From Prevotella sp. (GTDB lineage Bacteria > Bacteroidota > Bacteroidia > Bacteroidales > Bacteroidaceae): a stretch of 64,000 bases of DNA. The notes under the pieces were generated by a model. The model did not search any database, was not told the origin of the DNA, and saw nothing but the letters and a program-made list of their open reading frames with translations. The stretch's first letter is position 1. Each line of letters begins with the position of its first letter. The stretch spans positions 56,511-120,510 of the forward strand of contig JAFZAP010000062.1 in NCBI GenBank assembly GCA_017557185.1, given 5' to 3'. Position numbers and translations under genes: made by a program. Of this stretch, positions 1-64,000 are shown one piece after another.

Positions 1-1
1 T

Positions 2-190
2 CTGATGAAAGAGCTCGGCTACAGCGACGGCTATAAGTACAGCCACGACTTCCCCGGTAACTTCGTCGAACAGCAGTATCTCCCTGACCGCCTGCTCGAC
101 ACGCGCTTCTGGCATGCTCAGCACTCCCCGTCGGAGGAGAAGCTCTACCAGAACATGCTTCGCAACTGGGGCGACAGATTTAAGGATTGA
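2..190 (+). CDS. rarA: Replication-associated recombination protein A, C-terminal fragment
   Basis: This is the last 62 codons of a gene that begins upstream of the window; the frame is open to the left edge. The residues (GYKYSHDFPGNFVEQQYLPD followed by a short helical tail) match the C-terminal tetramerisation region of the RarA/MgsA AAA+ ATPases, which act at stalled replication forks. The ATPase core lies outside the window, so the call rests on the tail alone. The next gene follows after 15 bases in the same direction. Confidence 0.75.
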   Translation: MMKELGYSDGYKYSHDFPGNFVEQQYLPDRLLDTRFWHAQHSPSEEKLYQNMLRNWGDRFKD

Positions 191-205
191 AATGGAAATA
201 GATAT

Positions 206-1174
206 ATGAAAAAGAGAATGAATATCGTTGAACTCGATGGCTACGCAGCCAATCCCGGCGACCTGTCGTGGGAACCGTTACGCGAGCTCGGTGAACTCAC
301 GGTTTATGACCGCACACCTGCTTCGCTCGTTGTCGAACGCGCCAAGGATGCCGATATCATCTTAATCAATAAGGTCATCATCGATGAGGAAGTGCTTTCG
401 CAGCTCCCGCGTCTGAAATATATCGGTGTTCTCGCTACGGGCTATAACGTCGTGGATGTTGAGGCTGCCACCCGTCGTGGCATCGTCGTCACCAACATCC
501 CTGCCTACAGCACCGAGAGTGTTGCACAGATGACGTTCGCACACATCCTGAACATCACCAACCGCATTGGCCACTATGCACGCCAGAGCCGTGAGGGACG
601 CTGGAGTAGCAATCCCGATTTCTGCTATTGGGACACGAAGCTCTGCGAACTCTCCGGCAAGACTATCGGCATCGTCGGACTGGGCAATATCGGTATGCGC
701 GTGGCCACCATCGCCCGCTTCTTCGGGATGGATGTGTTCGCCTATACCAGCAAGAATTCTGCCGACCTGCCCGAAGGCATTCAGAAGACCACCCTCGACG
801 GCCTCTATGCCGTTAGCGACATCGTGACACTGCATTGTCCGCTCAACGCCGACACCCGTCATCTCATCAATGCCGAGTCGCTGGCGAAGATGAAGGAGGG
901 TTCCATCCTTATCAACACCGGTCGCGGACCGCTCGTCGACGAGGAAGCTGTTGCCGAAGCACTCGCCTCCGGCCATCTGGGCGGCTATGGCGCCGACGTG
1001 ATGATCGACGAGCCGCCATCGCCCAACAATCCGCTGCTGGCACAGCGCAACGCTTTCATCACGCCGCACATCGCCTGGGCAACACGCGAAGCCCGCCAGC
1101 GGCTCATGGATATCTGCGTCAGCAATGTGAAGGCATTCATCGAAGGCAAGCAGCTGAACATCGTCAACCCGTAA
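206..1174 (+). CDS. D-2-hydroxyacid dehydrogenase (hydroxypyruvate/glycerate dehydrogenase-like)
   Basis: The 322-residue protein has the full D-isomer-specific 2-hydroxyacid dehydrogenase layout: substrate-domain halves at both ends and an NAD-binding Rossmann domain in the middle with GLGNIG at 158-163. The catalytic triad of the family is intact: Arg240 (NTGRGP), Glu269 (IDEPP) and His288 (TPHIAW). Members reduce 2-keto acids such as hydroxypyruvate, glyoxylate or pyruvate with NADH in the cytoplasm; the exact substrate cannot be read from sequence. The start at 206 gives a short MKKR lead; an internal Met at codon 5 is an alternative. It lies 15 bases after rarA and 23 bases before a membrane protein, so the three may be co-transcribed. 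Confidence 0.85.
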   Translation: MKKRMNIVELDGYAANPGDLSWEPLRELGELTVYDRTPASLVVERAKDADIILINKVIIDEEVLSQLPRLKYIGVLATGYNVVDVEAATRRGIVVTNIPAYSTESVAQMTFAHILNITNRIGHYARQSREGRWSSNPDFCYWDTKLCELSGKTIGIVGLGNIGMRVATIARFFGMDVFAYTSKNSADLPEGIQKTTLDGLYAVSDIVTLHCPLNADTRHLINAESLAKMKEGSILINTGRGPLVDEEAVAEALASGHLGGYGADVMIDEPPSPNNPLLAQRNAFITPHIAWATREARQRLMDICVSNVKAFIEGKQLNIVNP

Positions 1175-1197
1175 TCGTCATTGCTTGCGCCAGCCCT

Positions 1198-1869
1198 ATG
1201 AACTACGAACTGACCACCGATCCGGAACTCATGGCAACCGTACAGCGCGTCATCGAGTTTCTCGGCACATTCGCCTTTGCCATCTCCGGCATTCGCCACG
1301 CGGCTGCTTGCCGGTTCGACTGGTTTGGCGGCTTCGTCTGCGGCGTGTGTGTGGCCATTGGTGGAGGAACGCTGCGCGATGTGATGCTTGGCGTCACGCC
1401 GTTCTGGATGACGTCGCCGTTCTACGTTGTCTGCACGCTGCTGGCACAGGCGTTCGTCATTCTCTTCGCCCATTCGCTGAAGCGGCTCGACAATGCCTGG
1501 TTCGTGTTCGACACGCTCGGCCTGGCGCTGTTCACGATAGCCGGACTGCAGAAGACGCTCGACTGCGGACACGCCATGTGGGTGGCCATCCTCATGGGCT
1601 GCATCACGGGAAGCGCAGGCGGTGTCATCCGCGACCTGTTCCTCAATCGCACACCCCTCATCTTCCGCAAGGAAATCTATGCGATGGCCAGCATCGTCGG
1701 CGGTGTTCTCTACTGGCTGCTCATGATCAGCGATGCAGGCGTCGGCGTAGCGTCAGTCGTCACGTTCTTCTTCATCTGCATCGTCCGCGCGCTGGCCATG
1801 AAGTATCACATCTCGCTGCCGCAGCTACGGCTTGAGGACGATCAGGCACCCGACAACGATTCTAAATGA
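1198..1869 (+). CDS. TRIC-type/UPF0126 (YicG-like) membrane channel protein
   Basis: The 223-residue protein consists of about seven hydrophobic helices arranged as two similar halves, as in the UPF0126/YicG family, whose members are structurally related to trimeric intracellular cation channels. The family signatures GGGTLRDVMLG in the first half and GSAGGVIRDLF in the second are both present. The reading frame extends upstream to 835, but the segment before 1198 overlaps the dehydrogenase gene and has a composition typical of an out-of-frame shadow, so the Met at 1198 (MNYELTTDPELM) is taken as the start. It probably conducts small cations or glycine-like solutes across the inner membrane; the substrate is unproven. 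Confidence 0.8.
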   Translation: MNYELTTDPELMATVQRVIEFLGTFAFAISGIRHAAACRFDWFGGFVCGVCVAIGGGTLRDVMLGVTPFWMTSPFYVVCTLLAQAFVILFAHSLKRLDNAWFVFDTLGLALFTIAGLQKTLDCGHAMWVAILMGCITGSAGGVIRDLFLNRTPLIFRKEIYAMASIVGGVLYWLLMISDAGVGVASVVTFFFICIVRALAMKYHISLPQLRLEDDQAPDNDSK

Positions 1870-1891
1870 AATATTCAATAGGTAAAAAGAC

Positions 1892-3175
1892 ATGAAGGAA
1901 AAACTGAGTCCCGCCACGCTTTGTGTACAGGGTGGCTGGAAGCCGAAAAACGGCGAAGCACGCGTGCTCCCCATCTATCAGAGCACCACGTTCAAGTATG
2001 ACAACACCGAGGAAATGGCCGATCTCTTCGATTTGAAGAAGGAGGGCTATTTCTATACCCGTCTGCAGAACCCCACCAACGACGCTGTGGCTGCGAAGAT
2101 TGCAGCCCTCGAGGGTGGAGTAGGGGCGATGCTCACCTCCAGCGGACAGGCTGCCAACTTCTATGCCATCTTCAACATCTGCGAGGCTGGCGACCATTTC
2201 GTGACTTCCAACGAAATCTATGGCGGCACGTACAACCTCTTCGGTGTGACGCTGAAGAAGCTCGGCATCGACTGCACATTCGTCAATCAGGAAGCATCCG
2301 AAGAAGAGATCGAAGCTGCTTTCCGTCCTAACACGAAGGCTCTCTTCGGCGAGACCATCTCCAATCCCGGCTGCCGCGTTCTCGACATCGAGAAGTTCGC
2401 CCGCATCGCCCATCGTCACGGCGTTCCGCTTATCGTCGACAACACCTTCCCAACACCCATCAACTGCCGGCCTTTCGAGTGGGGCGCCGATATCGTGACG
2501 CATTCCACAACGAAGTATATGGACGGTCACGCCACGCAGGTGGGCGGCTGCGTCGTCGACAGCGGAAACTTCGATTGGGATGCCCATGCCGAGAAATTCC
2601 CGGGTCTGTGCACGCCCGATGAGTCGTATCACGGACTCACCTACACGAAAGCCTTTGGCAAGATGGCCTATATGACCAAGCTCGTGGCGCAGCTCATGCG
2701 CGATCTCGGCAGCATTCCCTCGCCGCACAATGCCTTCCTGCTCAATCTCGGACTCGAGACGCTTCATCTGCGCATGCAGCGACATTGCGAGAACGCACAG
2801 CGCGTGGCTGAGTTCCTGCAGCAGGACGAGCGCGTGGCATGGGTCCACTACAGCGGACTCCCTGGCGACGATTGTCACGAGTTAGCACAGAAATATCTGC
2901 CCGACGGTTCGTGTGGTGTCATCGCCTTCGGACTGAAGGGTGACCGCCAGACAGCCATCAAGTTCATGGATTCTCTTCAGATGATCGCTATTGTCACCCA
3001 TGTGGCCGATGCCCGCACTTGCGTGCTTCATCCTGCCAGCCACACCCATCGTCAGCTCTCCGACGAACAGCTCATGGAGGCAGGCGTGGCACCCGACCTC
3101 ATCCGCCTTTCCGTAGGCATCGAGGACGTCAACGATATCCTTGCCGATATCCGCCAGGCATTGGAGCAGATTTAG
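1892..3175 (+). CDS. metY: O-acetylhomoserine aminocarboxypropyltransferase (sulfhydrylase)
   Basis: The 427-residue protein is a PLP-dependent Cys/Met-metabolism enzyme of the MetY class. The PLP-binding lysine is Lys208 in HSTTKYMDGH, and length plus the N-terminal LCVQGGWKPKNGE segment fit MetY better than the shorter MetB/MetC enzymes. It would condense O-acetylhomoserine with sulfide to give homocysteine in methionine synthesis. CysK, which uses sulfide to make cysteine, is the next plus-strand gene, so sulfur assimilation genes cluster here. Its TAG stop shares bases with the TAA stop of the convergent helicase gene. Confidence 0.88.
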   Translation: MKEKLSPATLCVQGGWKPKNGEARVLPIYQSTTFKYDNTEEMADLFDLKKEGYFYTRLQNPTNDAVAAKIAALEGGVGAMLTSSGQAANFYAIFNICEAGDHFVTSNEIYGGTYNLFGVTLKKLGIDCTFVNQEASEEEIEAAFRPNTKALFGETISNPGCRVLDIEKFARIAHRHGVPLIVDNTFPTPINCRPFEWGADIVTHSTTKYMDGHATQVGGCVVDSGNFDWDAHAEKFPGLCTPDESYHGLTYTKAFGKMAYMTKLVAQLMRDLGSIPSPHNAFLLNLGLETLHLRMQRHCENAQRVAEFLQQDERVAWVHYSGLPGDDCHELAQKYLPDGSCGVIAFGLKGDRQTAIKFMDSLQMIAIVTHVADARTCVLHPASHTHRQLSDEQLMEAGVAPDLIRLSVGIEDVNDILADIRQALEQI

Positions 3176-5400
3176 CCTCCCCTTATCACCAGCTGTATCT
3201 CGGCAAAAGTCACATCAGGCGGGCAGAGGGCCTTCACGGCTTTCAGCCCGTTTTCTGTTCCCACGACGCCCAGCACGCGACTGATGGCGGCATAGTGCTC
3301 CTCGCCGATGATGTCGGCTGCCGAAAGCTCGCCCGACTCGATGTAGGTGGCCAGATGGCTGAGGACGGTGCTCAGTCCTAAGCCGCGCTCTGCGGCGATG
3401 TCCACAGGCGACAGGCCCTGCAGGAACATCCGGTAGGTCACGATGCGCGTGTTTTCCTTCTTCGGTTTCTCCTTCTTCACCTTCTTGGCTTTCTTCTCCC
3501 TCTTCTCGGTGCTGCCGTCCTGGATATCCATCGCGGCAACCTGCGACAGGCGCTTGTTGATGAGATAGCCCGCCGTCGTGAACCCCGACTCGGCGATGCG
3601 CTTCAGCAGGAAGCGGCGCGAGAGGAATGATTCCACCGTCTCTGCCAACGCTTCGCCCAGGCGCTTCATCGCCTCCTTGTTGTTGCTCTTCACGGGCTTT
3701 GTGAGCGCCAGCGGCTCGTTCAGGATGTCGCCCAGCTTCCCGTCGAAATACGCGCAGCTGCGCTTCACCCGTTCCAGAAACTCCTTGCCGTGCAGCTGTT
3801 CCACGCTCATCCGGCCTATCGCCAATCGCCACTTCGTCGCCACGTCGCCGACTTCCTTACGCAGTTCCTGCAGCGATTGCTTGTGCAGGTTCGTGACGTG
3901 AGTGAATGCGTTGTAGAAGTACTCGATGAACAGCCTTCCGAGGTGCTCCTCCTGATAGATGATGGAGGTGAAGTCGAACAGCTCGAGCAACAGGCGCCGA
4001 TAGAACTCCTCCTTCAGCACCGGCAGCTGGGCGATGCTCTGGCGGGCCGCTTCCTCCTGATAGTCGATGTACTGGCTCACGCGCTGGTCGTTGATGATGG
4101 CTCGCGCCTCGATGGGCGAGGCCAGCTGCAGACCTTCCAGCGTGCGACAGCGGCTCAGCGCAACATACACCTGCCCGGGGGCAAACGACTGGTTGGCATC
4201 GATGATGGCATGCTCGAACGTAAGTCCCTGGCTCTTGTGTATTGTGATGGCCCACGCCAGTCGTAGCGGCAGCTGTGTGAAAGTGCCCTGAATGTCGGTT
4301 TTCAGCTCGCGCGTCTCGGCATCCAGCGTGTATTTCGCGTTCTCCCACGTCTGCGGCTCCACCTCTATTTCGTCATCGTCGCCCTCGCACTTCACGAACA
4401 CGCGGGCCGCGTTTCTCTCCTCTCTTCTCTCTCCTCTATCCATTAAAATCATCGTCACCTGGGCGATACGGCCGTTGTAGTAGCGGTGCTCGCCCGATGT
4501 GTCATTCTTCACGAACATCACCTGTGTGCCGACCTTCAGTGTGAGCAGGTCGGAAGTGGGGTAGGAGTAGTCGGGGAAAGTGCCGTCAACCTTCGCCTGG
4601 AAGGTGAAAGGCTCCGTCGGCAGCTGCGAGAGCCGTTCTTCGTTGATGCGGTCGGCGGATGCGTTGTGTGTGCAGAGGCGTATGGAGCCCGACTCCGCGT
4701 TCTCCGACGGGGCCAGTCGGCTGTTCAGCATCGCGAGGTCTTCGCGAGTGGGAGTGCCCGTTCGCACGTGGTTCAGCAGCTCCACGAACCGCTCGTCCTG
4801 CTGTCGGTAGATGGTCTCCAGCTGTATCGTCACATAGTCGGTCTGCGCCAATGCCTTGCTGCCGAAGAAGTAGGGTGTGGCATAGTAGGGCCGAAGCATC
4901 GCCTCGTCGTCGGGCGTCACCACTGGCGTCAGCTGTCCGAGGTCGCCAATCATCAGCAGTTGTATGCCGCCAAACGGCAGATAGCTGTTTCGGAAGCGTC
5001 GCAGCACTGAGTCGATGGCATCGAGCAAGTCGGCGCGCACCATCGAGATCTCGTCGATGATCAGCAGGTCCATCGAGGCAATGATCTTGCGCTTTTCGCG
5101 GCTGAAGTCGAAGCGGCTCTTCATCTTCGCATCAGGCACAAACGGCGACAGCGGCAGCTGGAAGAACGAGTGAATCGTCACGCCTCCCGCGTTGATGGCA
5201 GCCACGCCTGTCGGTGCTACCACCACGCTTCGCTTCGTGCTCTCCGCCACCACCCGTTTCAGGAAAGTCGTCTTTCCCGTTCCAGCCTTTCCCGTTAGGA
5301 AGATGCTGCGCCCGGTGTGCTCGATGAAATCCCACGCCAGTTGCAGTTCCCGATTCGTCTGCTGTGCCTCCGATAGCTCGCTTCCAAGTTCCTTCTCCAT
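3172..5400 (-). CDS. Pif1/RecD-like DNA helicase with C-terminal helix-turn-helix domain
   Basis: The 742-residue protein starts MEKELGSELS. It carries a Walker A motif GKAGTGKTT at 37-45, a Walker B motif IIDE around 114-117 and the late superfamily 1B motifs AITIHKSQGLTFEH and YVALSRCRTLEGL, which identify a Pif1/RecD2-type 5'-3' helicase. After a lysine-rich linker it ends in a winged-helix HTH_40 type domain (MFLQGLSPVDIAAERGLGLS), an architecture common in Bacteroidales. The frame is open further upstream to 5844, but that part overlaps cysK and lies upstream of the promoter, so the Met at 5400 is chosen. The likely role is in replication or repair; the C-terminal HTH may help recruit it to DNA. 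Confidence 0.85.
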   Translation of the reverse strand: MEKELGSELSEAQQTNRELQLAWDFIEHTGRSIFLTGKAGTGKTTFLKRVVAESTKRSVVVAPTGVAAINAGGVTIHSFFQLPLSPFVPDAKMKSRFDFSREKRKIIASMDLLIIDEISMVRADLLDAIDSVLRRFRNSYLPFGGIQLLMIGDLGQLTPVVTPDDEAMLRPYYATPYFFGSKALAQTDYVTIQLETIYRQQDERFVELLNHVRTGTPTREDLAMLNSRLAPSENAESGSIRLCTHNASADRINEERLSQLPTEPFTFQAKVDGTFPDYSYPTSDLLTLKVGTQVMFVKNDTSGEHRYYNGRIAQVTMILMDRGERREERNAARVFVKCEGDDDEIEVEPQTWENAKYTLDAETRELKTDIQGTFTQLPLRLAWAITIHKSQGLTFEHAIIDANQSFAPGQVYVALSRCRTLEGLQLASPIEARAIINDQRVSQYIDYQEEAARQSIAQLPVLKEEFYRRLLLELFDFTSIIYQEEHLGRLFIEYFYNAFTHVTNLHKQSLQELRKEVGDVATKWRLAIGRMSVEQLHGKEFLERVKRSCAYFDGKLGDILNEPLALTKPVKSNNKEAMKRLGEALAETVESFLSRRFLLKRIAESGFTTAGYLINKRLSQVAAMDIQDGSTEKREKKAKKVKKEKPKKENTRIVTYRMFLQGLSPVDIAAERGLGLSTVLSHLATYIESGELSAADIIGEEHYAAISRVLGVVGTENGLKAVKALCPPDVTFAEIQLVIRGG

Positions 5401-5422
5401 GCTTGTGATTATTATTTGTTGG

Positions 5423-5454
5423 CAAAGGTACAAATAAGCGATGGAAAAACCAAA
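5423..5454 (-). promoter_or_regulatory. Bacteroidetes sigma-A promoter of the Pif1-like helicase
   Basis: Read on the minus strand, TTTG at 5454-5451 is followed after 20 bases by TACCTTTG at 5430-5423. This matches the TTTG-N19/20-TAnnTTTG consensus and leaves a leader of roughly 17 bases before the Met at 5400. Confidence 0.75.
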
Positions 5455-5466
5455 TGTATTTGCAAT

Positions 5467-5484
5467 ATACCATAAGTTTGGTAT
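5467..5484. promoter_or_regulatory. Candidate operator: inverted repeat between the helicase and cysK promoters
   Basis: ATACCA and TGGTAT are separated by six bases, giving an 18-bp dyad. It sits between the -33 elements of the two divergent promoters, upstream of cysK, where a repressor or activator of sulfur metabolism could bind. Only the dyad is seen; the regulator is unknown. Confidence 0.35.
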
Positions 5485-5506
5485 GCAGATTACCACTGAT
5501 TGGCTA

Positions 5507-5537
5507 TTTCGCGGTTCTGATATTCGCCGTACCTTTG
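5507..5537 (+). promoter_or_regulatory. Promoter of cysK
   Basis: TTTC at 5507-5510 is followed after 19 bases by TACCTTTG at 5530-5537, close to the Bacteroidetes consensus. Transcription would start near 5543, giving a leader of about 35 bases. Confidence 0.75.
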
Positions 5538-5578
5538 CACCCAGATATTTATATCCAACAAACAAAAAACGTAGAACT

Positions 5579-6526
5579 ATGGCAAAGATTGCAAAACAGT
5601 TGACCGAGCTCATCGGTAACACTCCACTTCTGGAGCTTGAGAAAATTTCTAAGGCAAAAGGTATCGAAACCCCCATTATCGCCAAGATTGAGTATTTCAA
5701 CCCGGGCGGCAGCGTGAAAGACCGCATCGCGTTGGCCATGATTGAGGATGCCGAAGAGAAAGGCATTCTGACGCCCGGTGCAACCATCATCGAACCCACC
5801 AGCGGAAATACAGGCGTAGGATTGGCACTGGTATCGGCCGTCAAGGGCTACCATCTTATCCTTACCATGCCTGAAACCATGAGCGTGGAGCGTCGAAACC
5901 TTGTGAAGGCCTATGGAGCCGAAGTGCGCCTCACCTCGGGAAAGGACGGAATGCCTGGTGCCATCCGTGCCGCCAACGAGTTGCGTGACTCTATTCCCGG
6001 CAGCGTGATCCTGCAACAGTTCGAAACCCCCGCCAATCCTTCCAAACACTATGCGACGACAGGTCCTGAGATCTGGCGTCAGACTGATGGCGAAGTCGAT
6101 ATCTTCATCGGTGGAGTAGGCACGGGCGGCACCATCTCGGGTGTGGGCAAGTATCTGAAGGAGCAGAACCCCGACATCAAGATTATCGCCGTGGAACCCA
6201 AGTCGAGTCCCGTACTGAACGGCGGACCGAGCGGGCCGCACAAGATTCAGGGCATCGGAGCCGGCTTCGTGCCGAAGACCTACGATTCGGAAGTCATCGA
6301 CGAAGTATTCGATGTAGAGAACGACGATGCCATCCGCACCAGTCGCGAGGTTGCCCAGCAGGAAGGAGTGTTGGTTGGAATCTCCGCCGGAGCAGCCCTC
6401 TATGCAGCGTTCGAGGTGGCAAAGCGTCCTGAGAACAAGGGCAAGAACATCGTGGCCCTGCTCCCCGACACGGGTGAGCGCTATCTCAGCACCGTGCTCT
6501 ATGCCTTTGAGGACTATCCATTGTAA
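5579..6526 (+). CDS. cysK: Cysteine synthase A (O-acetylserine sulfhydrylase)
   Basis: The 315-residue protein is a fold-type II PLP enzyme. The Schiff-base lysine is Lys47 in NPGGSVKDRI, the substrate loop TSGNTG is at 74-79 and the phosphate-binding loop GVGTGGTISG is present. It converts O-acetylserine and sulfide to cysteine and acetate. The frame is open back to 5441, but the promoter -7 element lies at 5530-5537, so the Met at 5579 (MAKIAKQLTE) is the start. It is a single-gene unit with its own promoter; metY lies on the other side of the helicase gene. Confidence 0.93.
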   Translation: MAKIAKQLTELIGNTPLLELEKISKAKGIETPIIAKIEYFNPGGSVKDRIALAMIEDAEEKGILTPGATIIEPTSGNTGVGLALVSAVKGYHLILTMPETMSVERRNLVKAYGAEVRLTSGKDGMPGAIRAANELRDSIPGSVILQQFETPANPSKHYATTGPEIWRQTDGEVDIFIGGVGTGGTISGVGKYLKEQNPDIKIIAVEPKSSPVLNGGPSGPHKIQGIGAGFVPKTYDSEVIDEVFDVENDDAIRTSREVAQQEGVLVGISAGAALYAAFEVAKRPENKGKNIVALLPDTGERYLSTVLYAFEDYPL

Positions 6527-6529
6527 TTG

Positions 6530-6590
6530 GTTCAATGCGCCTGCGGCGCGGTTCAAAGTTCAAAAGTTCAATGCTGCTACGCAGCATGTA
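6530..6590. repeat. GTTCAA-type dispersed intergenic repeat
   Basis: After cysK the sequence repeats GGTTCAA/AGTTCAA around two short palindromes (GCGCCTGCGGCGC and GCTGCTACGCAGC). Related blocks occur near 38413-38463, 42982-43034 and 62520-62610, always between genes. Confidence 0.6.
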
Positions 6591-6653
6591 AGACCGAAAA
6601 AAGGCATTTATATACTATTTGGCCTTGTAGGGAATTGACAGGCATCAAGCTCA

Positions 6654-6723
6654 TGTAGGGACGCGGCGTGCCGCGTTATTAGCGAGGACATCATGTATTT
6701 ACGCGACACGTCGCGTCCCTACA
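6654..6723. repeat. 70-bp inverted-repeat element
   Basis: Two 23-bp arms (6654-6676 and 6701-6723) are inverted copies that differ at two positions. Each begins TGTAGGGACGCG and is itself a small hairpin (ACGCGGC-GT-GCCGCGT on the left, the A/T version on the right). It resembles a miniature non-coding element; no gene lies inside. Confidence 0.7.
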
Positions 6724-6813
6724 CATCTGGGGTCAAAAAGTATATAATTACCCAAAAAATCATTTCATGAGGACTTTCACTTCGGTGGAAATCCTTTTAT
6801 GAAAAAAAAATAG

Positions 6814-6821
6814 TATCTTTG
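6814..6821 (+). promoter_or_regulatory. -7 element directly before the TonB receptor
   Basis: TATCTTTG ends four bases before the GTG at 6826. Transcription from it would begin at or within a base or two of the start codon. No convincing -33 element is seen at the usual spacing. Confidence 0.55.
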
Positions 6822-6825
6822 CAGC

Positions 6826-8847
6826 GTGAAACTGCTCATCGCGCTCATCCTGTCGTTAGGCACCGTTGTCGCTCATGCCCAAGTGGCTGAGGTTGCCGAC
6901 ACCTCGAACGTCAAGACGCTCGAGGGGAAGAAGTTGTCGGAAGTCACCATCTCGGCTCAGAAGGCCGGACGCGTGAAGGCAAGTGGAGTGGGGAATGCTG
7001 ACCTCATTGGCACGAAGGAACTGCTTCGGGCCGCCTGTTGCAACCTCGGGGAAAGCTTCACCACCAATCCCTCCGTCGATGTGAACTACACCGACGCAGC
7101 CACAGGCGCACAACAGATCAGGCTGTTGGGGCTCTCGGGCACCTATGTGCAGATGCTCACCGAGAACATTCCCAACTACCGCGGACTGGCGGCGCCGTTT
7201 GCGCTGAGCTACATCCCAGGTCCGTGGATGCAGAGCATACAGGTTTCGAAGGGTGCCTCGTCGGTGAAGAACGGCTACGAGAGCATCACCGGCCAGATCA
7301 ACGTGGAGTTCAAGAAACCGCAGGCGACACCCTTCGCCGACGCGAACATTTATCTGAATACAAAAGGAAAGCTCGAGGCCAACCTCGGGGGAAACGTCCA
7401 TTTATCCGACAAATGGAGCACAGCCCTTCTCGGGCATTACGAAATCCTCGACAAGGCTCACGACGCGAATGGCGACGGGTTCGCCGATATGCCGAAGGTG
7501 CGGCAGGGATCGCTCCAGAGCCGATGGGCGTGGATGGGCGACAACTACATCTTCCAGGCCTCCGTCAAAGGATTGAAGGAGCATCGCGAGAGTGGACAGA
7601 TAGGGCACCATGCGGCAGGTAACGCCCATCCCTACCTTATTGACATCACCAACGAGCGCTACGAGGCCTTTGCCAAGAATGCCTATATCATCAACGACGA
7701 GCATTCCACAAACATCGCACTCATACTCTCCGGATCGCAACACCACGAGAACGCTTCCTATGGGCATAAGCTCTATCGTGCCGACCAGCGCAACGGCTAT
7801 GCCTCGCTGATGTTCGAAAGCGACCTCGGCGAGCATCACAGCATCTCGACGGGCGTGAGCCTGAACCACGACCATCTGAGCGAAAGCGTCGTCGCGAAAA
7901 GCGAAGAACAGACCACCGCCGAGGAGACGACACCCGGCATCTATGCCCAATACACCTACAAGCTGGGCGAACAGCTCACGCTGATGGGCGGTCTGCGTTG
8001 GGACCACAGCAACATCTACGGCAGCTTCCTGACGCCGAGGATGCACTTCAAATACGCCCCCAACGACATCATCACCCTGCGAGGCTCCGTCGGCAAGGGC
8101 TATCGCACAAGTCATGTGCTGGCCGAAAACAACTACCTGCTGGCCAGCGGACGAGAGATCATCATCGACAGCAACCTCGATCAGGAAGAAGCCTGGAACG
8201 CAGGAGTGAGCACCGTCGTCAGCATCCCCATAGGCAGCAAGAAGCTCGAGCTCAGTGCCGAATACTACTACACCAGTTTCCAGCATCAGACGGTGATCGA
8301 CCTCGACAGCAATCCGCATGCCGTGCTGTTCGGCAATCTCGACGGCAAGAGCTATTCGCACACCTACCAGCTCGAGGCCACCTATCCCTTCTTCGAGGGA
8401 TTCACGCTCACCGCCACCTATCGGCGAACCGACGTGAAATGCACCTACGGCGGCGTGCTGCGCGAAAAGCCGCTCACCAACCGCTACAAAAGCCTGTTCA
8501 CAGCCTCCTATGCGCCCGGGCTCGGCAAGTGGCAGTTCGATGCCACCCTGCAACTCAACGGCGGCGGGCGGCTGCCCGACAACCTTCAGCAGTCCACATA
8601 TCCCGCCTTCGAGCAGTTGAGCGCTCAGATCACCCGTTTCTTCCGCAACTGGAGCATCTATGCCGGCGGTGAGAACATCACGGGTTTCAAGCAGAAGAAT
8701 CCCATCATCGGTGCCGACGACCCCTGGAGCAGCAATTTCGACTCCACCATGATTTGGGGACCCCTCCACGGGCCTGTCTATTACGTTGGCGTCCGCCTGA
8801 ACTGGAACAAGATAAGCAGTCAAAAGATTAAAGATTCAAGAATATGA
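6826..8847 (+). CDS. TonB-dependent outer-membrane receptor, probably for a metal or metal chelate
   Basis: The 673-residue protein starts at a GTG with a signal peptide (KLLIALILSLGTVVAHA|Q), then a plug domain (about 35-160) and a TonB-dependent beta-barrel that ends with the typical aromatic C-terminal strand region. The plug begins with a Cys-Cys pair (RAACCNLGESF). It has no carboxypeptidase-like N-terminal domain and no SusD partner, so it is unlikely to be a glycan receptor. The next gene overlaps its stop by four bases and encodes an HMA metal-binding protein, which suggests import of a heavy metal such as copper. The substrate is an inference from that pairing. Confidence 0.85.
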   Translation: MKLLIALILSLGTVVAHAQVAEVADTSNVKTLEGKKLSEVTISAQKAGRVKASGVGNADLIGTKELLRAACCNLGESFTTNPSVDVNYTDAATGAQQIRLLGLSGTYVQMLTENIPNYRGLAAPFALSYIPGPWMQSIQVSKGASSVKNGYESITGQINVEFKKPQATPFADANIYLNTKGKLEANLGGNVHLSDKWSTALLGHYEILDKAHDANGDGFADMPKVRQGSLQSRWAWMGDNYIFQASVKGLKEHRESGQIGHHAAGNAHPYLIDITNERYEAFAKNAYIINDEHSTNIALILSGSQHHENASYGHKLYRADQRNGYASLMFESDLGEHHSISTGVSLNHDHLSESVVAKSEEQTTAEETTPGIYAQYTYKLGEQLTLMGGLRWDHSNIYGSFLTPRMHFKYAPNDIITLRGSVGKGYRTSHVLAENNYLLASGREIIIDSNLDQEEAWNAGVSTVVSIPIGSKKLELSAEYYYTSFQHQTVIDLDSNPHAVLFGNLDGKSYSHTYQLEATYPFFEGFTLTATYRRTDVKCTYGGVLREKPLTNRYKSLFTASYAPGLGKWQFDATLQLNGGGRLPDNLQQSTYPAFEQLSAQITRFFRNWSIYAGGENITGFKQKNPIIGADDPWSSNFDSTMIWGPLHGPVYYVGVRLNWNKISSQKIKDSRI

Positions 8848-9149
8848 GAACAAAAGTATTATTCATCGCACTCGCCCTTGCCGCCTCATGTGCAGCCCAG
8901 CCGAAGGCCAAGGACATCAAGACCGTCGTCCTGAAGACTCAGCCCGAGATGCATTGCTCAGGATGTGAGAAGAAAATCAAGGAAAACATACGCTTCGTGA
9001 AGGGTGTCAAGACCATCAAGACCGACCTCACCGACAAGACCGTCACGATTGAGTATGATGCCGAGAAGACCACCGTCAAGAACATCATTCAGGGCTTCAA
9101 GAAAATCAAATACGAGGCCACAGAGGTCAAGAAAGCGGACAAGCAGTAG
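8844..9149 (+). CDS. Exported heavy-metal-associated (HMA) domain protein
   Basis: The 101-residue protein has an N-terminal signal sequence (TKVLFIALALAASCAAQ) and a single HMA/MerP-like fold. The metal motif MHCSGC has its cysteines at 38 and 41. Cleavage could be by signal peptidase I before Gln19 or, less likely, as a lipoprotein at Cys16, because the lipobox is poor. It would bind Cu(I) or another soft metal in the periplasm. The ATGA overlap with the receptor gene indicates translational coupling and a shared task. Confidence 0.85.
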   Translation: MRTKVLFIALALAASCAAQPKAKDIKTVVLKTQPEMHCSGCEKKIKENIRFVKGVKTIKTDLTDKTVTIEYDAEKTTVKNIIQGFKKIKYEATEVKKADKQ

Positions 9150-9191
9150 CGCAGGCCTCCGTCCTGAGAAAGCGGTTGCAAACAAATAGGT

Positions 9192-9830
9192 ATGAGTTTT
9201 TTTATATTGGCTGACAACCAAGACCTGACAAGATTCGCATGGGAGAACCTGATCAGGCAGAATGAGGATAACGAAGTGCGGCGGGCCACCGACAAGGCAG
9301 GCCTGGTGGAGTTGCTGAAGGAACACGACCGAGCAGTTGTGGTCCTCGACTACACGTTGTTCGACTTCGTCGACGAAGAGCAGCTGCTCATCGTCAGCGA
9401 CCGCTTCTCGACAGCGATGTGGATTCTTGTGAGCAACGACCTCACGGATAAATTCCTGCGGCGCATGGTGTATTCGTCGCACATGTTCAGCATCGTGTTC
9501 AAAGATGAGCCGCTGAAGGAGTTCCGCGATGCCCTGCGAAATGCCGCAGAGGGAAAGCGCTATGTGAGCCAGCGCGCAATGGAACTCATACTCGCTCAGA
9601 AGCAGGAGGAAGAGCCTGCCGTGCTGACGGCCACCGAGATTGAGATTGTGAAGGCGATTGCGCTGGGGAAGACGACGAAGGAGATTGCCGGCGAGCGCTT
9701 CTCGAGCACCCATACCATCACCACCCACCGCAAGAACATCTTCCGCAAGCTGGGCATCAACACAGCACACGAAGCGGTGAAGTACGCCCTCCGTGCGGGG
9801 TTGATTGATTCATCAGAGTTCTACATCTGA
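9192..9830 (+). CDS. LuxR/NarL-type response regulator-like transcription factor
   Basis: The 212-residue protein has an N-terminal receiver-like domain (1-120) with Asp8, Asp53 (VVLDYT), Ser80 and Lys103 at roughly receiver positions, though the pattern is degenerate. The C-terminal GerE helix-turn-helix (LTATEIEIVKAIALGKTTKE to about 205) is standard. No sensor kinase is next to it. It starts 42 bases after the HMA gene and may be in the same transcript, so it could regulate metal uptake, but that is inference. Confidence 0.8.
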   Translation: MSFFILADNQDLTRFAWENLIRQNEDNEVRRATDKAGLVELLKEHDRAVVVLDYTLFDFVDEEQLLIVSDRFSTAMWILVSNDLTDKFLRRMVYSSHMFSIVFKDEPLKEFRDALRNAAEGKRYVSQRAMELILAQKQEEEPAVLTATEIEIVKAIALGKTTKEIAGERFSSTHTITTHRKNIFRKLGINTAHEAVKYALRAGLIDSSEFYI

Positions 9831-9896
9831 TTTGTCCACATAGGGAATTTGTATCAAAAAGTCAAAGATCGCTTCGGGGGCGGCGCCTTCCGTTTC

Positions 9897-10072
9897 CGTA
9901 GAGCTATGCTCCTGTACGCGTAGAACAATGTTCCTGTGTGCGTGGAGCTATGCTTACGAACGACAAGAGCAATGCTTATACACGCTTAGAGCAATGGGTT
10001 TGCTCGCGGCGATGCATGCTTTCCACATTCGGGCGCAATGCCTTTCGCATTTGGGAGTCGCCATTTCCCAAT
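9897..10072. repeat. Degenerate tandem array with 22-bp period (locus A)
   Basis: Eight consecutive 22-base units can be laid out from 9897; the first five are clear and the last three fade. The common core is CGTAGAGCWATGCTYCTG, for example at 9897, 9919, 9941, 9963 and 9985. There are no unique spacers, so it is not CRISPR. A related array with the same exact period lies at 62316-62482. Confidence 0.75.
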
Positions 10073-10437
10073 TTTAGAACGCCGAGCGGCAGTTCTGATA
10101 GTTTTAAATAACGTGCTGACCTGTTAGTTTTAGTTGCTTTTAGTGGTCAGATATATATTGACGCAAGCCCCTTTTTCGGGCGATGCGGGATGTTCCTCAT
10201 AGACACTGCAAATATACAAAAAAAATCTGAAAGTTGTATCACTAAGCGCGAAAAAATTAACAGTTTTTTCTAAAAAAATTTTTTCCTCCTCATCCTCTTC
10301 CTCTATAAGCGATTTTTGTCGCTAATTACAGAGGAGGAAGAAGAATTCTTCCTTCATTTTCATTTATCATTTTTCCTTTATCATTTTGTATGCGATCGCA
10401 TAAGCCGATAATTTATCTATTTTTCTTTCGCAAAAAG
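10073..10437. other. Intergenic stretch before the malic enzyme gene
   Basis: No gene is seen. It holds a weak dyad CTGACC/GGTCAG (10116-10150) and a hairpin at 10299-10335 (TCCTCT with AGAGGA outside, AGCGA with TCGCT inside) in purine/pyrimidine-skewed sequence. Its role is not known. Confidence 0.4.
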
Positions 10438-10468
10438 TTTTCTTGTTCAGTTTTTTTTCGTACCTTTG
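10438..10468 (+). promoter_or_regulatory. Promoter of the malic enzyme gene
   Basis: TTTT at 10438-10441 and TACCTTTG at 10461-10468 are 19 bases apart. The expected leader is about 52 bases. Confidence 0.7.
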
Positions 10469-10525
10469 CCATCAGAATCGCAGCTTGAAGAATACGACCT
10501 AAATACAACAAAAAAACATAGAGCT

Positions 10526-12817
10526 ATGGTGAAGATTACGAAAGAAGCGGCGTTGGCCTATCACGTGGGCACGCGTCCAGGTAAAATAGAGGTGAAACCG
10601 ACAAAGCCCTATCGCACGCAAACCGACCTGTCGTTGGCCTATTCGCCCGGCGTGGCCTATCCGTGTCTGGAGATCCAGAGCGACAGCAATGCCGCCTATC
10701 AGTACACGGACAAGGGCAACCTCGTGGCTGTGATCTCGAACGGTACGGCGGTGCTGGGTCTTGGCGACATCGGTGCGCTGAGCGGTAAGCCGGTGATGGA
10801 GGGTAAGGGTCTGCTGTTCAAAATCTACGGCGGCATCGACGTGTTCGATATCGAGGTGGACGAGAAAGACCCAGAGAAGTTCTGCGAGGCCGTGGAGCGC
10901 ATCGCGCCTACCTTCGGCGGCATCAACCTCGAGGATATCAAGGCACCGGAGTGCTTCTATATAGAGGAACGCCTGAAGAAGACGCTCGACATCCCCGTGA
11001 TGCACGACGACCAGCACGGCACGGCCATCATCTCGGCGGCAGGACTGAAGAACGCGCTGGAGGTGGCTGGCAAGAACATCGCCGATGTGAAGATCGTGGT
11101 GAACGGTGCCGGCGCTGCCGCTATCTCGTGCACGAAGCTCTACTGTGCGCTGGGTGCGCGCAAGGAGAACGTGGTAATGCTCGACTCGCGTGGCGTCATC
11201 ACCAGCGACCGCGAGAATCTGAACGAGCAGAAGCGGCTCTTCGCCACCGACCGCCGCGATGTGCACACGCTGGAGGAGGCGATGCGCGGTGCTGATGTGT
11301 TCGTGGGCTTGTCGAAAAGCAATGTGGTGACACAGGACATGGTTCGCTCGATGGCCGAGAATCCCATCGTGTTTGCACTCGCCAACCCCGTGCCCGAAAT
11401 CTCCTACGAGGACGCGATGGCCAGCCGACCTGACGTGCTGATGGCAACGGGCCGCTCGGACTATCCCAACCAAATCAACAACGTGATCGGATTCCCATAT
11501 ATCTTCCGCGGTGCGCTCGACGTGCATGCCAGCGCCATCAACGAGGAGATGAAGATGGCTGCAGCCCTGGCCATCGCCAACCTGGCGAAGGAGGCTGTGC
11601 CCGATGTGGTGAACGATATATATAAGGTGAACAACCTGTCGTTCGGTCGCGACTACTTCATCCCGAAGCCTGTTGACCCGCGCCTGATCACGGAGGTGAG
11701 CGCCGCCGTTGCGAAGGCCGCCATCGACAGCGGTGTGGCCCGTCGCAACATCGAAGACTGGGAGGAATACAAGGACTCGCTGAGCGTGATGCTCGGACAG
11801 GAGTCGAAGCTCACGCAGAAGCTCTATGCTTCGGCAGCCGCCCACCCGCAGCGCGTGGTGTTTGCCGAGGGTGCCCATCCCACGATGCTTCGTGCCGCCG
11901 TACAGGCGAAGGCTGAAGGTCTGTGCCATCCTATCTTGCTGGGTAACGATGAGATCATCGCGAAGCTCGCCGACGAACTCGATTTGAACCTCGAGGGTAT
12001 CGAGGTGGTGAACCTGCGCCATCCGTCGGAGTACGACCGCCGCCACCGCTATGCCGCCATCCTCGCGCAGAAGCGCCAGCGCGACGGCTACACGCTGCAG
12101 GAGGCCAGCGACAAGATGTATGAGCGCAACTACTTCGGCATGATGATGGTAGAGACGGGCGAGGCCGATGCCTTCATCACCGGTCTCTACACGCGCTATA
12201 GCAACACGCTGAAGGTGGTGAACGAGGTGATTGGCATACAGCCGGAGTTCAAGACGCCTGCCACGATGCACATCATCAACTCGCCGCGTGGCACGTTGTA
12301 TATCGCCGACACGCTCGTGAACCAGAACCCCGATACGGAGACGCTGGTCGATATCGCCCGTCTGGCTGAACAGACCGTGCGCTTCTTTAACGAGACGCCT
12401 GTGATGGCGATGATTTCGCACTCGAACTTCGGCTCCGACCAGAGCAAGGGCGCACAGAAGGTGAAGCTCGCTGTGCAGCAGATGCAGAAGATGTATCCGA
12501 ATCTCGCCATCGACGGTGAGATGCAGATTGGCTTCGCACTCGACAAGGAGTTGCGCGACCAGCAGTATCCCTTCACGAAGTTGGCAGGGAAGGATGTGAA
12601 CACGCTCATTTTCCCGAACCTCACCTCGGCGCGCTCGAGCTATAAAATGCTGCAGTCGCTGAATGCCGACGTGGAAATCATCGGCCCGATTCAGATGGGT
12701 CTGAACAAGCCTATCCACTTCGTCGACTTCGGCTCGACGGTTCGCGATGTGGTGAACATCACGGCTGTCGCCGTCATCGATGCGTTTGTGGATAAGGTGA
12801 AGAAAATGCAAGGGTGA
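10526..12817 (+). CDS. maeB: NADP-dependent malic enzyme fused to a phosphotransacetylase-like domain
   Basis: The 763-residue protein has a malic enzyme part (about 1-430, with the catalytic stretch [10 protein letters not shown] and NAD(P)-binding [11 protein letters not shown]) followed by a phosphate acetyl/butyryltransferase-like domain (about 440-763). This is the MaeB architecture, which makes pyruvate from malate. In known MaeB enzymes the C-terminal domain has a regulatory role, sensing acetyl-CoA. The frame is open upstream to 10466, but that would include the promoter, so the Met at 10526 is chosen. An oriented palindrome follows two bases after the stop and may act in transcript end formation. 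Confidence 0.92.
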
Positions 12818-12818
12818 G

Positions 12819-12854
12819 GGAGCCTCCCCCGGCCCCTCCGAAAGGAGGGGAGCC
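12819..12854 (+). repeat. Gene-end palindrome (CCCCTCC-GAAA-GGAGGGG type)
   Basis: CCCCTCC and GGAGGGG flank a GAAA tetraloop, preceded by GGAGCCTCCCCC. It lies just after maeB. Related copies in the same orientation relative to the upstream gene occur after HU, the MG2 protein, radA and the MBL protein. The lack of a U-tract argues against a classical terminator. Confidence 0.7.
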
Positions 12855-12996
12855 AGATAATAATTGATAGTTCTTTCCCCGCTTCGCTCTGAAAGCGCCC
12901 CTTCGGGTCGAGCGGATAGTTGAGAGTTATGATTACTCTTGACTTTTGAAACTCGAAACTCGGAACTCGAAACTCGGAACTAGTTATATTATTCAT

Positions 12997-13383
12997 ATGA
13001 AAGCAATAGCAACAAAGAACGCACCGGCCGCTATCGGCCCCTATAGCCAGGCTATCGAAGCTAATGGCTTTGTGTATGCATCAGGGCAACTGCCCATCGA
13101 CCCCGCTACGGGAGCTTTTCCCGAAGGTGGCATCAAGGAACAAACGCGCCAGTCGCTGCTCAACGCTCAGGCTATCCTGCGCGAGGCAGGCCTCGAACTC
13201 AGCAATGTGGTGAAGACAACCGTGCTGCTGGCCGACATCGCCGACTTCGGTGCGATGAACGAGGTGTACAGCACGTTCTTCAGCCAGCCCTATCCGGCTC
13301 GCAGCGCCTTCGCCGTGAAGGATCTTCCGAAAGGCGCATTGGTCGAGATTGAGTGCATAGCAGCCCATCCCCGTAAATCGTAA
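12997..13383 (+). CDS. ridA: RidA family enamine/imine deaminase
   Basis: The 128-residue protein matches the RidA/YjgF length and sequence closely. The conserved arginine that binds the substrate carboxylate is Arg102 (PYPARSAF), and Glu117/Glu119 follow in VEIECIA. RidA hydrolyses reactive 2-aminoacrylate released by PLP enzymes such as serine/threonine dehydratases. The start at 12997 removes a short upstream extension made of repeated CGAAACTCGGAACT sequence. It precedes the histidine-degradation genes and may be co-transcribed with them, although a repeat block of 80 bases intervenes. Confidence 0.9.
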   Translation: MKAIATKNAPAAIGPYSQAIEANGFVYASGQLPIDPATGAFPEGGIKEQTRQSLLNAQAILREAGLELSNVVKTTVLLADIADFGAMNEVYSTFFSQPYPARSAFAVKDLPKGALVEIECIAAHPRKS

Positions 13384-13386
13384 ATC

Positions 13387-13456
13387 CGGACTCGGCTTTG
13401 CCGCTTTCGTAATAAAATGGAGAAAGAAATCGTAAATCCGTAAATCGTAAATCTAA
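13387..13456. repeat. Dispersed repeat of the CTCGGCTYTGCCGC type
   Basis: The block GGACTCGGCTTTGCCGC, then TTTCGTAATAAAATGG, then AATCGTAAATCCGTAAATC is found again with few changes at 41807-41883. Shorter relatives occur at about 29097-29125 and inverted at about 62155-62190. Confidence 0.7.
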
Positions 13457-13463
13457 AATACTT

Positions 13464-15170
13464 ATGAGTAAACAGACACAGATTATCGAGTGCGTGCCTA
13501 ACTTCAGCGAGGGACGCAACATGGAAGTGATCAAGCAGATCACCAACGAGATTGAGAAATACAAAGGAGTGAAACTGCTCGACGTGGACCCGGGCGATGC
13601 GACAAACCGCACGGTGGTGACCTTCGTGGGTTCGCCCGAGGAGGTGTGCAAGGCTGCCTTCGACGCGGTGAAGCGTGCCGGCGAGCTCATCGACATGCGG
13701 TTGCATCACGGTGCTCATCCGCGCATGGGTGCTACCGATGTGCTGCCCCTCATCCCCGTCAGTGGTATCACGCTGGAGGAGTGTGCCGAGCTGGCTCGAC
13801 AGCTGGCGAAGCGACTGGCCGACGAGGCCCGCATCCCGTGCTATTGCTACGAGGCTGCCGCCTTCAAGCCTGAGCGGAAGAATCTGGCTGTCTGTCGTGC
13901 CGGTGAGTATGAGGCGTTGCCCGAGAAGCTTGCCGTAGCCGAGAAGGCTCCCGACTATGGAGCGCGTCCCTTCGACGAGGGTGTTGCCCGTACGGGTTGC
14001 ACGGCTGTTGGTGCCCGCGATTTCCTCATCGCTGTGAACTATAACCTCAATACTACTTCGACACGCCGCGCCAACGCGATTGCCTTCGACGTGCGCGAGA
14101 AGGGCCGTCCCATGCGCGAGGGCGGTCTGCTCACCGGTAAGCCGCTGAAGGATGCCGATGGAAACACGATTATGCAGCCTGGAACGCTGAAGGCCACGAA
14201 GGCTATCGGCTGGTATATCGACGAATATGGCATTGCCCAGGTGTCGATGAACATGACCAACCTGAACGTAACTCCGCTGCATGTGGCCTTCGACGAGGTG
14301 TGCCGCGCTGCAGCAGCTCGTGGCGTCAGGGTGACGGGCACCGAGATTGTCGGTCTCGTGCCGAAGAAGACGCTCATCGATGCCGGTAAGTATTTCCTGG
14401 AAAAGCAGCAGCGCTCGACGGGAATTCCCGAAGAGGACATCATGAAGATTGCCATTAAGTCGATGGGCCTCGACGACCTAAAGCCTTTCAACCCGCATGA
14501 GAAAGTGATTGAGTTCATGATGGAAGACGACGCTGCCGAAGCAAAGAAACTCGTGAACCTCAGCGTGAAAGGATTTGCCGACGAGACGTCGCGCGAGAGT
14601 CCTGCGCCGGGTGGAGGCACCATCTCTGCCTATATGGGTGCACTCGGTGCAGCCCTTGGCACGATGGTTGCCAACCTCTCCAGTCACAAGCGCGGATGGG
14701 ACGACCGTTGGGCAGAATTCTCGGCGTGGGCCGACAAAGGTCAGGAGCTGATGAAGGAGTTGCTGCATCTGGTCGACGAAGACACCGAAGCCTTCAACCA
14801 GATCATGGCTGCCTTCAGTCTGCCGAAGGGAACCGATGAGGAGAAGGCTGCGCGGTCGGCAGCTATCCAGAAGGCTACGCTCTATGCTACGCAGGTGCCA
14901 CTGAAGACGATGAAGGCTTCGTTCCGCGCCTTCGACATCTGCAAAGCGATGGCCGAGGAGGGCAATCCTGCCAGCGTGAGCGATGCCGGCGTGGGCGCTC
15001 TTGCTGCCCGTGCCGCTGTGCTTGGTGCCTGTCTGAACGTGAAGATCAATGCCTCGTCGCTGAAGGACCGTGAGCAGGCCGACACCCTTGTGGCTGAAGC
15101 CAACGAGCTCGCCCGTCAGGCCTGCGCCGCAGAGCAGGCAATCCTGGAGATTGTGGAAGGGAAGCTGTAA
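13464..15170 (+). CDS. ftcD: Bifunctional glutamate formimidoyltransferase / formimidotetrahydrofolate cyclodeaminase
   Basis: The 568-residue protein has the formiminotransferase N- and C-subdomains (about 1-330, starting IIECVPNFSEGRN) and a helical cyclodeaminase domain (about 370-565, with ESPAPGGGTISAY). The fused form, as in animals and many Bacteroidales, moves the formimino group of formimidoglutamate to tetrahydrofolate and then releases ammonia to give methenyl-THF. It is the last step of the histidine-to-glutamate route whose other three enzymes follow directly. A 9-bp tandem repeat separates it from hutU. Confidence 0.93.
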   Translation: MSKQTQIIECVPNFSEGRNMEVIKQITNEIEKYKGVKLLDVDPGDATNRTVVTFVGSPEEVCKAAFDAVKRAGELIDMRLHHGAHPRMGATDVLPLIPVSGITLEECAELARQLAKRLADEARIPCYCYEAAAFKPERKNLAVCRAGEYEALPEKLAVAEKAPDYGARPFDEGVARTGCTAVGARDFLIAVNYNLNTTSTRRANAIAFDVREKGRPMREGGLLTGKPLKDADGNTIMQPGTLKATKAIGWYIDEYGIAQVSMNMTNLNVTPLHVAFDEVCRAAAARGVRVTGTEIVGLVPKKTLIDAGKYFLEKQQRSTGIPEEDIMKIAIKSMGLDDLKPFNPHEKVIEFMMEDDAAEAKKLVNLSVKGFADETSRESPAPGGGTISAYMGALGAALGTMVANLSSHKRGWDDRWAEFSAWADKGQELMKELLHLVDEDTEAFNQIMAAFSLPKGTDEEKAARSAAIQKATLYATQVPLKTMKASFRAFDICKAMAEEGNPASVSDAGVGALAARAAVLGACLNVKINASSLKDREQADTLVAEANELARQACAAEQAILEIVEGKL

Positions 15171-15197
15171 GCAAGGTTACCCTCTATACCTTCTATA

Positions 15198-15269
15198 CCC
15201 TTTACACCCTTTACACCCTTTACACCCTTTACACCCTTTACACCCTTTACACCCTTTACACCCTTTACA
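15198..15269 (+). repeat. Perfect 9-bp tandem repeat (8 units) between ftcD and hutU
   Basis: CCCTTTACA is repeated eight times without change and is flanked by imperfect units. It lies in the 123-base gap between two co-directional genes of the histidine-degradation operon, 25 bases before the hutU start. Copy number is likely to vary between strains. Confidence 0.85.
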
Positions 15270-15293
15270 CCTTATTATATATATCTATCTATC

Positions 15294-17309
15294 ATGACCA
15301 GAGAACAATTTCAATCAGAGATAAGACTTGGCATTCCCGACTATCTGCCTGAAGCTAAAGCCTATGATACACAAATCAACCATGCTCCGAAGCGGAAGGA
15401 CATACTGACGCCCGAGCAGAAACGGTTGGCGCTGCGCAACGCCCTGCGCTATTTCCCGAAACACCTGCACGCACAACTTGCACCTGAGTTTGCCGAAGAG
15501 CTGAAGCGCTATGGCCGTATTTATATGTACCGCTATCGCCCCAGCTATGAGATGTTTGCACGCCCCATCGACGACTATCCGCACAAGAGTCGGCAGGCTG
15601 CCGCCATCATGTTGATGATTCAGAACAATCTCGACCCGCGTGTGGCACAGCATCCGCACGAGTTGATTATCTACGGCGGAAATGGAGCCATCTTTCAGAA
15701 CTGGGCGCAATACCGGCTCGTGATGAAATACCTGAGCGAGATGACCGACGAGCAGACGCTGGTGATGTATAGCGGACATCCGCTCGGCCTGTTCCCAAGC
15801 CATAAGCTTGCACCGCGCGTCGTCGTGACGAACGGTATGGTGATTCCCAACTATTCGAAACCCGACGACTGGGAGCGCATGAATGCGATGGGCGTGAGCC
15901 AGTACGGGCAGATGACGGCTGGCAGCTATATGTATATTGGTCCGCAGGGCATCGTTCATGGTACGACGATCACCGTGCTCAATGCGAAGCGCCTGCACTC
16001 AAGAGCTGGCGAGAAGCGTTCGACGCTCTTCGTCACCGCCGGTCTTGGCGGTATGAGTGGCGCTCAGCCGAAGGCAGGCAACATTGCCGGCGTGGTGAGC
16101 GTGACTGCCGAGATCAATCCGCTGGCAGCAGGCAAGCGCTATGAGCAAGGCTGGGTGGACGAACTCCACACCGACCTCGACGAACTGATTCCCGCCATCA
16201 GAAAGGCCGTCAATGAGAAGCGTGTCGTCTCGATGGCGTATGTCGGAAATGTCGTCGACCTGTGGGAACGCCTGGCGAAGGAAGAGATGGATGTGGATTT
16301 GGGTAGCGACCAGACGTCGCTCCACAATCCGTGGGCAGGTGGCTACTATCCTGTTGGCTACACCCTCGAGGAAAGTAAGCGCATGATGGCTGAAGAGCCA
16401 GAGCGCTTCAAGGAGGCCGTGCAGGCTTCGCTGCGCCGGCAGGTGGCAGCCATCAACAAACTGGCTGACCGCGGCATGTATTTCTTCGACTACGGCAACG
16501 CCTTCCTTCTGGAGTCAGGAAGAGCTGGTGCAGATGTTTGGGTCCCGGAGGCCAACTCTCAACTAAAAACATTCCGTTATCCCTCGTACGTGCAGGACAT
16601 CATGGGTCCGCTGTTCTTCGACTATGGCTTCGGCCCGTTCCGCTGGGTGTGCACCTCGTGCGACCCCGACGACCTTGCCACCACCGACCGCCTCGCTGCC
16701 GAGGTGCTCGAGGAGATGAGCCATCACGTTACTGACGACATTCGCGGACAGTTGCTCGACAACCTGCACTGGATACGCGAGGCCGGACCTAATCATCTTG
16801 TGGTGGGTTCGCAGGCGCGTATCCTCTATGCCGATGCTGAAGGACGCACGAAGATTGCGCTGGCTTTCAACGATGCCATCCGTCGCGGTGAACTCAAAGC
16901 ACCTGTGGTGCTGGGTCGCGACCACCACGACGTCAGCGGTACTGACTCTCCGTTCCGCGAGACCTCGAACATCTACGACGGCTCGCAGTTCTGTGCAGAT
17001 ATGGCTGTGCAGAACGTTATCGGCGACTCGTTCCGCGGTGCCACGTGGGTAAGCATCCACAACGGCGGTGGAGTAGGCTGGGGCGAGGTCATCAACGGAG
17101 GCTTCGGAATGGTCATCGACGGCTCCGACGAGAGTGATCGCAAGATTCGCGAGATGCTGTTCTGGGATGTGAACAACGGCATCGCCCGTCGCTCGTGGGC
17201 ACGCAACAAAGGTTCGATGGATGCTATCCGTCGCGAGATGGAGCGCACGCCGGAGCTGCGCGTCACCTTGCCTAACCTCGTCGACGATGAATTGCTCGAC
17301 ACGATATAA
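15294..17309 (+). CDS. hutU: Urocanate hydratase
   Basis: The 671-residue protein is the long form of urocanase, close in length to the animal enzyme rather than to the roughly 560-residue proteobacterial form. It contains the NAD-binding region (TAGSYMYIGPQGIVHGTT, FVTAGLGGMSGAQPKA) and the conserved SDQTSLHNPWAGGYYP and VSIHNGGGVGWGEV segments. It hydrates urocanate to imidazolonepropionate in the cytoplasm, using tightly bound NAD+. It sits between ftcD and hutH, with 36 bases to hutH, in an operon that encodes the whole pathway. Confidence 0.95.
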   Translation: MTREQFQSEIRLGIPDYLPEAKAYDTQINHAPKRKDILTPEQKRLALRNALRYFPKHLHAQLAPEFAEELKRYGRIYMYRYRPSYEMFARPIDDYPHKSRQAAAIMLMIQNNLDPRVAQHPHELIIYGGNGAIFQNWAQYRLVMKYLSEMTDEQTLVMYSGHPLGLFPSHKLAPRVVVTNGMVIPNYSKPDDWERMNAMGVSQYGQMTAGSYMYIGPQGIVHGTTITVLNAKRLHSRAGEKRSTLFVTAGLGGMSGAQPKAGNIAGVVSVTAEINPLAAGKRYEQGWVDELHTDLDELIPAIRKAVNEKRVVSMAYVGNVVDLWERLAKEEMDVDLGSDQTSLHNPWAGGYYPVGYTLEESKRMMAEEPERFKEAVQASLRRQVAAINKLADRGMYFFDYGNAFLLESGRAGADVWVPEANSQLKTFRYPSYVQDIMGPLFFDYGFGPFRWVCTSCDPDDLATTDRLAAEVLEEMSHHVTDDIRGQLLDNLHWIREAGPNHLVVGSQARILYADAEGRTKIALAFNDAIRRGELKAPVVLGRDHHDVSGTDSPFRETSNIYDGSQFCADMAVQNVIGDSFRGATWVSIHNGGGVGWGEVINGGFGMVIDGSDESDRKIREMLFWDVNNGIARRSWARNKGSMDAIRREMERTPELRVTLPNLVDDELLDTI

Positions 17310-17345
17310 TCAGTATGTCTTACTTCAAAAATCAATAATCGAAAC

Positions 17346-18836
17346 ATGATACACAAAATCAGCGCTGAACATTTGACGATAGAGCGCATTGGAGAAATAA
17401 TCAGAGAAAACTACCAACTGGAATTGAGCGACGATGCCCGCCAGCGCATCATCCGCTGCCGTCGCTATCTCGATGAGAAGATAGCAAGTCAGGAAGAGCC
17501 TGTCTATGGCGTGACCACCGGATTCGGTTCGCTTTGCAACGTGTCTGTCGGCAAGGATGAATTGTCGCAGCTGCAGGTGAACCTCATGAAAAGTCATGCC
17601 TGTGGCGTGGGTGAGCGTGTGAGGAAGGACATCGTGAGGATGATGCTTCTGCTGAAGATACAGTCGCTAAGCTATGGCTACTCGGGATGTAAACTAGATA
17701 CGGTGGAACGGCTCATCGACATCTTCAACAACGACATCACGCCGGTCGTCTACCGGCAAGGTTCGCTGGGAGCCTCTGGCGACCTCGTGCCACTTGCCCA
17801 CCTCACGCTGCCGCTTGTCGGCGAAGGCGAAGTGGAGATGCAGGGAGAGGTGATCAGCGGTGCGGAGATGCTTCGGAGAATGAACTGGAAGCCTATCAGC
17901 ATGGCTTCGAAGGAAGGCCTGGCGCTGCTCAACGGTACACAGAACATGAGCGCCTTCGCCGTGTGGTCGTTGCTCGAGGCACAGCGCCTGTCGAAGTGGG
18001 CCGATGCTATTGCCGCGATGTCGCTCGATGCCTTCGACGGCCGCATCGAACCTTTCACGCACATGGTCCATTCGGTGCGTCCGCATCTGGGACAGATTGA
18101 AACATCGGAGCGCATCCGCCACCTGCTCGACGACAGCGAGCTGATTCACAGCCCGAAGGTGCATGTGCAGGACCCGTATTCCTTCCGCTGTGTGCCACAG
18201 GTTCACGGTGCTGTGAAGGACACGTTGCGCTATGTGAAGTCGGTCATCGACATCGAAATCAACTCCGCCACCGACAATCCGACTGTCTGCCCGGAGGAAG
18301 ATATGATTATCTCGGCTGGCAACTTCCACGGCGAACCCATCGCGCTGCCGATCGACTTCCTGTCGATTGCGATGAGTGAACTGGCCAATATCTCTGAGCG
18401 CCGCATCTATCGCCTCGTGTCGGGACTGCGCGGCTTGCCTGATTTCCTCGTTGCCAATCCCGGCCTGAACAGCGGTTTCATGATTACGCAATACACGGCG
18501 GCGTCGTGTGTGTCGCTGAACAAGAGTCTCGCTATGCCGTCGTCGGTCGATAGCATTCCTTCGTGTCAAGACCAGGAAGACCTCGTGTCGATGGGTGCCA
18601 ATGCCGCCATCAAGCTGCAGAAGGTCATCCTGAACACGGAGCGCGTACTTGCCATCGAGCTCTTCAACGCTGCACAGGCACTCGACTTCCGTCTGCCGAA
18701 GAAGTCGTCGACCGTTATCATGGCCATCCGCGATGCTTTCCGAGAGGAGGTGCCTTTCATCTCTGACGATGTGGTGATGTATCCGCTTATCGAGAAGGCC
18801 ATACAATTCCTGAGAACCTATCAACTGAACTTCTAA
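17346..18836 (+). CDS. hutH: Histidine ammonia-lyase
   Basis: The 496-residue protein has the Ala143-Ser144-Gly145 tripeptide (GSLGASGDLVPLAH) that cyclises to the MIO cofactor, plus the conserved YGVTTGFGSL and Gln-rich SIPSCQDQEDLVSMG segments. It deaminates histidine to urocanate, the first step of the pathway. The gene order ftcD-hutU-hutH-hutI with short gaps indicates one operon. No hutP-like or hutC-like regulator is adjacent. Confidence 0.95.
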   Translation: MIHKISAEHLTIERIGEIIRENYQLELSDDARQRIIRCRRYLDEKIASQEEPVYGVTTGFGSLCNVSVGKDELSQLQVNLMKSHACGVGERVRKDIVRMMLLLKIQSLSYGYSGCKLDTVERLIDIFNNDITPVVYRQGSLGASGDLVPLAHLTLPLVGEGEVEMQGEVISGAEMLRRMNWKPISMASKEGLALLNGTQNMSAFAVWSLLEAQRLSKWADAIAAMSLDAFDGRIEPFTHMVHSVRPHLGQIETSERIRHLLDDSELIHSPKVHVQDPYSFRCVPQVHGAVKDTLRYVKSVIDIEINSATDNPTVCPEEDMIISAGNFHGEPIALPIDFLSIAMSELANISERRIYRLVSGLRGLPDFLVANPGLNSGFMITQYTAASCVSLNKSLAMPSSVDSIPSCQDQEDLVSMGANAAIKLQKVILNTERVLAIELFNAAQALDFRLPKKSSTVIMAIRDAFREEVPFISDDVVMYPLIEKAIQFLRTYQLNF

Positions 18837-18854
18837 CTAAATTGCTTTCATCAT

Positions 18855-20105
18855 ATGCAAACACTCATCAAGAATATCGGATTACTTGCAGGCATTCAGG
18901 AGACACCGAAGCCGTTGTTGCGTGGTGCCGAGATGGCCGAATATCATACAATGAAGAACGCATGGCTGGTGCTCGACGACGGGCGCATCAGCGATTATGG
19001 CCTGATGCCAGACTATCCCATCCCTGCTGAGATGCAGATGGTCATCGACGCCGGCGGAGGTGCCGTGTTCCCATCGTTCTGCGACTCGCATACCCATCTG
19101 GTCTATGCGGGCAGCCGCGAGGGAGAGTTCGTGGATAAGATTCGCGGACTCAGCTATGCGGAAATCGCCGAGCGGGGTGGGGGAATCCTCAATTCTGCCG
19201 ACCGCCTGCACGAAGCATCGGAGGAAGAGCTGTATGAACAGGCCATGCGCCGCCTGCGGGAAATCGTGATGAAGGGTACGGGTGCCGTAGAAATCAAGAG
19301 CGGCTATGGCCTGAACACGGAAGATGAGCTGAAGATGTTGCGCGTGATTCGTCGCATCAAACAGACGACGCCCATCAAAGTGATTCCGACGTTCCTTGGC
19401 GCACATGCTGTTGGCCGTGAATACATCGGCCGACAGAGCGAATACGTCGACCTGATCGTGAACGAGATGATTCCTGCCGTTGCTGAAGAAAAACTGGCTT
19501 TTTATATCGATGTGTTCTGCGACAAGGGCTTCTTCACGAAAGAGGAGACCTTCCGCATTCTCGAAGCCGGTGCCCGCTATGGCTTGCGAGGAAAGATTCA
19601 CGGACAGGAGTTGGCCGACTCAGGCGGCGTAGAGGCTGCTGTGAAATATAATGCTCTTTCTGTGGACCATCTGGAGAGTATGACCGACAGGGACATCGCT
19701 TTGCTTAAGGCACAAACCGGAGTGGCTACCATCCCGACAGCTCTGCCCGGCACTTCCTTCTTCTTGAACATGCCGTTCGCTCCGGGGCGCAAAATCATCG
19801 ACAACGGATTGCCTCTCGCTATCGCCAGCGACTACAACCCGGGCTCCACACCATCTGGCGATATGAAGTTTGCGGTGTCGCTGGCATGCATCAAGATGCG
19901 GCTCCTGCCTGCCGAAGCCCTCAACGCTGCCACCATCAACGGTGCTGCCGCCATGGGGCTGAGCGACGAATATGGCTGCATCCGCCGCGGGTGCATCGCC
20001 AACATCTTCATCACCGACCCCATTCCTTCAATCGACTACATCCCCTATGCCTATACGTCGCCTGTCATCCGACGGGTGTTCCTGCGAGGCGTTGAGATGC
20101 GTTGA
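18855..20105 (+). CDS. hutI: Imidazolonepropionase
   Basis: The 416-residue protein is an amidohydrolase-superfamily enzyme. Metal ligands His79 and His81 are in CDSHTHLVYAG, followed by KIHGQELADSGG and the terminal Asp in ASDYNPGSTPSG. It opens the imidazolone ring to formimidoglutamate, the substrate of the ftcD product. It is the last gene of the run; the next gene, map, has its own promoter 70 bases downstream. Confidence 0.95.
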   Translation: MQTLIKNIGLLAGIQETPKPLLRGAEMAEYHTMKNAWLVLDDGRISDYGLMPDYPIPAEMQMVIDAGGGAVFPSFCDSHTHLVYAGSREGEFVDKIRGLSYAEIAERGGGILNSADRLHEASEEELYEQAMRRLREIVMKGTGAVEIKSGYGLNTEDELKMLRVIRRIKQTTPIKVIPTFLGAHAVGREYIGRQSEYVDLIVNEMIPAVAEEKLAFYIDVFCDKGFFTKEETFRILEAGARYGLRGKIHGQELADSGGVEAAVKYNALSVDHLESMTDRDIALLKAQTGVATIPTALPGTSFFLNMPFAPGRKIIDNGLPLAIASDYNPGSTPSGDMKFAVSLACIKMRLLPAEALNAATINGAAAMGLSDEYGCIRRGCIANIFITDPIPSIDYIPYAYTSPVIRRVFLRGVEMR

Positions 20106-20173
20106 GAATGCGCGGTTTTCCGAAGTGAGTTCGGAATTTGATGGGCTGCAGAGTTTAAAAAAGAATAAATTCT

Positions 20174-20204
20174 TTTGTACTACACTCAATTTTTACTAAC
20201 TTTG
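20174..20204 (+). promoter_or_regulatory. Promoter of map
   Basis: TTTG at 20174-20177 and TAACTTTG at 20197-20204 are 19 bases apart, an exact consensus fit. The core TTTTTACTAACTTTGCAGCC recurs identically at the infC promoter. Confidence 0.8.
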
Positions 20205-20228
20205 CAGCCGAATTTAAAAGACACTGTA

Positions 20229-21092
20229 ATGGTTTTGAATAAAAAGAAACGCTGGCGCTGTCTGCCAGGACAGGTGCCCACGGAGTTCGATCGGAAGATT
20301 ATGAAGTGGGAAAGTCGTGGCAGGCTTGTGCCAACGCGCGACCTCATCAAGACGCCCGAGCAGATTGAAGGCATCCGCCGTGCCGGTGTTGTCAATACGG
20401 CTGTTCTCGATGAAGTCGCCAAACATATCCATGCCGGTATGTCGACACTTGAAATCGATGATATCTGCATGGACTATTGCAAAAAACACAACGCAACCCC
20501 CGCCTGTCTGAACTATGAAGGATTTCCCAAATCGGTCTGCACGAGCATCAACGAGGTTGTCTGTCACGGCATTCCCAAGGCTACTGATATCCTCCAGGAA
20601 GGCGACATCGTGAACGTCGACTTCACGACTATCCTCGACGGCTATTATGCCGACGCCTCGCGCATGTTTATCATCGGTGAGACAACTCCTGAGAAAGAAC
20701 AGCTGGTGCGTGTGGCGAAGGAATGTCTGGAGATCGGCATGGAGGTTGCACAGCCGTGGAGTTTCGTCGGTGATATCGGCAACGCTATCGAGAAACATTG
20801 CAAGAAATACAACTACGGTGTTGTTCGCGACCTGTGCGGGCATGGCGTTGGCTTAAAGTTCCACGAGGAACCCGATGTGACACACTATGGAAAGAAGGGA
20901 ACAGGCATGTTGCTCGTTCCGGGAATGGTGTTCACGATTGAGCCCATGATCAATATGGGAACATGGCGTGTATTCATCGACGAGGGAGATCCGTTTGGCT
21001 GGGAAGTCATTTCGGAAGATGAACTGCCCTCCGCTCAATGGGAACACACGCTGGTGATGACCGAGCACGGTGTAGAAATCCTTTCATATTGA
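20229..21092 (+). CDS. map: Methionine aminopeptidase, type I
   Basis: The 287-residue protein has all five metal ligands of MetAP: Asp131, Asp142, His205, Glu238 and Glu272 (VNVDFTTILDGYYAD, GHGVGL, FTIEPM, WEHTLV). About 35 extra N-terminal residues, rich in Lys and Arg, precede the catalytic domain compared with the E. coli enzyme. The Met at 20229 follows the promoter with a 20-base leader; an upstream Met at 20175 would fall inside the promoter. It removes initiator Met from nascent proteins. tsaD follows within ten bases. Confidence 0.93.
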   Translation: MVLNKKKRWRCLPGQVPTEFDRKIMKWESRGRLVPTRDLIKTPEQIEGIRRAGVVNTAVLDEVAKHIHAGMSTLEIDDICMDYCKKHNATPACLNYEGFPKSVCTSINEVVCHGIPKATDILQEGDIVNVDFTTILDGYYADASRMFIIGETTPEKEQLVRVAKECLEIGMEVAQPWSFVGDIGNAIEKHCKKYNYGVVRDLCGHGVGLKFHEEPDVTHYGKKGTGMLLVPGMVFTIEPMINMGTWRVFIDEGDPFGWEVISEDELPSAQWEHTLVMTEHGVEILSY

Positions 21093-21099
21093 TTTGCCG

Positions 21100-22152
21100 A
21101 TGAAAACAAGCGGTTCCGTCAACAACAACAGCCCTGTATATATTCTTGGCATCGAGTCGAGCTGCGACGACACTTCTGCTGCCGTGTTGCGCGATGGCGT
21201 GCTACTGAGCAATGTCACAGCTTCGCAGGCTGTGCACGAGGCTTATGGCGGTGTGGTTCCCGAACTGGCTTCGAGGGCACATCAGCAAAATGTCGTGCCC
21301 GTTGTCGATCAGGCACTCAAGCAGGCAGGCATCGTGAAGCAGCAATTGTCGGCAGTAGCCTTCACGCGTGGCCCTGGACTGATGGGCTCGTTGCTCGTGG
21401 GCGTCAGCTTCGCCAAGGGTTTTGCCCGCTCGCTGGGCATTCCTCTCATCGATGTAAACCACCTGCAGGGTCACGTGATGGCACATTTCATCAAGGAGAG
21501 CGATGACGACCAAAGTGCGCCGCCGTTGCCGTTCATCTGTCTGTTGGTGAGCGGTGGCAATTCACAGATTGTCCGCGTGAATGCCTATAACGATATGGAG
21601 GTTCTCGGACAGACCATCGACGACGCGGCAGGCGAGGCCATCGACAAATGTTCGAAGGTGATGGGGCTGGGCTATCCCGGCGGTCCTATCATCGACCGGC
21701 TGGCTCGTCAAGGCAATCCACATGCGTTCAAGTTTGCCGAGCCTCACATTCCCGGCTTCGACTATAGCTTCTCGGGCCTGAAGACTTCGTTCCTCTACAG
21801 TCTCCGCAAATGGATTGAAGACGACCCCGATTTCATCGCACATCATCTCGAAGACCTGGCGGCAAGCCTTGAATTCACCATCGTAGATATTTTGATGAAG
21901 AAACTAAGGATGGCAGTTAAGCAGACTCGCATCAAGCATGTGGCGGTGGCAGGAGGCGTATCGGCCAACAACGGTCTCCGAAGCGCATTCTATGACCACG
22001 CCAAACGTTATGGCTGGAAAATCTATATACCCAAGTTCAGTTATACAACCGATAATGCCGCCATGATAGGCATCACGGGCTACTATAAATATCTCGACGG
22101 GGAGTGCTGTCCAATCGATGCTCCCGCATTTTCGAAGGTCACCTTCGATTAG
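21100..22152 (+). CDS. tsaD: tRNA N6-adenosine threonylcarbamoyltransferase
   Basis: The 350-residue protein is an ASKHA-fold ATPase of the Kae1/TsaD family, starting near ILGIESSCDDTSAAVL. The iron-binding histidines lie in VNHLQGHVMAHF, and the nucleotide-binding VSGGNSQIVRV and AGGVSANNGLR segments are intact. With TsaB/C/E it makes the t6A37 modification of ANN-decoding tRNAs. A TTG at 21094 is in frame six bases earlier, but the Met at 21100 is preferred. It lies between map and pncC and is probably co-transcribed with both. Confidence 0.93.
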   Translation: MKTSGSVNNNSPVYILGIESSCDDTSAAVLRDGVLLSNVTASQAVHEAYGGVVPELASRAHQQNVVPVVDQALKQAGIVKQQLSAVAFTRGPGLMGSLLVGVSFAKGFARSLGIPLIDVNHLQGHVMAHFIKESDDDQSAPPLPFICLLVSGGNSQIVRVNAYNDMEVLGQTIDDAAGEAIDKCSKVMGLGYPGGPIIDRLARQGNPHAFKFAEPHIPGFDYSFSGLKTSFLYSLRKWIEDDPDFIAHHLEDLAASLEFTIVDILMKKLRMAVKQTRIKHVAVAGGVSANNGLRSAFYDHAKRYGWKIYIPKFSYTTDNAAMIGITGYYKYLDGECCPIDAPAFSKVTFD

Positions 22153-22184
22153 TCAAATTTGCAAAACCAATCAAGTAAAAAATA

Positions 22185-22694
22185 ATGAGCTTAGAGAACA
22201 AAATCATCAGTAAGGAAATCCAACAATACCTATACGACCAAGGAAAAACGCTCGCCACTGCCGAGAGTTGCACGGGTGGGCGCATCGCCGAGGCAATCAT
22301 CGCCGTACCGGGAGCATCCAACTATTTCAAGGGTGGCATCATCTCTTATACAAACGAGGTGAAGGAGCAGATGCTGAATGTCGATCCACAAGTGTTGGAG
22401 GAGAAAACGGCTGTTTGTGAAGAGGTGGCCGTTCAGATGGTGAAAGGTGTGTGCGATGCGCTGCATACCGACTATGCCATTTCGGCAACCGGCATCGCAG
22501 GCCCCGGTGGAGGTACACCGGAGATTCCCGTTGGTACAATCTGGATCGGTTATGGCAGTCGCGACGATGTCAGAACCATCAAGTTGACGGAGGATGAGGG
22601 ACGCGATGTCAATCTTGCCAATGCCACACGAACAGCGCTAAAATTGTTCTTAGAGTTCCTGAAAGAGCACGATTTCGTGGAAATTGAGGACTAA
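22185..22694 (+). CDS. pncC: Nicotinamide-nucleotide amidohydrolase (CinA C-terminal family)
   Basis: The 169-residue protein consists only of the CinA C-terminal domain, with the family signatures ATAESCTGGRIAEAI and SATGIAGPGGGTPEIPVGT. It hydrolyses NMN to NaMN and ammonia in pyridine nucleotide salvage. The N-terminal COG1058 domain of full-length CinA is absent, as in many stand-alone PncC proteins. It is the last gene before the rpmB promoter. Confidence 0.88.
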   Translation: MSLENKIISKEIQQYLYDQGKTLATAESCTGGRIAEAIIAVPGASNYFKGGIISYTNEVKEQMLNVDPQVLEEKTAVCEEVAVQMVKGVCDALHTDYAISATGIAGPGGGTPEIPVGTIWIGYGSRDDVRTIKLTEDEGRDVNLANATRTALKLFLEFLKEHDFVEIED

Positions 22695-22738
22695 AAAAGA
22701 AAAAAATCCTTAATTCTTCATTTTCTTTTAATAATTAT

Positions 22739-22769
22739 TTTGTTTATTCGGGAATTATTTGTAATTTTG
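22739..22769 (+). promoter_or_regulatory. Promoter of the L28-L33-DUF4295 operon
   Basis: TTTG at 22739-22742 and TAATTTTG at 22762-22769 are separated by 19 bases, an exact spacing for the Bacteroidetes consensus. The leader is about 45 bases. Confidence 0.8.
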
Positions 22770-22820
22770 CACCCTGTTTGGAATAAGTATCAAAAAACGA
22801 AAACAAAAATTTAGATAGCG

Positions 22821-23084
22821 ATGTCGAAAATTTGTCAGATTACAGGAAAGAAGGCACAGATCGGAAATAACGTGTCTCACTCAAAGCATCGTACGAAGAG
22901 AAGCTTTGACGTCAATCTGTTCAGCAAGAAATTCTACTATGTAGAAGAACAGTGCTGGATTAGCCTTAAGATCAGTGCCGCTGGTCTTCGTCTCATCAAT
23001 AAAGTTGGTCTCGACGCTGCTCTGAAGCAGGCTGTTGCCAAGGGCTATGTCGATTGGAAGGACATTAAAGTAATAGGAGAGTAA
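22821..23084 (+). CDS. rpmB: 50S ribosomal protein L28
   Basis: The 87-residue protein has the L28 signature ([23 protein letters not shown]). It belongs to the large subunit. L33 starts six bases after its stop, and the pair plus a DUF4295 gene form a three-gene operon closed by a strong terminator. Confidence 0.96.
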
Positions 23085-23090
23085 TCAATC

Positions 23091-23279
23091 ATGGCTAAGA
23101 AAGTTAAAGGCAACAGAGTGCAGGTCATTCTCGAGTGCACTGAAATGAAGGCCAGTGGTCTGCCCGGCACAAGCCGCTACGTGACCACTAAGAACCGTAA
23201 GAACACTCCTGAGCGCATGGAGCTCAAGAAGTACAACCCCATCCTGAAGAAGATGACGGTTCACAAGGAGATTAAGTAA
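23091..23279 (+). CDS. rpmG: 50S ribosomal protein L33
   Basis: The 62-residue protein matches L33 ([35 protein letters not shown]). The zinc-binding CxxC pairs are missing, so this is the zinc-independent form. It lies between rpmB and the DUF4295 gene. Confidence 0.96.
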
Positions 23280-23315
23280 GCATATCGGATAACTATTTAA
23301 TCAAGAAATAGAACT

Positions 23316-23474
23316 ATGGCAAAGAAAACCGTGGCAACCCTCCACGAAGGTTCGAAGGATGGTCGCGCTTATACGAAAGTCATCAAGATGGTGAAGAGCC
23401 CCAAGACTGGTGCTTACATCTTCGATGAGCAGATGGTTCCCAATGAGGCCGTGAAAGATTTCTTCAAGAATTAA
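23316..23474 (+). CDS. DUF4295 family small basic protein
   Basis: A 52-residue protein beginning MAKKTVATLHEGSKDGRAYT and ending VPNEAVKDFFKN. This lysine-rich family is conserved directly after L28-L33 in Bacteroidetes, which suggests a ribosome-linked role, but its function is not established. The start lies 36 bases after the rpmG stop and a rho-independent terminator follows 26 bases after its own stop. Confidence 0.88.
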   Translation: MAKKTVATLHEGSKDGRAYTKVIKMVKSPKTGAYIFDEQMVPNEAVKDFFKN

Positions 23475-23500
23475 TATTGAGAGATTCGTGATATTATAAA

Positions 23501-23535
23501 GGAGATTGCAGACTCGATCTGCAGTCTCCTTTTTT
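23501..23535 (+). terminator. Rho-independent terminator of the rpmB operon
   Basis: A 12-bp stem (GGAGATTGCAGA with TCTGCAGTCTCC, one G-U pair) and a five-base loop are followed by six T residues. Confidence 0.92.
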
Positions 23536-23752
23536 CGTTGTTACCGCCTAGCTAAAACAGATTGTCATTGACCTGATTTGCTGAAAACAATGCTTCTGGA
23601 ACCTTAGAACATTGCACATTGTCGGTGCTTAAGGTGGGAGCGCAAGGAAAAAATAAATGAAAAAGTTGGCGTTTCCATAAAAAATGATGGGGCTGAAGTG
23701 TCTTATATATAGAAGTGCCCTATAACGGGGTGCGTTGATTTATTTGACTGAT

Positions 23753-24232
23753 ATGCTTGATAAGAGAATACTCGAACAGCTTTTCCGCCGGAACTACAGC
23801 GAGATGAATCATCTGGCCAGAGTCTTGTTGGGCGATGATGGAGAGGCTGAAGACGTGGTACAGGACATTTTCTTGCGAGTAGCCGATAGCGACATTCCAC
23901 CCAAGAACGATTCCTATCTCTTAATTGCAGTGCGTAATGCCTGTCTGAACAAAATACGGCAAATGCAGCTGCATGAACGAGTGAAGAGCCTACTGCCCAT
24001 AGAAGATGAGGCAGACCTGCAACCCATTGACAAGCACTTGGAACGGCTTGATGACATTACAGCCTTCGTGGACGCGCAGTTGGAAGAACCGCATCACAGC
24101 ATCTTCCGTCTCCGTTTCTATGAAGACCTGACTATCTCAGAGATAGCCCGTCGGCTTGGCCTGAATCCGAATACCACTTACAAGTATCTCGCACAGAGCA
24201 TTCAGCAAATCAGAAATCACTTCAAACGTTAA
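23753..24232 (+). CDS. ECF-type RNA polymerase sigma factor
   Basis: The 159-residue protein has sigma region 2 (about 1-70, with the GEAEDVVQDIFLRV signature) and region 4 (about 100-155, with LTISEIARRLGLNPNTTYKY). It is of the FecI/sigma-70 Bacteroidetes class. A TTG 18 bases upstream is in frame, but the Met at 23753 gives the usual N-terminus. An anti-sigma gene follows six bases later and an outer-membrane receptor comes next, so this is a cell-surface signalling trio. No consensus housekeeping promoter is visible just upstream, which fits autoregulation. Confidence 0.9.
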   Translation: MLDKRILEQLFRRNYSEMNHLARVLLGDDGEAEDVVQDIFLRVADSDIPPKNDSYLLIAVRNACLNKIRQMQLHERVKSLLPIEDEADLQPIDKHLERLDDITAFVDAQLEEPHHSIFRLRFYEDLTISEIARRLGLNPNTTYKYLAQSIQQIRNHFKR

Positions 24233-24238
24233 AAGATT

Positions 24239-24946
24239 ATGGAAACGATTAACGACAACATCCGTCTGCTACTGGAAATGCTCGACAATCCCGATGCATA
24301 CACCGAACAGGAAATCCAGGACATCATCAATCGTGACGAAGATACACGTGAGACATACCGCATGATGGTAGAAGCCAAACGCAGCAGTCGCCAGCGTCAG
24401 GCTGACAAGTCCATCGATGTGGATGCTGCATGGGAACTGTTTAATCAGAAGCTCCAACCCGAACAGCATGGTTCTAGCTGGATGAAGATAGCCGCCTCTT
24501 TCATTGGAGTATTACTTGCATCAGGTCTTGCGGTTGCTGCTATCCACATCGTCCGACAACATCAGAAACAGGATGCTCCCACAACTGAGATAAAGGAGAA
24601 CGTGACAGAATCTGTTACTACCGTCCCTGTCGATACGCTTACCAAAGATACTGTCACCGTGCAGCCAGTCATCTACGACAACATTCCATTAGAGAAGATG
24701 TTGCCAGAGATTGCCGCTCACTACAATGCCAAGGTCACTTTCGCCAACGACGAAGCCCGACAACTCCGATTCCGCTTTGTATGGAATCCGCAGCAGGGCA
24801 TTGACCAAGTAGTCAACGACCTCAATCAGTTCGAGCGTCTGACCGTAACTCTGAAGGAGAATCAAAATTCCGATTCAGAGAGTGCCGACCAAACTTACTT
24901 GAAGTCGGACGAGCATAAGCAATTTATCGAAATCACTGTAGAATAG
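24239..24946 (+). CDS. FecR-like anti-sigma factor with C-terminal DUF4974 domain
   Basis: The 235-residue protein has a cytoplasmic N-terminus (about 1-78), one membrane helix (WMKIAASFIGVLLASGLAVA, about 80-105), a linker rich in Thr/Val and a C-terminal domain like DUF4974 (DNIPLEKMLPEIAAHYNAKV). It lacks the long central FecR domain, so it is a compact variant. It should sequester the sigma factor encoded just upstream and sense the state of the receptor encoded nine bases downstream. Confidence 0.82.
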   Translation: METINDNIRLLLEMLDNPDAYTEQEIQDIINRDEDTRETYRMMVEAKRSSRQRQADKSIDVDAAWELFNQKLQPEQHGSSWMKIAASFIGVLLASGLAVAAIHIVRQHQKQDAPTTEIKENVTESVTTVPVDTLTKDTVTVQPVIYDNIPLEKMLPEIAAHYNAKVTFANDEARQLRFRFVWNPQQGIDQVVNDLNQFERLTVTLKENQNSDSESADQTYLKSDEHKQFIEITVE

Positions 24947-24955
24947 TCAGGCGCC

Positions 24956-27535
24956 ATGAACAGACATATATTGCTCTTCTTTCTTGCCCTGCTGCTGACA
25001 GTCAGCGCACAGGCACAGAAACGCATCTCACACGAATATAACAATGTGTCGCTCTCCGATGCACTCAACCAACTCGCTGAGCAGCAGACTGACTACGCCA
25101 TCATGTTCCTCTACAACGAACTGGAGGACTTCCGAATCACCACTGCTGTCAACCGCAAAACTCTGCCTGATGCCATCCGGCAGATGATAGGTTTCTATCC
25201 TATACGCATGATTATTGACACGAGCAACCCAGAGGGAAAGAAAATCTTTGTGGAGTGTACTCACAAGACCGACCGACATTTGACGGGAACCGTCATCGAC
25301 GAACAGGGGCAGCCCGTGGCTTACGCCAATATCGCAGTGCTCAATTCCGTCGATTCCATGCTGCTCTGTGGCGGTGTCTCTAACGAAAGTGGCTATTTTG
25401 CTATTCCTTACGAGCAAGAACAAATTCTTGCCCGCATCTCATACGTCGGTTACAAAACCGTCTATCGGCTCTGCAAACAGTCCGAGTTGGGAACTATACG
25501 GATGCAGCCTGACAACTACACCTTGAATGGTGTGGTGGTTCAAGGCGAGCGCCCTAAGGTGAAACTGGAGGGAAACACGCTCATCATGAACGTGGAAGGA
25601 ACCGTGATGGAGCGGATGGGCACAGCCGAAGATGTGCTCTCGCGCGTTCCGATGATTGCTAAGCGGGGCGAAGGTTTTGAAATCTTAGGTAAGGGCGTGC
25701 CTTTGATCTACGTGAACAACCGCAAGTTGACTGACCTGCAAGAGCTGCGGAACATACAGTCGGACAACATCAAGAACGTCGAGGTGATTCAGAACCCGGG
25801 AGCTCGCTATGATGCTTCGGTTAATGCGGTCATCATCATCCGCACTAAGCGGGCAGCAGGCGAAGGTTTGGGTGTGGAGTTGTCATCGTGGTCTCGCGGT
25901 GGGCGCGGCTATGCCAACAACGAGCGCATCAACCTGACCTACAGAACAGGAGGATTGGAATTGTTTGCCAACCTCTTTGGGGCTTACAACAAACGATGGA
26001 GCCGTGATGAATTCGAGCAGACCGTCTTTGTCGACACGGTGTGGACCATCACTAACCGAAATAAAGAGGTTGTTCGCAATCCGTTTTTTGAAGGACGCTT
26101 GGGCTTCAATTACCAAATCAACGATAACCATTCCTTCGGCGGGTTCTACCAGAATACATACGACTACGTGAAGACTCGCAGCGAGTATGATGATGATTTG
26201 CTGGCTGACGGAAAGCCATACGACCACCTACAAAATAGTAGCGTCAAACGCGACAAAAACTCTCCCAACCATCAGGTGAATCTTTACTACACAGGAAAAG
26301 TGGGGAAACTCAGCATCGACTTCAATGCCGATTTTACTTCTCGCAAACAGCGGAGTATCAATCGACAGCTGGAACTTAGCGCCGAGTACGAAGACCGCAA
26401 TGTAAATACTGAGAACCAGACACGCAGTAAACTGTTTGCTGAGAAACTTTTCGTTACCCATCCGCTGTGGAAGGGGCAGATAGAAATCGGTGAAGAATAT
26501 ACCAATACACGTTGGCGCAGCAGATTCGATAATCAGGAGGGATACATTGCCAATAGCAACAACGAGCAGCATGAAAGTAACATCGCACCGTTCATGGAAC
26601 TACGCCAGCATTTGGGACACCTCCAGTTGTCGGCTGGTCTACGTTACGAACATGTGGAATCAGAATACTTTGCCAATGGTCTGCGTCGTGACGAGCAATG
26701 CCGTACCTACGACGGACTTTTCCCCTCTGTAGCCGCATCCACGTCTGTAAAGGATGTTCAATTATCCTTTAGCTATGCCAAACGCACAACTCGACCATCG
26801 TATTGGCAATTGAGTAGCGATGTTATCTATGAAAGCCGCTTGAATCGACAGACTGGCAATCCTTATCTGAAGCCCATCAAATACCATAACCTAAACGCAA
26901 TGGCGATGTGGAAGTGGCTCTATCTGGCTGCGAACTTCTCTCATTGTGTTGATCCTATTCTCTACACGGCGAGCAGTCTGGAAGAAGATTCGAAAGTAAA
27001 CTTCGTCACCTACAAGAACTACGACCACGCCGACTGGATTACTGTCACGCTCGGCGCACAGAAGAATGTTAAGCTGGGCCAAGCCACATGGACGCCACAA
27101 TACAACGTGTCGCTAATGAAGCCGTGGTTCAAATCAACATTCCTTGACGAAGAAAAGAGTTTCAACCATCCTATGTTGGTTTTGCAGTTAGGGAATATCG
27201 TAACCTTACCTCACGACTGGTTGTTGCAAGCTGACTTCAATATGCACACGCATGGCTATCAGCAGAATGCTTGGTTCGACTGTACCAATGCCATACTCTC
27301 GCTCAGCGTAAGCAAGGACTTCTTCAATCGCCGTCTCAACATCAAACTGACAGGCAATGACCTCTTCAATGGCGGAATCAATCGCTTCACGCTATACAGC
27401 AACCGTTTAATGATTAGCAAAATGGAAGACAACGATTCCCGTTGCATCCAGCTCTCCCTGCGCTATCGCTTCAATGTCACTCCGTCGAAATACAAGGGTA
27501 CTGGTGCCGGTAATGCCGAGAAGAATCGACTCTAA
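24956..27535 (+). CDS. STN-bearing outer-membrane beta-barrel (TonB receptor-like) protein
   Basis: The 859-residue protein has a signal peptide (ILLFFLALLLTVSAQA|Q), an STN secretin/TonB short N-terminal domain (about 20-90), a carboxypeptidase-like regulatory domain (about 105-180, LTGTVIDEQGQPVAYANIAV), a plug-like segment (about 200-300) and a C-terminal OMP_b-brl_3 type barrel. The STN domain is the part that contacts FecR-type anti-sigma factors, so the protein would transduce an extracellular signal to the upstream pair. There is no SusD gene next to it, so it is not a standard polysaccharide locus. The ligand is unknown. Confidence 0.85.
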   Translation: MNRHILLFFLALLLTVSAQAQKRISHEYNNVSLSDALNQLAEQQTDYAIMFLYNELEDFRITTAVNRKTLPDAIRQMIGFYPIRMIIDTSNPEGKKIFVECTHKTDRHLTGTVIDEQGQPVAYANIAVLNSVDSMLLCGGVSNESGYFAIPYEQEQILARISYVGYKTVYRLCKQSELGTIRMQPDNYTLNGVVVQGERPKVKLEGNTLIMNVEGTVMERMGTAEDVLSRVPMIAKRGEGFEILGKGVPLIYVNNRKLTDLQELRNIQSDNIKNVEVIQNPGARYDASVNAVIIIRTKRAAGEGLGVELSSWSRGGRGYANNERINLTYRTGGLELFANLFGAYNKRWSRDEFEQTVFVDTVWTITNRNKEVVRNPFFEGRLGFNYQINDNHSFGGFYQNTYDYVKTRSEYDDDLLADGKPYDHLQNSSVKRDKNSPNHQVNLYYTGKVGKLSIDFNADFTSRKQRSINRQLELSAEYEDRNVNTENQTRSKLFAEKLFVTHPLWKGQIEIGEEYTNTRWRSRFDNQEGYIANSNNEQHESNIAPFMELRQHLGHLQLSAGLRYEHVESEYFANGLRRDEQCRTYDGLFPSVAASTSVKDVQLSFSYAKRTTRPSYWQLSSDVIYESRLNRQTGNPYLKPIKYHNLNAMAMWKWLYLAANFSHCVDPILYTASSLEEDSKVNFVTYKNYDHADWITVTLGAQKNVKLGQATWTPQYNVSLMKPWFKSTFLDEEKSFNHPMLVLQLGNIVTLPHDWLLQADFNMHTHGYQQNAWFDCTNAILSLSVSKDFFNRRLNIKLTGNDLFNGGINRFTLYSNRLMISKMEDNDSRCIQLSLRYRFNVTPSKYKGTGAGNAEKNRL

Positions 27536-27745
27536 TCCTCATAAGGTGTTCCTGTGGCAACATGACCTTACCTGCTTCATCATTACAAGGAAAGGAAATA
27601 ACCATGGGACACCTCCCCGTGATTAACATAATATGGAAATGAAACAACAAAGAAAATACAATGATTTAAGTCCATAAGAATGCAGGATGCGCGAAAGAGA
27701 TACACATCTCGAAGATAGTCTGCATATCAAAAAAACTCAAAAACA
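27536..27745. other. Intergenic sequence after the receptor gene
   Basis: No gene or terminator is recognised in these 210 bases. A promoter and a structured RNA follow. Confidence 0.5.
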
Positions 27746-27777
27746 TTTGGTTTTTTGTTTAATCTGCACTATCTTTG
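27746..27777 (+). promoter_or_regulatory. Promoter of the 27.8-kb structured RNA
   Basis: TTTG at 27746-27749 and TATCTTTG at 27770-27777 are 20 bases apart, a strong consensus match. No coding sequence begins for another 230 bases. Confidence 0.8.
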
Positions 27778-27781
27778 CACC

Positions 27782-27971
27782 TCAAACTATAATAGATAGA
27801 GCGACAGCTTTCTGAACGCTTTCAAAATCGTCAAATAAAATTAGTACACAGAAAGACTGCTGTTAGCTCACACCATATGGTGTGGGCTTTAACGGTATCC
27901 ATCTGTGTACGAGGTGTTTGACGATACCCGAAAGCGAGATGTTCTTGCCGTTACTGCCCGCATCTTTTTTT
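27782..27971 (+). ncRNA. Rod-shaped non-coding RNA with its own promoter and U-tract
   Basis: The transcript would fold into a long rod: CGCTTTC 27817-27823 with GAAAGCG 27930-27936, ATCGTCAAA 27827-27835 with TTTGACGAT 27917-27925, GTACACAGA 27844-27852 with TCTGTGTAC 27902-27910, CTGTTA 27860-27865 with TAACGG 27890-27895, and an apical CACACCATATGGTGTG hairpin. After the rod come GAAAGCGAG...TTCTT...CCG and a weak hairpin (GATG/CATC) ending in seven T. Size and rod shape resemble 6S RNA or the Bacteroidales-1 RNA family, but the family is not proven by eye. It could alternatively be an attenuating leader of the gene at 28010. Confidence 0.65.
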
Positions 27972-28009
27972 ATTGAAAGAATATCTATTATATTATTCAC
28001 ATAAATGTT

Positions 28010-28582
28010 ATGAATATAAATGAAAACTATCCTGACAATCAGGAAGGTCAAGGCAGTCAGCCATCACCTGCAGAGATCATCAGGCAGATGATGGATAAAC
28101 TCAGTGAACTGTTGCATGAGCGTCCGAGCAATGGCGGCATCACCATCAACTACTACAACTCTGTGGGGCAGCGCATCGATAGTGTGACCACTCAGAATTT
28201 CTCTTCTGACAAGTGGTTGAAGAAATCGTATCATGAACCCATAGACGGTGTGCATGCTCCCGCTCCTGAAACCATGGTGAGTGCGATTGAAAAGACGTCG
28301 AGCAGCGGACTGTGGTATGCCAGCACATCGTGGGCAGTGGTCTATCGTGTGTATCAGATAAAGGGCTACGAGAAAGGATTCAGCCAGTTCGTGAGGGATG
28401 TTTACACGTGGCCGTTTACTAAAAAACTCCCCTATGAGTGCAATTACGATGCCATACAGAAGCCCATCACGAGCGGCAAACTCTGCGGCATGCCAGAGAG
28501 CTGGCGCGACAATGGGGCGCACGAGCAGATGGTGAAGCTGGGCGTGGCTCTCATGGAAGAATTAGGCAAGAGTGGGCATTAG
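28010..28582 (+). CDS. Hypothetical protein of a mobile-element-like island
   Basis: The 190-residue protein is not recognised. It has a charged N-terminus (PAEIIRQMMDKLSELLHERP), a stretch NYYNSVGQRIDSVTTQNF and a C-terminal part with many aromatic residues (GLWYASTSWAVVYRVYQIKGY). There is no signal peptide or membrane helix, so it is probably cytoplasmic. It is the first gene after the structured RNA. Directly after its stop lies a 21-bp tandem repeat and then a clear terminator. Confidence 0.65.
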   Translation: MNINENYPDNQEGQGSQPSPAEIIRQMMDKLSELLHERPSNGGITINYYNSVGQRIDSVTTQNFSSDKWLKKSYHEPIDGVHAPAPETMVSAIEKTSSSGLWYASTSWAVVYRVYQIKGYEKGFSQFVRDVYTWPFTKKLPYECNYDAIQKPITSGKLCGMPESWRDNGAHEQMVKLGVALMEELGKSGH

Positions 28583-28583
28583 C

Positions 28584-28652
28584 GATTCTGAATGTTCTGA
28601 AAACGATTCTGAATGTTCTAAAAAAGATTCTGAATCTTCTGAAAATGATTCT
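28584..28652 (+). repeat. 21-bp tandem repeat, about 3.3 units
   Basis: Units starting GATTCTGAATGTTCT begin at 28584, 28605, 28626 and 28647. The period is a multiple of three, and two frames stay open through it: one reads a DSECSEN-type heptad and another an ILNVLKT leucine heptad. It lies between the stop of the preceding gene and a terminator. Confidence 0.8.
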
Positions 28653-28654
28653 GA

Positions 28655-28689
28655 GGCTCCGACAATTTTTGTCGGGGCCTTTTCTTTTG
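28655..28689 (+). terminator. Rho-independent terminator
   Basis: A nine-pair stem (GGCTCCGAC 28655-28663 with GTCGGGGCC 28671-28679, one wobble) has a seven-base loop and is followed by TTTTCTTTT. Confidence 0.85.
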
Positions 28690-28755
28690 TTTACTTTTGG
28701 GCATTGTTGCACATGTGCCGTATTAATCTCTAATTAACAACAAAACCAAAAGAAA

Positions 28756-28944
28756 ATGAAAAGAATAACAAACAACCCTGAAGAATGGTGGTGGCTGGCC
28801 ACGCTCAGTGGCGGCCTCCCCCGACCCCTCCAAAAAGAGGGGAGCCAAAAATCCTTGCGATCAACAGTTAGTAACAACCAGCTGCATGCCCCCCTCCCCT
28901 TTGGGAGGGGCTGGGGAAGGGCCTTAATCATCCTCGCGCCATGA
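28756..28944 (+). CDS. Small ORF with repeat-derived middle, uncertain
   Basis: A 62-codon frame starts MKRITNNPEEWWWLATLSGG. From there on, most of it is encoded by two copies of the gene-end palindrome family (28814-28853 and 28891-28910), so only the first 20 residues look protein-like. Its stop overlaps the next small start as ATGA. It may be a remnant of a small island gene invaded by repeats. Confidence 0.3.
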   Translation: MKRITNNPEEWWWLATLSGGLPRPLQKEGSQKSLRSTVSNNQLHAPLPFGRGWGRALIILAP

Positions 28945-29129
28945 GCTGTAACAACTCCCGTTGCTCGAACAGCAACTATCCGCCGATGATGGATAGCGAG
29001 TGGAGAGAGGCCCCATTCAATCAAAACGACTGGGACTGGATCACTTCTCTTGAAACAAAGAAATCTAAAAAACAACTTCAACAACAAAGGACCGCTCGGC
29101 TCTGCCGCTTGCGTAGTATTACGGAGTAA
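28941..29129 (+). CDS. Small hypothetical protein, repeat-derived C-terminus
   Basis: A 62-codon frame begins MSCNNSRCSNSNYPPMMDSE and continues WREAPFNQNDWDW, which resembles short Cys/Asn-rich proteins found in Bacteroidales mobile elements. The last dozen residues (RTARLCRLRSITE) are encoded by the dispersed CTCGGCTCTGCCGC repeat, so the original C-terminus may have been lost. Function is unknown. Confidence 0.4.
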   Translation: MSCNNSRCSNSNYPPMMDSEWREAPFNQNDWDWITSLETKKSKKQLQQQRTARLCRLRSITE

Positions 29130-29143
29130 GAACTCTTTATTAA

Positions 29144-29490
29144 CCGCAGATTACGCAGATTACGCAGATTTCTAAGGAATCAAGGAATCGAGGAATCAAA
29201 TGATGTGGATTTTTAAAGAAACAAATTAGGACAAATTAGAACAAATTAGAAAAAAAAGTTTTTAAAACGGATGAGACGAAAGAAATGGGACATAGGAGGG
29301 CGATTCCGCACGCGGAATCTAACGTTTGACAGAGCCGGCATTGACAAACTCGTTTGTCATGCAGTCTCTATCGAACGTGTGACGATGGTGAGAAACACCA
29401 TCTCCTCCTTTGTCCCATTTCGTTCGTATCATCCGTTTCCTTTGATTCCTATGTTCCTTAGAATCTGCGTAAATCTGTGAAATCTGTGGT
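29144..29490. repeat. Composite inverted-repeat element (outer arms)
   Basis: The left arm (29144-29202) contains CGCAGATT, TCTAAGGAATC and AAGGAATCGAGGAATC. The right arm (29429-29490) is a diverged inverted copy with TTCCTTAGAATCTGCG. They enclose a 152-bp palindromic core and a run of ACAAATTAGA-like decamers (29220-29250). Similar arms flank the second core copy near 61800-62110. Confidence 0.65.
29276..29427 (+). mobile_element. 152-bp nested-palindrome MITE-like element, copy 1
   Basis: The terminal inverted repeats are 24 bp (29276-29299 and 29404-29427; two mismatches). Inside are three further hairpins: GATTCCGC-AC-GCGGAATC, GACAAAC-TC-GTTTGTC and GATGGTG-AGAAA-CACCATC. A second copy of identical length lies inverted at 61916-62067 and is close to 90 percent identical by eye. 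There is no transposase gene. Confidence 0.75.
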
Positions 29491-29505
29491 AAAACAAAAA
29501 AAGAA

Positions 29506-29781
29506 ATGAATATGAATAGACAAACTATTGAGCAGTTTCAGCAGGAATTTCGCCTGCTGCTGCAGACAAACATTGTGACCTTCCACTACAGGAAGAAGAA
29601 CGGACAGCTGCGCAAGGCCGTCGGCACCACATGCCTCGACTTCGTGCCTACTGATATGTTGCCGAAGGGCATTGGCGCACAACGCCCCGAAGGCTATGTG
29701 AACTACTACGATCTGACCGTGCTTGGCTGGCGCACCGTTCGCCTGAAGCACGTAACCTCCTATGAATTATCTGAATTATGA
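29506..29781 (+). CDS. SH3 beta-barrel fold-containing (DUF2693-like) protein
   Basis: The 91-residue protein resembles the small SH3-fold proteins found in Bacteroidales mobile elements: a short helix, then NIVTFHYRKKNGQLRKAVGT and a C-terminal strand ending in TVRLKHVTSYEL. Such proteins are thought to handle nucleic acid or regulate island genes, but no function is established. A start six bases downstream is possible. Its stop overlaps the next gene by four bases (ATGA). Confidence 0.65.
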   Translation: MNMNRQTIEQFQQEFRLLLQTNIVTFHYRKKNGQLRKAVGTTCLDFVPTDMLPKGIGAQRPEGYVNYYDLTVLGWRTVRLKHVTSYELSEL

Positions 29782-30164
29782 AAGCAATACCTTTAGACAC
29801 TAACAACTTCAAAGCTGTGATGAAAGTGGTCTTTCAGCTCATAGAGAATGCCGACCAGCTGGATTTCCCAGCCTACCAGGCACAGCTGATTACCAACATC
29901 TCAAACGTGCTTGCACCCTTCGGCTTTGAATCAACGATGGACCATGAATGGTTGTTTAACAAGCAAGAACCTAGAATTCGTTGTTTTTTCATGTATTGGC
30001 CGTATTATGACGGTCCCGTATCACGCGCACCAAAACAGTCGGTTTCCTGCTTTGCATATTTCTTCTATGGGTTTTTCTCTGCTGCTGAGCACAAGGAATT
30101 GCTTCGCAAAGAGTTCTCGAAGTTCCAACAATCAATTCTTAATTACCTCATGATTCATGGCTGA
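29778..30164 (+). CDS. Hypothetical island protein
   Basis: A 128-residue cytoplasmic protein with no recognised domain. It is helical at both ends and has an aromatic middle (CFFMYWPYYDGPVS). It overlaps the upstream gene by four bases and the downstream HNH gene by eight, so it is translationally coupled to both. Confidence 0.6.
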   Translation: MKAIPLDTNNFKAVMKVVFQLIENADQLDFPAYQAQLITNISNVLAPFGFESTMDHEWLFNKQEPRIRCFFMYWPYYDGPVSRAPKQSVSCFAYFFYGFFSAAEHKELLRKEFSKFQQSILNYLMIHG

Positions 30165-30744
30165 AGAACGTTGGCATCATTGTGAAGTGCCCTACACTCG
30201 CTACGAAGTGAGCGACCAAGGGCGAGTGCGGAATGCGCACACAGGTAGGATATTGAAACCTAAGATGATATATAGTGGTTATCTTGTAGTTTGTTTGAAT
30301 TACAAAGGCGAAAGCAAAATGAAATTTGTCCACCGCCTTGTGGCTCTTGCCTTTGTGCCAGGCTGGCGCGAAGGGCTGGAGGTGAACCACAAGAACGGTG
30401 ACAAGACCGACAACCGAGCCGACAATCTGGAGTGGGTGACACATAGCGAGAATCATCGCCACAGCCGCGATGTGCTGCTGAAAGATGTGAAGCCCGTTGC
30501 CCTGATCGATGACAATGGCCACCTTCGTTACGTCTTCAACAGCGCTGAAGCCTGTAAGAGGGCGATGGGAGGAAGTGTTAGTGCTCATATTTCTACACGC
30601 TGTCGCTTTCATGGCTTCAAGCCTCTCTATATATCTGTGCCGATGTATCGTGAAATCGTGCATCTGGTCAACGTGCATCACTACACGCCCCACGGTGCAT
30701 GGATAGAGGCGAATATAAACATCAATGGCGATGAAAGCAAGTAA
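30157..30744 (+). CDS. NUMOD4-HNH endonuclease
   Basis: The 195-residue protein begins with a NUMOD4-like segment (WHHCEVPYTRYEVSDQGRVR), followed by an HNH_3 nuclease core (FVHRLVALAFVPG, VNHKNGDKTDNRADNLEW) with the catalytic His-Asn-His/Asn pattern, and a C-terminal NUMOD-like part that probably binds DNA. Such proteins are phage- or island-borne endonucleases, sometimes homing. It overlaps both neighbours and so belongs to the island operon. Confidence 0.85.
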   Translation: MAEERWHHCEVPYTRYEVSDQGRVRNAHTGRILKPKMIYSGYLVVCLNYKGESKMKFVHRLVALAFVPGWREGLEVNHKNGDKTDNRADNLEWVTHSENHRHSRDVLLKDVKPVALIDDNGHLRYVFNSAEACKRAMGGSVSAHISTRCRFHGFKPLYISVPMYREIVHLVNVHHYTPHGAWIEANININGDESK

Positions 30745-31483
30745 TTTCATTCTCTATTATTCCCAATGGCCTGCACTGAAGTCACTTTCAGTGCAGGAAC
30801 TTGGTGAACTCCTGCAGGCCATCTTCCGCTATCTAGGCGATGAAGACGAAGAGGAAATTGCCAATTCTCTCAGTGAAAAAGCGCAGGTTGCCTTTCGGTT
30901 CTTATTGGTGCAAATCAAGTATGATAACGAGAAATATGAACAAAAGAAGGTGAAAAACCGCGAACGACAACAGCGGTTTTATGATAAAAACAAAGAACGC
31001 AACCTAACGCAACCTAACGTTTCTAACGCTTACAATAACAGTAACACTAACAATAACAGTAACACTAACAGTAACACTAACAGTAACACTAACAGTAACA
31101 AAAACAAAAACATTAGCAGCAAGGCTGCTATAGATATAAATAATAGTAACGGCGAGGCCGTTAATGAAGCAGTGGCGGCGGCCGATTTTTCTTCTTTTCT
31201 TGAAAGGATGAGAAAAGGCTTCCTGCCTTGGTTCAATAAAACTCTGGACGAACACAACAGCAAGATACCACGCATCAAAATCATCACCGAAGAACGTGCC
31301 AGGCGGATAAAGGTCATCATCGACAGTTATGGGCAGCCAGCCTTCGAGCAGGCCATCCGCATAGCTGCCGGCGCGGATTTCCTCAACGGACGAGGTGTGA
31401 AAAACAAATTCGTGGCTACGCTCGACTGTATCATCGACCCCTCCCATTTCCTCGATGTTTACGAGGGGAAATTCAGCGTGTAA
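30725..31483 (+). CDS. DUF6291-like protein with Asn/Ser/Thr-rich linker
   Basis: The 252-residue protein has an N-terminal domain (about 1-90: FILYYSQWPALKSLSVQELG) like DUF6291 proteins of phages and mobile elements. A low-complexity linker (about 98-135) of Asn, Thr and Ser is encoded by a 12-bp microsatellite. A helical C-terminal domain follows (RIKIITEERARRIKVIIDSY). The architecture resembles replication-organiser proteins of phages, which is only an inference. Start at 30725 or two codons later; it overlaps the HNH gene by 20 bases. Confidence 0.65.
   Translation: MAMKASNFILYYSQWPALKSLSVQELGELLQAIFRYLGDEDEEEIANSLSEKAQVAFRFLLVQIKYDNEKYEQKKVKNRERQQRFYDKNKERNLTQPNVSNAYNNSNTNNNSNTNSNTNSNTNSNKNKNISSKAAIDINNSNGEAVNEAVAAADFSSFLERMRKGFLPWFNKTLDEHNSKIPRIKIITEERARRIKVIIDSYGQPAFEQAIRIAAGADFLNGRGVKNKFVATLDCIIDPSHFLDVYEGKFSV
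31035..31108 (+). repeat. Coding microsatellite, 12-bp unit AACAGTAACACT
   Basis: The unit occurs about five times with one interrupted copy, all in frame, encoding Asn-Ser-Asn-Thr. Two direct repeats of CGCAACCTAA lie just upstream (31000-31019). Confidence 0.8.
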
Positions 31484-31697
31484 CTCAAAACAAAATGTTA
31501 AAGGATGTATATGCGATTTTCTAAAAGCAATGCTTTGAATATACTTTACAAATTGTGGTGGTTAATCTTTCTAAAAACCTTAGTTTTTATGGAGGGAAAA
31601 CGATACGTATTTGGTAAAAATTTTGTAACTTCGCAGTGCAATCCTGAAGAGTGGGATTTGCCTCGTAACATGTTTAATTTAATACCATGAAAACACC

Positions 31698-32144
31698 ATG
31701 TCAGTACGTTACAAACTGTATCAGGACAACCGCGCAGAGTCGACGACTCGCGGAAAGTGGTACGCCCGTGCGGTGTACAACTCCCGCCCCAAGACGCTCC
31801 GTGAGATGGCTCTGGAAATCCAGGAGAACGTCTCCGTGAAGAAGTCCGACGTGATGGCTGTTCTCGATGAGATGGTAGTCGTTCTGAAGAAGTGGATGCA
31901 GGATTCGAACCGCGTCAAGATTGAGGGCTTCGGCTCCTTCAAGATCGGTCTGAAGACCAAGCCTGCCGACACTGCAAAGGACTTCTCCGCCGCCAAGCAC
32001 ATCGTTGGTGCACGTGTCAACTTCCAGCCCGAAGTGACCATCGACGCCAACAAGCAGCGAGTCAAGAACCTCCTGCTCGGCCTCACCGTTGAGGAGACCA
32101 ACCCCAACGATGTCGACAAGGACACCACCCCCAACAACCCTTAA
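31698..32144 (+). CDS. HU/IHF family DNA-binding protein (Bacteroidales histone-like)
   Basis: The 148-residue protein belongs to the histone-like HU-related family of Bacteroidales. It has an N-terminal strand region (SVRYKLYQDNRAESTTRGKW), the helical HU core (LREMALEIQENVSVKKSDVM) and the DNA-binding arm region (VKIEGFGSFKIGLKTKPADT). Proteins of this type often stand before a smalltalk peptide and a cell-wall hydrolase, as here. A hairpin terminator follows 14 bases after the stop. The 200-base AT-rich gap upstream has no clear consensus promoter; TAACTTCG at 31626 is a weak candidate. Confidence 0.85.
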   Translation: MSVRYKLYQDNRAESTTRGKWYARAVYNSRPKTLREMALEIQENVSVKKSDVMAVLDEMVVVLKKWMQDSNRVKIEGFGSFKIGLKTKPADTAKDFSAAKHIVGARVNFQPEVTIDANKQRVKNLLLGLTVEETNPNDVDKDTTPNNP

Positions 32145-32157
32145 TCGTTGGGCAATG

Positions 32158-32198
32158 AGTAGCGGTGCTTAGGGCATAGCTCTCGCACCGCTACTTTT
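32158..32198 (+). terminator. Terminator after the HU gene
   Basis: A perfect 11-bp stem (AGTAGCGGTGC with GCACCGCTACT) with a 16-base loop is followed by a short T run. Confidence 0.7.
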
Positions 32199-32309
32199 AT
32201 GACTTCAGACGCTGGGGGCATTGCTTTGGCGGTATAAAAACAAGGATGTTGCTAATTGTATCATATGCACTAACCGCCTAAAAGCGACGCTCCGACTCTC
32301 TCGAAAAGT

Positions 32310-32350
32310 TGCTTCGGGGGCCTCACCCCAGCCCTCTCCGAAAGGAGAGA
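32310..32350 (+). repeat. Gene-end palindrome family member
   Basis: CTCTCC-GAAA-GGAGAG preceded by GGGGGCCTCACCCCAGC. Same orientation relative to the upstream HU gene as the copies after maeB and radA. The remaining gap up to 32452 holds no gene. Confidence 0.65.
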
Positions 32351-32452
32351 GAGAAAGAAGCCTCTCTACCTATAACCTTTAACCAAACACAGCCCAAGCC
32401 CCTGTTACGGCTTCCACCCTTTTGGGGGGATTAGAGGGGGGCTCCTAATATT

Positions 32453-32632
32453 ATGAAAAAGAAAGAAACCATTAAGTACATCATTCAGCTCATCGTGGCG
32501 ATTCTTACCGCCATCGGTTCGACGCTGTCAGTAACCACCACCGCTTCCGGTGCTCCCGCCGAAGGTGTTGCCCTCTTGGGCGGCACCATCGTCGGCACCG
32601 GCTGGCTTCATCACATCTCAACGCTGGTATGA
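32453..32632 (+). CDS. Smalltalk-type membrane peptide
   Basis: A 59-residue peptide starting MKKKETIKYIIQLIVAILTA, with one hydrophobic helix (about 7-28) and a second apolar stretch. It resembles the so-called smalltalk proteins of Bacteroidales, which sit between HU-like and cell-wall hydrolase genes; the function is unknown, and a holin-like role would be a guess. The stop overlaps the M15 peptidase start as ATGA. Confidence 0.65.
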   Translation: MKKKETIKYIIQLIVAILTAIGSTLSVTTTASGAPAEGVALLGGTIVGTGWLHHISTLV

Positions 32633-33000
32633 AAATGAAATTATCACGGAACTTCACGCTGGCCGAGATGGTGGCGACGAGTCACAGAAAGCTGCAGGAC
32701 ACGCCGACGCTGGACGTCATTCAGAACCTCCAGAAGTTGTGTGTCCTAGTGTTGCAGCCATTAAGAGACAAGGTAGGCGCACCCGTCTATATCAATAGCG
32801 GGTACCGCTCGAAAAGACTAAACGCCAAAGTGGGAGGCGTACCGAATTCCCGCCATTTGCTAGGCAAGGCTGCCGACATTCATTGCGACAACCTCGCCTA
32901 TGCAAAAGTGATCTTTGACATTTTGATACAAAACCCAAATGTTGACAAAGTGCTCATCGAAAAGAAAGGGCGCTATGTCTGGGTACATGTGCAGATGTAG
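32629..33000 (+). CDS. M15-family D-Ala-D-Ala carboxypeptidase/endolysin-like hydrolase
   Basis: The 123-residue protein has the M15 peptidase core: NSGYRS, then SRHLLGKAADIH, which carries the SxHxxGxAxD zinc motif, and the C-terminal VWVHVQM with the last zinc histidine. Similar short proteins are phage endolysins or island-encoded peptidoglycan hydrolases. There is no signal peptide of its own, which fits export or release through a partner such as the preceding membrane peptide, though this is inference. Confidence 0.82.
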   Translation: MKMKLSRNFTLAEMVATSHRKLQDTPTLDVIQNLQKLCVLVLQPLRDKVGAPVYINSGYRSKRLNAKVGGVPNSRHLLGKAADIHCDNLAYAKVIFDILIQNPNVDKVLIEKKGRYVWVHVQM

Positions 33001-33057
33001 CTGCGCGGAGCGCGGAGTTTATAGTGAATAGTGAAAAATGAAAAAAAAGGGGCATTT

Positions 33058-33089
33058 CTTGCGATTCAGCAAAAAAAATATTATTTTTG
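33058..33089 (+). promoter_or_regulatory. Promoter of the MG2-type protein gene
   Basis: CTTG at 33058-33061 and TATTTTTG at 33082-33089 are 20 bases apart. This shows that the frame upstream of about 33095 is not translated in this transcript. Confidence 0.65.
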
Positions 33090-33151
33090 CACCACAAAAC
33101 TATTCTATGACGATAATGATTAGCCTCGGGGCAATTTCCTTTCACAGACAA

Positions 33152-35959
33152 ATGAGACGACTTCCCACGATATTGGCCATGCTGCTGCTGGTGCTCAGCG
33201 CATCAGCCGACGGCCTCGACGACCTGCAACAAGCGCTTGCCGAGAATGCGCAGGTGCAGGAGAAAGTGTATGTGCATACCGACAACACGTGCTACTTCAT
33301 TGGTGACACGCTATGGTATAAGGCCTACGTGCTGCGTGCCGATAACTTGCAGCCCACCGACATGAGCCGAATGCTCTACGTGGAGCTGCTCTCGCCCGAC
33401 GGACTTGTGGTGGAGCGACAGCGCATTATCGTGAGCGGCGACGGCCATACGTGTGGACAGTTCGTGTTGCAGGACTCGCTCTATTCGGGCTACTATGAGC
33501 TGCGGGCCTACACGCGGTGGATGCTGAACTTCAACGTCAGTCACCGACATTATACGCGCGACGACCGCCACCTGTTCTACAACAACCAGATGGCGAAGGA
33601 CTTCTTCCGCGAGTGGGACGGCCTGTTCTCGCGCGTGTTCCCCGTCTATAGCAAGCCAGAGCACGAGGGCGACTACTTGAGCAAGTACATGTATCAGCGG
33701 CCGAAGCAGGACGTGCGCCGCGAGCCGAAGGAGGAGCTGTTCTGCCGTTTCTATCCGGAGGGCGGACAGCTGGTGGAAGGTTTGCCAACACGCGTGGCGT
33801 TCGAGCTTGCCGACCAGTATGGCAAGGCGGTGGACCTGAGCGGAACGCTGAGCGACGGCACGAAGATCAGCACCGACTACATGGGAAGGGGTGTGTTCCA
33901 GACGCATGTAGGGAAGGGTGACAACAGGCTGAAGGCGCGTTTCGAATGGCGCGGAAAGAACTATTCGTTCAACCTGCCGAAGGTGCAGCGCGAGGGTGTG
34001 ACAATCAAGCTGGAGCCAGCTCTCGCAGGGGAGTCGCTACCACGGGTCACTCTCCAGGCTTCGGCCGCCTGGCAGGGGAAGCCGCTCGGCGTTGCTGTGC
34101 TCTGTCGCGGCCGCCTTATAAGCTTCCAGAAACTCACGTTGGGCGCAAATAATTATCAATTATCAATTAATAATTATCAATTACCCACCGGCATCAACGA
34201 ACTCCTCGTGTTCGACGAAGAGAGCAACGTGCTAGCTTCGCGCCTTTTTTTCGTGAACAACCACGATATGGCGGTGGCGGTGAAGGCTTCCACGGGCGGC
34301 AAGACCGACTTCGACCCCTATGAGCCGATTCCGCTGGAGGTTGAGATGTTGAGAGGTTCAGAAGTTGAGGCACCCATCTCGATATCGATTCGCGATGCCC
34401 ATACCGACGACGCGAGCTACAACGACGGCTCGATGCTGAGCGAGCTGCTGCTCTCGTCAGACCTTAAGGGCTTCGTGGCCTATCCCGGCTACTATTTCGA
34501 GAGCGACGATGCCGAACACCGCTCGCGCCTCGATCTTCTGATGATGGTGCAGGGATGGTGTCGCTACCGGCCGGTGAAGACGCTGCGCTACGAGCCTGAG
34601 CAAAGCTTTACTGTCGAAGGCTCCGTCTACAAGATGCTGGGGTTGGAGACGATGCAGCGCGACCAGATAGCAGGTCTCAGCGGTCGCGAGACTGTCTTCG
34701 AGGAACAGCAGAAAGTGTTGGAACGCAACTCGGGACTTTTTACGGGTGGAACCTTCACGGACACAGAAGGCGATATTAGTGCTGAGAGTGCCGACGATGA
34801 AGCTAAAGAGACCTCGGTAGGTGACGAGGAGGGTATGGTCTATGACGAGGGGTCTGTGTTGGGTGTAAACCATGGTCGGCTGAATCATGAGGTGCTCGTG
34901 GAGGCAGAGATTACCTCAGAAGGGGTGACGGCAGGTGCTGTCCAGCTGACGAAGGACGGCGGGCACTTCGTCTTCGAACTGCCTCCGTATTACGGCACTG
35001 CCATCCTGTTCATGAAAGCCTACGAGCGCCGCGACTCGCTGAAGAAATGCATGCAGTCGGTCTCCGACAAGGGTCGTCTTGATGAAGATGCCTATGCCGA
35101 CTTCTACGTGAAGCGCGACTTGTTCTATCCCGTCTTTGCCCGCGAGTACAGCTGGTACGAGAAGCATCTACCCGACTATGTACCTACGGCTGGCGTCGAG
35201 GAAGATGTGGACCTGAGCGACTCGCGACTGGACGGCGACCACACGCTGGCACAGGTGAATGTGAGTGCACGTCGCCGCGGCCGCCGCGCCATCGACTACA
35301 CAAAGCCAGCCTATGTGATGGATGCCTACGACCTCTATAACCTCGCCACTGACCGCGGACTCTCGTGGGGACTTGTCAATATGGGTAGGTTTCCTATGAC
35401 TGCGTGCTTCACCCTCTATGGCAATATGGGCCGCTACCAAACTTACAACGTGCGGGCGAAGCTGGCCGAAGGTAATGAACTCGACCGCCAGTATACGTTC
35501 TACCAGAACTACCAGGCCCTGGAGGAGACCATCAAAAACCGAGCGGAAGGCGCTATCTTCAACGACCTGCACCTGAACCGCCTGAAGAACTTCCGCTTCT
35601 ATACCGACTACGAGCCGCGCAACCCCGACTCGCTCTATGCAGAGAGTATGAACCGCGATGACATTACGCTCGTATACGAGACGCGCCCGAACAACGAGAA
35701 GCAATACACCTATCGTGACCGCCGCTATCTGCTGCCGGGCTTTGCCGAGCCTGCGGAGTTCTATCAGCCCGACTATAGTCAGGCGCTGCCTCTCGAGCCC
35801 ACCGACTACCGCCGCACGCTCTATTGGAATCCCAATGCCCGCCTCGACGAGGAGGGCCGCTTCCGCGTCACCGTATATAACAACAGCAGCGAGACCCGCA
35901 TCCGAGTGAGCGTTGCAGGAATAACGAAGGAGGGAAAGGTGATTGTAATTGATAATTGA
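33152..35959 (+). CDS. Large exported MG2 (macroglobulin-like) domain protein
   Basis: The 935-residue protein has a signal peptide (RRLPTILAMLLLVLSASA), then a macroglobulin MG2-like domain (VQEKVYVHTDNTCYFIGDTLW, about 35-130), further beta-rich domains, an acidic linker (about 535-580) and a C-terminal region containing a plug-like segment. Such proteins are widespread in Bacteroidales envelopes, but their job is not established. The frame is open from 33038; the Met at 33107 is an alternative start, but 33152 gives the best signal peptide. An intergenic-type AT repeat encodes residues around 333-345. Confidence 0.7.
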   Translation: MRRLPTILAMLLLVLSASADGLDDLQQALAENAQVQEKVYVHTDNTCYFIGDTLWYKAYVLRADNLQPTDMSRMLYVELLSPDGLVVERQRIIVSGDGHTCGQFVLQDSLYSGYYELRAYTRWMLNFNVSHRHYTRDDRHLFYNNQMAKDFFREWDGLFSRVFPVYSKPEHEGDYLSKYMYQRPKQDVRREPKEELFCRFYPEGGQLVEGLPTRVAFELADQYGKAVDLSGTLSDGTKISTDYMGRGVFQTHVGKGDNRLKARFEWRGKNYSFNLPKVQREGVTIKLEPALAGESLPRVTLQASAAWQGKPLGVAVLCRGRLISFQKLTLGANNYQLSINNYQLPTGINELLVFDEESNVLASRLFFVNNHDMAVAVKASTGGKTDFDPYEPIPLEVEMLRGSEVEAPISISIRDAHTDDASYNDGSMLSELLLSSDLKGFVAYPGYYFESDDAEHRSRLDLLMMVQGWCRYRPVKTLRYEPEQSFTVEGSVYKMLGLETMQRDQIAGLSGRETVFEEQQKVLERNSGLFTGGTFTDTEGDISAESADDEAKETSVGDEEGMVYDEGSVLGVNHGRLNHEVLVEAEITSEGVTAGAVQLTKDGGHFVFELPPYYGTAILFMKAYERRDSLKKCMQSVSDKGRLDEDAYADFYVKRDLFYPVFAREYSWYEKHLPDYVPTAGVEEDVDLSDSRLDGDHTLAQVNVSARRRGRRAIDYTKPAYVMDAYDLYNLATDRGLSWGLVNMGRFPMTACFTLYGNMGRYQTYNVRAKLAEGNELDRQYTFYQNYQALEETIKNRAEGAIFNDLHLNRLKNFRFYTDYEPRNPDSLYAESMNRDDITLVYETRPNNEKQYTYRDRRYLLPGFAEPAEFYQPDYSQALPLEPTDYRRTLYWNPNARLDEEGRFRVTVYNNSSETRIRVSVAGITKEGKVIVIDN
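34148..34184 (+). repeat. AT-rich intergenic-type repeat inside a coding region
   Basis: TAATTATCAATTATCAAT and its continuation form a run in frame, giving the peptide NNYQLSINNYQLP. The same TAATTGATAATTGATAATT motif occurs inverted right after the stop of this gene (35944-35966). Confidence 0.75.
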
Positions 35960-35965
35960 TAATTG

Positions 35966-36000
35966 ATGGCCCCACTCCGACTCTCCCCAGAGGGGGAGAG
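35966..36000 (+). repeat. Gene-end palindrome family member
   Basis: GGCCCCACTCCGACTCTCCC is followed by CAGAGGGGGAGAGAGG; the stem is CTCTCCCC/GGGGGAGAG. It lies directly after the MG2-type gene in the same orientation as other family copies. Confidence 0.6.
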
Positions 36001-36050
36001 AGGTAGAGAGGGTATAGAGAGTAAAGAAAGTAATTTTAAAATATATAATT

Positions 36051-36737
36051 ATGATGAAACGTTTTGTATTATCGTTGTTACTATGTAACGTTGTGACTGT
36101 GTTGCTTTGGTCGCAGTCGGTCACGATTTTCGGGGACTCGTATTCAACCTACGAAGGATACATCTATCCCGCAACCAACGAATTGTGGTATTTCCAGAAC
36201 AACAGCGATCCTAATCGCACCGATGTGGCCTCGGTCACACAGACGTGGTGGCACCAGCTGCTTACTAAGCAGGGGTGGCGGCTCTGCATGAACAACTCCT
36301 ACTCGGGGTCCACCATCAGCTATAGCGGCTACAACAACGCCGACTACACGCTGCGCTCGTTCAACACTCGCATGACCAATCTCGGCTGCCCCGACATCAT
36401 CTTCATCTTCGGAGCAACCAACGACAGTTGGGCAGGTGCCCCGATTGGCGAATACAAGTACGAGGGAATCACGCAGGCCGATGTCTTCCAGTTCCGTCCA
36501 GCGATGGCGCGCATGCTCGACTACATGACGAAACGCTACATCAACACGCGCATCTACTTCATCTTGAACGACGGGCTGCGCGACGAGGTCAACGAGTCGG
36601 TGCACACCATCTGTCAGCATTACGGTGTGCCCTGCATCGACCTGAAAGGCATCGACAAGATCTCCGGCCATCCCTCGGTGAAGGGCATGAACCAGATTGC
36701 CGAACAGATCACGCAGTTCCTGACCGCGAACCCCTGA
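36051..36737 (+). CDS. Exported SGNH/GDSL-family hydrolase
   Basis: The 228-residue protein has a signal peptide (KRFVLSLLLCNVVTVLLWSQ) and the SGNH blocks: catalytic Ser30 in FGDSYS, Gly in block II (NNSYSGSTIS), Asn124 in GATNDSW and catalytic His207 in SGHPS. The usual Asp three residues before the His is not there (Asp202 is five before), so the charge relay may differ. It is likely an envelope esterase or lipase-like enzyme acting on acylated glycans; the substrate is unknown. It lies 91 bases after the MG2-type gene. Confidence 0.82.
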   Translation: MMKRFVLSLLLCNVVTVLLWSQSVTIFGDSYSTYEGYIYPATNELWYFQNNSDPNRTDVASVTQTWWHQLLTKQGWRLCMNNSYSGSTISYSGYNNADYTLRSFNTRMTNLGCPDIIFIFGATNDSWAGAPIGEYKYEGITQADVFQFRPAMARMLDYMTKRYINTRIYFILNDGLRDEVNESVHTICQHYGVPCIDLKGIDKISGHPSVKGMNQIAEQITQFLTANP

Positions 36738-36775
36738 GTAATTTGTTCAAAAAGATCTTGAATGAATTATAACAT

Positions 36776-36916
36776 CGGAAATAAATGGAAATAATTCGGA
36801 AGAAACGGAAATTCTTGTTGTTCTTTCTGTTGGTGTCACGAAAACTTTCTGAAGTGACGGAACAATAACAATAAAAGAGGTTCCGTTTTTTCCGTTTGTT
36901 TCCGAGTTTTCCGTTA
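36776..36916. repeat. Long imperfect inverted repeat rich in GGAAA/TTTCC
   Basis: The left half (36776-36812) repeats CGGAAA-like units and the right half (36878-36916) carries TTCCGTTT units in inverted order, with an inner GTCAC/GTGAC stem. It lies between the SGNH gene and radA and could form one large hairpin. Confidence 0.5.
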
Positions 36917-36970
36917 TGAATATCGTCAGTTCGAATTATTCTTTCCCCGTTTCTCTCTGACTACACTGAA

Positions 36971-37009
36971 CGTGGCTCCCCTCCTTTCGGAGGGGTAGGG
37001 GGAGGCCCC
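36971..37009 (-). repeat. Gene-end palindrome family member (after radA)
   Basis: Read on the minus strand it is GGGGCCTCCCCCTACCCCTC with the CCCCTCC-GAAA-GGAGGGG hairpin, almost the same as the copy after maeB, and again directly at the 3' end of a gene. Confidence 0.7.
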
Positions 37010-38404
37010 TTACCCAAACAGTGCACGGAGGGCTTCCTCAACCTTGCGGACGGGATGGAGTTCGATGCTGAACTTCGAGCGGTCGAGACCTTGCAAGTTG
37101 TAGCGGGGCAGGATGAAGTGGGTGAAGCCCAGCTTCTGTGCTTCGGCGATGCGGGTCTCGATGCGGCTTACGGGGCGCACCTCGCCGCTCAGTCCTACCT
37201 CGCCCGCCATACACCAGCCGCTCTCGATGGGGGTGTCGACATTCGATGAGAGGACGGAGGCGATGACGCTCAGGTCCATCGCCAGATCGGTGACACGCAG
37301 GCCGCCGGCGATGTTCAGGAACACATCCTTCTGCATGAGCTTGAAGCCGACGCGCTTCTCCAATACTGCCAACAGCATATTCAGACGCCGCTGGTCGAAG
37401 CCCGTTGCCGACCGTTGCGGGGTGCCGTAGGCGGCACTCGACACCAGCGCCTGCGTTTCCAACAGGAACGGGCGCACACCCTCGATGGCCGACGTGATGG
37501 CGATGCCCGAGAGCCCTTCGTGGTCTTGCGAGAGCAGCAGTTCGCTGGGATTCGACACCTGCCGAAGCCCCGTAGGCTGCATCTCGTAGATACCCAGTTC
37601 GGAGGTGGAGCCGAAGCGGTTCTTGATGCTTCGGAGGATGCGGTACATGTAGTGCTGGTCGCCTTCGAACTGGATGACCGTATCGACGATGTGTTCAAGA
37701 ATCTTCGGTCCTGCCAACGAGCCTTCCTTGTTGATATGGCCGATGAGAATGACGGGGATGCCGCTGGTCTTTGCAAAGCGGAGTAGGGCGGCGGCACACT
37801 CGCGCACCTGGCTGATGCTTCCTGCCGAGCTCTCCACCTCCTCGGTAGCGATGGTCTGTATGGAGTCGATGACCACTAGTTGCGGTTGTACGTCGCGGAT
37901 GTGTTCGAAGATGGCTTCCAGCGATGTCTCTGTGAGAATGAGCAGTTCGTCGGAAACGGCTTGTGGAGCCAGTCGCTCGGCACGCATCTTCAGCTGGTGG
38001 GCACTCTCCTCGCCGCTCACATAGAGCACTCGGCGGTTCTGCATGTTCAGGATGGTCTGTAGCGTGAGCGTGCTCTTGCCGATGCCTGGCTCACCGCCAA
38101 GCAACACGATGCTTCCCGGCACCAGTCCGCCACCAAGCACGCGGTCGAGTTCACCATCTCCCGTGCTGATGCGCGGTTCGTCCTTTGCCGAGATCTCGTG
38201 CAGACGCACAGGACGGTTGTGGTTCGACGACATCGCCGTTCGTACCGACTGAGCAGCCGAACGAGCCGCCATCGTGCCCGTATCTGCCGACACCCTGATT
38301 TCCTTAAAGGTGTTCCACTGTCCGCATGCCGGACATTTCCCGATCCACTTTGCCGACTCTTGTCCGCAATTGGAACATACATACATTGTCTTATCTTTAG
38401 CCAT
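37010..38404 (-). CDS. radA: DNA repair protein RadA (Sms)
   Basis: The 464-residue protein has the N-terminal zinc finger (Cys10, Cys13, Cys24, Cys27), a RecA-like ATPase domain with Walker A GEPGIGKST at 104-112, the RadA-specific KNRFG motif (SIKNRFGSTSE) and a C-terminal Lon-protease-like domain. RadA drives branch migration in recombination. It is transcribed on the minus strand away from the glycosidase-like gene, with 60 bases of GTTCAA-type repeat in between. Confidence 0.95.
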   Translation of the reverse strand: MAKDKTMYVCSNCGQESAKWIGKCPACGQWNTFKEIRVSADTGTMAARSAAQSVRTAMSSNHNRPVRLHEISAKDEPRISTGDGELDRVLGGGLVPGSIVLLGGEPGIGKSTLTLQTILNMQNRRVLYVSGEESAHQLKMRAERLAPQAVSDELLILTETSLEAIFEHIRDVQPQLVVIDSIQTIATEEVESSAGSISQVRECAAALLRFAKTSGIPVILIGHINKEGSLAGPKILEHIVDTVIQFEGDQHYMYRILRSIKNRFGSTSELGIYEMQPTGLRQVSNPSELLLSQDHEGLSGIAITSAIEGVRPFLLETQALVSSAAYGTPQRSATGFDQRRLNMLLAVLEKRVGFKLMQKDVFLNIAGGLRVTDLAMDLSVIASVLSSNVDTPIESGWCMAGEVGLSGEVRPVSRIETRIAEAQKLGFTHFILPRYNLQGLDRSKFSIELHPVRKVEEALRALFG

Positions 38405-38412
38405 ATCTCTTG

Positions 38413-38463
38413 AACCTTTGAACAGCGCCGCAGGAGCATTGAACTTTTTGAACCCCGCGAAGC
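38413..38463. repeat. GTTCAA-type dispersed repeat
   Basis: TTTGAACAGCGCCGCAGGAG and CATTGAACTTTTTGAACC surround a GCGCC/GGAGC partial palindrome, as in the blocks near 6530, 42982 and 62520. Confidence 0.5.
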
Positions 38464-38464
38464 G

Positions 38465-40186
38465 CTATCTTCTTCTAACCATAAAGAACCCGAGCCGATG
38501 GGTGACGCCCCGTTTGTTGACCGAGCGCAGCTGATAGAAGCCTTCCGGTACCTTGCTGACGTCGGCATATTTGCCAACATAGGGGAGCGAGGTCACCAGT
38601 TTGCCCTGCATGGTTTCGATGCACACAGCGCCTGCATCGAGAGTCGACGGCTTCTCGGGCAATGTGAGCTTTTTTCCGTCACACTTCAGTAAGTCAGCAC
38701 TTGCAGCATTGATCACTCCACACCCTCCGCTTGGCATCTCCCTCTCCACGCTCTGCAGGGGTTTGCTCTCGTTGCCGTATCGGTCAACGGCGGTGACAGC
38801 GTAGAAGAAGTCGCCCTTCGGCGTGAGCGTGATGTAGCGGTCTGTGAGCCTCGTGGCGATGATGTTTCGGGCATCATTGATGTCGACGGGCCACGTGCGG
38901 CTCGCATATATATTATATAAGGTGGAGCGGGGCGATGCCTCTTCCGACTGCCACGATAGGGTGACGGTGCCGTCGGTGTTCTTCTGTGAGGCGAAGTGCT
39001 TTGGCGCATCGGGGAGGGCAGACGAGAGCCACGTCATTGGAGGCACGACGGCGGGCGTCTGGTTGAAGCGCTTGGCGAAGTCGTAGATGCCTTTCGTGTT
39101 GTCGGTCAGGAACTTACTGCGAAAGTGGGTGTGTCCCAAGCCGAGCGAGCGCAGCACGTGCAACTCTTGTGTCACGACGTTGAGCGGCCAGTTGCCTTCG
39201 TGTCGGTTCAGCATGTAGGTGCCCAGTCCCGGTGCCACGATTCTGCCGAACGACTGCTCTTGCCAGTCGATGGCGAACGGGTAGAAGTTGTTGTCGCGGA
39301 AGTACATCATCGGGAAGAGCGCGTCCATCACGCCTGTGCGCAGCCACTCTTGTGCATCCTGACATACCACCGTGCGGGCATTCCAGCCGCGCGATGAATA
39401 GCGGCGCAGGTCGTCGGCTTTGCCGATGGGCGAACAGCTCATCATCACCCACGGCTTCAGGCGCTTTACCCGCTGGCTGACGGCGGTGGCGATAGCAGTG
39501 ATGTTGCGTCGCCCTTGTGCGCGCGAAACCTTTATCTTCCACGTCTCGGGATAGCGGATGTAGTCGAGGTGGATGCCGTCAACGTCGTAGTTGCGCACGA
39601 TTTCCTCACAGAAGTCGGCGAGGTAGGTGCCCGTCTGCATGTTCTCGGGGTCCATATATCCGTCCTGCCCGATTTTCTTGATGAGACGCGGATAGCGCTT
39701 GCGCAGCTGCGTGCAACCTGCCGACGTCCACTTGCCTACTGGAATCGTCACCACCCACGCATGAAGCTGCATGCCTCGCTTATGGCATTCGTCGATAGCG
39801 AACTGAAGGGCGTCGTAGCCCGGGCTCTTGCCGGGATTGCCACTCAGGCAGCCGTCCCACGGCTCTAGGCTCGAAGGATAGATGGTTGTAGCGCGGACGC
39901 GTGTCTGCAGCAGCACGACATTCGTGCCCACTGCCTTCAGTTGGTCGAGAATCGTGGTGAGTTCGCGTTGCTGCCGCTCGATGCTTTCAGAAGAGCCGTT
40001 GGCATAGGAGTGTGGCCAGTCGATGCCTCCGATGGTGGTGAGCCACACGGCGCGTACCTCGTGTTTCGGCGAGGGTTTAAGATAGAGTGACGGCTGTGTC
40101 TGTGCCTGCGCCGATAGTCCGCTGAAGGCGGATAACAACGTGAGCAACAACGCGGCCAAACAGGTGGAAGATCTATATAGTATCAT
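38465..40186 (-). CDS. Exported family 10-like glycosylhydrolase (GHL10/DUF187)
   Basis: The 573-residue protein has a signal peptide (LAALLLTLLSAFSGLSAQA|Q) and a TIM-barrel of the GHL10/DUF187 type (about 40-360: EVRAVWLTTIGGIDWPHSYA, DGIHLDYIRYPE). A fibronectin III-like domain follows (about 395-490) and then a C-terminal sorting-like tail that ends HRLGFFMVRRR. In related proteins the barrel hydrolyses peptidoglycan or other glycans; the substrate here is not known. A TTG at 40207 is in frame, but the Met at 40186 fits the promoter better. Confidence 0.82.
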   Translation of the reverse strand: MILYRSSTCLAALLLTLLSAFSGLSAQAQTQPSLYLKPSPKHEVRAVWLTTIGGIDWPHSYANGSSESIERQQRELTTILDQLKAVGTNVVLLQTRVRATTIYPSSLEPWDGCLSGNPGKSPGYDALQFAIDECHKRGMQLHAWVVTIPVGKWTSAGCTQLRKRYPRLIKKIGQDGYMDPENMQTGTYLADFCEEIVRNYDVDGIHLDYIRYPETWKIKVSRAQGRRNITAIATAVSQRVKRLKPWVMMSCSPIGKADDLRRYSSRGWNARTVVCQDAQEWLRTGVMDALFPMMYFRDNNFYPFAIDWQEQSFGRIVAPGLGTYMLNRHEGNWPLNVVTQELHVLRSLGLGHTHFRSKFLTDNTKGIYDFAKRFNQTPAVVPPMTWLSSALPDAPKHFASQKNTDGTVTLSWQSEEASPRSTLYNIYASRTWPVDINDARNIIATRLTDRYITLTPKGDFFYAVTAVDRYGNESKPLQSVEREMPSGGCGVINAASADLLKCDGKKLTLPEKPSTLDAGAVCIETMQGKLVTSLPYVGKYADVSKVPEGFYQLRSVNKRGVTHRLGFFMVRRR

Positions 40187-40218
40187 TATCGACAGGGTCT
40201 TTTTCAATATTTTTGCTA

Positions 40219-40249
40219 CAAAGGTACGGCTTTTTTTCCGTTTTTCAAA
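40219..40249 (-). promoter_or_regulatory. Promoter of the glycosidase-like gene
   Basis: On the minus strand TTTG at 40249-40246 and TACCTTTG at 40226-40219 are exactly 19 bases apart. Confidence 0.78.
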
Positions 40250-40266
40250 TAAAATGCTTACTTTTG
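40235..40266 (+). promoter_or_regulatory. Promoter of cstA
   Basis: TTTC at 40235-40238 and TACTTTTG at 40259-40266 are 20 bases apart. The element overlaps the divergent promoter of the glycosidase-like gene, so the two cannot easily be occupied together. Confidence 0.68.
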
Positions 40267-40300
40267 CACAAAAGTTTTACATTCATAAACCAAAACACAG

Positions 40301-41812
40301 ATGATTTCATTTATTATTGCACTATTGGCACTCGTAGCCGGCTATTTCCTTTATGGAAAGTTCGTGGAAAAGGTATTCGGTCCTGACGACCGGCCAACAC
40401 CCGCTGTAGAAAAGGCCGATGGTGTCGATTTTATCGTGCTTCCAGGGTGGAAGATCTTCATGATTCAATTCCTGAACATTGCTGGCACGGGACCTATCTT
40501 CGGTGCCATCATGGGTGCGTGGTATGGACCGATGGCGTATCTCTGGATCGTGCTCGGCTGCATCTTTGCAGGTGCCGTCCACGACTATATGAGCGGTATG
40601 CTCTCCATGCGTCACGATGGTGCGGGCCTGCCTGAGCTGGTAGGCAACTACCTGGGTCAGCCTACGAAGCGAGTGATGCTGGTCTTCTCGGTGCTGATGC
40701 TGATGATGGTTGGTGTGGTGTTCGTCTATAGTCCGGCAATCATCCTGCATGGTATCTGGGGCTCGAAGCTGTTCTGGATCATCGCGATTTTTGTGTACTA
40801 TATCATTGCAACGATGTTGCCGATCGACAAAATCATCGGTCGTGTGTATCCGCTCTTTGCCTTCTCGCTCATCTTCATGGCGCTGGCACTCCTGGTGGGC
40901 CTTCTTATCAAACAGCCCGTTATTCCTGAGTTGTGGAGCGATCTCTCGCAGTCGAACTTCAACGAGAATCCTGCATGGTTGGGACGTGAGACATTTGTCG
41001 GCAATAATCCTGTGTTCCCCTGCCTCTTCATCACGATTGCGTGTGGAGCCATCAGCGGATTCCACGCTACGCAGAGTCCACTTATGGCACGATGCGTGAA
41101 GACCGAGCGCTGGGGACGCCGCATCTTCTACGGAGCGATGATCACCGAAGGACTCGTGGCGCTGATCTGGGCAACCGTCTCGATGTATTTTTTCTATTAC
41201 GGCGGATGGCGCGAGGTGGTGAATCCTGAGACCGTGCAGGCCTTCATCGATCAGTCGGAAGGCGGCAAGACGCTGATGCAGTCCTTCGATGCTCCCACCG
41301 TCGTGAAGGAAGTCTGTAACGGCTGGCTCGGCATTGCCGGCGGCATTCTGGCTCTGCTGGGTGTTGTGGCTGCTCCTATCACAAGTGGTGATACGGCCTT
41401 CCGTTCGGCTCGTCTGATTGTGGCTGAGTTCCTGAAGATGGAGCAGCACTCCATTCATCGCCGTCTCACGATTTGTATTCCGATGTTCGCGGCTGCCGTG
41501 TTGCTGTTGTTGTGGCAGATGAACAATCCCAACGGTTTCAACATCATCTGGCAGTACTTCGGATGGGGTAACCAGACACTGGCGGTGTTCACACTTTGGA
41601 CCATCACTGTATATCTCGTTCAGGCAAAGAAGCCGTTCTGGATGACACTCATTCCGGCATTGTTTATGACCGTCGTGTGCTCGACGTTCCTGCTCATCTC
41701 GAAGCAGGCCTTCGGCTTGAATCCTACCGTTGCCTATACGGGTAGTGTCGTCGTGCTCGTGGTGGCTGTCGCGTGGTTCTTCAGATGGCTTAAGAATCAG
41801 AAATCGGACTAG
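40301..41812 (+). CDS. cstA: Carbon starvation protein CstA-type transporter
   Basis: The 503-residue protein is a multi-pass inner-membrane protein of about 13 helices. The CstA core motifs are present: GTGPIFGAIMGAWYGP, DYMSGMLSMRHDGAGLPELV and ACGAISGFHATQSP. Family members import peptides or pyruvate under carbon limitation. It is shorter than the E. coli protein, as is usual in Bacteroidales. It stands alone between its own promoter and a dispersed repeat. Confidence 0.9.
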   Translation: MISFIIALLALVAGYFLYGKFVEKVFGPDDRPTPAVEKADGVDFIVLPGWKIFMIQFLNIAGTGPIFGAIMGAWYGPMAYLWIVLGCIFAGAVHDYMSGMLSMRHDGAGLPELVGNYLGQPTKRVMLVFSVLMLMMVGVVFVYSPAIILHGIWGSKLFWIIAIFVYYIIATMLPIDKIIGRVYPLFAFSLIFMALALLVGLLIKQPVIPELWSDLSQSNFNENPAWLGRETFVGNNPVFPCLFITIACGAISGFHATQSPLMARCVKTERWGRRIFYGAMITEGLVALIWATVSMYFFYYGGWREVVNPETVQAFIDQSEGGKTLMQSFDAPTVVKEVCNGWLGIAGGILALLGVVAAPITSGDTAFRSARLIVAEFLKMEQHSIHRRLTICIPMFAAAVLLLLWQMNNPNGFNIIWQYFGWGNQTLAVFTLWTITVYLVQAKKPFWMTLIPALFMTVVCSTFLLISKQAFGLNPTVAYTGSVVVLVVAVAWFFRWLKNQKSD

Positions 41813-41883
41813 GCTCTGCCACTTTCGTAATAAAATGGAGAAAGAAATCATAAATCCGTAAATCGTAAATCTGTAAATCCGTT
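41807..41883. repeat. Dispersed repeat of the CTCGGCTYTGCCGC type, second long copy
   Basis: GGACTAGGCTCTGCCACTTT, TCGTAATAAAATGGAGAAAG and the AATCGTAAATC run match the block at 13387-13456. It overlaps the last codons of cstA and reaches close to the recR start. Confidence 0.7.
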
Positions 41884-41902
41884 AATCGTAAATAACACTC
41901 CT

Positions 41903-42514
41903 TTGGACCAGCAATATCCCTCATCGCTCCTTGAAAAAGCTGTGCAGGAGTTCTCGAAACTGCCTGGCATCGGTCGCAAGACGGCACTTCGCTTGTCGCT
42001 CCACCTGTTGCGGCAAGACACTGAGACCGTTGACGCCTTCGGGGAGGCTGTCGTGAGGTTGAAGCACGATATACGCTATTGCTCGGTGTGCCATAATATC
42101 AGCGACACCGATGTGTGCCCCATCTGTAGCGACCACCGTCGTGACCGCTCTATGATCTGTGTTGTGGAGAACATACAAGATGTGATGGCGGTTGAGAACA
42201 CGCAGCAGTTCAGTGGGCTCTATCATGTGTTGGGAGGTATCATCTCGCCGATGGACGGCATTGGTCCTACCGACATCGAGATTGATTCGCTGGTGAGCAG
42301 GGTGGAGCAGGGCGGCATCAACGAGGTGATTCTGGCGTTGAGTTCAACGATGGAGGGCGATACGACCAATTTCTATATCTCGCGTCGGCTGGCTCATACG
42401 GGTGTGAAGATCAGCGTCATCGCGCGTGGTATCAGCGTAGGCGACGAGTTGGAATATACGGATGAGGTGACGTTGGGGCGTTCGATCCTCAATCGTACAC
42501 CGATGACGAAATGA
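41903..42514 (+). CDS. recR: Recombination mediator protein RecR
   Basis: The 203-residue protein has the helix-hairpin-helix region ([17 protein letters not shown]), a C4 zinc finger (Cys60, Cys63, Cys72, Cys75), a Toprim domain and a C-terminal Walker B-like strand. With RecF and RecO it loads RecA. The N-terminus [13 protein letters not shown] is typical and is reached only from a TTG start at 41903; no ATG gives a better N-terminus. The upstream region is a dispersed repeat, so the promoter is unclear. Confidence 0.92.
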
Positions 42515-42554
42515 TAGTGGATAGTTGAAAGTTTATAGTTTATAGTTGAAAGTT

Positions 42555-42980
42555 ATGGAACGTGTACTAAAAATACTGATGATTGATTTCTGGTGCGCCA
42601 TAGGTATGGTCGCGCTGGTGGTGATATTGGGTGAATGCAACATCGTGCCCTTTGAACGGTTTGATGGGGGAGATAAGACAGAGTTCTATCTGCTCACATT
42701 CATGGAACTCCTCACAATTGCGATGATTCCCCTTGCCCTGCGGCTTTTTAAGTTTCGCAAGGTGAAGGCGCAACTCGCGGAACAACGCGAGAATGCATTG
42801 ACGAAATGGGGCGTGATCCGCATGGACATGCTCTGCATACCCTTGTTTATCAATGTGGTGCTATACTACGTCTATCAGCATGCCGCCTTCGGCTATCTCG
42901 CTATCATTCTGTTTCTCTGCCTCTTCTTCGTCTATCCCAGCAAAGCCCGTTGCCAGGCAGAATTGGATGTAGAAAATTAA
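42555..42980 (+). CDS. Hypothetical inner-membrane protein
   Basis: The 141-residue protein has four hydrophobic segments (about 10-28, 48-66, 88-107, 111-130) joined by short basic loops. No family is recognised. A TTG nine bases earlier is in frame, but the Met at 42555 is preferred. It lies between recR and a glycosyltransferase gene in the same direction. Confidence 0.7.
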   Translation: MERVLKILMIDFWCAIGMVALVVILGECNIVPFERFDGGDKTEFYLLTFMELLTIAMIPLALRLFKFRKVKAQLAEQRENALTKWGVIRMDMLCIPLFINVVLYYVYQHAAFGYLAIILFLCLFFVYPSKARCQAELDVEN

Positions 42981-42981
42981 A

Positions 42982-43030
42982 CCTTTCAACTACTTGAACC
43001 GCGCCTCAGGCGCATTGAACTACTTGAACC
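42982..43030. repeat. GTTCAA-type dispersed repeat
   Basis: TTTCAACTACTTGAACCGCG and GGCGCATTGAACTACTTGAA flank a GCGCC-type palindrome between two genes. Confidence 0.5.
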
Positions 43031-43034
43031 TTTT

Positions 43035-44225
43035 ATGAAACTCTCGGTCGTCATCGTCAGCTATAACGTGAAGCACTATGTTGCACAGTGCCTTCTCTCG
43101 TTGCGGCGTGCCCTGCAAGGCATTGACGCTGAAGTGATTGTTGTCGACAACCACTCGCACGATGGCACCGTAGACATGCTACGCGAACAATACCCTGAGG
43201 TCCAGGTTGTTGCCAGCAACCACAATCTTGGTTTTGCACGAGCGAACAATATCGCGATCGGGCAGTCGGATAGCGAATATGTGCTCCTCCTCAATCCCGA
43301 TACCGTTCTGGCTGAGGAGACGATTGCCGAGTGTCTGCAATTCATGGAAGAACATCCTCGTGCAGGCGGGCTCGGGGTTCGCATGCTTATGGCCGATGGC
43401 AATGATGCAAAGGAATCGCGGCGCGGACTGCCCACACCAGCTGTAGCGTTCTATAAGATGAGCGGACTTTGTGCTCGCTTCCCCCAAAGTCGTCGTTTCG
43501 GTCACTACTATATGGGCTACCTGCCTTGGGACGAACCAGCGCAGATAGAGGTCATCAGCGGCGCGTTCTGCTTCATGCGGCGTGCAGCGCTCAATGAAGT
43601 GGGACTTCTTGACGAAGATTTCTTCATGTATGGCGAGGATATCGATCTGAGCTACCGACTACTCAAGGGCGGTTATGAGAACTGGTATCTGCCGTCTCGC
43701 ATCCTGCACTATAAAGGCGAATCTACGCAGAAGTCGTCGTTCCGCTATGTCCATGTGTTCTACGATGCGATGCTAATTTTCTTCCGTAAGCACTATGCAC
43801 ACGCCAGTCTCTTCTTCTCGATACCCGTCAAGGCGGCTATCTATGGGAGAGCCTTTCTGGAACTATGTCGCATGCAGTTTAACCGTGCAAGACGCAGCAT
43901 GGGGTTTGTCAGCAAGCATGCTTCACAGCCGGCATTCTATGTCTTCATCGGCACCGCAGAGCATCTTGAAATGTGTCGGAAACTTGCTGCGGCGAAGGGA
44001 CTCGATGCCCAGTTCGTGGAGGGCAACGAGGAACAGCTGCCCGACGGCCATCTCAATATGTCGCTACCTGGCGAGCGCGATGTTTACGTGGTCTACGATA
44101 TTGAAGCCTATCGTTTCCATTCCATCTTCCGTATCTTCTCCAGCCGGCCGGTGGAGTGGGTGGCAATGGGTACATTCCTACCAGAAGAACAAATGATTAT
44201 TACAACCGAGGAGGTCATCAGATGA
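43035..44225 (+). CDS. Family 2 glycosyltransferase
   Basis: The 396-residue protein has a GT-A domain (about 1-250: LSVVIVSYNVKHYVAQCLLS, then LLLNPDTVL with the divalent-metal site and EDIDLSYRLLKGGYENWYLP), as in rhamnosyltransferase-like GT2 enzymes. A C-terminal extension of about 140 residues follows. It probably builds a surface polysaccharide or lipid-linked glycan; donor and acceptor are unknown. Its stop overlaps the start of the acetyltransferase gene as ATGA, which suggests coupled functions. Confidence 0.88.
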   Translation: MKLSVVIVSYNVKHYVAQCLLSLRRALQGIDAEVIVVDNHSHDGTVDMLREQYPEVQVVASNHNLGFARANNIAIGQSDSEYVLLLNPDTVLAEETIAECLQFMEEHPRAGGLGVRMLMADGNDAKESRRGLPTPAVAFYKMSGLCARFPQSRRFGHYYMGYLPWDEPAQIEVISGAFCFMRRAALNEVGLLDEDFFMYGEDIDLSYRLLKGGYENWYLPSRILHYKGESTQKSSFRYVHVFYDAMLIFFRKHYAHASLFFSIPVKAAIYGRAFLELCRMQFNRARRSMGFVSKHASQPAFYVFIGTAEHLEMCRKLAAAKGLDAQFVEGNEEQLPDGHLNMSLPGERDVYVVYDIEAYRFHSIFRIFSSRPVEWVAMGTFLPEEQMIITTEEVIR

Positions 44226-44731
44226 ATACACCAACTATCACCTTGCGCGCACTTGAACCCGAAGACCTCGATGTACTCTATGCCATCGAGAACGATACTG
44301 AGATTTGGGATGTCGGACATACCAACGTCCCTTATTCACGCTATGCTCTGCACGACTACATCGCCCATGCCTCTGCCGACATCTATGCCGATCGTCAGGT
44401 GCGACTCGCCATTGAGAACGAGGAGGGTGTGGTTGTCGGACTGATAGATGTGATGAATTTCGAACCTCGACATCAGCGGGCCGAGGTTGGCATCATCGTC
44501 AAGAAGCCGTATCGCCATGTGGGTTATGCACATGCAGCTGTCGGACAGATTCTGCAATTGGCTCAAAACCATTGGCATCTGCATCAGCTTTATGCGATTG
44601 TCGATACTCGCAACACCGATGCACTAAATCTTTTTGCCGATCTCGGCTTTACGTCGGAAAATACCCTCCAATCATGGCTCTACGATGGTAAGAACTATCG
44701 GAATGCATATCTAATGCAAAAAATTTTGTAA
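44222..44731 (+). CDS. GNAT family N-acetyltransferase
   Basis: The 169-residue protein matches the RimJ/RimL-like GNAT group: TITLRALEPEDLDVLYAIEN at the start, AEVGIIVKKPYRHVGYAHAA as the acetyl-CoA-binding motif A, and a C-terminal LGFTSENTLQSW. The substrate is not evident; linkage to the glycosyltransferase gene allows acetylation of a sugar precursor, as inference. The Met at 44222 is chosen because it overlaps the upstream stop and gives the canonical N-terminus. Confidence 0.85.
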   Translation: MNTPTITLRALEPEDLDVLYAIENDTEIWDVGHTNVPYSRYALHDYIAHASADIYADRQVRLAIENEEGVVVGLIDVMNFEPRHQRAEVGIIVKKPYRHVGYAHAAVGQILQLAQNHWHLHQLYAIVDTRNTDALNLFADLGFTSENTLQSWLYDGKNYRNAYLMQKIL

Positions 44732-44746
44732 AAAAGTGGCGGAAGA

Positions 44747-44778
44747 TTTGGTGGAACAAAAAAATATCACTACCTTTG
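44747..44778 (+). promoter_or_regulatory. Promoter of the tRNA-Asp pair
   Basis: TTTG at 44747-44750 and TACCTTTG at 44771-44778 are 20 bases apart, 30 bases before the first tRNA. Confidence 0.78.
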
Positions 44779-44807
44779 CATCCGCAATTCAGAATTAAGC
44801 CAAGAAT

Positions 44808-44881
44808 GGTGCGTTAGTTCAGTAGGTTAGAATGCCTGCCTGTCACGCAGGAGGTCACGAGTTCGAGTCTCGTACGCACCG
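44808..44881 (+). tRNA. tRNA-Asp (GUC), copy 1
   Basis: A full cloverleaf of 74 bases: acceptor GGTGCGT with ACGCACC, anticodon stem CCTGC/GCAGG around loop CTGTCAC, and GTTCGAGTC in the T arm. The anticodon is GTC at 44842-44844. CCA is not encoded. Confidence 0.96.
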
Positions 44882-44922
44882 CTTTGAAAGCGGAAAGAAT
44901 TCATAAAATTGCATCACTTTAA

Positions 44923-44996
44923 GGTGCGTTAGTTCAGTAGGTTAGAATGCCTGCCTGTCACGCAGGAGGTCACGAGTTCGAGTCTCGTACGCACCG
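44923..44996 (+). tRNA. tRNA-Asp (GUC), copy 2
   Basis: Identical to copy 1 over all 74 bases, 115 bases downstream, with anticodon GTC at 44957-44959. The two are likely to be processed from one precursor ended by the terminator at 45003. Confidence 0.96.
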
Positions 44997-45002
44997 CAGA
45001 AG

Positions 45003-45028
45003 CCTTCCCAAATTGGGGAGGTTTTTTT
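45003..45028 (+). terminator. Terminator of the tRNA-Asp unit
   Basis: CCTTCCC pairs with GGGGAGG (one wobble) around a five-base loop and is followed by seven T. Confidence 0.88.
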
Positions 45029-45109
45029 GTTTCAGAAAGCTACTCTCGCCCCATATTACTCTTTAAAGCGAAATATTCGGACGATTCTTGATAAAAAATC
45101 CTGAAAAAA

Positions 45110-45141
45110 TTTGGCTAATTGCTTGATTTTTACTAACTTTG
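45110..45141 (+). promoter_or_regulatory. Promoter of infC-rpmI-rplT
   Basis: TTTG at 45110-45113 and TAACTTTG at 45134-45141 are 20 bases apart. The region TTTTTACTAACTTTGCAGCC is the same as at the map promoter. Confidence 0.8.
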
Positions 45142-45178
45142 CAGCCGTTTAGCAAAATTGTACAATTAAAATTAGTTA

Positions 45179-45862
45179 ATGAAGAACGACAAAATGAAGA
45201 ATCAGTACCGCGTGAATGAGCAGATTCGCGTTCGGGAAGTGCGTATTGTAGGTGATGGCGGTAGTACCGTTATGCCTACTCGACAGGCTCTTGACATGGC
45301 TCATCAGCAGGGTGTTGACCTTGTGGAGATTTCGCCCAATGCTCAGCCGCCTGTTTGTCGCCTCATTGACTACAGCAAGTTCCTTTATCAGCAGAAGAAG
45401 CATCAGAAGGAGATGAAGGCCAAGCAGGTGAAGGTGGAAGTGAAGGAGATTCGCTTCGGACCCCAGACCGACGACCACGACTATAACTTCAAGCTGAAGC
45501 ACGCCAAGGAATTCCTTGAGGAAGGCAACAAGGTGCGTGCATATGTGTTCTTCCGCGGACGTAGCATCCTGTTCAAGGAGCAAGGCGAGGTTCTGCTGTT
45601 GCGTTTTGCTAATGACCTGGAGGAATATGCCAAGGTGGAGCAGCTACCCCGTCTGGAAGGCAAGAAGATGTTCCTCTTCCTCGCTCCCAAGAAAGCCGGT
45701 GTGGCCAAGAAGAGTCAGCAGAAGCGCGACAACGAGCGTCGCGAAGCTGAAGCCAAGGCCGCCGCTGAGCAACAGGCTGAGGCCAATGCAGCCGCCAACG
45801 GTCTGCTGGCCAACGCCAAGGGTGGCGAAGACCTGCTGAAGAAATTGCAGGAAGGCGAATAA
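45179..45862 (+). CDS. infC: Translation initiation factor IF-3
   Basis: The 227-residue protein has IF3-N (about 7-80: [19 protein letters not shown]) and IF3-C (about 85-170: [20 protein letters not shown]). It then carries a C-terminal Ala/Glu/Lys-rich tail of about 45 residues that the E. coli protein lacks. It prevents subunit joining and proofreads initiation. The start is ATG, not the rare AUU codon used for autoregulation in E. coli. It is followed by rpmI and rplT in the usual order. Confidence 0.95.
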
Positions 45863-45944
45863 ATCAATCGTAGAGAAATAAAGGTGCGTAACGCCCGGTA
45901 TATGCGTTGCCGCCGCTAATAATAACAATTAAAAACAAAAAACA

Positions 45945-46142
45945 ATGCCAAAAGTAAAGACAAACTCCGGTGCCAAGAAGCGTTTCAGCTTCACCGGAAC
46001 AGGTAAAATCAAGCGTCATCACGCTTATCACAGTCACATTCTGACTAAGAAGACAAAGAAGCAGAAGAGAAACCTGGTGCATCAGGCCATCGTCGACAAG
46101 TCGAACATGAAGCAGGTTCGCGACCTGCTCTGCCTCCGTTAA
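45945..46142 (+). CDS. rpmI: 50S ribosomal protein L35
   Basis: The 65-residue basic protein starts [20 protein letters not shown] and has the typical [14 protein letters not shown] segment. It lies between infC and rplT. Confidence 0.96.
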
Positions 46143-46183
46143 GTGTTAACCCTTTTGTTGAACGTTAAAAGAAGAAAAGAACT

Positions 46184-46528
46184 ATGCCAAGATCAGTAAA
46201 TCATGTTGCCTCGAAGGCACGCAGAACTCGCATTCTGAAGCTCACTAAGGGTTATTTTGGAGCTCGCAAGAACGTATGGACCGTTGCCAAGAATACTTGG
46301 GAGAAGGGTCTCACCTATGCATATCGTGATCGTCGTAATAAGAAGCGCACTTTCCGCGCTCTGTGGATCCAGCGTATCAACGCTGCCGCTCGCATGGAGG
46401 GTATGAGCTACTCACAGCTCATGGGTGCTCTGCACAAGGCTGGTATCGAGATCAACCGTAAGGTGCTCGCCGACCTCGCTATGAACAACCCCGAGGCTTT
46501 CAAGGCCATCGTCGAGAAGGTGAAGTAA
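46184..46528 (+). CDS. rplT: 50S ribosomal protein L20
   Basis: The 114-residue protein matches L20 throughout ([40 protein letters not shown]). In other bacteria L20 represses this operon by binding its leader; no such site is recognised by eye here. A strong terminator follows 28 bases after the stop. Confidence 0.96.
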
Positions 46529-46556
46529 TCAGTAGAAACACTTCTGAAAACTTAAA

Positions 46557-46591
46557 GGAGTTGCATCCACATGGGTGCAACTCCTTTTTTT
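46557..46591 (+). terminator. Terminator of the infC operon
   Basis: A 12-bp stem (GGAGTTGCATCC with GGGTGCAACTCC, one wobble) with loop ACAT and seven T. It ends just before the 3' end of the convergent tex gene. Confidence 0.92.
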
Positions 46592-46592
46592 G

Positions 46593-48719
46593 TTATTTGC
46601 GCATGCTTAGCGAGATGCGATTGCGTTGAAGATCAACTTCCAGAACCCGCACTTCTACATGCTGGTGCAAGTGAACGACTTCGTTGGCGTCACGCACGTA
46701 GCGGTTGGCCAGTTGTGAGACATGCACGAGGCCGTCCTGGTGAACGCCGATGTCAACAAAGCATCCGAACTTCGTGATGTTCGTGACGATACCAGGCAAC
46801 ACCATTCCTACCTTCAAGTCTTCTATCTCATGAACGGAATTATCGAACTCAAAGGTCTCAGCCTCACCACGTGGGTCGCGCCCGGGCTTCTCCAACTCAC
46901 GCATGATGTCAGTCAGCGTGGGCATTCCCACTTCAGCATTCACATAGCGATGCAGGTCGATCTGTTTCTGTCGTTCCTTGTCTTGAATGAGCTCGGCTAC
47001 GGTGCACCCAGAGTCCTTTGCCATTTGTTCAACCAAAGCATAACGTTCTGGATGTACGGCCGTGTTATCCAACGGGTTACGTGCACTTGGGATGCGCAAG
47101 AATCCAGCACATTGTTCGTAGGCTGATGGCCCCAGTCGTGGTACCTTCTTCAGCTGGGCACGCGAGGTGAAGGCTCCATAGTCGCGACGATAGTCGACGA
47201 TGTTCTGTGCTAATGTCGGGCCCAGTCCGCTCACGTAGGTCAGCAAGTGTTGTGATGCTGTGTTGAGGTTCACACCCACCAGGTTCACGCAGCTTTCTAC
47301 GGTCTGGTCCAGACTCTTCTTTAGTTTGCTTTGATCTACGTCGTGCTGGTATTGTCCGACGCCAATGCTCTTTGGGTCGATCTTCACCAATTCAGCAAGT
47401 GGATCCATCAGTCTTCTACCAATGGAAACGGCACCACGAACGGTGACATCCTCGTCGGGAAACTCCTCACGGGCGATCTTCGAAGCCGAGTAGATGCTGG
47501 CTCCGTCCTCACTCACTACATAGACACTGGCAGTATCGGCTTCTCGGAGGATTTCGGAAGTCTCGCGGCTGGCGGTTCCGTTTCCCACAGCTATTGCCTC
47601 TACCTGGTATTTTTCGGCGATGTCACGGAACTGAAGCATTGCCTGCAGGCGTGTGCCTCGGGGTGGGAAGGGATAGACCACTTCGTGGTGGAGCAAATTG
47701 CCTTGTGCATCGAGGCACACCACTTTGCATCCCGTGCGGATTCCGGGGTCGACACCCATCACTCGCTTCTGGCCAAGAGGTGCGTCGAGCAGGAGCTGGC
47801 GCAGATTCTCGGCAAATACGCCTATGGCTTCCTCGTCGGCTTTCACTTTGGCGGCTGCTGCAGTCTCGGTTTCTATCGAAGGTTCCAGCAGACGCTTGTA
47901 GGCATCGTCGGCAGCTTCGGCAACAAGGTCGCTACAGGGTCCGTAGCCACGCACGAACTGCCGTTGCAAACGCTCGATAGCTCGTTCGTCGTCGACGCTT
48001 AGTTTCACTCTCAGGAAACCTTCGCTTTCTCCGCGTCGCATAGCCAGCAGACGATTGCCCGAGCAGCGGCGCAAGGGTTCTGAGAAATCGAAGTAGTCGC
48101 GGAACTTGCCGGCTCCCTCGTCATCGCGTTTTGCCTTCACCACCTTCGACGCAATGATTGCCTCGCGCGAGAACGTATTGCGCAAGCGCTGTCGGGCTTG
48201 GGCGTCTTCGCTCATCATTTCGGCAATAATATCCTTTGCGCCTGCAATCGCATCGTCAGGAGTGGCAATCAGGTCTTTGTTGACATATCGACGTGCTACC
48301 TCCTTGATGTTGCGCTCACGCTGCTTAAGGATGATTTGCGCCAACGGCTCCAGTCCTTGCTCGCGAGCTATCTGCGCACGAGTGCGACGACGAGGCTTAT
48401 AGGGCAGGTAGAGGTCTTCCAACTCAGTTGCGTTCCAGGTCTGTTCAATCTGCTTCTGCAGCTCTGGCGTGAGTTTCTCTTGCTCGCCGATAGTTTTCAG
48501 GATGGTTTCCTTGCGTTTGGCCAGTTCTTTCAACTTGTCGTATTGATCGCTGATCTGACCAATGCGAACCTCGTCGAGCCCTCCCGTGCGTTCCTTTCTG
48601 TAACGAGCGATGAAGGGAATGGTGGCGCCTTCGTCGAGGAGCGTAATCGTGTTGGCAACAGCCCCTTCGCGTAAGGAAAGAGCCTCCGCAATGATTTTCG
48701 AAAATATAGTAATATCCAT
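46593..48719 (-). CDS. tex: Tex family RNA-binding transcription accessory protein
   Basis: The 708-residue protein has the Tex architecture: N-terminal helical domain (FIARYRKERTGGLDEVRIGQ), YqgF-like domain (VMGVDPGIRTGCKVVCLD), helix-hairpin-helix region (VSGLGPTLAQNIVDYR) and a C-terminal S1 RNA-binding domain (GMVLPGIVTNITKFGCFVDI). Tex is a nucleic-acid-binding factor linked to transcription processivity and stress. It is convergent with rplT and separated by the shared terminator. Confidence 0.93.
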   Translation of the reverse strand: MDITIFSKIIAEALSLREGAVANTITLLDEGATIPFIARYRKERTGGLDEVRIGQISDQYDKLKELAKRKETILKTIGEQEKLTPELQKQIEQTWNATELEDLYLPYKPRRRTRAQIAREQGLEPLAQIILKQRERNIKEVARRYVNKDLIATPDDAIAGAKDIIAEMMSEDAQARQRLRNTFSREAIIASKVVKAKRDDEGAGKFRDYFDFSEPLRRCSGNRLLAMRRGESEGFLRVKLSVDDERAIERLQRQFVRGYGPCSDLVAEAADDAYKRLLEPSIETETAAAAKVKADEEAIGVFAENLRQLLLDAPLGQKRVMGVDPGIRTGCKVVCLDAQGNLLHHEVVYPFPPRGTRLQAMLQFRDIAEKYQVEAIAVGNGTASRETSEILREADTASVYVVSEDGASIYSASKIAREEFPDEDVTVRGAVSIGRRLMDPLAELVKIDPKSIGVGQYQHDVDQSKLKKSLDQTVESCVNLVGVNLNTASQHLLTYVSGLGPTLAQNIVDYRRDYGAFTSRAQLKKVPRLGPSAYEQCAGFLRIPSARNPLDNTAVHPERYALVEQMAKDSGCTVAELIQDKERQKQIDLHRYVNAEVGMPTLTDIMRELEKPGRDPRGEAETFEFDNSVHEIEDLKVGMVLPGIVTNITKFGCFVDIGVHQDGLVHVSQLANRYVRDANEVVHLHQHVEVRVLEVDLQRNRISLSMRK

Positions 48720-48745
48720 AGGTTTGAGTTTCGAGTTCTTACTTC

Positions 48746-49609
48746 TTATGCTCTCTCTCCTTTAGTCGACTGGGGTGAGGCTCTTAATTCCCAGAAGGCT
48801 ACGGCCGATGCCGCTGCTACATTCAGTGAATCCACACCGTGAGCCATTGGGATGCGCACTACGTAGTCGGCAGCAGCGATAGTGCTCTTAGGGAGTCCGT
48901 CGCCCTCTGTTCCCATGATGATGGCGAGTCGCTCCTGTTTTTTTAGAACAGGGTCGTCGAGCGATATGGAGTTATCGCTCAATGCCATTGCCGCCGTGCT
49001 GAATCCCAGTTGGTGCAATTCGTTGAAGTAACGGCGATCGGCATCTTCTTCGTCGATCCATGTCCAAGGAACAAGGAAGACAGAACCCATCGACACGCGT
49101 ACTGCGCGACGGTTCAGCGGGTCGCATGAGTTGCGCGTCAGCAGGACGGCATCGATACCCAGTGCAGCTGCTGAGCGGAAGATGGCCCCGATGTTCGTGG
49201 TATCGCTTACTCCATCAATCACGACCACACGACGTGCCCCTTTCGTCACCTCAGCTACGCTTCGCTCTTTGGGACGGCGCATAGCACATAGAACGCCACG
49301 AGTCAGCGTGTAGCCCGTGAGAGAAGCCAGCAATTCGCGCGAGCCTGTGTAGACGGGGAAGGTGTGTTGTTTCTCCTCATCCTCTGTCCAGGCCCCGCTG
49401 ATGATTTCCTTGGCGTCTCCCTCGATATGCTTCTTTTCGCAGAGTAAGGCCACAGGTTCGTAGCCGGCTTGCAGGGCAACTTTGATGACCTTTGGACTCT
49501 CGGCGATGAAGATGCCTTTCTCGGGTTCCAGTCGGTTGCGCAGTTGTGCCTCAGTCAGTGTGCTGAACATCTGTACCCTCGGATCTGCCAGTGAATTGAT
49601 TTCTATCAT
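48746..49609 (-). CDS. SpoU/TrmH family RNA 2'-O-methyltransferase
   Basis: The 287-residue protein has an N-terminal substrate-binding domain (INSLADPRVQMFSTLTEAQL) and a SPOUT methyltransferase domain with the family motifs NIGAIFRSAAALG, IMGTEGDGLP and IPMAHGVDSLNVAAASAVAF. It methylates a ribose in rRNA or tRNA; the site is not evident. The last residues (LRASPQSTKGERA) are encoded by a copy of the gene-end repeat. The frame is open upstream to 49678, but that part is also repeat sequence, so the Met at 49609 is used. Confidence 0.88.
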   Translation of the reverse strand: MIEINSLADPRVQMFSTLTEAQLRNRLEPEKGIFIAESPKVIKVALQAGYEPVALLCEKKHIEGDAKEIISGAWTEDEEKQHTFPVYTGSRELLASLTGYTLTRGVLCAMRRPKERSVAEVTKGARRVVVIDGVSDTTNIGAIFRSAAALGIDAVLLTRNSCDPLNRRAVRVSMGSVFLVPWTWIDEEDADRRYFNELHQLGFSTAAMALSDNSISLDDPVLKKQERLAIIMGTEGDGLPKSTIAAADYVVRIPMAHGVDSLNVAAASAVAFWELRASPQSTKGERA

Positions 49610-49635
49610 TGGAAGAATATATAATGAGTGGGATG

Positions 49636-49748
49636 TGGCTCCCCTCCCTTTGGCGACTGGGGCCTTTAGAGCAGCCATCAGTATGGCTGCGGCCCCACAA
49701 AGGGGAGCAAATCCGCCATTTGCGACGGAGGCTGGGTTGGGGAGGCTC
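49636..49748 (-). repeat. Composite gene-end repeat after the MBL gene
   Basis: Read on the minus strand it starts GGAGCCTCCCCAACCCAGCC, contains the perfect hairpin GCAGCCAT-ACTG-ATGGCTGC and ends with GGGAGGGGAGCC. It fills the gap between the MBL gene stop and the methyltransferase start. Confidence 0.6.
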
Positions 49749-50810
49749 CTATTCGTAATGTCTGATGCGCACGTCGATGCCTTCCGCCTTCAACTGCTCA
49801 GGCAACTTCGAAACGTCGGTCTGACCAAAGTGATAGGGGAACATAACACGCGGCTTGACGACCTTCGCAGCATTCACAAGCTGGTCGGTGGTCATTGTGT
49901 AAGGCTGGTTGCAGGGTAGGAATGCGATGTCGATGTCCTTCACGTCGGCCATCTCGGGAATGTCCTCCGTGTCGCCGGCGATGTAGATGCGCAGGCCGTC
50001 GAGCGTCAGGATGTAGCCGTTGTCGCGTCCCTTCGGATGGAACTGTGTATGCCCCTCCGTGTAGTTGTATGCCGGAACAGCTTCCACCTTGATGTCGTCG
50101 TCCAAAGCCAGTTTGTCGCCGTTTTTCATTACATGACCGTAGCTAGCCATCTCGGCACAACGGGGATTGGTAATGAACTGCGTCTTCGCACCACTGAGTT
50201 GTTGCAGTGCACCCTTATCGAAGTGGTCGCCGTGCTCATGGGTGACGAAGATGTAGTCGGCCTTCGGAAGTGAGGTAAAGTCAATGGTGCGGTTGCCCAG
50301 TTTACTCACAGGGTCGATCTCGATTTCCTTTCCGTCGTATTCAATGCGGATGCTGGCATGTACGAGTGCATGAAAGCGTACTATCTTTCCACTCTTCGTG
50401 CGGAAGGCATCTACCTCAGCCATATCTTTCGTCACAGGACGGCGCTTGGCTTGCCAATCAACGATGCCTCCCAGCAGGTTCACCACCTGATAGCCTTCGC
50501 CGCTGAGCATCGAGGCAGCATCGGCCGACCTCCGACCACTACGGCAATAGACAGCCACCTTACGAGCAGTGTCGAGACGCGTCTTGGCTTCCTCCATGAA
50601 TGTGCCTTTCTTCACGTCGATGTTCGTAGCGCCATCCAAGTGGCCTTCGGCAAACTCCTCTGCCGTGCGGACGTCTAACAGCTGCACGTCGGGGTTTTGT
50701 ATCAACTCTGCAAATGCCTGAACATCTGCGTTCTCAAAAGCATGCTGGCTGCAAGCCGTACTTGCGTTAAGCCCGAGCATACCCAGGATAAATGCTAATG
50801 CCTTGTTCAT
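49749..50810 (-). CDS. Exported rhodanese-metallo-beta-lactamase fusion protein
   Basis: The 353-residue protein has a signal sequence (NKALAFILGMLGLNASTA), possibly with lipid attachment at Cys20, although the lipobox is weak. A rhodanese domain follows (about 25-125) with active-site Cys89 in VYCRSGRRSAD, then a metallo-beta-lactamase-fold hydrolase (about 135-353) with ligands His191, His193, Asp195 and His196 in THEHGDHFD. The domain order and an exported location differ from the better-known cytoplasmic persulfide dioxygenase-rhodanese fusions. The substrate is unknown. It has a strong promoter of its own. Confidence 0.85.
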   Translation of the reverse strand: MNKALAFILGMLGLNASTACSQHAFENADVQAFAELIQNPDVQLLDVRTAEEFAEGHLDGATNIDVKKGTFMEEAKTRLDTARKVAVYCRSGRRSADAASMLSGEGYQVVNLLGGIVDWQAKRRPVTKDMAEVDAFRTKSGKIVRFHALVHASIRIEYDGKEIEIDPVSKLGNRTIDFTSLPKADYIFVTHEHGDHFDKGALQQLSGAKTQFITNPRCAEMASYGHVMKNGDKLALDDDIKVEAVPAYNYTEGHTQFHPKGRDNGYILTLDGLRIYIAGDTEDIPEMADVKDIDIAFLPCNQPYTMTTDQLVNAAKVVKPRVMFPYHFGQTDVSKLPEQLKAEGIDVRIRHYE

Positions 50811-50837
50811 AATTCTAGCGTTTGATGATTTTGGGGA

Positions 50838-50868
50838 CAAAGATAATGAAAACCGAGCGCAGAACAAA
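50838..50868 (-). promoter_or_regulatory. Promoter of the rhodanese-MBL gene
   Basis: On the minus strand TTTG at 50868-50865 and TATCTTTG at 50845-50838 are exactly 19 bases apart. Confidence 0.78.
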
Positions 50869-51085
50869 ATAAATCGCGATTTTTTTTTATGCTGAACCGA
50901 TGGAGCAGCGAGACAGAGCGGAATTAATTCCAGCTATGTCGAGTCGTGACTGAGGTCGACCGAAGGTCAAGTGTATCTTATCTTCGGCGGAGCCAAAGAA
51001 GAGGAAAAATAATGAATATTTGACTATTGTGCATGAATTCTTCTTTTTTATCACCTTTTTTCTTCTGTAATTCATGTTTTTTCGC

Positions 51086-51093
51086 TACCTTTG
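51086..51093 (+). promoter_or_regulatory. Upstream candidate promoter of the accessory operon
   Basis: TACCTTTG matches the -7 consensus; the -33 region (TTTTTTCTTCTG) is only approximate. It would add about 90 bases to the leader started at 51178. Confidence 0.45.
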
Positions 51094-51177
51094 CTAGCAG
51101 GATATGGGAATGACCCATTTTTCCTGCAAATACAAAAAAATACAGCTCACAAATGAACGTTTTTCAAAAACTTTTCG

Positions 51178-51185
51178 TATCTTTG
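51178..51185 (+). promoter_or_regulatory. -7 element of the accessory operon leader
   Basis: TATCTTTG matches the consensus but no clear TTTG is found 19-21 bases upstream. Transcription would start near 51191, about 310 bases before the first coding sequence. Confidence 0.55.
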
Positions 51186-51190
51186 TGCCG

Positions 51191-51498
51191 TGATTGGTCT
51201 TCATGACCTCTCACAGACATGATTTAGGAAGCGTTTAGCTTTTCCAGCTGGTAAACTTCGACAACTTACCTTTGAAAGATTGGAAAGCGAGGACGTTCTT
51301 CCCGTGCTATGATTGTACAGGTACAGCTTGTACCCTACATCATACATGGGTGTGAGCTGTTTCTCTCTAATCTATCTTTCAGGCAGTCGAAGGCCTACCA
51401 GCAGATTAGCTAGCGGGCTCACACCTTCTTTGTCGTGCCTAGAACCTAATAATTTAATAGATTGCTTTATTGAGCCGTAAAGTTAAGGAGATTTAAGT
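51191..51498 (+). ncRNA. Long structured leader RNA of the 51-60 kb operon
   Basis: Several strong stems can be drawn: GCTTTTCCA 51238-51246 with TTGGAAAGC 51280-51288 enclosing GGTAA/TTACC; ATGATTGTA 51309-51317 with TACATCAT 51336-51343 enclosing GGTACA/TGTACC; and GGTGTGAGC 51349-51357 with GCTCACACC 51417-51425 enclosing CTAATCT/AGATTAG and AGGC/GCCT. No U-tract follows the last stem. The motif GAAAGCGAGG-ACGTTCTTCCCG at 51283-51304 matches 19 of 22 positions with the tail of the RNA at 27.9 kb. It may be a cis-regulatory leader or a separate RNA processed from it; no known riboswitch class is recognised. Confidence 0.55.
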
Positions 51499-51690
51499 AT
51501 GTTTACAATTTCAGATGAGGCAAAGAAAGCTTTTCTAGAGAGTCTGAATGATGAAGATCGGCAAAATCTGGAGTTGGTTAATCGTGTGTTGAACCAATTG
51601 GTAGGTGCTATGATGAACAGATCTGGAGAAGATCCCATTTCTATTGATACTGTAAGAAACATTGCCGCACTCATGACTGAAATCATTTAA
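51499..51690 (+). CDS. Small acidic hypothetical protein
   Basis: The 63-residue protein (MFTISDEAKKAFLESLNDED...) is predicted to be all-helical and has no signal peptide or membrane helix. It is the first gene after the structured leader and is preceded by a rare purine-rich AAGGAG motif about ten bases upstream of its ATG. No family is recognised. Position at the head of the operon would suit a regulator or chaperone, which is only a guess. Confidence 0.6.
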   Translation: MFTISDEAKKAFLESLNDEDRQNLELVNRVLNQLVGAMMNRSGEDPISIDTVRNIAALMTEII

Positions 51691-51744
51691 CTAAGGAGTA
51701 AGCAGGAAAACTTAATATTGAAAGAAAACTTTAACCATACAAAT

Positions 51745-52248
51745 ATGAATAAAGTAGGGAATAAAAAAGTTAGCTTTTGTAGGGTTCTATATGACATGCT
51801 AAAGCTTATAGGAGGGCGTTTTTGGATTTTAGTATTAGGATTGTTCCTTGTACTGTTATTTCTTACACTTCGTTATCAAATAGATTTTTGTTCGGAATGT
51901 TTTATAAAAACTATTATAGAGATAATACCAGAGTTACTGGGATTTCTTATAGCCGGGCTTGCAATTGTTATGGGATTTAATGATGGTACACTAAAAAGGT
52001 TATCAATAACGGCTGACGACGGGATGATTCCAATTAGGGTTGTAGTTGCAAGTTTTTCTGTCTGTTTTATTATCTTATTATTAACATTGGTATTGTCTGT
52101 TTTCTATGTTAACATAGATTTCTGTTGTCTAGGTTGTCGCAGATTGCTAGGTTTTTTAGTTATTTGGCTGGCAATTACATCTGCATTATCTTTGTTTCAT
52201 GTTATATTTCATCTTTTTGCAATAAGTACACATTTAATAATTAAGTAG
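51745..52248 (+). CDS. Four-helix membrane protein of the accessory operon
   Basis: The 167-residue protein has four membrane segments (FWILVLGLFLVLLFLTL, IIPELLGFLIAGLAIVMGF, VVVASFSVCFIILLLTLVL and LGFLVIWLAITSALSLFHVI) with short loops that hold three or four cysteines. A TTG nine codons upstream is in frame, but the ATG at 51745 is preferred. No family is recognised. Codon use is AT-rich like the rest of the operon. Confidence 0.65.
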   Translation: MNKVGNKKVSFCRVLYDMLKLIGGRFWILVLGLFLVLLFLTLRYQIDFCSECFIKTIIEIIPELLGFLIAGLAIVMGFNDGTLKRLSITADDGMIPIRVVVASFSVCFIILLLTLVLSVFYVNIDFCCLGCRRLLGFLVIWLAITSALSLFHVIFHLFAISTHLIIK

Positions 52249-52275
52249 ATAAACAGAAGAAATAAAGTGATAGAA

Positions 52276-52749
52276 ATGGAAGAATATAACGACTTGAAAG
52301 TAGCTGTCATAAAGTGTCCATACTGTGGTGAAGTACTTCCACCATTATCTAAAGTATGTCCTAGTTGTAATCAAATAGTAGATAGTCAGAATGAAGCTGA
52401 TAATGTTAATAACATGATGACTGAAATAGACACGATATGTTCCAAATATTTGAACACAAATATACGTGTTTACGACTATCTTTTACTATTAATCCCTATT
52501 GTATATATCGTATGGTTTTTTGTTGTCATTATGAAAATAATGAGGTCTAAAGCATTATACAATGATTTTTGCTCTTTAAGTTCCAAAGCTCAAACTTTGT
52601 ATGGAGACAATTATAGTTTTCGCTCATATCTTGGACAAAAACGTACCGATATGCAAGAACTAATGAGAAAAAGTAAGAAGTCACATATTATAGTATATAT
52701 AATAATGAGTGTGAATATTCTTTTACTAGTTATAAGTTTAGCAAGTTAA
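52276..52749 (+). CDS. Zinc-ribbon membrane protein
   Basis: The 157-residue protein begins with a zinc ribbon (CPYCGEVLPPLSKVCPSC; Cys14, Cys17, Cys28, Cys31), followed by two membrane helices (about 70-90: LLLLIPIVYIVWFFVVIM; and about 138-157: IIVYIIMSVNILLLVISLA) with a soluble loop between them. A GTG nine bases upstream is also possible. Zinc-ribbon membrane proteins are encoded next to SPFH proteins in the Bacillus ydjFGHI locus, and the SPFH gene here begins nine bases later, so the two products probably form one complex. Confidence 0.75.
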   Translation: MEEYNDLKVAVIKCPYCGEVLPPLSKVCPSCNQIVDSQNEADNVNNMMTEIDTICSKYLNTNIRVYDYLLLLIPIVYIVWFFVVIMKIMRSKALYNDFCSLSSKAQTLYGDNYSFRSYLGQKRTDMQELMRKSKKSHIIVYIIMSVNILLLVISLAS

Positions 52750-52758
52750 ATTGGAGTT

Positions 52759-54111
52759 ATGAGTATATTCGGAAGAGGTAAAGGCGGTGGATTCATGAAT
52801 GTTATTCGCTGCGATGAGGAAAACTATTTAGTGTGGAAGTGGCGTCCTGAAGGTCAGGAGGTTAATTCAACTTCTCGTGAAAATGCCATCAGATATGGCA
52901 GTACTCTTCGTGTTAAGGATGGTGAAGTTGCTGTATTTACCTATATGCAGCAGAATGCCACGTTACAAGATTTTATAGAAGGGCCTTACGACCAAACGAT
53001 TAAAACGGGTAATTTCCCTGTTTTGGCCAATCTTGTCGGAATGGCATGGGGAGGGGAATCGCCATTCCAAGCCGAAGTGTATTTCATTAATTTGGCAGGG
53101 AACAACCAAATACGATTTGGTGTGCCGTATTTTGATGTTTTTGATCCTCGTTTGCCAGATCATGGTATTCCTGTCTGTGTACGAGGGATGATTACTTTTA
53201 ACATCACAGATTATCGTGGTTTTATCAAGCTAAATCGCTTGATAGAATTTGATTTAGATAGATTTCTGGAACAAATTAGAGCCGCATTGGTTAAATATGT
53301 AAAAAGTGTTGTGGCTAATATCCCACGTACAATGAATATCCCATTGGTACAGATGGAGACACAGATATTGGAAATCAACCAAAAAGTACAAGGCTTTTTG
53401 GCATCAAGGCTTAAAGAGGATTTTGGTGTCAACCTGAAGGCTGTAGATATATCTGCTATTGAGATAGACAAAAAAAGCCCCCATTATGCTGAGGTACGTC
53501 AGCTGACGGCAGGTAACACGGCAAGAACGATGAATGCTCAGACAGATGTAAATATACAGAATCTAAAAGATATGCAGGCTATAAATACAGAGAATGTTGC
53601 AGAATCATTGCGAATCCAACGTGAAGAAGGGCAACGTGCTCAACGCCTCCAATCCGAAACTAATTTCATCGGTGCCCATTCAATAGACAGGCAAGCAGAA
53701 GTGCTAAAAGTAGCAGCAGAAAATCTTGGTCAAATGGGTACGATGAATTTGGGAAATGGCGATGGTGGAGGATTGAATCCTGCTGGAATGATGACAGGTA
53801 TGATGATGGGAGGAGCTATGGGTCAACAGATGGCTGGTATGATGTCACAGATGGGACAGACAGTACAAGGAGGTATGAATACACCACCACCTATGCCAAC
53901 TGTTCAATATTTTACGGCCGTTAATGGCCAGCAGGCTGGTCCCTTTACTCTGCAACAATTACAATTATTGGTAGGGAGTGGTCAATTAACAAGACAAACA
54001 TATGTTTGGAAGCAGGGGATGGCTAATTGGGAATATGCAGAGAATGTCCCTGAGGTTGCCTCATTATTCTGTGCCAATACTCCACCGCCACCTCCGCCTC
54101 CTGTACCCTAA
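52759..54111 (+). CDS. SPFH-domain protein with C-terminal GYF_2 domain and poly-proline tail
   Basis: The 450-residue protein has an SPFH/band-7 domain (about 45-245, similar to the virion-core/YdjI group: IRFGVPYFDVFDPRLPDHG), a helical coiled-coil stretch (about 250-330) and a Met/Gly-rich linker (about 343-375). A PPP motif at 376-378, a GYF_2 (DUF4339) domain at about 383-437 (YFTAVNGQQAGPFTLQQL) and seven consecutive prolines at 442-448 follow. There is no membrane helix, so it would be a cytoplasmic oligomer docked on membrane partners. GYF domains bind proline-rich peptides, so its own tail or linker is a possible ligand. Confidence 0.85.
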   Translation: MSIFGRGKGGGFMNVIRCDEENYLVWKWRPEGQEVNSTSRENAIRYGSTLRVKDGEVAVFTYMQQNATLQDFIEGPYDQTIKTGNFPVLANLVGMAWGGESPFQAEVYFINLAGNNQIRFGVPYFDVFDPRLPDHGIPVCVRGMITFNITDYRGFIKLNRLIEFDLDRFLEQIRAALVKYVKSVVANIPRTMNIPLVQMETQILEINQKVQGFLASRLKEDFGVNLKAVDISAIEIDKKSPHYAEVRQLTAGNTARTMNAQTDVNIQNLKDMQAINTENVAESLRIQREEGQRAQRLQSETNFIGAHSIDRQAEVLKVAAENLGQMGTMNLGNGDGGGLNPAGMMTGMMMGGAMGQQMAGMMSQMGQTVQGGMNTPPPMPTVQYFTAVNGQQAGPFTLQQLQLLVGSGQLTRQTYVWKQGMANWEYAENVPEVASLFCANTPPPPPPPVP

Positions 54112-54133
54112 TATAAATATAATAATGTAGCTT

Positions 54134-54481
54134 ATGGACAATAATGATTTCTTTTCTTTAGACAGATTGTTGGAGTTTGGTATTGGAATGGGAATGGCTC
54201 AGCAGATGATTAATATGATGAACCAGTCTATGAAATCTATGTATATACCAGGTTCTATCCAATCCATGCCACAACCTATTGCACATTTCTATTATGTTGC
54301 CATTGATGGTCTGCAAACAGGTCCTCTTAGAGAAACTGAACTAATGGAACTTATTAGAGGCAAAAAAGTCTCGAAGGATACATTAGCGTGGATGCCAGGA
54401 ATGGCAACATGGTTACCTGTAGAACAAGTTCCTGCTATTCTTAAACTTATTGCTTTAACTCCACCACCATTGAATGTATGA
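54134..54481 (+). CDS. Stand-alone GYF_2 (DUF4339) protein
   Basis: The 115-residue protein has a Met-rich N-terminal stretch (GIGMGMAQQMINMMNQSM), a proline-containing linker and one GYF_2 domain (about 50-105: FYYVAIDGLQTGPLRETELM), ending TPPPLNV. In order and spacing it looks like the last quarter of the SPFH protein encoded just upstream, without the SPFH part, so a duplication is likely. It overlaps the next gene by four bases. Confidence 0.78.
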   Translation: MDNNDFFSLDRLLEFGIGMGMAQQMINMMNQSMKSMYIPGSIQSMPQPIAHFYYVAIDGLQTGPLRETELMELIRGKKVSKDTLAWMPGMATWLPVEQVPAILKLIALTPPPLNV

Positions 54482-54825
54482 AAATTAATAATGTTTTATC
54501 TTTGATAATACTCGTTTTTTCTTCGTTGTTAGGATACTGGGTATATTCTGTTGCGGATGCAGATTCTCATGCAACATTGGCAGGAATACTGTCTACAATC
54601 TGTTTTGCTATCCCGTTGATTATGGGCATTGGAGTAAGTTATAACACATCTGTTGCAATTGTTAACATTAGGACTTTATCATGTGTATTGTTCCTTTTGA
54701 TGCTTATAATGCATTTCTATTATGCCAATACAGGTATAACAATGCCATATTATTTATTATTTACAGGTATTCTTCTTTGCATATATGCAGCGATAATATA
54801 CACAATTATCAAATCTAAACAATAG
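54478..54825 (+). CDS. Small four-helix membrane protein
   Basis: The 115-residue protein is almost entirely hydrophobic, with four helices (about 5-24, 32-52, 61-80, 86-108) and very short loops. No family is recognised. The ATGA overlap with the GYF_2 gene and a four-base gap to the DUF6175-like gene put it in the same operon. It may be a membrane anchor for the SPFH/GYF proteins, as inference. Confidence 0.65.
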   Translation: MKINNVLSLIILVFSSLLGYWVYSVADADSHATLAGILSTICFAIPLIMGIGVSYNTSVAIVNIRTLSCVLFLLMLIMHFYYANTGITMPYYLLFTGILLCIYAAIIYTIIKSKQ

Positions 54826-54828
54826 AAT

Positions 54829-55782
54829 ATGAAGAAAAACTATATTATTTTTATCCTGACTATTTTTGTCTGCTTTTTCCCGTTGTCTTTGGAGGCCCAA
54901 AAGAAGCCTACAATCATGATTCTCCCAAGTGACAATTGGTGTGAAATGCGTTATTTCATGACTACCTATGATAATCAGGGAACAAAAGTCAAGACCCCAG
55001 ATTATCAGTTAGCTTTCCAGCAGGATACGGAGATTGGGCCCGTTATCAGTAAAATCGGAGGTTTACTCACCTCTCTTGACTACAGCATTAAGGATGCTGA
55101 GCAGGAGATAAGGAGAATCAATTTGAAAACTGCTGAGGACAATATGACCTTCAGTAAAACAAGTGCTGCAAACTTGGTTGAAAGTCCTTTGGATTTATTG
55201 AAGAGAAGAATCAAGTCGGATATATTGATACAGATTTCCTGGCACCTGAATAAAGAAGAATTGGGGCGTTCTGTAACATTTAATCTTGAAGCTTTTGATA
55301 CTTATACAAGTAAGCGGATTGCATCTTCAACGGGAACAACAATGGCATCCCAAGACCCTATTCCTGTTATATTGGAGCAGGCTGTTAAGGAGCGAATAGC
55401 TGAGTTTGATTCTCAGATGACAAAGTGGTATGTTGAACAACAGACTGATGGTAGGGAGATAGTCCTTACTATACGATGCTGGGATAATTGGGAGAACGAT
55501 TTGGAGACGGAATATGATGGTGAAGAACTAACCGATTGTATTCAAGACTGGCTAAAACAGCATACCGTCTCTGGTAACTATAATCTTACTGATGGGACAG
55601 AGACATTTGCGCAGTTCGAGCAAGTGCGAATACCATTATTTGATGAAAGAGGCAATGCTCTCGATGCTCGTGGCTTCGCAACAGAATTGCGTAAGTATCT
55701 GAACAAACCTCCTTATAATATTACATCCAAAGTGATGCAGCGTGGTTTAGGTGAGGCAATAATTGTATTAGGAGAAAAGTAA
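54829..55782 (+). CDS. Exported DUF6175-like protein
   Basis: The 317-residue protein has a signal peptide cleaved after Ala23 (FVCFFPLSLEA|Q) and resembles DUF6175 proteins of Bacteroidetes: PTIMILPSDNWCEMRYFMTT near the N-terminus and a C-terminal RKYLNKPPYNITSKVMQRGL. The mature protein looks like two alpha/beta domains of the kind seen in TolB-N/CsgG-like envelope proteins. It would act in the periplasm or at the outer membrane. Its stop overlaps the next start by one base. Confidence 0.75.
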   Translation: MKKNYIIFILTIFVCFFPLSLEAQKKPTIMILPSDNWCEMRYFMTTYDNQGTKVKTPDYQLAFQQDTEIGPVISKIGGLLTSLDYSIKDAEQEIRRINLKTAEDNMTFSKTSAANLVESPLDLLKRRIKSDILIQISWHLNKEELGRSVTFNLEAFDTYTSKRIASSTGTTMASQDPIPVILEQAVKERIAEFDSQMTKWYVEQQTDGREIVLTIRCWDNWENDLETEYDGEELTDCIQDWLKQHTVSGNYNLTDGTETFAQFEQVRIPLFDERGNALDARGFATELRKYLNKPPYNITSKVMQRGLGEAIIVLGEK

Positions 55783-56870
55783 TGATGAAGAAAGGAGTTA
55801 TTCTTATATTATTATTTATTGTATTTGCTGGTTCAATATATGCTCAGACGGATCAGTTATATATTAGCGTAGTACAACCAGATAGGGATGTAATTCCATC
55901 TGAGGCAGGAAAGCAATTGGAGCGAAAGATGACCCAATTACTGACAGCTAATGGCATATCTTCTTTAGATGCCAACAATCGCTTTGTAATAACTGCCAAG
56001 GCCGATGTTACGTCCAAAGATATTGTTGCGTCAACACCACAAAGGATTTCAGAGAAGATAGACCTTACACTCATAATTGGTGATATGGTAGAGAATAAGG
56101 TATTTGAAACGATTACCTTACCTCTTATAGGAATTGGCATCAATGAAAACAAGGCCTTTATTGCCGCTATTAATCAGATTAAGCCACAGGATAAAGACTT
56201 GGTGGCATTCCTTGATAGAGCAAAAGAAAAAATCGTGAATTACTATTCTGTCAGATGTTTACAAATCATCAAACAGGCTCAACAACTTGCTAGTAACAAT
56301 GAATATGATGAGGCTATCTATCAGTTGATGCAAGTGCCAGATATTTGCGATTGCTCAAAAGAGTGTCAGGATTTGATGATTGAATATGCTATCAGAAAGA
56401 ATAATGCGGAGGCGGCTCAATTATTAAATGAAGCAAAAGCGCGCTGGGCTGCTTCGCCTACGTCTGAGGGCGCCTCTCAAGTAGCAGATATAATAGCAAA
56501 AATGCCTGCGAACACAGACAGCCAATCAAAAGTGGAATCACTTATTGCTGCTATCAATAGAAAACTTCGTCAGGATGAGAAGCGCCAGTGGGATTTTAAG
56601 ATGAAAAAGTATAATGATGCAAAAGAGCGGGAAAGGAGAGAGTTTCAGCTAAGAGTTGATCAGCAAACGGCTGATAATGAACTGCGGGCCAAGCAGGTTG
56701 AGGCCAATGTCCAGATCAGGAAAGAAGAGTTGGAAGCAAAGAAACGCCAACAAGCTGAAGTGCAAACAACTCGCAGAAAGATGATAGAAGCAGCTAAGAG
56801 TGTGGGACTGGGGTTTGCAAATAACCTACCCAAAACAATAACATATATTAAAAATGTAATGTCATGGTAA
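55782..56870 (+). CDS. Exported protein with a C-terminal coiled coil
   Basis: The 362-residue protein has a signal peptide cleaved after Ala21 (LLFIVFAGSIYA|Q). An alpha/beta domain with TolB/CsgG-like flavour follows (about 22-150), then a TPR-like helical region (about 155-230, including CDCSKEC) and a long charged coiled coil (about 255-345). No family is recognised with confidence. It overlaps both neighbours (one and seven bases), so the four exported proteins appear to be made together. Confidence 0.7.
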   Translation: MMKKGVILILLFIVFAGSIYAQTDQLYISVVQPDRDVIPSEAGKQLERKMTQLLTANGISSLDANNRFVITAKADVTSKDIVASTPQRISEKIDLTLIIGDMVENKVFETITLPLIGIGINENKAFIAAINQIKPQDKDLVAFLDRAKEKIVNYYSVRCLQIIKQAQQLASNNEYDEAIYQLMQVPDICDCSKECQDLMIEYAIRKNNAEAAQLLNEAKARWAASPTSEGASQVADIIAKMPANTDSQSKVESLIAAINRKLRQDEKRQWDFKMKKYNDAKERERREFQLRVDQQTADNELRAKQVEANVQIRKEELEAKKRQQAEVQTTRRKMIEAAKSVGLGFANNLPKTITYIKNVMSW

Positions 56871-57352
56871 GATTATTAAAAAAGGTATTATTATTGGGTA
56901 TTTTTACTTTAGGAGTAAATTATGCCAATGCTCAGGGGTATGATCAAGAGCGAATACAATTGGCCAATTTCATTGAGCGGATGTATAACAATGCTCCTTT
57001 TGATGGTTGCCGTATTATTGATGACTATGATAATAGCTACTTGCTGTCTGTTGTTGCTTTGGATAAGTCAAAATACAAAACAGCTCAGATAATGAATCGT
57101 GTGGCAGATGTTAAGTCTCAGCGCAATGCAGGGGAGTTCTTCAATGGTTCACATAGTTACACATCTATGACTATTAAAACTCCAAAAGGTGAAGAACACG
57201 AATCTGATATGACAGAGGTCTATGAACTCATTCGAGTAAATTCTATTGGTTATGTAAAGCAAATGCAGTTGTTAACGTCATTTGAAGATGCTAATAAAAT
57301 GCAGGTCTTTGTTTATTACAAGAGAGTGGAAAAGAACACTATAAAACAGTAA
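56864..57352 (+). CDS. Small exported hypothetical protein
   Basis: The 162-residue protein has a signal peptide ending NYANA|Q and a mature part of about 140 residues with mixed helices and strands. Stretches such as FIERMYNNAPFDGCRIIDDY and SFEDANKMQVFVYYKRVE have no recognised family. It is the third of four consecutive exported proteins and starts inside the end of the preceding gene. Confidence 0.65.
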   Translation: MVRLLKKVLLLGIFTLGVNYANAQGYDQERIQLANFIERMYNNAPFDGCRIIDDYDNSYLLSVVALDKSKYKTAQIMNRVADVKSQRNAGEFFNGSHSYTSMTIKTPKGEEHESDMTEVYELIRVNSIGYVKQMQLLTSFEDANKMQVFVYYKRVEKNTIKQ

Positions 57353-57356
57353 TCGT

Positions 57357-58907
57357 ATGAAGAAGTATTTATTAATCTTAATTGCTGGCTTACTGTTCTC
57401 AGTGAATATGCCAGCACAAAACATTTTAAATACTATTGGCAGAGCTCTTAATGGGTTAAGCCAACAAGGTCAACAAAGAAATAACCAACGTTATAACAAC
57501 CAAAGAACTTACCCATACAATCGAAGGCCTAACAGACAATATGGAATAGGCCAGCAAAGAAGAGAAATTCAACAGCGTAATATTTATCAACAGCAAGATA
57601 ATACTGTTGAAAGAAATGAATCCCCAAATAGTGTGAATAATACTGTTGAAAGAGATAAATCATATAATAATGAAACCCCATCGGATATAAACAATCAAAC
57701 TCCGAATAACGATAAAACAATATCCCTTGTTACTAGTGGAACTGGAAACACAAGGGAAGAAGCGATTCGCAATGCCTTAAGAAATGCTATAGAACAAGCA
57801 TTCGGAACATTTGTATCTGCCAATACAGAAGTACTAAATGACGATTTGATAAAGGATGAGATTGTTACAGTGTCATCAGGCAATATTAAATCATATAGAG
57901 AACTTTCGGTATCTCAGTTGTCAAGTGGTCTATATGATGTGACCGTTCAGGCCGTTGTTTCTATTGATCAGCTAACTAAATTTGCACAAAGCAAGGGAAT
58001 GCAAGCAGAATTGGCAGGTGCTTCATTTATGATGAATATGAAAATGCGCGAGCTTAATAAGAAAAACGAAGATGCGGCAATAAATCACATGATAGAAAAA
58101 ACAAAAGCAATTGCGAGAAATGGTTTATTTGATTATAAGTTAGAGATAGGCGAACCTCAGTTGACTTCAAATTCAAATTATGCCGTCAAAATAACGATTC
58201 TATTTTGCGAGAATGAGAATACAAAAGCTTTCTATAGCACAATATATGATACATTTAAAGCCTTAAGTATGAATAAAACAGAGATAGCAGAGTACGAAAG
58301 GACAAAGATACCCTATTTTTTTTATGATGATCAATTGAGAACGACAAAGAAACATATCGGTGGTATAGGTGAAGTATATTATGATGGTGTATATGCTCTA
58401 AGGAATTCCTACGAAATGTTAGATCTAAGGGAGTCCTCTTATTCAGCGGTCAAAGCGCACACACATACATGGATAATGCCATTGCTAATGATATATGCGC
58501 TCAACTATGAAATAAAGGATAACCTTGGAAATATATGGAGTTGTGATATTAAAAAGAATAAAAAAGATTCGAATAATCGATTAATATGGTGCTATAAAAC
58601 AGAATCTATAAATAATGATATAAATCAATATTATTATATATTGTCACCTTCTGATAGAATAGTAGAAGTTTGGGATGGTATTCATATGAGATCATGTGGA
58701 TATGATTTAGAAGTTCCTATTCATGATTATAGAGGTAAGACGCTGCATTTTAATCCTCTGTTAGAAGATCGAACAATACATGGTAGTAAAAATAGTTGTC
58801 TTGAACGAAAAAATAGCGGTATTTACTATAGTCAAGAGTTTAATATTTTATATACTCCTGATGAATTATCTAAACTCAACTCTATAACAATAAATCATCG
58901 TCAGTAA
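57357..58907 (+). CDS. Exported protein with Gln/Asn-rich segment and FlgT/LPP20-like domain
   Basis: The 516-residue protein has a signal peptide (LLILIAGLLFSVNMPA|Q), a Gln/Asn/Arg-rich disordered region (about 30-120) and then a domain like the FlgT N-terminal/LPP20 family (about 122-215: TGNTREEAIRNALRNAIEQA). A C-terminal part of about 290 residues has no recognised fold. Proteins with this domain support outer-membrane or flagellar assemblies in other bacteria, but no flagellar genes are present here. It closes the set of exported proteins. Confidence 0.7.
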   Translation: MKKYLLILIAGLLFSVNMPAQNILNTIGRALNGLSQQGQQRNNQRYNNQRTYPYNRRPNRQYGIGQQRREIQQRNIYQQQDNTVERNESPNSVNNTVERDKSYNNETPSDINNQTPNNDKTISLVTSGTGNTREEAIRNALRNAIEQAFGTFVSANTEVLNDDLIKDEIVTVSSGNIKSYRELSVSQLSSGLYDVTVQAVVSIDQLTKFAQSKGMQAELAGASFMMNMKMRELNKKNEDAAINHMIEKTKAIARNGLFDYKLEIGEPQLTSNSNYAVKITILFCENENTKAFYSTIYDTFKALSMNKTEIAEYERTKIPYFFYDDQLRTTKKHIGGIGEVYYDGVYALRNSYEMLDLRESSYSAVKAHTHTWIMPLLMIYALNYEIKDNLGNIWSCDIKKNKKDSNNRLIWCYKTESINNDINQYYYILSPSDRIVEVWDGIHMRSCGYDLEVPIHDYRGKTLHFNPLLEDRTIHGSKNSCLERKNSGIYYSQEFNILYTPDELSKLNSITINHRQ

Positions 58908-58927
58908 TTATATATCATTTATTTATT

Positions 58928-59566
58928 ATGCAACATTATTATAAGTACAAAAGCCTAAGTGATAATAGTTTTAAGTATTTTGTGAAAACGCTAATCGAAA
59001 GCAAAATGCATGCTTCCACTTTCAAAGAATTGAATGACCCAATGGAAGGCGCATTTCTAACAAATGTAGATAATCAAACAATTGATGCTATTCGTAAAGG
59101 AAAGGAAGGTCTAAGAATTATTTCTATGATAGAAAAAAAGGAAGATAAGCCTTGTAACATGCTTATGTGGAGCCACTATACTGATGAACATCGTGGCTGT
59201 TGCATTGAGTTTCATTTTTCAGATGAAAAAGAACTAGAGAAAGTGCATAAGGTAGAATATGTGAAGAAGATAGAGATTAGTAATATTATTTTTGAAGAGG
59301 AAGTTTTATCTCGAAAGTTTATAGATTGGAAGTATGAACAAGAGGTGAGGCATCTTGGTCAAGAAGAGTCCGTTCCTATTGTGATAGATAAGATATATTT
59401 GGGAATGCGAATTGATAATATGTATAATGAAAACGATAACACTTACGAATCTTTTTATACAGACCTGATTAAGCGCATATGCCCAAATGTAGAGGTTGTA
59501 AAAATGCAAGCAGAGGATTTCGATGAGCACCATTTAGATACGCTAAAGAAATGCAATATAGTATAG
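58928..59566 (+). CDS. DUF2971 domain protein
   Basis: The 212-residue cytoplasmic protein carries the DUF2971 signatures YYKYKSLSDNSFKYF, STFKELNDPMEGAF and MLMWSHYTDEHRGCCIEFHF. The biochemical function of the family is unknown; members are often encoded in accessory and defence-like regions. Here it follows the exported block after 20 bases and is as AT-rich as that block. The conserved His/Asp/Cys pattern suggests an enzyme, but this is inference. Confidence 0.8.
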   Translation: MQHYYKYKSLSDNSFKYFVKTLIESKMHASTFKELNDPMEGAFLTNVDNQTIDAIRKGKEGLRIISMIEKKEDKPCNMLMWSHYTDEHRGCCIEFHFSDEKELEKVHKVEYVKKIEISNIIFEEEVLSRKFIDWKYEQEVRHLGQEESVPIVIDKIYLGMRIDNMYNENDNTYESFYTDLIKRICPNVEVVKMQAEDFDEHHLDTLKKCNIV

Positions 59567-59568
59567 GT

Positions 59569-59781
59569 ATGAAGGCGAAGACACCAATAACAGAAACCAA
59601 TCTTCTCGAATATGGTTTTGAGAAGCGCAAGTATGGTAGTATCGTCTTTTTTGTAAAGGATGAATTTGCGATTGTGCAAAATATCAAATGGCTACCTTGC
59701 AATATTTATACAGGAGTACCACTGAGTACAGGTCTATATGTTGATACAATGGAAGAATTGGAACAACTACTGATAAAATAA
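59569..59781 (+). CDS. Small hypothetical protein
   Basis: The 70-residue protein (MKAKTPITETNLLEYGFEKR...) has alternating strands and a C-terminal helix (TMEELEQLLIK). It starts two bases after the DUF2971 stop; a start six codons earlier would overlap that gene. The pattern GFEKRKYGSIVFFVKDEFAI is common in small phage or immunity-like proteins, but no family is recognised. Confidence 0.6.
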   Translation: MKAKTPITETNLLEYGFEKRKYGSIVFFVKDEFAIVQNIKWLPCNIYTGVPLSTGLYVDTMEELEQLLIK

Positions 59782-59820
59782 ATGAACTAAAAACTTTTAA
59801 TTAATTATAATACTTATATT

Positions 59821-60381
59821 ATGGCAAATCAAGTAGTAAACATCACGCATGACAGATTTGAGAATTCAACAAATAGTGAATCAATTCATCTGAGGTATGA
59901 CCTTAAACAAGGGTTTCTGCAATACGTTTACCTTCAATTATGGTTGCACTCCACAAAGGAAGGAGGGCGCGACAGTCTGTCAATTGTCGCTTTTGTGGAA
60001 TCTGAAGATTGGATATTCCTTAGGAATGGCTCTTTATCACTAAGATTAGACGATCGAGAGAATATAAACATCGCAGCAGAATTAGTAGATTCAAGAGTGT
60101 TAGATGGTCATTGTGTAACGGAAGGAGTTGTTTATTCTATAAACAGAAACACTCTAAAAAAGATATGTGATGCATCTGTCTTGGAAGCTAAAATCACTGG
60201 TAGTCGAGGTAATTGGGAACTAAATCTACAAGATTTCTTGTCTGTTGCAAGAATCTTTTACAATCAGGTTTATGATAACAGCAAGTATACCAATGAACAA
60301 TTTACAGTTAAGAGAGGATGCTTGGGCGTAATAATTGCAAGTATTATTATGACATCAACTATTGGCTTTCTTTTATTGTAA
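59821..60381 (+). CDS. Tail-anchored hypothetical protein
   Basis: The 186-residue protein is soluble and beta-rich for about 160 residues (IHLRYDLKQGFLQYVYLQLW, WIFLRNGSLSLRLDD) and ends in one membrane helix (GVIIASIIMTSTIGFLLL). This is a tail-anchored topology with the domain in the cytoplasm. No family is recognised. It is the last AT-rich gene; base composition returns to the genome average in the next gene. Confidence 0.62.
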   Translation: MANQVVNITHDRFENSTNSESIHLRYDLKQGFLQYVYLQLWLHSTKEGGRDSLSIVAFVESEDWIFLRNGSLSLRLDDRENINIAAELVDSRVLDGHCVTEGVVYSINRNTLKKICDASVLEAKITGSRGNWELNLQDFLSVARIFYNQVYDNSKYTNEQFTVKRGCLGVIIASIIMTSTIGFLLL

Positions 60382-60439
60382 AGAGGGGATTGCTTTCCCT
60401 CTATAAAGAGCAGTAACTAATTTGCATTGGGGGATTCTT

Positions 60440-61273
60440 ATGGCTTTTAAGTTCAACCTCGTTTACTCTCCCGATGGTCACACGTTGTTGAGGGTTCCGC
60501 TGGATGCAGAGACCTTCCGCATTCGCGAGGGAGTCTGGGGCATTGATGAATATGCTTTCGACGGTTGCTCGCGATTGCGGGAGGTGGACGTGCCTTATAC
60601 CGTGACGTTCTTTGAGAATGGAAGACTGGCGGAGGATGCTTGTATGCGGCATGCTCCTGAGGGCCTGAAGTTGAATTTTTGGGATTGGCCTTACCCAAAG
60701 AATTGTGTCATAAGCGATGAGTTGAAGGAGGAAATCGCTAATGGCAGGATTGATGAGTATGGGTTTGTTTATAGCCAAGATGGAAAGCGTTTACTCAAGG
60801 CAGCCAAAAGAGTTAGTGAGTACTGGATACCTGAGAGTGTGGAGCGGATTGAGCGACTAGCCTTCTTGGGCTGTACATTCGATACGTTGCATGTACCAAT
60901 GAGTTGCTCGTGGGAATTTAGGCCAGAGGAGGAATGGCCCATCTTCGGCAGTGAACGGGTGATGGGATGCATCGTGTTTTGGGAACGTCCCTATGCAGAG
61001 CAAGACATGGATACGGATGCACTACATGTGGCAGATGACGATAGGATGATTGACAATGAAGACGTGGCCTATACAAAGAACGGCAAGCGGCTATTGTACG
61101 CAAGGGTCGGTTTTAAAGCGACTAAGTACAATGTGCCAGAGGGAGTAGTTACAATCTGTGACTTGGCTTTTGCAGGGTGTGAACAGTTTGTCTCGCTGTA
61201 TGTGCCCTCATCGGTAATAATAATAGGCGATAATCTTTTTGGGGAGAAGGGTGGTAGGATCATACGATTATAA
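60440..61273 (+). CDS. BspA-like (LRR_5) leucine-rich repeat protein
   Basis: The 277-residue protein consists of three similar modules. Each starts with a strand pair (VYSPDGHTLLRVP, VYSQDGKRLLKAA, AYTKNGKRLLYAR) and continues with an LRR_5 unit containing a P-x-x-V...AFxGC motif. There is no signal peptide, unlike most BspA-like adhesins, so it may be cytoplasmic. A TTG 18 bases upstream is in frame, but the ATG at 60440 is preferred. GC content is higher than in the preceding operon, so it may not belong to it. Confidence 0.75.
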   Translation: MAFKFNLVYSPDGHTLLRVPLDAETFRIREGVWGIDEYAFDGCSRLREVDVPYTVTFFENGRLAEDACMRHAPEGLKLNFWDWPYPKNCVISDELKEEIANGRIDEYGFVYSQDGKRLLKAAKRVSEYWIPESVERIERLAFLGCTFDTLHVPMSCSWEFRPEEEWPIFGSERVMGCIVFWERPYAEQDMDTDALHVADDDRMIDNEDVAYTKNGKRLLYARVGFKATKYNVPEGVVTICDLAFAGCEQFVSLYVPSSVIIIGDNLFGEKGGRIIRL

Positions 61274-61915
61274 TGTAAAGTAGTCTCGGGTTGTCCGTTA
61301 TGTATTCAAATACCTTTATTCCTAAGTATAAAACATAACCGAAAAAAAACTGCATTTCCTGCATTTCCTGCACCTGAGCCGCTATGCGGCGTGTAAGGTG
61401 CTTTGCCTGTGAAATTTTGTGTATTCTGTTGCAACAATGCCACACCTCGCGTAACAGATTGAAAAACAAATAGTTAGATGATGGCAGCAATATGGCAGAG
61501 TGGCAGCAAATCTCGAAAATGGGGCCTCCGCGCAAGCGCGAAGTGAAAAGTGAAAAAACTTACCCACAGATTGCAGATGACGCGTTTTTATTTGAACATC
61601 TATAAATGCGAATAGCACGAAAAGGACGATTTTTATCAGTCTGCGACGCTACGTAAATATGCGTAAATGGGTCGTAAATGAATCGTAAATATTTTCGATT
61701 ATTCGCGTGCTATTAGCGGACATTATACGTGATGCCAAGGCAAAGAAACAACTCATACTTGAATGTTCATGAACAATTCAGGCGAAAGACATACAGAGGT
61801 TTTTGTCCACGGATTATACCGATTTCTCAGATTTCTAAGGAATAAAGGAATCGAGGAACGAATGCATAAGAAATTAGACAGAGAGACATAGAGTCGAACA
61901 CTAATTGCGAATTGC
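61274..61915. other. Intergenic stretch without a convincing gene
   Basis: It contains direct repeats of TGCATTTCC (61350-61375), repeats of TGGCAG (61480-61510) and, from about 61800, the left outer arm of the composite element (TTTCTAAGGAATAAAGGAAT). No protein-like frame is seen on either strand. Confidence 0.5.
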
Positions 61916-62067
61916 ACGAAGGAAATAGGACAGTGGAGGAGATGGTGTTGCCACCATCGTCACACGTTCGATAGGGTCTGCACGACAAACGAGTTTGTCG
62001 GTGCCGAACCTGTCAAACGTTATGATTCCGCGCGCGGGATCGCCCTCCACTGTCCTATTTCCTTCGT
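61916..62067 (-). mobile_element. 152-bp nested-palindrome MITE-like element, copy 2 (inverted)
   Basis: The 24-bp terminal inverted repeats (61916-61939 and 62044-62067) are perfect. The same three inner hairpins as in copy 1 are kept: GATCCCGC-GC-GCGGAATC, GACAAAC-TC-GTTTGTC and GATGGTG-GCAA-CACCATC read on the minus strand. TIR differences from copy 1 occur in pairs, so that each copy matches itself. Confidence 0.78.
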
Positions 62068-62315
62068 GCCATTCGTATCCTTCAATTCCTTTGTTCCTTA
62101 GAAACGTTGGTGTCATCTGCATTCATTCGTTGAATTCGCTAAATTCTTTCCTCACTACGTTATGAAAGCGGCAGAGCCGAGCGCGTAGACAAAAAATTAA
62201 TGAGAATTTGCGGATAATTTGTGGGAATTTGTGTTGATAAAAATCGGTGGAATCAGTGGAATCTGTGGGGAAATAAAACTCTTTGTCTTTTTGTCGAGTT
62301 TTTACCAGAAACGGC

Positions 62316-62482
62316 ACCGCATGCTGGTAATGTCATTACCGCTACGTGGTAACGCTTCTACCACTATATGGTGCGCTCATCACCGTTATACGGTAGTGAG
62401 ATCGCCGCATATCGGTGACCATCGTAAAGCTATGGGTTTTCACTCGTAAAGCATTGAGTCTTGAGGCGTAACTCATAGAGTT
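62316..62482. repeat. Degenerate tandem array with 22-bp period (locus B)
   Basis: Thirteen-base cores start at 62316, 62338, 62360, 62382, 62404, 62426, 62448 and 62470, exactly 22 bases apart. The first five are dyads of the form ACCGCATGCTGGT, ACCGCTACGTGGT, ACCACTATATGGT, ACCGTTATACGGT and GCCGCATATCGGT. The last three shift to CGTAAAGCTATG-like units as in locus A. Confidence 0.78.
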
Positions 62483-62519
62483 TTGACCAAAAACAGGAGC
62501 CCACTGTCTCCCTACGGTC

Positions 62520-62612
62520 GTGTTCAAAAAGTTCAATTGTGACTTTGTCACGTTCAAAAGGTTCAAGATGCCCTTCGGGCGGTTCAATACCCTTCGGGCA
62601 GTTCAATTTTTC
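62520..62612. repeat. GTTCAA-type dispersed repeat
   Basis: Six GTTCAA units alternate with short palindromes (GTGACTTTGTCAC, GCCCTTCGGGC twice). Confidence 0.65.
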
Positions 62613-62773
62613 ACCAGAGCGGTGTAGCGGGTGCAGCGGGTGCAGGTCTTTGGGGATTACTATGTGTTCAAATATAGTGGCTTTGGGGCAAACACGTGCA
62701 AAAATGGGCGGTTTCGGAAGGTTAACAGGAGTTAAAGATTGGCATTCGGTTGGAAAGATTCCGAAATAATGAT

Positions 62774-62781
62774 TACCTTTG
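62774..62781 (+). promoter_or_regulatory. -7 element of the beta-flower gene
   Basis: TACCTTTG ends six bases before the ATG at 62788, so the transcript would have almost no leader. Confidence 0.6.
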
Positions 62782-62787
62782 CGGCAT

Positions 62788-63204
62788 ATGAAACGGAGTG
62801 TTTTAAGTTTGGTGCTGTTCTGTATCATGATGCTTACGGCTCAGGCACAGGAGTTGAAGGACGCGTCGTATCGGTTTATGGGACGCGTAGAAACGAATGG
62901 GGTGGTGAAGGATGCGAACTATCGGATGATTGGAAAGATAGAAAGTGATGGCACCATCAAAAATGCAAATTATATGATGGTGGGGAAGATCATGTCGGAT
63001 GGCACCATCAAGAACAGCAACTATATGATGATTGGGAAGGTTGAGAAGGATGGTACGGTGAAAAACCAGAACTATATGTTTATTGGGAAGGTGAAGTCTG
63101 ACGGCACAATAGTCGATCAGTCGTACAAGATGATTGGTCATGCGAAAGGTGTCCCAGCATCGTATGCGGCCGTATTGTACTTTTTTAACCTGCTTAGAAT
63201 GTGA
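62788..63204 (+). CDS. Exported 5-fold beta-flower-type repeat protein
   Basis: The 138-residue protein has a signal peptide (KRSVLSLVLFCIMMLTAQA|Q) and then six 17-residue repeats of the pattern KxxNYxMIGKxxSDGTI; the last one is partial. The repeat resembles proteins annotated as 5-fold beta-flower in Bacteroidales, in which each unit is a beta-hairpin petal. A short hydrophobic C-terminus follows (YAAVLYFFNLL). Function is unknown; a surface or periplasmic binding role is possible. A start nine bases upstream would fall in the promoter. Confidence 0.75.
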   Translation: MKRSVLSLVLFCIMMLTAQAQELKDASYRFMGRVETNGVVKDANYRMIGKIESDGTIKNANYMMVGKIMSDGTIKNSNYMMIGKVEKDGTVKNQNYMFIGKVKSDGTIVDQSYKMIGHAKGVPASYAAVLYFFNLLRM

Positions 63205-63283
63205 TTGTAAGAAATCATCAATAAGGTTTGCGTTGTTAGAGTGGTATTGAACATCTAGACAACATTCCTTTCAACAGAAATGG

Positions 63284-63324
63284 AAAAGGTTCTTTAAAAG
63301 GAAAGCCCTTATAAAGAACCTTTT
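63284..63324. terminator. Bidirectional terminator between convergent genes
   Basis: AAAAGGTTCTTT and AAAGAACCTTTT form a perfect 12-bp stem with a 17-base loop. A and T runs on either side allow termination in both directions. Confidence 0.75.
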
Positions 63325-63351
63325 ATCATTGTTGATATCGACATCATCGTT

Positions 63352-64000
63352 TTATTTCGCGGAACTCATAAGAATGATATTTGTTAATGCTATGATATCG
63401 TATGTTGTGACTGCACCATCTTGGTCGACGTCGGCATTATTGTTCTCCTCGACTTCACTGCTTAACATGTAATTAACCAAAGCCGTCACATCTGCAATAT
63501 CTACCAGTCCGTCACCGTTGACGTCACCGGGGATTCTCGATATGCATGATATAATGATGGGATCATTGTAGGTGCTCGCCATATCATCAGCAACGAAGTG
63601 AACTGATTTGCTGGCATATACATCGTAGAGTTGCTTCTCGTTTTCCAGATCGAAGACCTGGAATGTCACATCGTTATAATCGAGATTCCTGCTGTAGATG
63701 CGCAGATACCCATCGACGGCCACGCCGACACACTCCTCACCGATGAAGGCTCCGATGGCATAGTTGTCATAGTCGTCCACACGGACGTCGTCGATTACTA
63801 ATTCCACGTATGCCGTCATGTCGTGCTGGAAATCGCCGTAGTAGAACAGCCACGGTGCGCGATGAATAGCCAGCGTGCCGCCCTCGCCGCTGACCTGTGC
63901 ATCCGAGTGGAAGGGATTGCTGAGCGAGCCGTATGCGAAGATCTCGATGTCACCATCGCTGCGGGTAATCACATTGTCTGCGCTGACGGCACGGCATTTC
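63352..64000 (-). CDS. Partial secreted protein with C-terminal dockerin-like repeats
   Basis: The gene continues beyond the right edge; 216 residues are visible. The C-terminus has a dockerin-type pair of calcium-binding repeats: GDVNGDGLVDIADVTALVNY and ADVDQDGAVTTYDIIALTNI. In Prevotella such repeats end many secreted or surface proteins without a true cellulosome. The upstream part is beta-rich (YVELVIDDVRVDDYDNYAIG) and has no recognised catalytic domain. Convergent with the beta-flower gene across a shared terminator. Confidence 0.8.
   Translation of the reverse strand, partial: KCRAVSADNVITRSDGDIEIFAYGSLSNPFHSDAQVSGEGGTLAIHRAPWLFYYGDFQHDMTAYVELVIDDVRVDDYDNYAIGAFIGEECVGVAVDGYLRIYSRNLDYNDVTFQVFDLENEKQLYDVYASKSVHFVADDMASTYNDPIIISCISRIPGDVNGDGLVDIADVTALVNYMLSSEVEENNNADVDQDGAVTTYDIIALTNIILMSSAK

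Follow-up and report, generated by a model that had tools for sequence, protein, structure and literature searches.

The pspA-ydjGHI operon of Bacillus subtilis, in which YdjG and YdjH recruit YdjI to the membrane according to the available text of PMC8581546, is the described system closest to the proteins analysed here. Like that operon, the locus reported here, which lies in a 64,000-nucleotide stretch of Prevotella sp. DNA (the window), places a zinc-ribbon membrane protein beside a Band_7_1-type SPFH protein within one operon. Unlike it, the locus has no match to PspA (YdjF) or to a TPM protein (YdjH) in the window's 14 genes, its SPFH protein carries GYF where the YdjI type has a C-terminal zinc ribbon, and an exported module and a structured RNA at the head of the operon are added. 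The parallel to YdjFGHI drawn in the original prediction thus stands for the zinc-ribbon/SPFH pair and fails for PspA and the TPM domain. C-terminal zinc ribbons are present in the SPFH relative at locus L073. A second resemblance is to the Myxococcus gliding protein GltJ/AglX: in the SPFH alignment, the GYF portion matches PDB 7z3c (8e-8), and g5 matches NCBIfam GltJ across part of the model (3e-8). This likeness is limited to the GYF domain and falls far under the family cut-off, and, unlike in the gliding system, no gliding machinery was present in the families found.

The ToxI RNA of type III toxin-antitoxin systems is a short repeat. The leader RNA, by contrast, is one large fold, and no ToxN-type endoribonuclease was found in the window's 14 genes or among the families listed (25 of 38) for 57 proteins encoded behind the RNA; what the two share is a pseudoknot and a position immediately upstream of a gene, as ToxI is presented in the accessible part of PMC5772629. 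Orphan riboswitch candidates and attenuator leaders, as described in the available portions of PMC11109978 and PMC8632094, likewise have a covarying leader with a terminator-like last helix near the start codon. The leader RNA is pseudoknotted and differs from these in having neither an Rfam family nor a metabolic gene theme and in occurring in several copies per genome.

The AT-rich block of membrane and exported protein genes is a genuine operon. Thirteen plus-strand ORFs occupy 51499-60381 with intergenic gaps of -16 to +39 nt, in agreement with the predicted run of co-directional, tightly spaced genes. Its predicted contrast in composition with the flanks was also borne out, with 36.2% GC across 51178-60381 versus 52.6% in the remaining window (left 10 kb, 51.5%; right flank, 45.4%), and the nine 1-kb segments from 51001 to 60000 (30-42% GC) are the nine lowest among 64. 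Transfer as a unit, which had been suggested from this composition, was not demonstrated: the rhodanese/lactamase neighbour gene is present in 19 of 20 genus genomes searched, the window's own included, and in 6 genus regions it is not flanked by any other window gene, so that an empty site is not definable. Family searches upheld g4 as an SPFH protein with GYF_2 (Band_7_1, PF13421, 4.4e-22; GYF_2, 5e-19) and a proline-rich tail, g5 as a stand-alone GYF_2 protein (8.5e-14), g7 as DUF6175 (1e-101) and g11 as DUF2971 (1.5e-6). The zinc ribbon of g3 is readable as two CxxC pairs, but its match (E 4e-4) is under the Pfam cut-off, and the LPP20-like match of g10 is present but weak (0.0019). The four-helix assignment of g1 drew sub-threshold hits only (E ~0.02). 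A search of the DUF6175 sequence against solved structures returned nothing credible (best E 0.1).

Table 1 Leader RNA elements and genes of the locus, in window coordinates
Feature	Position	Strand	Description
Promoter box TATCTTTG	51178..51185	+	Bacteroidota-type -7 box (TAnnTTTG) of the leader RNA
Leader RNA with pseudoknot	51192..51434 (ends approximate)	+	Putative transcription start placed from the -7 box
Conserved segment GGAAGCGUUUAGCUUUUCC	51227..51245	+	Strongly conserved in two alignments; hairpin possible (by eye)
Helix P_A1, 5' strand	51247..51253	+	Pairs with 51396-51402
Helix P_A2, 5' strand	51256..51262	+	Pairs with 51386-51392
Helix P_A3, 5' strand	51273..51280	+	Pairs with 51374-51381
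Helix P_B, 5' strand	51349..51357	+	Pairs with 51417-51425; crosses P_A (pseudoknot)
Helix P_B2, 5' strand	51367..51373	+	Pairs with 51403-51409; weakest helix
P_B 3' strand and U-tract	51417..51432	+	Terminator-like end
g1	51499..51690	+	63 aa, first ORF, 68 nt past RNA core; no family above cut-off
g2	51718..52248	+	176 aa membrane protein; best match PHROG 20580 (5e-7), unknown function
g3	52267..52749	+	Zinc-ribbon membrane protein; short counterpart of TerB-like/zinc-ribbon partner
g4	52759..54111	+	SPFH (Band_7_1), GYF_2 and proline-rich tail
g5	54134..54481	+	Stand-alone GYF_2 protein
g6	54478..54825	+	Small membrane protein, core member (69/87 loci)
g7	54829..55782	+	DUF6175, putatively exported
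g8	55782..56870	+	Coiled-coil partner of DUF6175, putatively exported
g9	56864..57352	+	Small putatively exported protein, DUF6175 module
g10	57357..58907	+	LPP20-like, putatively exported
g11	58928..59566	+	DUF2971 (PADLOC PDC-S31), variable cargo
g12	59551..59781	+	Small protein; 71% identity to L087 counterpart
g13	59821..60381	+	Hydrophobic C-terminus, variable cargo
g14	60422..61273	+	LRR_5 (BspA-like), possible last gene

Judged from its alignments, the region ahead of g1 is a leader RNA with covarying secondary structure and a steady place between promoter box and start codon. Models R1 and R2 match 51244-51430 (R2 was built from 53 of 69 loci, weak or duplicate copies being omitted), and the folding z is -3.7 for 51185-51498. 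Of 53 RNA copies, 50 have a TAnnTTTG box 40-110 nt upstream, versus 11 of 212 control windows, and the 8 nt past P_B hold a mean of 5.6 T versus 2.4 expected (53 copies). The distance from RNA core to first start codon is 68 nt here and has a median of 51.5 nt (interquartile range 45-63) over 72 copies. A sense ATG-ORF begins within 10-150 nt of 72 of 89 RNA copies (a set of 89 that includes 18 hand-picked added hits and omits L073, L098, L118, L126, L138 and L150), compared with 11 of 85 in the mirror control and with an ATG-ORF within reach of 802 of 1780 random same-strand positions; one antisense overlap hit (L196:7626-7805:-) is excluded from the downstream-gene tallies, the start-codon spacing count among them.

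Covariation in the leader RNA measured 0.606, versus 0.224 in shuffles and at most 0.16 in slides. In an alignment whose underlying model contained P_A1 and P_A2 and did not contain P_B, 95.9% of cells are paired in P_A1 (both sides changed in 6 of 7 pairs), 99.7% in P_A2 (7 of 7), 93.3% in P_B (5 of 9) and 72.5% in P_B2 (7 of 7). The 11 strongest pairs of a de novo column-pair search all belong to P_A1 or P_A2, and the number of further pair types was not above shuffles (109/500). G-U pairs are many: for example, two helix-end pairs are GU in 26 and 29 sequences, and one pair inside P_B2 is UG in 20. P_A3 complementarity is 18.6 within a sequence versus 10.3 across sequences (sd 0.36). The tested helices were first spotted by eye on the same sequences, and 42 copies outside the model sets serve as a separate test: these copies, found with a P_A-containing model and in part closely related (e.g. 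L134 and L152), gave 20.6 versus 16.5 (sd 0.49) for P_B and 19.6 versus 13.3 (sd 0.40) for P_A.

In Rfam 15 the leader RNA is unmatched at the gathering score or at E up to 0.1-1, where only tRNAs, or matches over tRNAs, were returned. A literature search found no description of it. It is undescribed in the accessible text of PMC2864571, PMC7366714 and PMC7159879, and in that of PMC8040213, where one of the 3161 candidates in the supplement could be the same RNA as an unnamed entry. The 26- and 50-genome surveys PMC8632094 and PMC11109978 do not describe it either, in the parts available, and by the terms searched their main texts are without Bacteroides or Prevotella. Two motifs from the same phylum, Bacteroides-2 and GUCCY-hairpin, lack an Rfam accession in the table of PMC2864571 as available, and the novelty stated here is apart from both. 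We are inclined, with moderate confidence and on sequence grounds, to regard the leader RNA as a new class of structured leader. As for the proteins, searches on DUF6175 and on SPFH with GYF, zinc ribbon or TerB found nothing on the former and no such system in print for the latter.

The covariance model matches 90 of 295 genomes of the order, with up to 8 copies per genome. Of 90 SPFH loci, 26 have the RNA upstream in the same orientation (10 of them had served in model building), 4 have it elsewhere, and 60, some shortened by contig ends, are without a match. Among 29 DUF6175 loci it lies upstream of 3 and is unmatched in 26; all three are within the 5 closest, where it is positioned 79-269 nt ahead of the stand-alone DUF6175 operon. 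The genes behind the RNA were represented by 57 proteins, namely g1 and 56 of 65 first-ORF references (omitted were L091, L095 and L100, in which the SPFH gene itself is first, the near-duplicates L239 and L265, and L116, L268 and two of L248). They show no common theme and no metabolic theme in the 25 of 38 families listed, with Zn_ribbon_3 in 5, LRR_5 in 4 and the rest scattered. Two tests with a home-made criterion showed no enrichment of signal-peptide-like starts behind the RNA (23/60 vs 526/1545, p 0.49) and a slight enrichment of lipoprotein-like starts (10/60 vs 103/1545, p 0.0075). Also common near the RNA are a Ser/Thr kinase and a linked uncharacterised protein, with tblastn matches, some of them weak, at 14 and 7 of 65 RNA-side loci.

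By gene neighbourhood, the proteins fall into two modules: a Bacteroidota-wide core (zinc-ribbon, SPFH-GYF, GYF and small membrane protein) and a second, exported one around DUF6175. The comparison of neighbourhoods proposed in the original prediction found the core conserved, with the main zinc-ribbon cluster, GYF and the core membrane protein lying within 8 genes of SPFH in 81, 72 and 69 of 87 anchored loci, respectively; g3 itself clusters solely with its L087 counterpart. In the other module, g8 relatives adjoin DUF6175 in 29 of 29 fetched loci of other genomes, and g10 relatives are present in the 5 closest DUF6175 operons. The modules are usually separate, so the 13 genes do not form one conserved unit, as had been thought, and a single conserved 13-gene machine was rejected since just the two sub-modules recur. 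L087 is the sole locus with g3-g9 in the same order; it has different genes in the places of g1, g2, g11 and g13, and its match to g10 covers the first half only. Of the 295 genomes of the order, 66 have DUF6175 relatives and 66 have SPFH matches, the latter mostly distant (22-37% identical).

We favour, with some confidence, the reading that the leader is an orphan cis-acting attenuator or riboswitch-like RNA that gates accessory operons, here one for a YdjGHI-like envelope scaffold. Sequence comparison places the TAnnTTTG box ahead of ~240 nt of RNA, followed by the U-tract and the first start codon, with P_A1, P_A2 and P_A3 enclosing the P_B 5' strand in a pseudoknot. P_B and the U-tract would form an intrinsic terminator at which RNA polymerase would halt by default, and an effector (small molecule, protein or elongation factor) acting on the P_A/kissing-loop fold would permit readthrough. 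Although P_B runs directly into the U-tract, the ~60 nt that it encloses set it apart from the usual terminator loop. No antiterminator is visible in the sequence, since P_A and P_B pair through separate bases. Large covarying folds like this one are found in riboswitches. By analogy with YdjG and YdjH, which recruit YdjI, the zinc-ribbon membrane protein would bring the SPFH-GYF scaffold to the cytoplasmic side of the inner membrane, the GYF domains would dock proline-rich partners, and the exported DUF6175, coiled-coil and LPP20-like proteins may be the periplasmic or outer-membrane counterpart.

Other genomes have the RNA in front of just one half or the other, so a common signal probably governs the expression of both, and the presence of the RNA ahead of other accessory gene sets in related bacteria suggests a shared switch. 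We hold the chances to be evenly balanced that these pseudoknotted Bacteroidales leader RNAs are, as a class, the common switch of an accessory-operon regulon that includes both halves of an SPFH-GYF/DUF6175 trans-envelope machine, joined under one RNA here. If so, about one third of the sampled genomes of the order (90/295) would carry an RNA regulator of ~135-250 nt that is absent from Rfam, often multicopy and ahead of hard-to-place genes, and its signal would reveal what those genes answer. Two separate operons with one type of leader RNA should then be co-induced, which would give a handle on SPFH-GYF and DUF6175.

Chance adjacency of an unrelated SPFH core and DUF6175 module in an accessory region is a somewhat doubtful alternative. 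Just 4 of the 87 anchored SPFH loci join the modules, and no contig carries both among the matches listed for the 295 genomes, the window's own excepted. A neighbourhood linking the cytoplasmic and exported halves does nevertheless exist, since these four loci join them in two gene orders. These two orders, which involve divergent DUF6175 proteins (31% identity in G384), argue against chance, as does the occurrence of the same leader RNA ahead of either module.

For the RNA itself, it is unlikely that the leader works by processive antitermination or polarity suppression, in the manner of put, EAR or the LoaP hairpin, recruiting a NusG-type factor that takes polymerase across AT-rich operons with no ligand sensing. 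Such an element would suit an RNA that opens accessory operons of unrelated content, but put and EAR are smaller than the leader RNA. LoaP works via a small leader hairpin and a terminator, a comparable arrangement, but its element is just that small hairpin in the available text of PMC12691694. A free-standing, trans-acting small RNA, with promoter and terminator of its own and mere neighbours downstream, to which the framing by promoter box and U-tract as a complete transcript and the several copies per genome would be suited, is improbable given the sense start codon at a set spacing (72/89; mirror 11/85; random same-strand 802/1780) and the recurrent association with SPFH and DUF6175 operons. 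It is very improbable that the element acts as DNA, as a mobile or recombination site (attachment site or cassette end) folding single-stranded: although it is multicopy and precedes unrelated accessory genes, the -7 promoter box lies at a constant distance, its helices contain many G-U pairs, the window copy has no blastn match among 72,556 records of plasmids and 50,697 of phages, and of two exact patterns sought in viral contigs one matched once and the other not at all.

Carriage by phage or plasmid was considered separately and rejected on the missing blastn match of the RNA, the 12 plasmid records with SPFH (every one <60% identical) and a single SPFH relative, L167, on viral contigs, which held no DUF6175 or g8 relative. 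The suggested role in phage defence has little to recommend it, the one strong match among the 10 of 13 proteins scanned being that of the DUF2971 protein to the PADLOC candidate PDC-S31 (3e-41). The original prediction set the left edge at 51178, exactly where the promoter box TATCTTTG begins; the leader RNA and g14 did not figure in it. The right border is uncertain, since g14 starts 40 nt past g13 and a related LRR protein likewise lies 3' of the g12 homologue in L087, and g14 may be a fourteenth member of the operon.

The prediction of thirteen co-directional genes of AT-rich composition was borne out. All thirteen plus-strand open reading frames (g1 to g13) are present, with intergenic gaps of −16 to +39 nt. 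GC content is 36.2% in the operon but 52.6% elsewhere in the window (51.5% in the left 10 kb, 45.4% on the right side), the nine 1-kb windows of 51001-60000 being the lowest in GC among the 64. The Pfam families proposed for g4 (SPFH, Band_7_1, with GYF_2), g5 (GYF_2), g7 (DUF6175) and g11 (DUF2971) were also recovered; the zinc ribbon of g3 and the LPP20 domain of g10 gave sub-threshold matches, and g1, proposed as a four-helix protein, is present as a reading frame with no Pfam family above the cut-off. The LRR_5 protein g14 may be part of the operon, since an LRR protein follows the g12 homologue in L087, a locus from a sheep Prevotella MAG. A 5-fold beta-flower protein (PF21785, 7e-27) is encoded just beyond the operon, and two tRNA-Asp genes lie side by side ~6 kb ahead of it.

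The long-type SPFH-GYF protein has strong matches in four other genomes among 295 of the order; among 101 family genomes it occurs in four others, with a contig-end fragment in a fifth. At least 512 SPFH relatives were found in a scan of named genomes, and the best 80 of these, ranging from Prevotella to Flavobacteriales with one Kapaibacterium, were kept. Judging by these named relatives, the host is probably a Prevotella-like bacterium of the Bacteroidales. Because these 80 are the closest, counts for the core neighbourhood are biased to close relatives: in the 87 of 91 examined loci with a main-cluster SPFH gene, a ~265-aa zinc-ribbon protein lies within eight genes of SPFH in 81 (immediately 5′ in 62), a stand-alone GYF protein in 72 (immediately after SPFH in 56) and a g6-type membrane protein in 69. 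The g3 protein of the window is a shorter version, grouped with L087 alone; a TerB/DUF533-like stretch, weakly supported by Pfam, is present in some zinc-ribbon partners. Gene content marks the core as YdjGHI-like, a variation on a known type of module; it resembles the Bacillus subtilis pspA-ydjGHI membrane-stress locus in its zinc-ribbon and SPFH genes but differs in that the family scan of window genes gave no PspA match in the window's copy. In L073, an SPFH-family protein has C-terminal zinc-ribbon-like CxxC pairs, read from the alignment, instead of a GYF domain.

DUF6175 relatives occur in 66 of the 295 order genomes, the window's included. A g8 homologue adjoins DUF6175 in all 29 loci fetched as best matches from other genomes, and g9 and g10 homologues lie downstream in all five closest relatives; by neighbourhood, DUF6175 and its partners are a self-standing exported module. 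The predicted neighbourhood linking the cytoplasmic and exported parts does exist, DUF6175 and g8 standing with the SPFH core in 4 of 87 loci (the window, L087, G384 and L120), in two orders; the halves are usually apart. L087 keeps the g3-g9 order of the window at 76% nucleotide identity. DUF6175 and g8 come first in G384 and in L120, from a Rikenellaceae MAG (DUF6175-g8-zinc ribbon-SPFH-GYF-membrane protein), and the G384 DUF6175 is just 31% identical to g7. The two gene orders and the divergent DUF6175 proteins suggest two separate joins of core and exported module.

Upstream of g1, positions 51135-51463 are 72% identical in L087, nearly as high as the genes, and contain a leader RNA. By blastn (E up to 0.01), the element was found in 15 of 151 family genomes, the window's included, some matches being short, and downstream genes vary between the 14 sites examined. 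Two covariance models with rough E-values, R1 (15 copies) and R2 (53 copies), gave matches in 82 of 151 family genomes (R1, E up to 0.001), and in 90 of 295 order genomes, 62 of 184 genera and 13 of 345 genomes of a phylum-wide sample (R2), the window's genome counted throughout; R2 found up to eight matches per genome, eight candidates being scored in each. An Rfam search returned no family match. Structured leader RNAs are a known kind, and among them this one represents a new class as far as Rfam and the literature searched show, an unnamed supplementary-table listing being possible. In part, the RNA is similar to its complementary strand: weak model matches opposite a strong copy's strand were seen in three loci. 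Two copies lie within ~1.5 kb in L144, where each is followed by its own ORF, and in L248, and a search of viral contigs with two patterns found a single copy.

The predicted fold is a pseudoknot, because P_A and P_B cross. Over 53 distinct sequences, paired cells amount to 95.9% in P_A1 and 99.7% in P_A2, which lie inside R1 and are fitted in this R1-made alignment, and to 93.3% in P_B and 72.5% in P_B2, which lie outside R1 and are not. Covariation over these sequences was 0.606 versus 0.224 in shuffles, slid partners reaching at most 0.16; the number of further pair types was not above shuffles (109/500). A de novo mutual-information scan placed P_A1/P_A2 pairs at ranks 1-11, followed by columns 10-26, one more P_A2 pair and columns 230-243; both column pairs fit small hairpins with P_A2 strands as loops, which we interpret as a kissing-loop contact. 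P_A3, being poorly aligned, was tested alignment-free, with a complementarity of 18.6 within sequences versus 10.3 between (sd 0.36; maximum 11.7 in 5000 permutations). Both helices held up on 42 copies outside R1/R2, with values of 20.6 versus 16.5 for P_B (sd 0.49) and 19.6 versus 13.3 for P_A (sd 0.40), as did P_B in the 22 compact copies (<165 nt), at 20.5 versus 16.8 (sd 0.69). Folded as single sequences, the window copy has a z of −3.7 and the L087 copy one of −6.8.

A promoter box, TAnnTTTG, lies 40-110 nt upstream of 50 of 53 RNA copies, versus 11/212 control windows and 53/1040 shuffles, and the 8 nt 3′ of P_B form a U-tract (mean T content 5.6, 2.4 expected). In 72 of 89 copies a sense ORF of 60 codons or more, with an ATG start, begins 10-150 nt 3′ of the RNA (mirror controls 11/85; random same-strand positions 802/1780), at a median distance of 51.5 nt (interquartile range 45-63). 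At a median of 32 nt, 5′ UTRs in B. thetaiotaomicron (PMC7366714) are far shorter than this leader.

R2 matched 30 of 90 SPFH loci, 26 of them upstream on the SPFH strand (10 used in building R2, 16 found by R2 or R1) and 4 elsewhere; in some loci the RNA lies several kb 5′ with genes between (5.5 kb in L075). It also precedes DUF6175 in 3 of the 29 loci from other genomes, at distances of 79, 188 and 269 nt from the ORF. These are three of the five relatives closest to g7, and the search of the 24 more distant loci found no leader RNA upstream. G185 carries one RNA before a DUF6175 operon and another upstream of an SPFH operon, on separate contigs.

Comparative analysis establishes the fold, promoter box, U-tract, position and recurrence with both modules. 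The best-supported reading is a cis-acting element that gates read-through into accessory operons; termination at the leader, the action of an effector and the direction of control are all putative parts of this scheme. At the protein level, the operon's products would most likely form an SPFH scaffold that zinc-ribbon membrane proteins recruit, by analogy with YdjI, whose recruitment by YdjG and YdjH is described in PMC8581546, together with putative GYF docking and a putative exported counterpart.

Genes after the other RNA copies are diverse (zinc-ribbon, BspA-like LRR, lipoproteins, a SusC/SusD-like pair, tubulin-like and others), names without a family scan being assigned by eye. Frequent neighbours of the leader RNA or of the SPFH core are a Ser/Thr protein kinase, matching PF00069 in L087, and a linked protein of ~190 aa that has no Pfam family. 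The RNA-led operons of L188 and L200 encode a zinc-ribbon-like protein together with one of 1016-1031 aa that has a GLGGTGGK motif and, by eye, resembles tubulin; that of L189 encodes 889-aa and 92-aa proteins, by eye FtsK-like and WXG100-like, and the SusC/SusD-like gene pair of L324, also named by eye, starts 55 nt after the RNA.

Coordinates of features in the window and in comparison loci (L numbers)
Locus	Position	Feature	Remark
Window	44808-44997	tRNA-Asp genes	
Window	~51192-51434 (+)	Leader RNA	before g1
Window	60422-61273	g14, LRR_5 protein	begins 40 nt after preceding gene of operon
Window	62779-63201	5-fold beta-flower protein	
L073	894-2213	SPFH-family protein	
L087	7119-8932	Kinase / ~190-aa protein	
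L196	5503-7314	Kinase / ~190-aa protein	
L199	5000-7015	Kinase / ~190-aa protein	
L232	5412-6799	Kinase / ~190-aa protein	
L080	13704-15033	Kinase / ~190-aa protein	
L188	442-5146	RNA-led operon	
L200	7312-11737	RNA-led operon	
L189	1717-6252	RNA-led operon	
L324	2294-7508	SusC/SusD-like pair	
L144	7414-7560; 8301-8447	Two leader RNA copies	
L248	5016-5201; 6440-6624	Two leader RNA copies	
L330	2643-2841	Leader RNA copy	viral contig
L196	7626-7805	Weak opposite-strand match	
L105	8324-8494	Weak opposite-strand match	
L323	10105-10312	Weak opposite-strand match
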